Positions 1-13,268 of a DNA stretch of 13,268 nt are shown one piece after another (the stretch's first letter is position 1; every line of letters begins with the position of its first letter). The stretch is from contig PBKF01000026.1 of the NCBI GenBank assembly GCA_002722105.1, forward strand, positions 4,916 through 18,183, in the 5' to 3' direction. A model generated the notes under the pieces. That model saw only the letters and a list, made by a program, of their open reading frames with translations. It was not told the origin of the DNA and made no database searches. The position numbers and the translations under genes are program-made. The stretch is from Fidelibacterota bacterium (GTDB lineage Bacteria; Marinisomatota; Marinisomatia; Marinisomatales; UBA1611).

Positions 1-359
1 TCTCCACCCATAATCTCAATAGACCGGTTTGCTATCACCTCATTAAAGTTCATATTGGTCTGAGTCCCGGAACCGGTTTGCCATACAACGAGTGGAAAAT
101 GATTATCTAATTCCCCATCAATTACCTCATCAGTAGCTTGCTGAATTACATCCTTAAGTTCTGATGATAAGTTACCGAATTGATTATTGACACTAGCTGC
201 TGCTTTTTTTAATAATCCATAAGCCCGGATAAATTCCCTAGGAAATTTTTCGCTACCAATTTTGAAATTTTCAAATGAGCGCTGGGTTTGTGCGCCATAA
301 TATCGGTCTGCCGGTACTTCAACAGGGCCGATACTATCCTGTTCAGTACGAGTATTCAT
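1..359 (-). CDS. fumC: Class II fumarate hydratase, N-terminal part (cut by window edge)
   Basis: Fumarase interconverts fumarate and L-malate in the TCA cycle in the cytoplasm; class II enzymes are Fe-independent homotetramers. I translated the minus strand from the ATG at 359-357 and read 119 codons without a stop to the window edge. The N-terminus has the family pattern, with [18 protein letters not shown] near residues 11-28 and [16 protein letters not shown] near 93-108. The GTQ-NMN form separates fumarase from aspartase, which has GTSTNMN. The C-terminal signature loop (GSSxMPxK) lies outside the window, so integrity cannot be judged. Only one base separates the korB stop from this ATG, so it is the last visible gene of a korA-korB-fumC operon. 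No Shine-Dalgarno is seen. An aspartase or argininosuccinate lyase relative is less likely. Confidence 0.93.
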
Positions 360-360
360 T

Positions 361-1368
361 TTATTTTACTACCCAGGTATCTCCTGCGTTAAGTAGATCT
401 TGAACATTGCCTACACCTCTTACTTTTTTGGCATTTTCAACCTGGTCCATGATCTCCTGATTATAGGTTGGTTTATCAATAGAATAAATCACTCCTATCG
501 GTTCAGGTAAAATAGGATGAGTTGTCCAATTGGCAATGATATGAGCAAGATCTAAATTGGTTTCATCGTGGACAAGGATTTCATCAAGACTGTATTTCTC
601 CATTTCAACAACGGTTGCAGAAGAACCATCCAGTTTGATTCCTTTTGTACCATTGGAGAAAAGCATCGGTTCTCCATGTTTTAATTCGATGACATTATCA
701 AGCTTCTCTTTTCCTGTATATTCTTCAAATGCACCATCATTAAAAATATTACAGTTTTGATAAATCTCAATAAAGGAACCTCCATCATGGTGATAGGAGC
801 GTTCCATCATTGCTGCCATATGCTTTTGCCAACGGTCGATGGTCCTAGCCACAAATGTTGCTTGAGCACCTAATGCCAATGAAGGGGGATTCAATGGAAA
901 ATCAATTGAACCAAATGGCGTTGCTTTGGTCACTTTCCCATGTTCGGATGTAGGTGAATATTGCCCTTTAGTCAAACCATAGATTCTGTTATTAAACATT
1001 AAAATGTTGACGTCCATATTCCGGCGAAGCGCATGCATAAAATGATTTCCACCAATAGAAAGTCCATCGCCATCACCAGTGACAATCCAAACGGATAAAT
1101 CCGGATTGGCAATTTTAACGCCGGTTGCTACTGCAGGTGCCCGACCATGGATAGAATGAAATCCGTATGTATTCATATAGTAGGGAAAACGACTCGAGCA
1201 ACCAATGCCAGAAACAAATACGAATTCTTCTTTGTTCCGACCAAAAGTCGGCATATTCTTCTGCGTCTGAGCTAAAATGGCATAATCACCGCATCCGGGA
1301 CACCATCTTACAGCTTGATCAGATTCGAAATCTTTTTTTGTTAATGTTGGGGTTTGTATTTCACTCAT
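361..1368 (-). CDS. korB: 2-oxoacid (likely 2-oxoglutarate):ferredoxin oxidoreductase, beta subunit
   Basis: This is the TPP-binding, catalytic beta subunit of an oxidoreductase that interconverts a 2-oxoacid plus CoA with the acyl-CoA and CO2, using ferredoxin as electron carrier. At 335 residues it has the normal family length. Visible motifs are RWCPGCGDY with Cys23 and Cys26, GIGCSSR with Cys57, and QNCNIFND with Cys206, which together fit the four ligands of the [4Fe-4S] cluster. The TPP motif starts at [11 protein letters not shown] (about 97-107) and ends at [17 protein letters not shown] (about 125-141). The N-terminus ([11 protein letters not shown]) resembles 2-oxoglutarate enzymes rather than pyruvate enzymes, but substrate choice from sequence alone is an inference. 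The ATG lies 3 nt after the korA stop and fumC follows after 1 nt. No ribosome binding site is evident. Confidence 0.93.
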
Positions 1369-1371
1369 AGT

Positions 1372-3213
1372 TTAACTCAATGATTTTTTAACATGTTCAA
1401 CAATAGTGGCAGCACCAATAGGTCGGCCTCTGACAAGGTTCAGTCCTTGAGCATCGACCAAATATTCTGACCGGATTAAACGTAGTAATTGCCCAAGATT
1501 TATTTCCGGCACCAATACATCTTGAAATCCAATAATGATTTCACCCAGGTCTTGCGGCAGCGGGTTAATCCATCTCAGATGGACATGTGAGACTTTCAAT
1601 CCTTCATCTTGAAGCGTTTCAACTGCTGATCGGCAGGCACCATAAGTGCCGCCCCAACTCAAAATCAACATATCACCATGGTCTTCGCCAAATACTTCTG
1701 TTTTTTGTATATCCTGTCGAATCTTGTCAACTTTTGCCTGCCTTATTTCTACCATTTTATGGTGATTTTCAGGGTCATAAGATACATGACCGGTATTTTC
1801 CGCTTTTTCAATTCCACCTATACGATGTTCAAGGCCAGGCGTCCCTGGGACAGCCCACGGTCTGGCTAATGTATCTTCATTTCTAAGGTAAGGTAAAAAT
1901 TCATTTTCTCCATTTTTAGAATCAGCAAAATTGATTTGGATGTCCTTTAGTTCATCCATTTCAGGGATCATCCAAGGCTCTGAGCCATTGGCTAAATAGC
2001 CATCAGTTAAAAGCATAACCGGTGTCATATATTTCAGTGCAATCTGGCAGGCCTCATATGCAGCATAAAAGCAATCCCCGGGTGTTGCCGCTGCAATTAC
2101 CGGTAAGGGAGCTTCACCATTCCTTCCATATAGTGCTTGGTTTAAATCAGATTGTTCTGTCTTAGTTGGTAAACCTGTACTAGGTCCTCCTCGTTGGACA
2201 TTGATTACTACCATAGGCAATTCCGTTATCACTGCCAAGCCCAGAGCTTCACCCTTAAGGGCAATGCCAGGACCAGAAGTAGCTGTAACTGCCAAATTTC
2301 CTGTAAAGGAAGCACCCACAACGGAAGCAACTCCCGCAATTTCATCTTCAGCTTGAAATGTTTGCACACCAAAATGTTTCCATGCTGCAAGCGTATGCAA
2401 AATATCACTCGCAGGGGTAATTGGGTATCCACCATAAAATAAATTCAAACCAGATTTTTCGGAAGCGGCCAATAGCCCTAAAGATGTGGCTAAATTCCCA
2501 TTTATATTGCGGTATTTCCCTGGAGGGAGCACAGCTTTTTCTACCTTATAACGATTCATGAAAAGCTCAGTTGTATCAGCATAGTTGTAGCCCGCATTCA
2601 TAGCGCGAGTATTGGCTTCAATGATCGCATCCTTACCGGAAAATTTCTTCTTGAGCCATTCCTCCGTAGCTTCCAAAGGACGATCATACATATAATATAA
2701 AACACCTAGAGCAAAAAAGTTTTTGGTCCTCCCAACCAATTTTGGCGACATATCCAATCCTTCACATGCAGCTGTCACCATTTTATTCATCTCTATTGGC
2801 ATAACTGTAAAATAATCGTCTAGAGAGCCATCATCGATTGGGTTAGACTCATATCCTGCAAAATTCAAATTTTTCTTTGTAAATGCATCCGTATTTACAA
2901 TCATTGTACCACCTGGAATTAAGTCTTTTTGGTGGACTTTTAAAGCTGCAGGATTCATGGCTACCAAAACATCCGGTTTATCCCCCGGTGTATGGATATC
3001 TTTCGATGAGAATTTGATTTGGAATGCACTAACACCGGCTAAAGAGCCAGCAGGAGCACGAATCTCTGCTGGAAAATCAGGTAATGTGCTCAGGTCGTTT
3101 CCTACAATAGCAGTAGTCTCAGTAAAACGCCCACCACTAAGCTGCATACCATCTCCGGAGTCACCAGCAAATCTTATAACGGCCTCATCGATTGTTTTGA
3201 ATGTTTTTCCCAT
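1372..3213 (-). CDS. korA: 2-oxoacid (likely 2-oxoglutarate):ferredoxin oxidoreductase, alpha subunit with fused gamma domain
   Basis: This is the partner subunit of KorB. At 613 residues it is the gamma-alpha fusion type. The gamma domain (about 1-195) carries AVIRFAGDSGDGMQLSGG at 11-28 and PDFPAEIRAPAGSLAGVS at 45-62. The alpha pyrimidine-binding domain follows, with FYGGYPITPASD at 259-270, QAEDEIAG at 287-294, TATSGPGIALKGEALGLA at 310-327 and the long conserved NVQRGGPSTGLPTKTEQSDL at 338-357. A transketolase C-terminal-like domain occupies the last third. There is no fused ferredoxin domain, so electrons must go to a separate ferredoxin. The gene is first in the korA-korB-fumC operon and is divergent from the channel gene across a 216-bp gap. 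The start at 3213 gives a normal N-terminus without a Shine-Dalgarno. The 2-oxoglutarate assignment is an inference supported by the adjacent fumarase. Confidence 0.92.
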   Translation of the reverse strand: MGKTFKTIDEAVIRFAGDSGDGMQLSGGRFTETTAIVGNDLSTLPDFPAEIRAPAGSLAGVSAFQIKFSSKDIHTPGDKPDVLVAMNPAALKVHQKDLIPGGTMIVNTDAFTKKNLNFAGYESNPIDDGSLDDYFTVMPIEMNKMVTAACEGLDMSPKLVGRTKNFFALGVLYYMYDRPLEATEEWLKKKFSGKDAIIEANTRAMNAGYNYADTTELFMNRYKVEKAVLPPGKYRNINGNLATSLGLLAASEKSGLNLFYGGYPITPASDILHTLAAWKHFGVQTFQAEDEIAGVASVVGASFTGNLAVTATSGPGIALKGEALGLAVITELPMVVINVQRGGPSTGLPTKTEQSDLNQALYGRNGEAPLPVIAAATPGDCFYAAYEACQIALKYMTPVMLLTDGYLANGSEPWMIPEMDELKDIQINFADSKNGENEFLPYLRNEDTLARPWAVPGTPGLEHRIGGIEKAENTGHVSYDPENHHKMVEIRQAKVDKIRQDIQKTEVFGEDHGDMLILSWGGTYGACRSAVETLQDEGLKVSHVHLRWINPLPQDLGEIIIGFQDVLVPEINLGQLLRLIRSEYLVDAQGLNLVRGRPIGAATIVEHVKKSLS

Positions 3214-3429
3214 AGGTGTATTATTTAAGTTAAAAGGGTTTATTTTCTAGACAGGGTAGAAGTTTTTTAGATTGGTATATTAAAGTATGTATTTTAAATA
3301 TTCCATAAAATCATGTACTCTTTAATTTACCAAGTTGATTTCAAAGGGAGAAAGAAATTAATTACCTTTCTTGGGTAAAAATTTTTTAAGCTTCAACTTG
3401 TGTTATAATAATATTTTCAACTACTTGTT
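3214..3429. other. Divergent intergenic region between korA and the channel gene
   Basis: This A+T-rich gap of 216 bp must hold the promoters for the leftward korA-korB-fumC operon and for the rightward channel-selD genes. On the right side a strong extended -10 box is visible (listed separately). On the left side I see several AT-rich hexamers but no convincing -10/-35 pair. A weak 5-bp inverted repeat (TTACC at 3362-3366, GGTAA at 3374-3378) is also present. No small gene or RNA gene could be supported here. Confidence 0.7.
3401..3409 (+). promoter_or_regulatory. Extended -10 promoter for the channel-selD genes
   Basis: The sequence TGTTATAAT is a perfect TATAAT hexamer (3404-3409) preceded by the extended -10 dinucleotide TG. 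No good -35 hexamer lies 17 nt upstream (ATTTTT at 3381-3386), which is typical of extended -10 promoters. The start site would be near 3416, leaving a leader of only about 14 nt before the ATG at 3430. Copies of TTCAACT flank the box at 3392-3398 and 3416-3422. Confidence 0.5.
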
Positions 3430-5397
3430 ATGAGCAAAAAATCACTTTATCCTTTAGGGATGAGAATTCGTTATGGCATCGATAATTTTATGTCGAAAGG
3501 AAGTTCATCCATCTTTTTAGCATTATTAGCCCTATTTACAGGCGGGTTTTTATTTATGGTGTTCTTACGTGTTATTGCTAACGTATTTATTCCAGATGAG
3601 ACCTTAAGCAGCTGGATAGAAATCCCCTGGCGAGTATATGTGGCAGTCATGGAGGGTTCCGCTGCAGAAACAGATGGAGACAGTAACTGGTTAGCAAAGC
3701 TTTCATCCATTCTTGGCGTTTTAGTTGGCTTAATCCTTTTTTCAAGTATGGTAGCATTTATCACCAGCGTATTTGAAGCAAAATTAGCTGAGCTTCGACG
3801 AGGACGTAGTCTTGTCCTGGAAAAAGATCATACACTGATTTTAGGATTTGGTGACAGAATTATAGAAATTATCCGTGAATTGATAGAAGCCAATGAATCA
3901 GAACCAGATGCTGCTATAGTGATTCTGGCAGAGGATGATAAAGAAGATATGGATAATCTTATTCGCGATAACATCGACAATTTCGAAACAACACGAGTAA
4001 TTACTAGATCCGGAGTAGTAACCAACATAAATAATCTAAAAAAAGTCAATGCAAATCATGCTAAATCGATTATCGTTATGAATAATGCAGCAAGTTGGCG
4101 CTCAGAGTCTGAAAAAAAATTAGCTGATGCTTTGGTTCTTAAAGCGATTATGTCCATCATTGCCGTATGCGATGGAGAGGAACATCCACCAATTATTTGT
4201 GAAATCCATTCAGATCGAGACAGGGACTTAGCAGAAAATATTTCTTCAGGAACGGTGAAAGCTCTCAATGAAGTCAGTGTACTATCACGAATGATAGCCC
4301 AACTCGCACTAAGTCATAATGGTCTATCTGTTGTTTATAGTGACATGGTAGGCTTTGATGGAAATGAATTTTATTTTTATAAACCAGATGATGGATGGGG
4401 AGGAAATCTTTCTTTTGGAGATCTAACAAACCGGTTTAAAAGCAGTACGCCACTTGGAATACATAATAGTGATGGCCTAATCACTTTGAATCCACATCCT
4501 GATACGCCAGTAACAAACGAGGACGACCTTATAGTATTTGCGGAAGATGATTCAACAATCTTTTATTTTAATGAACCGGTCTTTCAAGCAAAAACATCCG
4601 AAATCCCTCAGATTGATACCAATCTTAGAAAACAACGAGTGGCATTATTAAACTGGACACCAAAGACTGAAATCATCATGGAAAAACTGTGTAGTTATTT
4701 ACCTGGAAATTCTGAATTATGTACCTATGTCTCAGAATTAAATAGTGAAATGGAAGAGTATAGGATAAAATTATTAGAAAGCTATCCCAATTTAAGTATT
4801 TCCATACATGAAATGGATTTCAATGATTTGAGCCGTTTGAATGATATTGATCCGCAAAGTTTTAATAGTCTACTAATCCTGTCTCCTGGCGGTTCTACTA
4901 TTGAAGAGATGGATGCTTATGTTATTTCACTTTTAATTAGAATACGCCAAATCCTGAGAAATTCAAATTCAAATAGATGGCCCAAACTGATTACAGAGGT
5001 CATGGACAGTGAGAATATAGATATAATCTTAAATAGCGGTGTGGAAGATTTTATGGTATCAAATCAATTTGTATCTCAAATCATGGCTCAAGTATCCGAA
5101 GAACCGATGGCTCTGGATGTTTATGACGACCTGTTTCAAGCTGATGGCAGTGAACTCTATATCAAGCCTGCTTCTTATTATTTTTCTTTTGAGGGGAAAG
5201 ATTCTATAACCGTACAATATGGTGAATGTGTCAAAGCAGCCCAGATCCGGAAAGAAGTAATTTTAGGAGTGCAATTGCACGCTGATGAAAAAGAAAAAGA
5301 TAAAATGTTTGGTATATCGTTGATTCCAGATAAAAGTAAGGAATTTACCCTAACGCCTGAAGATGGTTTAATTGCTCTAGCACCCGACGAATCCTAA
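3430..5397 (+). CDS. CASTOR/POLLUX-type putative ion channel with RCK-like domains
   Basis: This is a membrane protein of 655 residues resembling bacterial relatives of the CASTOR/POLLUX (SYM8) channel family and TrkA-type regulatory domains. After a basic N-terminus there is a transmembrane segment at about 28-53 and a second at about 92-114. The segment between them (about 60-90, SWIEIPWRVYVAVMEG and then an acidic DGD) sits where a pore loop would be, but it has no TVGYG-like potassium filter. Residue 133 onward starts a Rossmann/RCK-like domain (DHTLILGFGDRIIEIIREL) with acidic strand ends such as VILAEDD at about 164-170. A second RCK-like repeat begins near 402 (RVALLNWTPKTEIIMEKL), and a small C-terminal beta domain follows. 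RCK domains usually gate channels in response to ligands; the ion and ligand here are unknown. selD follows by 15 nt, suggesting co-transcription. The family call is from motif and layout recognition only. Confidence 0.75.
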   Translation: MSKKSLYPLGMRIRYGIDNFMSKGSSSIFLALLALFTGGFLFMVFLRVIANVFIPDETLSSWIEIPWRVYVAVMEGSAAETDGDSNWLAKLSSILGVLVGLILFSSMVAFITSVFEAKLAELRRGRSLVLEKDHTLILGFGDRIIEIIRELIEANESEPDAAIVILAEDDKEDMDNLIRDNIDNFETTRVITRSGVVTNINNLKKVNANHAKSIIVMNNAASWRSESEKKLADALVLKAIMSIIAVCDGEEHPPIICEIHSDRDRDLAENISSGTVKALNEVSVLSRMIAQLALSHNGLSVVYSDMVGFDGNEFYFYKPDDGWGGNLSFGDLTNRFKSSTPLGIHNSDGLITLNPHPDTPVTNEDDLIVFAEDDSTIFYFNEPVFQAKTSEIPQIDTNLRKQRVALLNWTPKTEIIMEKLCSYLPGNSELCTYVSELNSEMEEYRIKLLESYPNLSISIHEMDFNDLSRLNDIDPQSFNSLLILSPGGSTIEEMDAYVISLLIRIRQILRNSNSNRWPKLITEVMDSENIDIILNSGVEDFMVSNQFVSQIMAQVSEEPMALDVYDDLFQADGSELYIKPASYYFSFEGKDSITVQYGECVKAAQIRKEVILGVQLHADEKEKDKMFGISLIPDKSKEFTLTPEDGLIALAPDES

Positions 5398-5412
5398 TTA
5401 AAAATAATCCAA

Positions 5413-6450
5413 ATGACAAATAGAGATAAAATAAGGCTCACCACTTTAAGCCACGGTTCCGGCTGAGCATGTAAGATCGGTCCGAGTGACTTAGCTCAGG
5501 TTCTGGGTGATTTAAAAATACCAGCTCACGATTCCGTCGTTGTTGGCTTTGATAGTGCAGATGATGCGGCAGCCGTGCGCATTGACAGTGGTAAAATAAT
5601 TATTCAAACTGTTGACTTTTTCACTCCAATCGTGGATGAGCCATACCAATTTGGTCAAATTGCTGCAGCTAATGCACTTTCCGATATATATGCTATGGGA
5701 GGAAAACCACTTTTTGCATTGAATATTGTTGGGTTTCCTATAAGTGAACTGCCAAAATCAATTTTGACTGAAATTTTGCAAGGAGGTGCAGATAAGGCAG
5801 AAGAAGCAGGAATACCTATTGTAGGGGGACACTCTGTCGATGATAAAGAACCAAAATTTGGCATGGTGGTTACAGGTGAAGTTGATGAAATTAATATGTG
5901 GAAAAATTCTAGTGCAAAAGTTGGTGATGTATTGATTCTGACTAAACCTCTCGGCACTGGTGTTATTGCCACTGCAATCAAAAAAGGTGTGGCAGATCCT
6001 GAAACAATCCAGAGAGCTATTGAATCCATGGCGATGCTTAATAAGAGTGCTGCAAGTGCGCTACAAGGATTAACTGTAAATGCCGTGACAGATGTAACCG
6101 GATATGGTTTATTGGGACATTTGAAAGAAATATGCCAAGGCAGTGGTGTATCAGCGATAATTAATTTTGATAAACTTGATTTTTTATCTGGTGTTCGACA
6201 ATTAGCTGAATCAGGAATTATGGCCGGTGGGACGAAACGTAACTTAGCATATGTTAAAGATTATGTTATGTTCGATGATGGATTATCGGAATTAGAAAAA
6301 CTTCTAGCAGCAGATGCACAGACATCTGGAGGACTTCTCATTTCTCTTCCTGAGAATGATGCCAATATTTTTTTTCAAAACTTTGGCGATTCTGCTAAAA
6401 TCATTGGCAAAATCACAGATATAAAAGAGTCCCTGATTCATCTGATATAA
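5413..6450 (+). CDS. selD: Selenophosphate synthetase (selenide, water dikinase), selenocysteine-containing
   Basis: SelD makes selenophosphate from selenide and ATP, the selenium donor for selenocysteine and for 2-selenouridine in tRNA. Starting at ATG 5413, the frame runs 345 residues with one in-frame TGA at codon 18 (5464-5466). The context is LTTLSHGSG-U-ACKIGP, aligning with the E. coli active site HGAGCGCKISP, where Cys17 is catalytic; the TGA therefore reads as Sec18. Lys21, Asp51, Asp68 and Asp91 correspond to the known catalytic and metal/ATP-binding residues (E. coli Lys20, Asp51, Asp68, Asp91). The GGHSVDD motif and a normal C-terminus follow. Length matches the family (E. coli 347). 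Without readthrough the first start is GTG 5575, which loses the active site. ATG 5413 is the only usable start between the upstream in-frame TAA (5395-5397) and the TGA. No strong Shine-Dalgarno is visible. The Sec assignment is strong, but selA, selB and selC are outside the window. Confidence 0.95.
5464..5466 (+). other. In-frame TGA recoded as selenocysteine (Sec18 of SelD)
   Basis: The TGA replaces the catalytic Cys codon of SelD. Flanking codons on both sides encode conserved SelD sequence in the same frame, with no other stop up to 6448. TGA acts as a normal stop in sufC, sufD and sufE nearby, so a genome-wide reassignment of TGA does not explain it. Confidence 0.93.
5482..5500 (+). 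promoter_or_regulatory. Bacterial SECIS-like hairpin after the selD TGA
   Basis: The stem GAGU (5484-5487) pairs with GCUC (5494-5497), closing a six-base loop GACUUA (5488-5493) with G in the first position. CC (5482-5483) pairs with GG (5499-5500) across a bulged A at 5498. The loop starts 21 nt after the TGA, within the 16-37 nt spacing usually described for bacterial SECIS elements. Weaker pairing may extend the stem outward towards 5476 and 5508. The hairpin lies in coding sequence, as expected for bacterial SECIS. Its recognition by SelB is inferred. Confidence 0.7.
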
Positions 6451-6451
6451 A
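6443..6451 (+). promoter_or_regulatory. Possible extended -10 promoter for the rrf2-suf operon
   Basis: TGATATAAA (TGn followed by TATAAA) overlaps the selD stop codon. Transcription would start near 6458, inside the IscR-like palindrome, a layout that would allow direct repression. A second candidate is TTGAAA at 6484-6489 with TAACTT at 6508-6513 (18-nt spacer), downstream of the palindrome. I cannot choose between them from sequence. Confidence 0.35.
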
Positions 6452-6453
6452 TT

Positions 6454-6477
6454 ATACCCGACAAATTTTGTCGGAAT
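6454..6477. promoter_or_regulatory. IscR type-1-like operator upstream of the Rrf2 regulator
   Basis: The site has perfect 8-bp arms CCGACAAA (6458-6465) and TTTGTCGG (6467-6474) around a central T, preceded by ATAC. Compared with the type-1 IscR consensus as I recall it (ATA at the left end, YYGAC, an AT-rich centre, GTCRR), it matches the GAC and GTC half-site cores at the same spacing. It differs in the base next to each core (A and T where IscR sites have T and A) and at the right end. It lies 55 nt upstream of an Rrf2 gene with IscR-type cysteines. It is unlikely to be a terminator because no T-run follows. Confidence 0.6.
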
Positions 6478-6532
6478 TACTACTTGAAAGGCACTCTCCC
6501 AATCTGGTAACTTTCATTAAGATTTTGGAACC

Positions 6533-6931
6533 ATGTTAAAAATTACCCGCAAAGTCGAATATGCGCTCATAGCTTTACGGCACCTGAAGGGAAAACAAGA
6601 TGGCGAATTAACTACAGCAAAAGAAATTGCTGAGAACTATGCTATCCCGCAGGAATTGTTGGCAAAAGTGCTTCAACACCTTGCCCGTGAAGATGTTATA
6701 AAAGCGGTGAAAGGCCCATCAGGCGGTTATATGCTGAAAACAGATCCGAATTCAATTAATATGACAAAATTTTTTGAAATCATGGAAGGGCCTATGGGTA
6801 TCATGGACTGCTACTTTGATTCTAGATGTGATCAATTGAATGCCTGCAATATTCGAACACCAATAAATCGGATCAATGATTCCATCCGATCCATGTTTGA
6901 TAAAATGACATTAGCGGACATCACATACTAA
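6533..6931 (+). CDS. Rrf2-family, IscR-like Fe-S-sensing transcriptional regulator
   Basis: This is a winged-helix DNA-binding protein of 132 residues that probably represses the suf operon it heads. The N-terminus MLKITRKVEYALIALRHL is the typical Rrf2 first helix. The helix-turn-helix covers about 27-55 (TTAKEIAENYAIPQELLAKVLQHL), and the wing carries KGPSGGYML at 60-68. Cys93, Cys99 and Cys105 have C-x5-C-x5-C spacing, matching the [2Fe-2S] ligand cysteines Cys92, Cys98 and Cys104 of IscR. A cluster-dependent sensor is therefore likely. The E-I-M-E-G-P stretch at 82-87 is also family-like. The ATG at 6533 has GGAA just upstream. The gene overlaps the next one by one base (TAATG). An IscR-type palindrome in front of the gene suggests autoregulation. 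It could be called SufR or IscR by function, but no symbol is certain. Confidence 0.9.
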   Translation: MLKITRKVEYALIALRHLKGKQDGELTTAKEIAENYAIPQELLAKVLQHLAREDVIKAVKGPSGGYMLKTDPNSINMTKFFEIMEGPMGIMDCYFDSRCDQLNACNIRTPINRINDSIRSMFDKMTLADITY

Positions 6932-7293
6932 TGAATTTGAAGGATAAAATAATTGATGTATTAAAACAATGTTATGATCCGGAAATCCCCGTGGATCTGT
7001 GGAATCTTGGCTTAATCTATGATATTAAGTTTGAGGAAGCTGAAGGAGAAAAAACTGAAGTTAAAATCATCATGTCCTTAACCACCCCTGGATGCAGCAT
7101 GGGACAACATATGGCAGATGACATTAAAACAAAAGTTTCAGATCTGGAAGAAGTGACTGATTGCCATGTAACCGTAACATTTGATCCGCCCTGGAATCCG
7201 GAAATGATGACAGACGTAGCTAGAAAAAAACTTGGTTTTGATCCAACACCGGTTCCAAAACAAGAACCAAAAATCGATATGGAGTGGGAATAA
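6931..7293 (+). CDS. MIP18/DUF59-family Fe-S assembly protein (short form)
   Basis: This is a single-domain MIP18 (DUF59) protein of 120 residues. The family includes the cytosolic Fe-S targeting factor MIP18, PaaD and the C-terminal half of SufT, and its members act in maturation or delivery of Fe-S clusters. Visible motifs are YDPEIPVDLWNLGLIYDI at about 15-32, TTPGCSMG at 51-58 with the conserved Cys55, and DPPWNPEMM at about 85-93. The C-terminal tail (about 104-120) is proline-rich and acidic and is not conserved. Its start overlaps the stop of the regulator (TAATG), and its own stop overlaps the start of the A-type carrier. It is distinct from the longer SufT encoded later in the same operon. 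The exact target proteins are unknown. Confidence 0.88.
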   Translation: MNLKDKIIDVLKQCYDPEIPVDLWNLGLIYDIKFEEAEGEKTEVKIIMSLTTPGCSMGQHMADDIKTKVSDLEEVTDCHVTVTFDPPWNPEMMTDVARKKLGFDPTPVPKQEPKIDMEWE

Positions 7294-7667
7294 TGAGCGA
7301 AAAACAATCTATAGAAACACAACAGGAAGCATTTCAAAATGCAAGCATTACTGCTTCAAAAGCAGCAGTAAAAAGATTAACGGCTGTAATGGAAGCTGAT
7401 GGAAAAGATGATCATTTTTTAAGAATGTCCGTTGAAGGTGGCGGATGTTCTGGCATGACTTACAAAATGGATTTTGAAAATAAAATAGGTGAATTTGATA
7501 AAGAGTTCGAATCTAACGGTCTTAGAATTGTGTGCGATCTTCAAAGCTGGTTGTATTTAAAAGATGTAGAAATTGATTACTCCGATGATTTACTAAATGG
7601 TGGTTTTAAGATCAAAAATCCAAATGCTGAAAGGACTTGTGGCTGTGGAACAAGTTTTTCCGCCTAA
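7293..7667 (+). CDS. sufA: A-type Fe-S carrier (HesB/IscA/SufA family)
   Basis: This 124-residue protein binds and passes on Fe-S clusters or iron from the assembly scaffold to apoproteins. The three invariant cysteines are present: Cys52 in VEGGGCSGMTYKM and Cys116/Cys118 in RTCGCGTSF, spaced as in IscA, SufA and ErpA. The N-terminal 20 residues are a variable, Gln-rich extension. I prefer ATG 7293, which overlaps the upstream stop (TAATG) and has GGAG at 7281-7284 about 8 nt upstream. The longer GTG start at 7284 would consume that ribosome binding site. The operon position suggests SufA, but ErpA or IscA would look similar. The end of the gene contains a hairpin followed by a T-run (listed separately). 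Confidence 0.9.
   Translation: MSEKQSIETQQEAFQNASITASKAAVKRLTAVMEADGKDDHFLRMSVEGGGCSGMTYKMDFENKIGEFDKEFESNGLRIVCDLQSWLYLKDVEIDYSDDLLNGGFKIKNPNAERTCGCGTSFSA
7631..7659 (+). terminator. Weak terminator-like hairpin at the end of the A-type carrier gene
   Basis: ACTTGT (7635-7640) and ACAAGT (7650-7655) form a 6-bp stem with a 9-base loop, followed by TTTT. The stem could extend outward by two A-U and two G-U pairs. It lies inside codons for the CGCG cysteine motif, so it may be chance. If active it would attenuate sufBCD relative to the first three genes. Confidence 0.25.
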
Positions 7668-7720
7668 TTTTTTTCAGGTTAAAGCAGTTCAAATAAAATA
7701 TAAGAACTTTGTAAATCCTA

Positions 7721-7733
7721 GTCACTGAGTGAC
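7721..7733. promoter_or_regulatory. Perfect palindrome just upstream of sufB
   Basis: GTCACT and AGTGAC are perfect 6-bp inverted arms around a central G, ending 8 nt before the sufB ATG at 7742. As RNA it would form a 5-bp stem (GUCAC/GUGAC) with a UGA triloop at the ribosome entry site. A possible -10 TATAAG lies upstream at 7699-7704, without a good -35. Its function as operator or translational element is not known, and it does not match the IscR-like site at 6454. Confidence 0.3.
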
Positions 7734-7741
7734 AGAATAAA

Positions 7742-9187
7742 ATGAGTAACGAACAACAAATCATTAATGAACAAATAAAGAAAGAGTACAAGTACGGTTT
7801 TGTTACAGATATTGAATCTGAAACGCTTCCACCGGGCTTAAATGAGAATATAATTCGTACTATTTCTGCAAAAAAAGAAGAGCCGGACTGGCTATTAGAT
7901 TGGCGGTTAAAAGCATATTATCACTGGCTTAAAATGACAGAGCCAGCCTGGGCAAAAGTGTCTTACCAGAATATTGATTATCAAGCGATAAGTTATTTTT
8001 CCGCACCAAGAAAGAAAGAGCTAGCCAGCCTGGATGAAGTAGACCCTGAATTGTTAGCAACATATAATAAGTTAGGCATACCTCTGGAAGAGCAAAAAAT
8101 GCTTTCGGGAGTGGCTGTAGATGCTGTATTTGACAGCGTATCCGTTGCAACCACGTTTAAAGAAGAATTAAAAAAGGCCGGTGTCATTTTTTGTAGCTTC
8201 TCAGAAGCAGTAAAAGATTATCCCGAATTGGTGAAAAAATATCTTGGCACCGTTGTCCCTTACACGGATAATTATTATGCCACTTTGAATTCAGCAGTAT
8301 TTACCGATGGCTCATTTGTCTATATCCCCAAAGGAGTGCGTTGCCCCATGGAACTCTCCACTTATTTCAGGATCAATGAAGCAAAAACAGGTCAATTTGA
8401 ACGAACTCTGATTGTTGCTGATGAAGGTAGCTATGTCAGTTATCTAGAAGGATGTACAGCTCCTATGCGGGATGAGAATCAACTACACGCTGCCGTAGTT
8501 GAATTAGTTGCTCATCAAGATGCAACCATCAAATATTCAACCGTTCAAAATTGGTATCCAGGACATCCGGAAACAGGAAAAGGAGGCATTTATAATTTTG
8601 TAACAAAACGTGGAACATGCTTGGGAGATCATTCCAGAATTTCATGGACCCAAGTTGAAACAGGATCTGCCGTTACATGGAAATATCCATCCTGTATATT
8701 AAAAGGTGATCATTCTGTCGGTGAATTTTATTCTGTAGCTGTCACCAATAATCACCAGCAAGCCGACACCGGTACCAAAATGATTCATCTTGGTAAAAAT
8801 ACTAAAAGCACCATTATTTCCAAAGGTATCTCTGCAGGCCATGGTCAACAAACCTATCGCGGTGAAGTAAAGATTATGAAAGGTGCTGAAAATTCCCGCA
8901 ACTATTCCCAATGTGATTCCATCCTGATTGGCGATCAATGCGGTGCGCATACATTCCCCTACATTGATGTGAGAAATCCGTCAGCCCAAATGGAGCATGA
9001 AGCAACTACATCTAATATTGGCGAAGATCAGCTTTTTTACTGCAATCAGCGAGGAATTTCAACTGAAGATGCCGTATCTATGATTGTGAATGGATTTTGT
9101 AAAGAGGTCTTTAATGAATTACCCATGGAATTCGCTGTAGAAGCAACAAAATTGATGGAAGTGAGTCTGGAAGGAAGTGTTGGGTAG
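7742..9187 (+). CDS. sufB: SufB, Fe-S cluster scaffold protein of the SufBCD complex
   Basis: SufB is the cytoplasmic scaffold on which the cluster is built in the SufBC2D complex, receiving sulfur from SufS/SufE. At 481 residues it has the usual length (E. coli 495). Hallmarks include [20 protein letters not shown] at 193-212, EGCTAPM at 236-242, QNWYPG at 269-274, and the C-terminal block from [20 protein letters not shown] (389-408) to [14 protein letters not shown] (427-440). Cys391 and Glu420 align with E. coli Cys405 and Glu434, the key residues for cluster formation, with the same 29-residue spacing. The protein is therefore likely functional. It follows a 74-nt gap, the largest inside the operon, and sufC starts 4 nt after its stop. 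No clear Shine-Dalgarno is visible. Confidence 0.97.
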
Positions 9188-9191
9188 TTAA

Positions 9192-9932
9192 ATGCTGGAA
9201 ATAAAGAATCTCCACATTAGGGTCGATGATAAAGAAATAATAAAAGGGATCAATCTGTTTATTAACCCCGGTGAAATGCACGCCATTATGGGGCGAAATG
9301 GATCCGGTAAAAGTACACTTTCAAATGTCATTACAGGCCGTGATGGTTACAATATTACAAAAGGCGATATTCTTTATTTTGGTGAATCTATTTTAGATTG
9401 GTCACCAGAAGACAGATCCCTGGCTGGTATTTTCATGTCATTTCAATATCCGGTTGTGATTCCAGGCGTAAATAATACTTATTTTCTAAAAGCGGCCCTG
9501 AATGCGAAGCGTAAATATCAGGGTGAAAAAGAATTAGATGCTGCAGGATTTTTAAAGCTGGTTAAAGAAAAACTGAATCAAGTGGATATAGATACAAATT
9601 ACCTCCAGCGTGCTGTGAATGAAGGTTTTTCGGGCGGAGAAAAAAAGCGGAATGAAATATTACAAATGTTGACGCTCGAACCTACTCTGGCCATTCTGGA
9701 TGAGACTGATTCCGGATTGGACATTGACGCTCTAAAAATTGTTTCCAATGGTCTGAATCAATATCGAAATGAAGATCGGTCATTTCTTGTCATTACTCAT
9801 TATCAGCGATTATTAAAATACATTGAGCCTGATCACGTTCATGTTTTAATTGATGGACAAATTGTTCGTTCCGGTGGTAAAGATTTAGCTTTGGAGTTGG
9901 AAGATAAAGGATATAGTTGGTTAGCTTCATGA
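9192..9932 (+). CDS. sufC: SufC, ATPase of the SufBCD complex
   Basis: SufC is an ABC-type ATPase that drives conformational change of SufBCD during cluster assembly; it is soluble and not a transporter. At 246 residues it matches the family. Walker A is GRNGSGKST at 34-42, the Q-loop is SFQYPVVIPGV at about 83-93, the ABC signature is FSGGEKKRNEI at 146-156, Walker B and the D-loop are LAILDETDSGLDIDAL at 167-182, and the switch histidine is His203 in ITHYQRLLKYI. The ETDSGLD sequence after Walker B is characteristic of SufC. The start lies 4 nt after the sufB stop, and the stop overlaps the sufD start (ATGA). Confidence 0.97.
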   Translation: MLEIKNLHIRVDDKEIIKGINLFINPGEMHAIMGRNGSGKSTLSNVITGRDGYNITKGDILYFGESILDWSPEDRSLAGIFMSFQYPVVIPGVNNTYFLKAALNAKRKYQGEKELDAAGFLKLVKEKLNQVDIDTNYLQRAVNEGFSGGEKKRNEILQMLTLEPTLAILDETDSGLDIDALKIVSNGLNQYRNEDRSFLVITHYQRLLKYIEPDHVHVLIDGQIVRSGGKDLALELEDKGYSWLAS

Positions 9933-11197
9933 ATCTCACACACTATCAAACTGAATTTGAAAAACTAATGAATCGGGAATATTTCTCGAAAGAAGTTCAT
10001 CCCATTAGAAAGGATGCTTTTTCAAAATTCCTTGACACAGGATTTCCAACACAAAAATGGGAAGATTGGCGTTTCACTAATTTATCAGCTATTACAAAAA
10101 AGAATTTTAAAATTTCAGATGTTCAAGATGCACCAAAAGAAAAGTTGGATTTATCAGAATTTGAGATGGCCGATGCTACTGATATAATTTTTTATAATGG
10201 CCATTTTCAACGAAATATTTCAACTATACCTAAAGGTGTTCAACTCTTGACAGGTCTGGAATATTTGGAAATGAAAAATTGGCAGTTTAATTATCCTGCA
10301 AATTCTCCATTTGATCTTTTGAATACTGCGTTTATGGATAGCGGTTTGTCTCTAGTTATTTCACCAAATACCGTCATTGAAAAACCCATCAGATTCCTTT
10401 TTATTTCTTCAGGTAAAGAAAATTTGATGGTCTCCCCCATTGTCCATTTTGATTTAGGTAAATCCGCATCTGCTATTTTTATTGAACATCATTTGGGAGA
10501 TGCCCAGGCCTTTTTTCAAAATAGTTCCACACACATTGCTCTAAGCCAAAATGCTCAATTGGATCACATCCGTATTCAATCAAATTCACAAGAATTCATC
10601 AACATGGCGAATCTCAATATTGAACAAGGGGTTGACAGCCAATATTCATTTTTTCAATTTGCTGAGGGTGGAAAATTGAGTAGACTCAATATTCGAGCGG
10701 ATTTAAAAGGTGAAGGTGCAAATTGCGATTTATCAGGGTTAGCTCTTTCTACCAATTCACAACATTTAGATCACCATATCATTACAGATCACAAAGTAGC
10801 TCATTGCACCAGTTCTCAAAATTTTAAATCGGTTCTCCAAGATTCCTCTAAAGGTGTTTTTGTTGGAAAAACTATCGTAAGGGAAAATGCTCAAAAGACA
10901 GATTCTACCCAAAATAATAAAAATCTATTGTTATCTAATAATACTCTAATGAATTCTAATCCACAATTAGAGATTTATGCCGATGATGTAAAATGTGTAC
11001 ACGGTTCTACTATAGGTGCTTTAGATGATAATGCCCTATTTTATTTACGATCCCGAGGATTAGATCTCATGGAATCAAAGGCATTATTGGTCAATGGGTT
11101 TGCCAATGAATTAATGGATAAAATAAAGCAAGAATCAGTGCGGGCATTTATCACAAATCAGTTTGAAAATTGGCTTAGAAAGAATACAACCGGATGA
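9929..11197 (+). CDS. sufD: SufD, partner subunit of the SufBCD complex
   Basis: SufD is a paralogue of SufB and pairs with it in SufBC2D, where it helps with iron acquisition and cluster formation. It has 422 residues from the ATG at 9929, which overlaps the sufC stop as ATGA. An alternative TTG at 9917 would add four residues and is less likely. The N-terminal region has TQKWEDWRFTNLSAI at about 41-55, typical of SufD (KWEDWRYT-like). The beta-helix core ends with YADDVKCVHGSTIGALDD at 350-367 and LFYLRSRGLD at 370-379. His358 in the CVHGST motif corresponds to the conserved His360 region of E. coli SufD. Sequence between about 60 and 150 is poorly conserved, as usual for SufD. It is followed by sufE with an ATGA overlap. 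Confidence 0.95.
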   Translation: MNLTHYQTEFEKLMNREYFSKEVHPIRKDAFSKFLDTGFPTQKWEDWRFTNLSAITKKNFKISDVQDAPKEKLDLSEFEMADATDIIFYNGHFQRNISTIPKGVQLLTGLEYLEMKNWQFNYPANSPFDLLNTAFMDSGLSLVISPNTVIEKPIRFLFISSGKENLMVSPIVHFDLGKSASAIFIEHHLGDAQAFFQNSSTHIALSQNAQLDHIRIQSNSQEFINMANLNIEQGVDSQYSFFQFAEGGKLSRLNIRADLKGEGANCDLSGLALSTNSQHLDHHIITDHKVAHCTSSQNFKSVLQDSSKGVFVGKTIVRENAQKTDSTQNNKNLLLSNNTLMNSNPQLEIYADDVKCVHGSTIGALDDNALFYLRSRGLDLMESKALLVNGFANELMDKIKQESVRAFITNQFENWLRKNTTG

Positions 11198-11601
11198 CTA
11201 TCCAGGAAAATTTAAAGGAATTGAACGACCTGTTTTCAATATTTGATAATACGAAAGACAAATTTGTTCAACTTATGGATATGGCAATTGAATCAGAAGG
11301 TTTGAATGAGTTGGAAAGGGTTGAAGAAAATAAGATCTACGGCTGTACATCCCAAGCTTGGGTATTAGGTTCCAGAAATGAGAATAACACCTATGTCTTT
11401 AGAACCGACTCTGACGCAATGATTGTAAAGGGGTTACTTTCCTTATTAGAGAGAATATTTAATAATCAAATACCAAAAGATATTTTATCCGTAAACTGTA
11501 ATGACATTTTGAGCTCCGTTGGTCTGGATGGTGCTGTCACCAGTCAACGGACGAATGGATTTTTCAGTGCTATCCAGAAAATTCAGGAAATTGTAAAATG
11601 A
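11194..11601 (+). CDS. sufE: SufE, sulfur acceptor for SufS
   Basis: SufE takes persulfide sulfur from the cysteine desulfurase SufS, activates it, and passes it to SufB. At 135 residues it is normal in length (E. coli 138). The catalytic cysteine is Cys51 in IYGCTSQAWV, the same position as Cys51 of E. coli SufE. SDAMIVKGLLSLL at about 72-84 is the second family block, and the C-terminal TSQRTNGFFSAI (about 115-126) also fits. It overlaps sufD at the start and sufT at the end, each as ATGA, so translation is probably coupled. A CsdE-type paralogue is possible, but the suf operon context favours SufE. Confidence 0.95.
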   Translation: MTIQENLKELNDLFSIFDNTKDKFVQLMDMAIESEGLNELERVEENKIYGCTSQAWVLGSRNENNTYVFRTDSDAMIVKGLLSLLERIFNNQIPKDILSVNCNDILSSVGLDGAVTSQRTNGFFSAIQKIQEIVK

Positions 11602-12140
11602 ACCAAGTGCCAAACGAAGCGATTAGATTACTAAGAGATGTAGATGCTTACATGGTTCCATCAGGTGATGAAGTTAAGTTATTGGCTGGAAATTTAGTCC
11701 GAATCACCCAAGCTTTAGGTGGGAATTATACAATTCTTATCAATGGGAATATGGTTCAAATCACAGAAGAAAATGCAGATGCATTGGGATTTGAAATCTC
11801 GAAAATAGATGAAACATCCAAAACAAGAGGCGACTTGGAAAGCCAAATCTGGGACCAACTTCGAACATGTTACGACCCTGAAATTCCTGTAAATATTGTG
11901 GAACTGGGACTTATCTACGGCATGGACATTTCTGATCTGAATGAAGATAAAATGGTCAAAATCAAAATGACTCTTACTGCACCGGGATGCGGTATGGGCC
12001 CTGTAATCGCTGGAGAAGTGGATCGTAAAGTGAAAGGACTGGACGGCGTCGAAGACGTGTCAGTTGAATTGGTCTGGGAGCCTCAGTGGAATAGAGATAT
12101 GATGAGTGAAGCAGCACAGCTTGAATTAGGCATGCTGTAA
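11598..12140 (+). CDS. sufT: SufT, Fe-S assembly protein with C-terminal MIP18/DUF59 domain
   Basis: SufT is an auxiliary Fe-S maturation factor found in many suf operons. It has 180 residues in two parts. The N-terminal SufT-specific region (about 5-65) includes LLRDVDAYMVPSGDEVKLLAG and ITQALGGNYTILINGNMVQI. The MIP18 domain (about 80-175) carries YDPEIPVNIVELGLIYGM, TAPGCGMGP with the conserved Cys131, and EPQWNRDMM at 161-169. The N-terminal extension separates it from the short MIP18 protein at the front of this operon, which shares the same domain. It overlaps sufE as ATGA and is followed by a 67-nt gap before sufS. Confidence 0.92.
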   Translation: MNQVPNEAIRLLRDVDAYMVPSGDEVKLLAGNLVRITQALGGNYTILINGNMVQITEENADALGFEISKIDETSKTRGDLESQIWDQLRTCYDPEIPVNIVELGLIYGMDISDLNEDKMVKIKMTLTAPGCGMGPVIAGEVDRKVKGLDGVEDVSVELVWEPQWNRDMMSEAAQLELGML

Positions 12141-12207
12141 AATCATTGTAAAGTATAAAAAACCTAAGGGTGCGAAAAGTAGATTATAAGGAATAAACTG
12201 GATAATT

Positions 12208-13268
12208 ATGTTTACACCAAAAGATATTAAAAAAGATTTCCCTATTTTTTCTAACTCTGAATTAATCTATTTTGATAATGCAGCCACATCGCAAAAACCT
12301 CAAACTGTTCTGGATGCAGTTGATTCACTCTACAAAGAAGCGAACGCTAATGTGCACCGCGCTCTTTATGATATTGGCAGTGAAGCAACAAATCGATATG
12401 AAACAGCCAGAAAAAAAGTAGCCAACTTTATAAATTCACAATCAGATAGAGAAATTGTTTTCACAAGCGGCACAACAGAGTCAATCAATCTATTGGCTTG
12501 GTCAATTGGAAATAACCTAAGGCCTGGTGATCAAATTCTGATCTCAGAAATGGAACATCATTCCAATATTGTACCTTGGCAATTGGCTGCTATGCGAACT
12601 GGTGCGACTCTAAACTTTATACCGATAAATAATTCAGGCGAATTGGATATTTCTGAACCGGACAAATATTTCACACACAATACAAAAATTGTCTCCTTGA
12701 CCCATATGTCTAATATACTAGGCACTATTAATCCAATAAAAAAAATTGCAAAATTGGTTCAAAATGTCGGTGCAATTTTTATTGTTGACGGCGCACAGGG
12801 TGCTTCTCATATACCTGTCAATGTTCATGAATTGGGATGTGACTATTATGCATTCTCCGGTCATAAAATGTTGGGGCCAACGGGGGTTGGTGTTTTATGG
12901 GGAAAAACTGATTTATTAAATGAAATGGAACCATTCATGGGCGGCGGTGAGATGATCAATACCGTTACGATGGAAAAATCTACCTGGAATGATATTCCAT
13001 ATAAGTTTGAAGCTGGCACACCCAATTTTGCCCAGGCAGTTGGTCTCGGAGCAGCGATTGATTATTTAGAAGGAATCGGCATGGCTGCTGTTGAGTCCCA
13101 TGAGAAGCAATTAACTCAATACGCCTTAACTAAATTGAATGAAATTGAATGTCTCAGAATTCATGGTAATGCAAAAAACCGTGGCGGTGTAATTAGTTTT
13201 AACATTAAAAATATTCATCCACATGATTTAGCCCAGTTTTTAAATGAAGATAATATAGCGATTCGTGT
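12208..13268 (+). CDS. sufS: SufS-type cysteine desulfurase (cut by window edge)
   Basis: SufS is a PLP enzyme that takes sulfur from cysteine as a persulfide and hands it to SufE; group II members can also act on selenocysteine. The frame is open for 353 codons to the right edge with no stop. Motifs are YFDNAATSQKP at 21-31, NVHRALY at 48-54, FTSGTTESINL at 85-95, EMEHHSNIVPW at 114-124, VDGAQGASH in mid-protein, and FSGHKMLGPTGVGVLWG with the PLP Lys at 220. The end reads IAIR, just before the expected GHHC catalytic cysteine loop, which is therefore outside the window. The ATG at 12208 gives the family N-terminus, with GGA about 5 nt upstream. It is separated from sufT by 67 nt. Confidence 0.95.
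   Translation, partial: MFTPKDIKKDFPIFSNSELIYFDNAATSQKPQTVLDAVDSLYKEANANVHRALYDIGSEATNRYETARKKVANFINSQSDREIVFTSGTTESINLLAWSIGNNLRPGDQILISEMEHHSNIVPWQLAAMRTGATLNFIPINNSGELDISEPDKYFTHNTKIVSLTHMSNILGTINPIKKIAKLVQNVGAIFIVDGAQGASHIPVNVHELGCDYYAFSGHKMLGPTGVGVLWGKTDLLNEMEPFMGGGEMINTVTMEKSTWNDIPYKFEAGTPNFAQAVGLGAAIDYLEGIGMAAVESHEKQLTQYALTKLNEIECLRIHGNAKNRGGVISFNIKNIHPHDLAQFLNEDNIAIR

Follow-up and report, generated by a model that had tools for sequence, protein, structure and literature searches.

A probable selenocysteine-containing selenophosphate synthetase encoded at the head of the SUF genes in a SAR406 relative

The window, i.e. the whole stretch of 13,268 nucleotides analysed here, comes from a relative of SAR406/Neomarinimicrobiota; SAR406 is an abundant lineage of the ocean. 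On its forward strand, which carries all of the features described below, lies selD, the gene for selenide, water dikinase (5413..6450; 345 codons, identified by profile and alignment), whose codon 18, at the active-site position, is UGA (5464..5466). A gene for a 655-residue protein of the Castor/Pollux channel type with an RCK domain (3430..5397) ends 15 bp before selD. The protein, which matches the Castor_Poll_mid and Slo-like RCK domains, is a bacterial relative of the plant Castor/Pollux channels. The first gene past selD encodes an Rrf2-family regulator (PF02082; 6533..6931), and it is followed by the SUF iron-sulfur assembly genes (6931..13266), in the order FeS_assembly_P, an A-type gene (Fe-S_biosyn), sufB, sufC, sufD, sufE, a further FeS_assembly_P gene, and sufS, the last of which is cut by the end of the window. 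The names of these neighbouring genes rest on Pfam matches.

The selD frame runs from the ATG at 5413 to the TAA at 6448–6450, and the TGA at 5464–5466 is its sole internal stop, the coordinates and residues given for it in the first-pass annotation being correct in the translation of 5413..6450. When the TGA is translated as U, the frame yields 345 residues with U18, as that annotation had also proposed, and the product is SelD by the TIGR00476 profile, which scores the read-through protein at 393.5 bits versus 337.2 bits for the truncated form (curated cut-off, 125 bits). The truncated form is the ordinary gene call, an open reading frame of 291 residues (5575..6450) that begins at the next listed start, GTG 5575, and loses 54 codons. 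Alongside U18, the residues K21, D51, D68, and D91, which had been named as in place, are all found in the read-through protein; we take U18 and K21 to be the catalytic Cys/Sec and Lys of SelD, and the three Asp residues to be those for ATP and metal. An alignment with SelD homologues, suggested at the outset as a check, places U18 opposite Cys17 of 3u0o, which we take to be the SelD of Escherichia coli. That protein is the same enzyme (277 bits; Cys17, Lys20, Asp51, Asp68, and Asp91 correspond), but has Cys where the window SelD has Sec. The SelD of Aquifex aeolicus, presumably the protein of PDB 2yye and naturally Sec-containing at the loop, belongs to the same sequence family (2yye and relatives; 239 bits), although it comes from another phylum and is less similar; the solved sequence of 2yye carries Cys at the loop. 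With its 345 residues and a UGA, the window SelD is not of the Ndh-SelD fusion form, which has a fused oxidoreductase and an active-site Cys.

The first-pass annotation had expected usual gene calls to misannotate this gene, and the database entries bear this out. Two proteins that are 98–99% identical over the part covered (P0002 and P0003) are 291-residue forms truncated at the same GTG as the window frame. Among the best 120 of 7998 scored homologues, 95 begin after the active-site loop, and the other 25 span the loop with Trp at residue 18. The W18 entries look like TGA translated as Trp by another table, which is their best explanation, because one of them (P0029) is 98.8% identical to a locus (L023) whose DNA reads TGA. 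Since the best 120 of the 7998 matches are all either truncated or Trp-bearing, surveys built on such gene calls would overlook SelD as a selenoprotein.

A SelD query (P0001) matched 200 of the 245 genomes of the phylum, some of the matches being weak and paralogue-like. The codon homologous to codon 18 was read in 124 loci, the window included, and is TGA in 106, TGT in 11, TGC in 7, and TGG in none. The 100 short stretches behind this count were hand-chosen among the matches listed. Left out of it were L009, a duplicate of L001; L030 (G127) and L035 (G144; a chance match only), single-domain loci listed with no stop, whose genes are cut by contig ends; and L148, L153, L161, L166, L168, and L169, in which the expression did not match the motif and each of which is listed with one TGA. 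None of the 18 Cys codons is from a place listed with an internal stop; 17 of them lie in open frames of 736–762 residues, which is presumably the size of Ndh-SelD fusions, and the remaining one (G216) lies in a frame of 352 residues whose beginning coincides with a contig end. In most of the UGA loci, the SHG(S/A)G-x-ACK loop is retained on both sides of the TGA, and the codon equivalent to Lys21 is kept in 106 of 106, while the second Cys (codon 20) is replaced in four (by Ser in three and by Gly in one). The gene shows the pattern by which selenoprotein genes are recognised, an in-frame UGA where homologues have either UGA or Cys (106 TGA and 18 Cys of 124). The nearest named locus, L001, from Candidatus Neomarinimicrobiota (SAR406), encodes a SelD that is 62% identical to that of the window and has mostly the same gene order, and the identity reaches 78% in G126 and 77% in G128.

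In two genomes, G112 and G113, both a UGA-containing SelD and a Cys form of fusion size were read, and in G033 the Cys form alone. In genomes of the G112/G113 type, the Cys SelD could prime Sec synthesis where the UGA-encoded enzyme cannot. For a block of small genomes of the same phylum (G037–G060, 0.4–1.0 Mb), the SelD and SelA matches were weak or none among the rows listed, and the Sec-SelD trait seems to be absent from this block.

The conservation of the codon bears on two other readings of the TGA. If it were a sense codon in this lineage, for Trp or another residue, the 25 of 25 listed loop-spanning database proteins that carry W18 would be accounted for. However, a reassigned sense codon is unlikely because TGA serves as the terminator of sufC, sufD, and sufE within the window, and 40 TGG codons were counted across 12 window genes; TGG is found at 0 of the 124 homologous codons, and the near-identity of P0029 to a TGA-bearing locus also tells against this reading, which we regard as hardly credible. 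A sequencing or assembly error, or a decaying pseudogene starting at GTG 5575, would agree with the single internal stop and with the 337 bits that the truncated frame still scores against the selD model. A sequencing error is, however, excluded by the same GTG truncation in the 98–99% identical database proteins, which come from other sources, and by the TGA in 106 of the 124 loci; the loop mostly kept around the TGA and the covariation of a downstream hairpin (hairpin 2, below) speak against error and decay alike, and leave them a negligible probability.

Two potential RNA hairpins follow the UGA in the window. Hairpin 1 (5479..5491) pairs GGUC with GACU around a 5-nt loop, and hairpin 2 (5494..5508), the proposed bacterial SECIS, has 6 bp, two of which are G-U, with the 3-nt loop GUU at 5500–5502, 33 nt after the UGA. 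Pairs were counted in 102 of the 106 TGA loci, after the removal of two duplicates and two N-bearing rows; hairpin 2 corresponds to the zero-based columns 29–35/39–45 from the U of the UGA, the part formed in the window being 5494–5508. Over the 102 distinct sequences, 86.1% of the hairpin 2 cells are paired, versus 75.0% in shuffled alignments, and double-sided changes occur in 85 cells, versus 30.9 in the shuffles, none of 500 of which reached as high a value. The covariation score is 0.329 versus 0.159 at most when the stem is slid. In the corrected mutual information for column pairs at least 4 apart, the pairs 32–42 and 35–39 rank at the top (z = 13.2 and 11.9, respectively), and four of the top five pairs fall in hairpin 2. 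Its key pairs link third with first codon positions, CAG/CTG occurring with CAA/TTG, and GCC/GG- with GCT/AG-.

A double change occurs in 5 pairs of hairpin 2, a count not above that of the shuffles (80 of 500 were as high), and single-sequence folding of the window RNA over 60 nt from 5461 was no better than shuffles (z = −0.27). RNAalifold returned no consensus structure for the 102 sequences. The stem is broken in several UGA loci (e.g., L021, L023, L025, L028, and L031), and any given pair fails to form in between 3 and 42 of the 102 sequences. In the bSECIS model, as set out in PMC13188914, a stem of 4–16 bp carries a loop of 3–9 nt with G in the first two positions and lies 16–37 nt past the UGA for most; hairpin 2, with 6 bp, a GUU loop with G first, and 33 nt, agrees with that description. 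We regard hairpin 2 as a statistically supported SECIS candidate. Hairpin 1, considered as a covarying SECIS core, was dropped, its covariation not exceeding that of the shuffles. It is 94.9% paired, and its synonymous choices are very strongly conserved: GGT accounts for 91 of 93 Gly codons and GAC for 91 of 99 Asp codons, whereas further downstream these genes use GGT for 345 of 1120 Gly and GAC for 323 of 1237 Asp.

Termination could also dominate at the UGA, with the working enzyme starting at GTG 5575 and devoid of the Sec loop. The 291-residue frame is open, and some SelD-like proteins have neither Cys nor Sec. The loop and Lys21 are nevertheless conserved upstream of 5575, the Lys codon in every one of the 106 UGA loci, and the covarying hairpin 2 also lies upstream of this start, so that we consider this reading very improbable.

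The Sec machinery was searched for across the phylum (245 genomes). Scores above the curated cut-off were obtained for SelA in 175, for SelB in 166, and for tRNA-Sec in at least 153, with up to 16 tRNA candidates scored per genome. G126 has a tRNA-Sec of 58.1 bits together with SelA and SelB, its selA adjoining selB, and G128 combines a tRNA-Sec of 67.2 bits with a 511-bit SelA and matches SelB at 2.1e-94. All 15 loci around tRNA-Sec matches, from 14 genomes, gave an ARAGORN call of tRNA-SeC with the anticodon UCA. Judging from such relatives, the window's own genome would be expected to carry selA, selB, and selC. What we observe directly is an open frame with UGA at the catalytic position, a codon that is conserved across the phylum, and the covariation of the 3′ hairpin; this conservation and covariation, along with selA, selB, and selC in the nearest of the genomes compared, support Sec at residue 18. 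We put the probability that this gene encodes a selenocysteine-containing selenophosphate synthetase at about 95%.

For 19 relatives, no selC was found, and 18 of these, all but G132, strongly match one or more of SelD, SelA, and SelB. In a tRNA-Sec search of 37 genomes, including three known positives, with 116 of the candidates scored in most genomes, these three scored near 100 bits and the next best 45.7 bits. Among the matches listed, the tRNA-Sec core pattern was matched exactly in the known positives alone and, with one mismatch allowed, gave no row that was tRNA-like by eye. A TPR/SPOR gene lies upstream of selC in 14 of 15 loci, the fifteenth being a contig that begins at selC; the distance from the end of the gene to the tRNA core is less than about 60 bp in 13 loci and about 2.6 kb in G141. 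In 17 of the 19 relatives without selC, a strong TPR/SPOR match is lacking as well (three show weak matches). The contig of G139 stops inside the TPR/SPOR gene, and that of G143 stops 408 bp past the gene, within another open frame. The gene is likewise missing from G109, G105, G074, G032, and G029, which have no strong selC match. Because the neighbouring gene is also missing, or the contig ends there, assembly gaps are the likely reason for the unfound selC, and the locus is likely to be absent from the assemblies and not from the genomes; the case of G143 leans on the gene order of G141. The alternative, a SAR406 subclade truly lacking tRNA-Sec or having a divergent one, was rejected.

In L325–L339 (e.g., L338 and L339, both from G130), selC lies downstream of a conserved row consisting of a miaB-like gene (by eye) and genes for a small protein, a TPR protein, and the TPR/SPOR protein, and the far side is variable. 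Two contigs of G130 end at tRNA-Sec, a pattern that would be compatible with an insertion hot spot.

UGA codons were also read in other genes of the relatives. SelW-like genes (PF10262) were matched in 17 of 20 relatives, and 16 of the 19 places contain one TGA, one of them being a partial match below the cut-off; the remaining three are partial matches that start past the motif. For the peroxiredoxin type (PF00578), many places contain one TGA, and a TPG-stop motif was read in L255–L257 and L259. In L259 (G126), the TPG-stop peroxiredoxin-type gene adjoins a CSM-stop SelW-like gene, and the two have the look of a selenoprotein pair. No internal stop was found in molybdopterin oxidoreductases at any of 29 places (matches in 14 of the 20 genomes). 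Given the UGA in SelW-like and peroxiredoxin genes, these organisms probably have selenoproteins besides SelD.

The genes around selD were compared in 43 hand-chosen loci from 43 genomes, L001 included. The order selD, rrf2, FeS_assembly_P, A-type gene, sufB, sufC, and sufD is found in 30 of these, and the Castor/Pollux-type gene is the same neighbour in 13. In L324, selD stands ahead of a rearranged suf cluster, and in L309 and L310 the contig ends near selD, in L310 past rrf2. The fetched stretch of 10 of the 43 loci contains no selD–suf row; one of these, L322, still has sufS-like and FeS_assembly_P-like matches. At the level of titles and abstracts listed from the open literature, searches on the selD–SUF link and on Sec in SAR406/Marinimicrobia gave no description of this gene arrangement. 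That selD heads the SUF operon points to SufS, together with SufE, as a possible source of selenium for SelD.

The first-pass annotation was right that Sec-containing SelD is not a new class. According to PMC2398784, marine bacteria of the GOS metagenome have UGA at the SelD active site, with 357 Sec forms in Table 2, Sec-SelD ranks with the most widespread selenoproteins of the sea, and Ndh-SelD fusions are reported as always having Cys. The GOS data, as given there, resemble SAR406 in the UGA at the SelD active site and in the SelW-like and peroxiredoxin selenoproteins of the same communities, whereas the present analysis deals with a single phylum together with its Sec machinery, a SECIS candidate that covaries, and a conserved operon. 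To the known class it adds the conservation across the phylum, the statistically supported SECIS candidate, the two kinds of database error, and the selD–SUF gene order.

Three SAR406 single-cell genomes appear as orphan-SelD organisms in Table 1 of PMC5029168. These belong to the same phylum, but here SelD itself reads as a selenoprotein, and the phylum has SelA, SelB, and tRNA-Sec; compared through the published listing, the SAR406 genomes printed as 'orphan SelD' are probably not orphan. Two of the three selD neighbours that the same source gives for orphan-SelD organisms are an ABC-type ATPase (PF00005) and a cysteine desulfurase-like gene (PF00266). As sufC matches PF00005 and sufS matches PF00266, these neighbours may, by family description, be sufC and sufS.

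By established biology, SelB with Sec-tRNA(UCA) would bind the hairpin and insert Sec at UGA 18. The selenol of the N-terminal loop is predicted to help convert selenide and ATP to selenophosphate, which SelA would use to make Sec-tRNA, and SelD would also serve the SelW-like and peroxiredoxin selenoproteins. Since a Sec-containing SelD makes the selenophosphate that SelA uses for Sec-tRNA, the enzyme would depend on its own product. A joint reading, which we offer tentatively and hold to be more doubtful than probable, is that the selenium supply of SAR406 is wired into Fe-S assembly: the gene for Sec-SelD would open a SUF operon under Rrf2 control, SufS/SufE would deliver both selenium and sulfur, the operon would act as a self-amplifying switch for Sec use because SelD needs its own product, and the 'orphan SelD' trait would be an artefact of incomplete genomes and missed UGA decoding. 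The kept order of selD and the SUF genes turns the connection between selenium and sulfur trafficking into a testable one, and the selenium-activating enzyme of SAR406 appears itself to need selenium.
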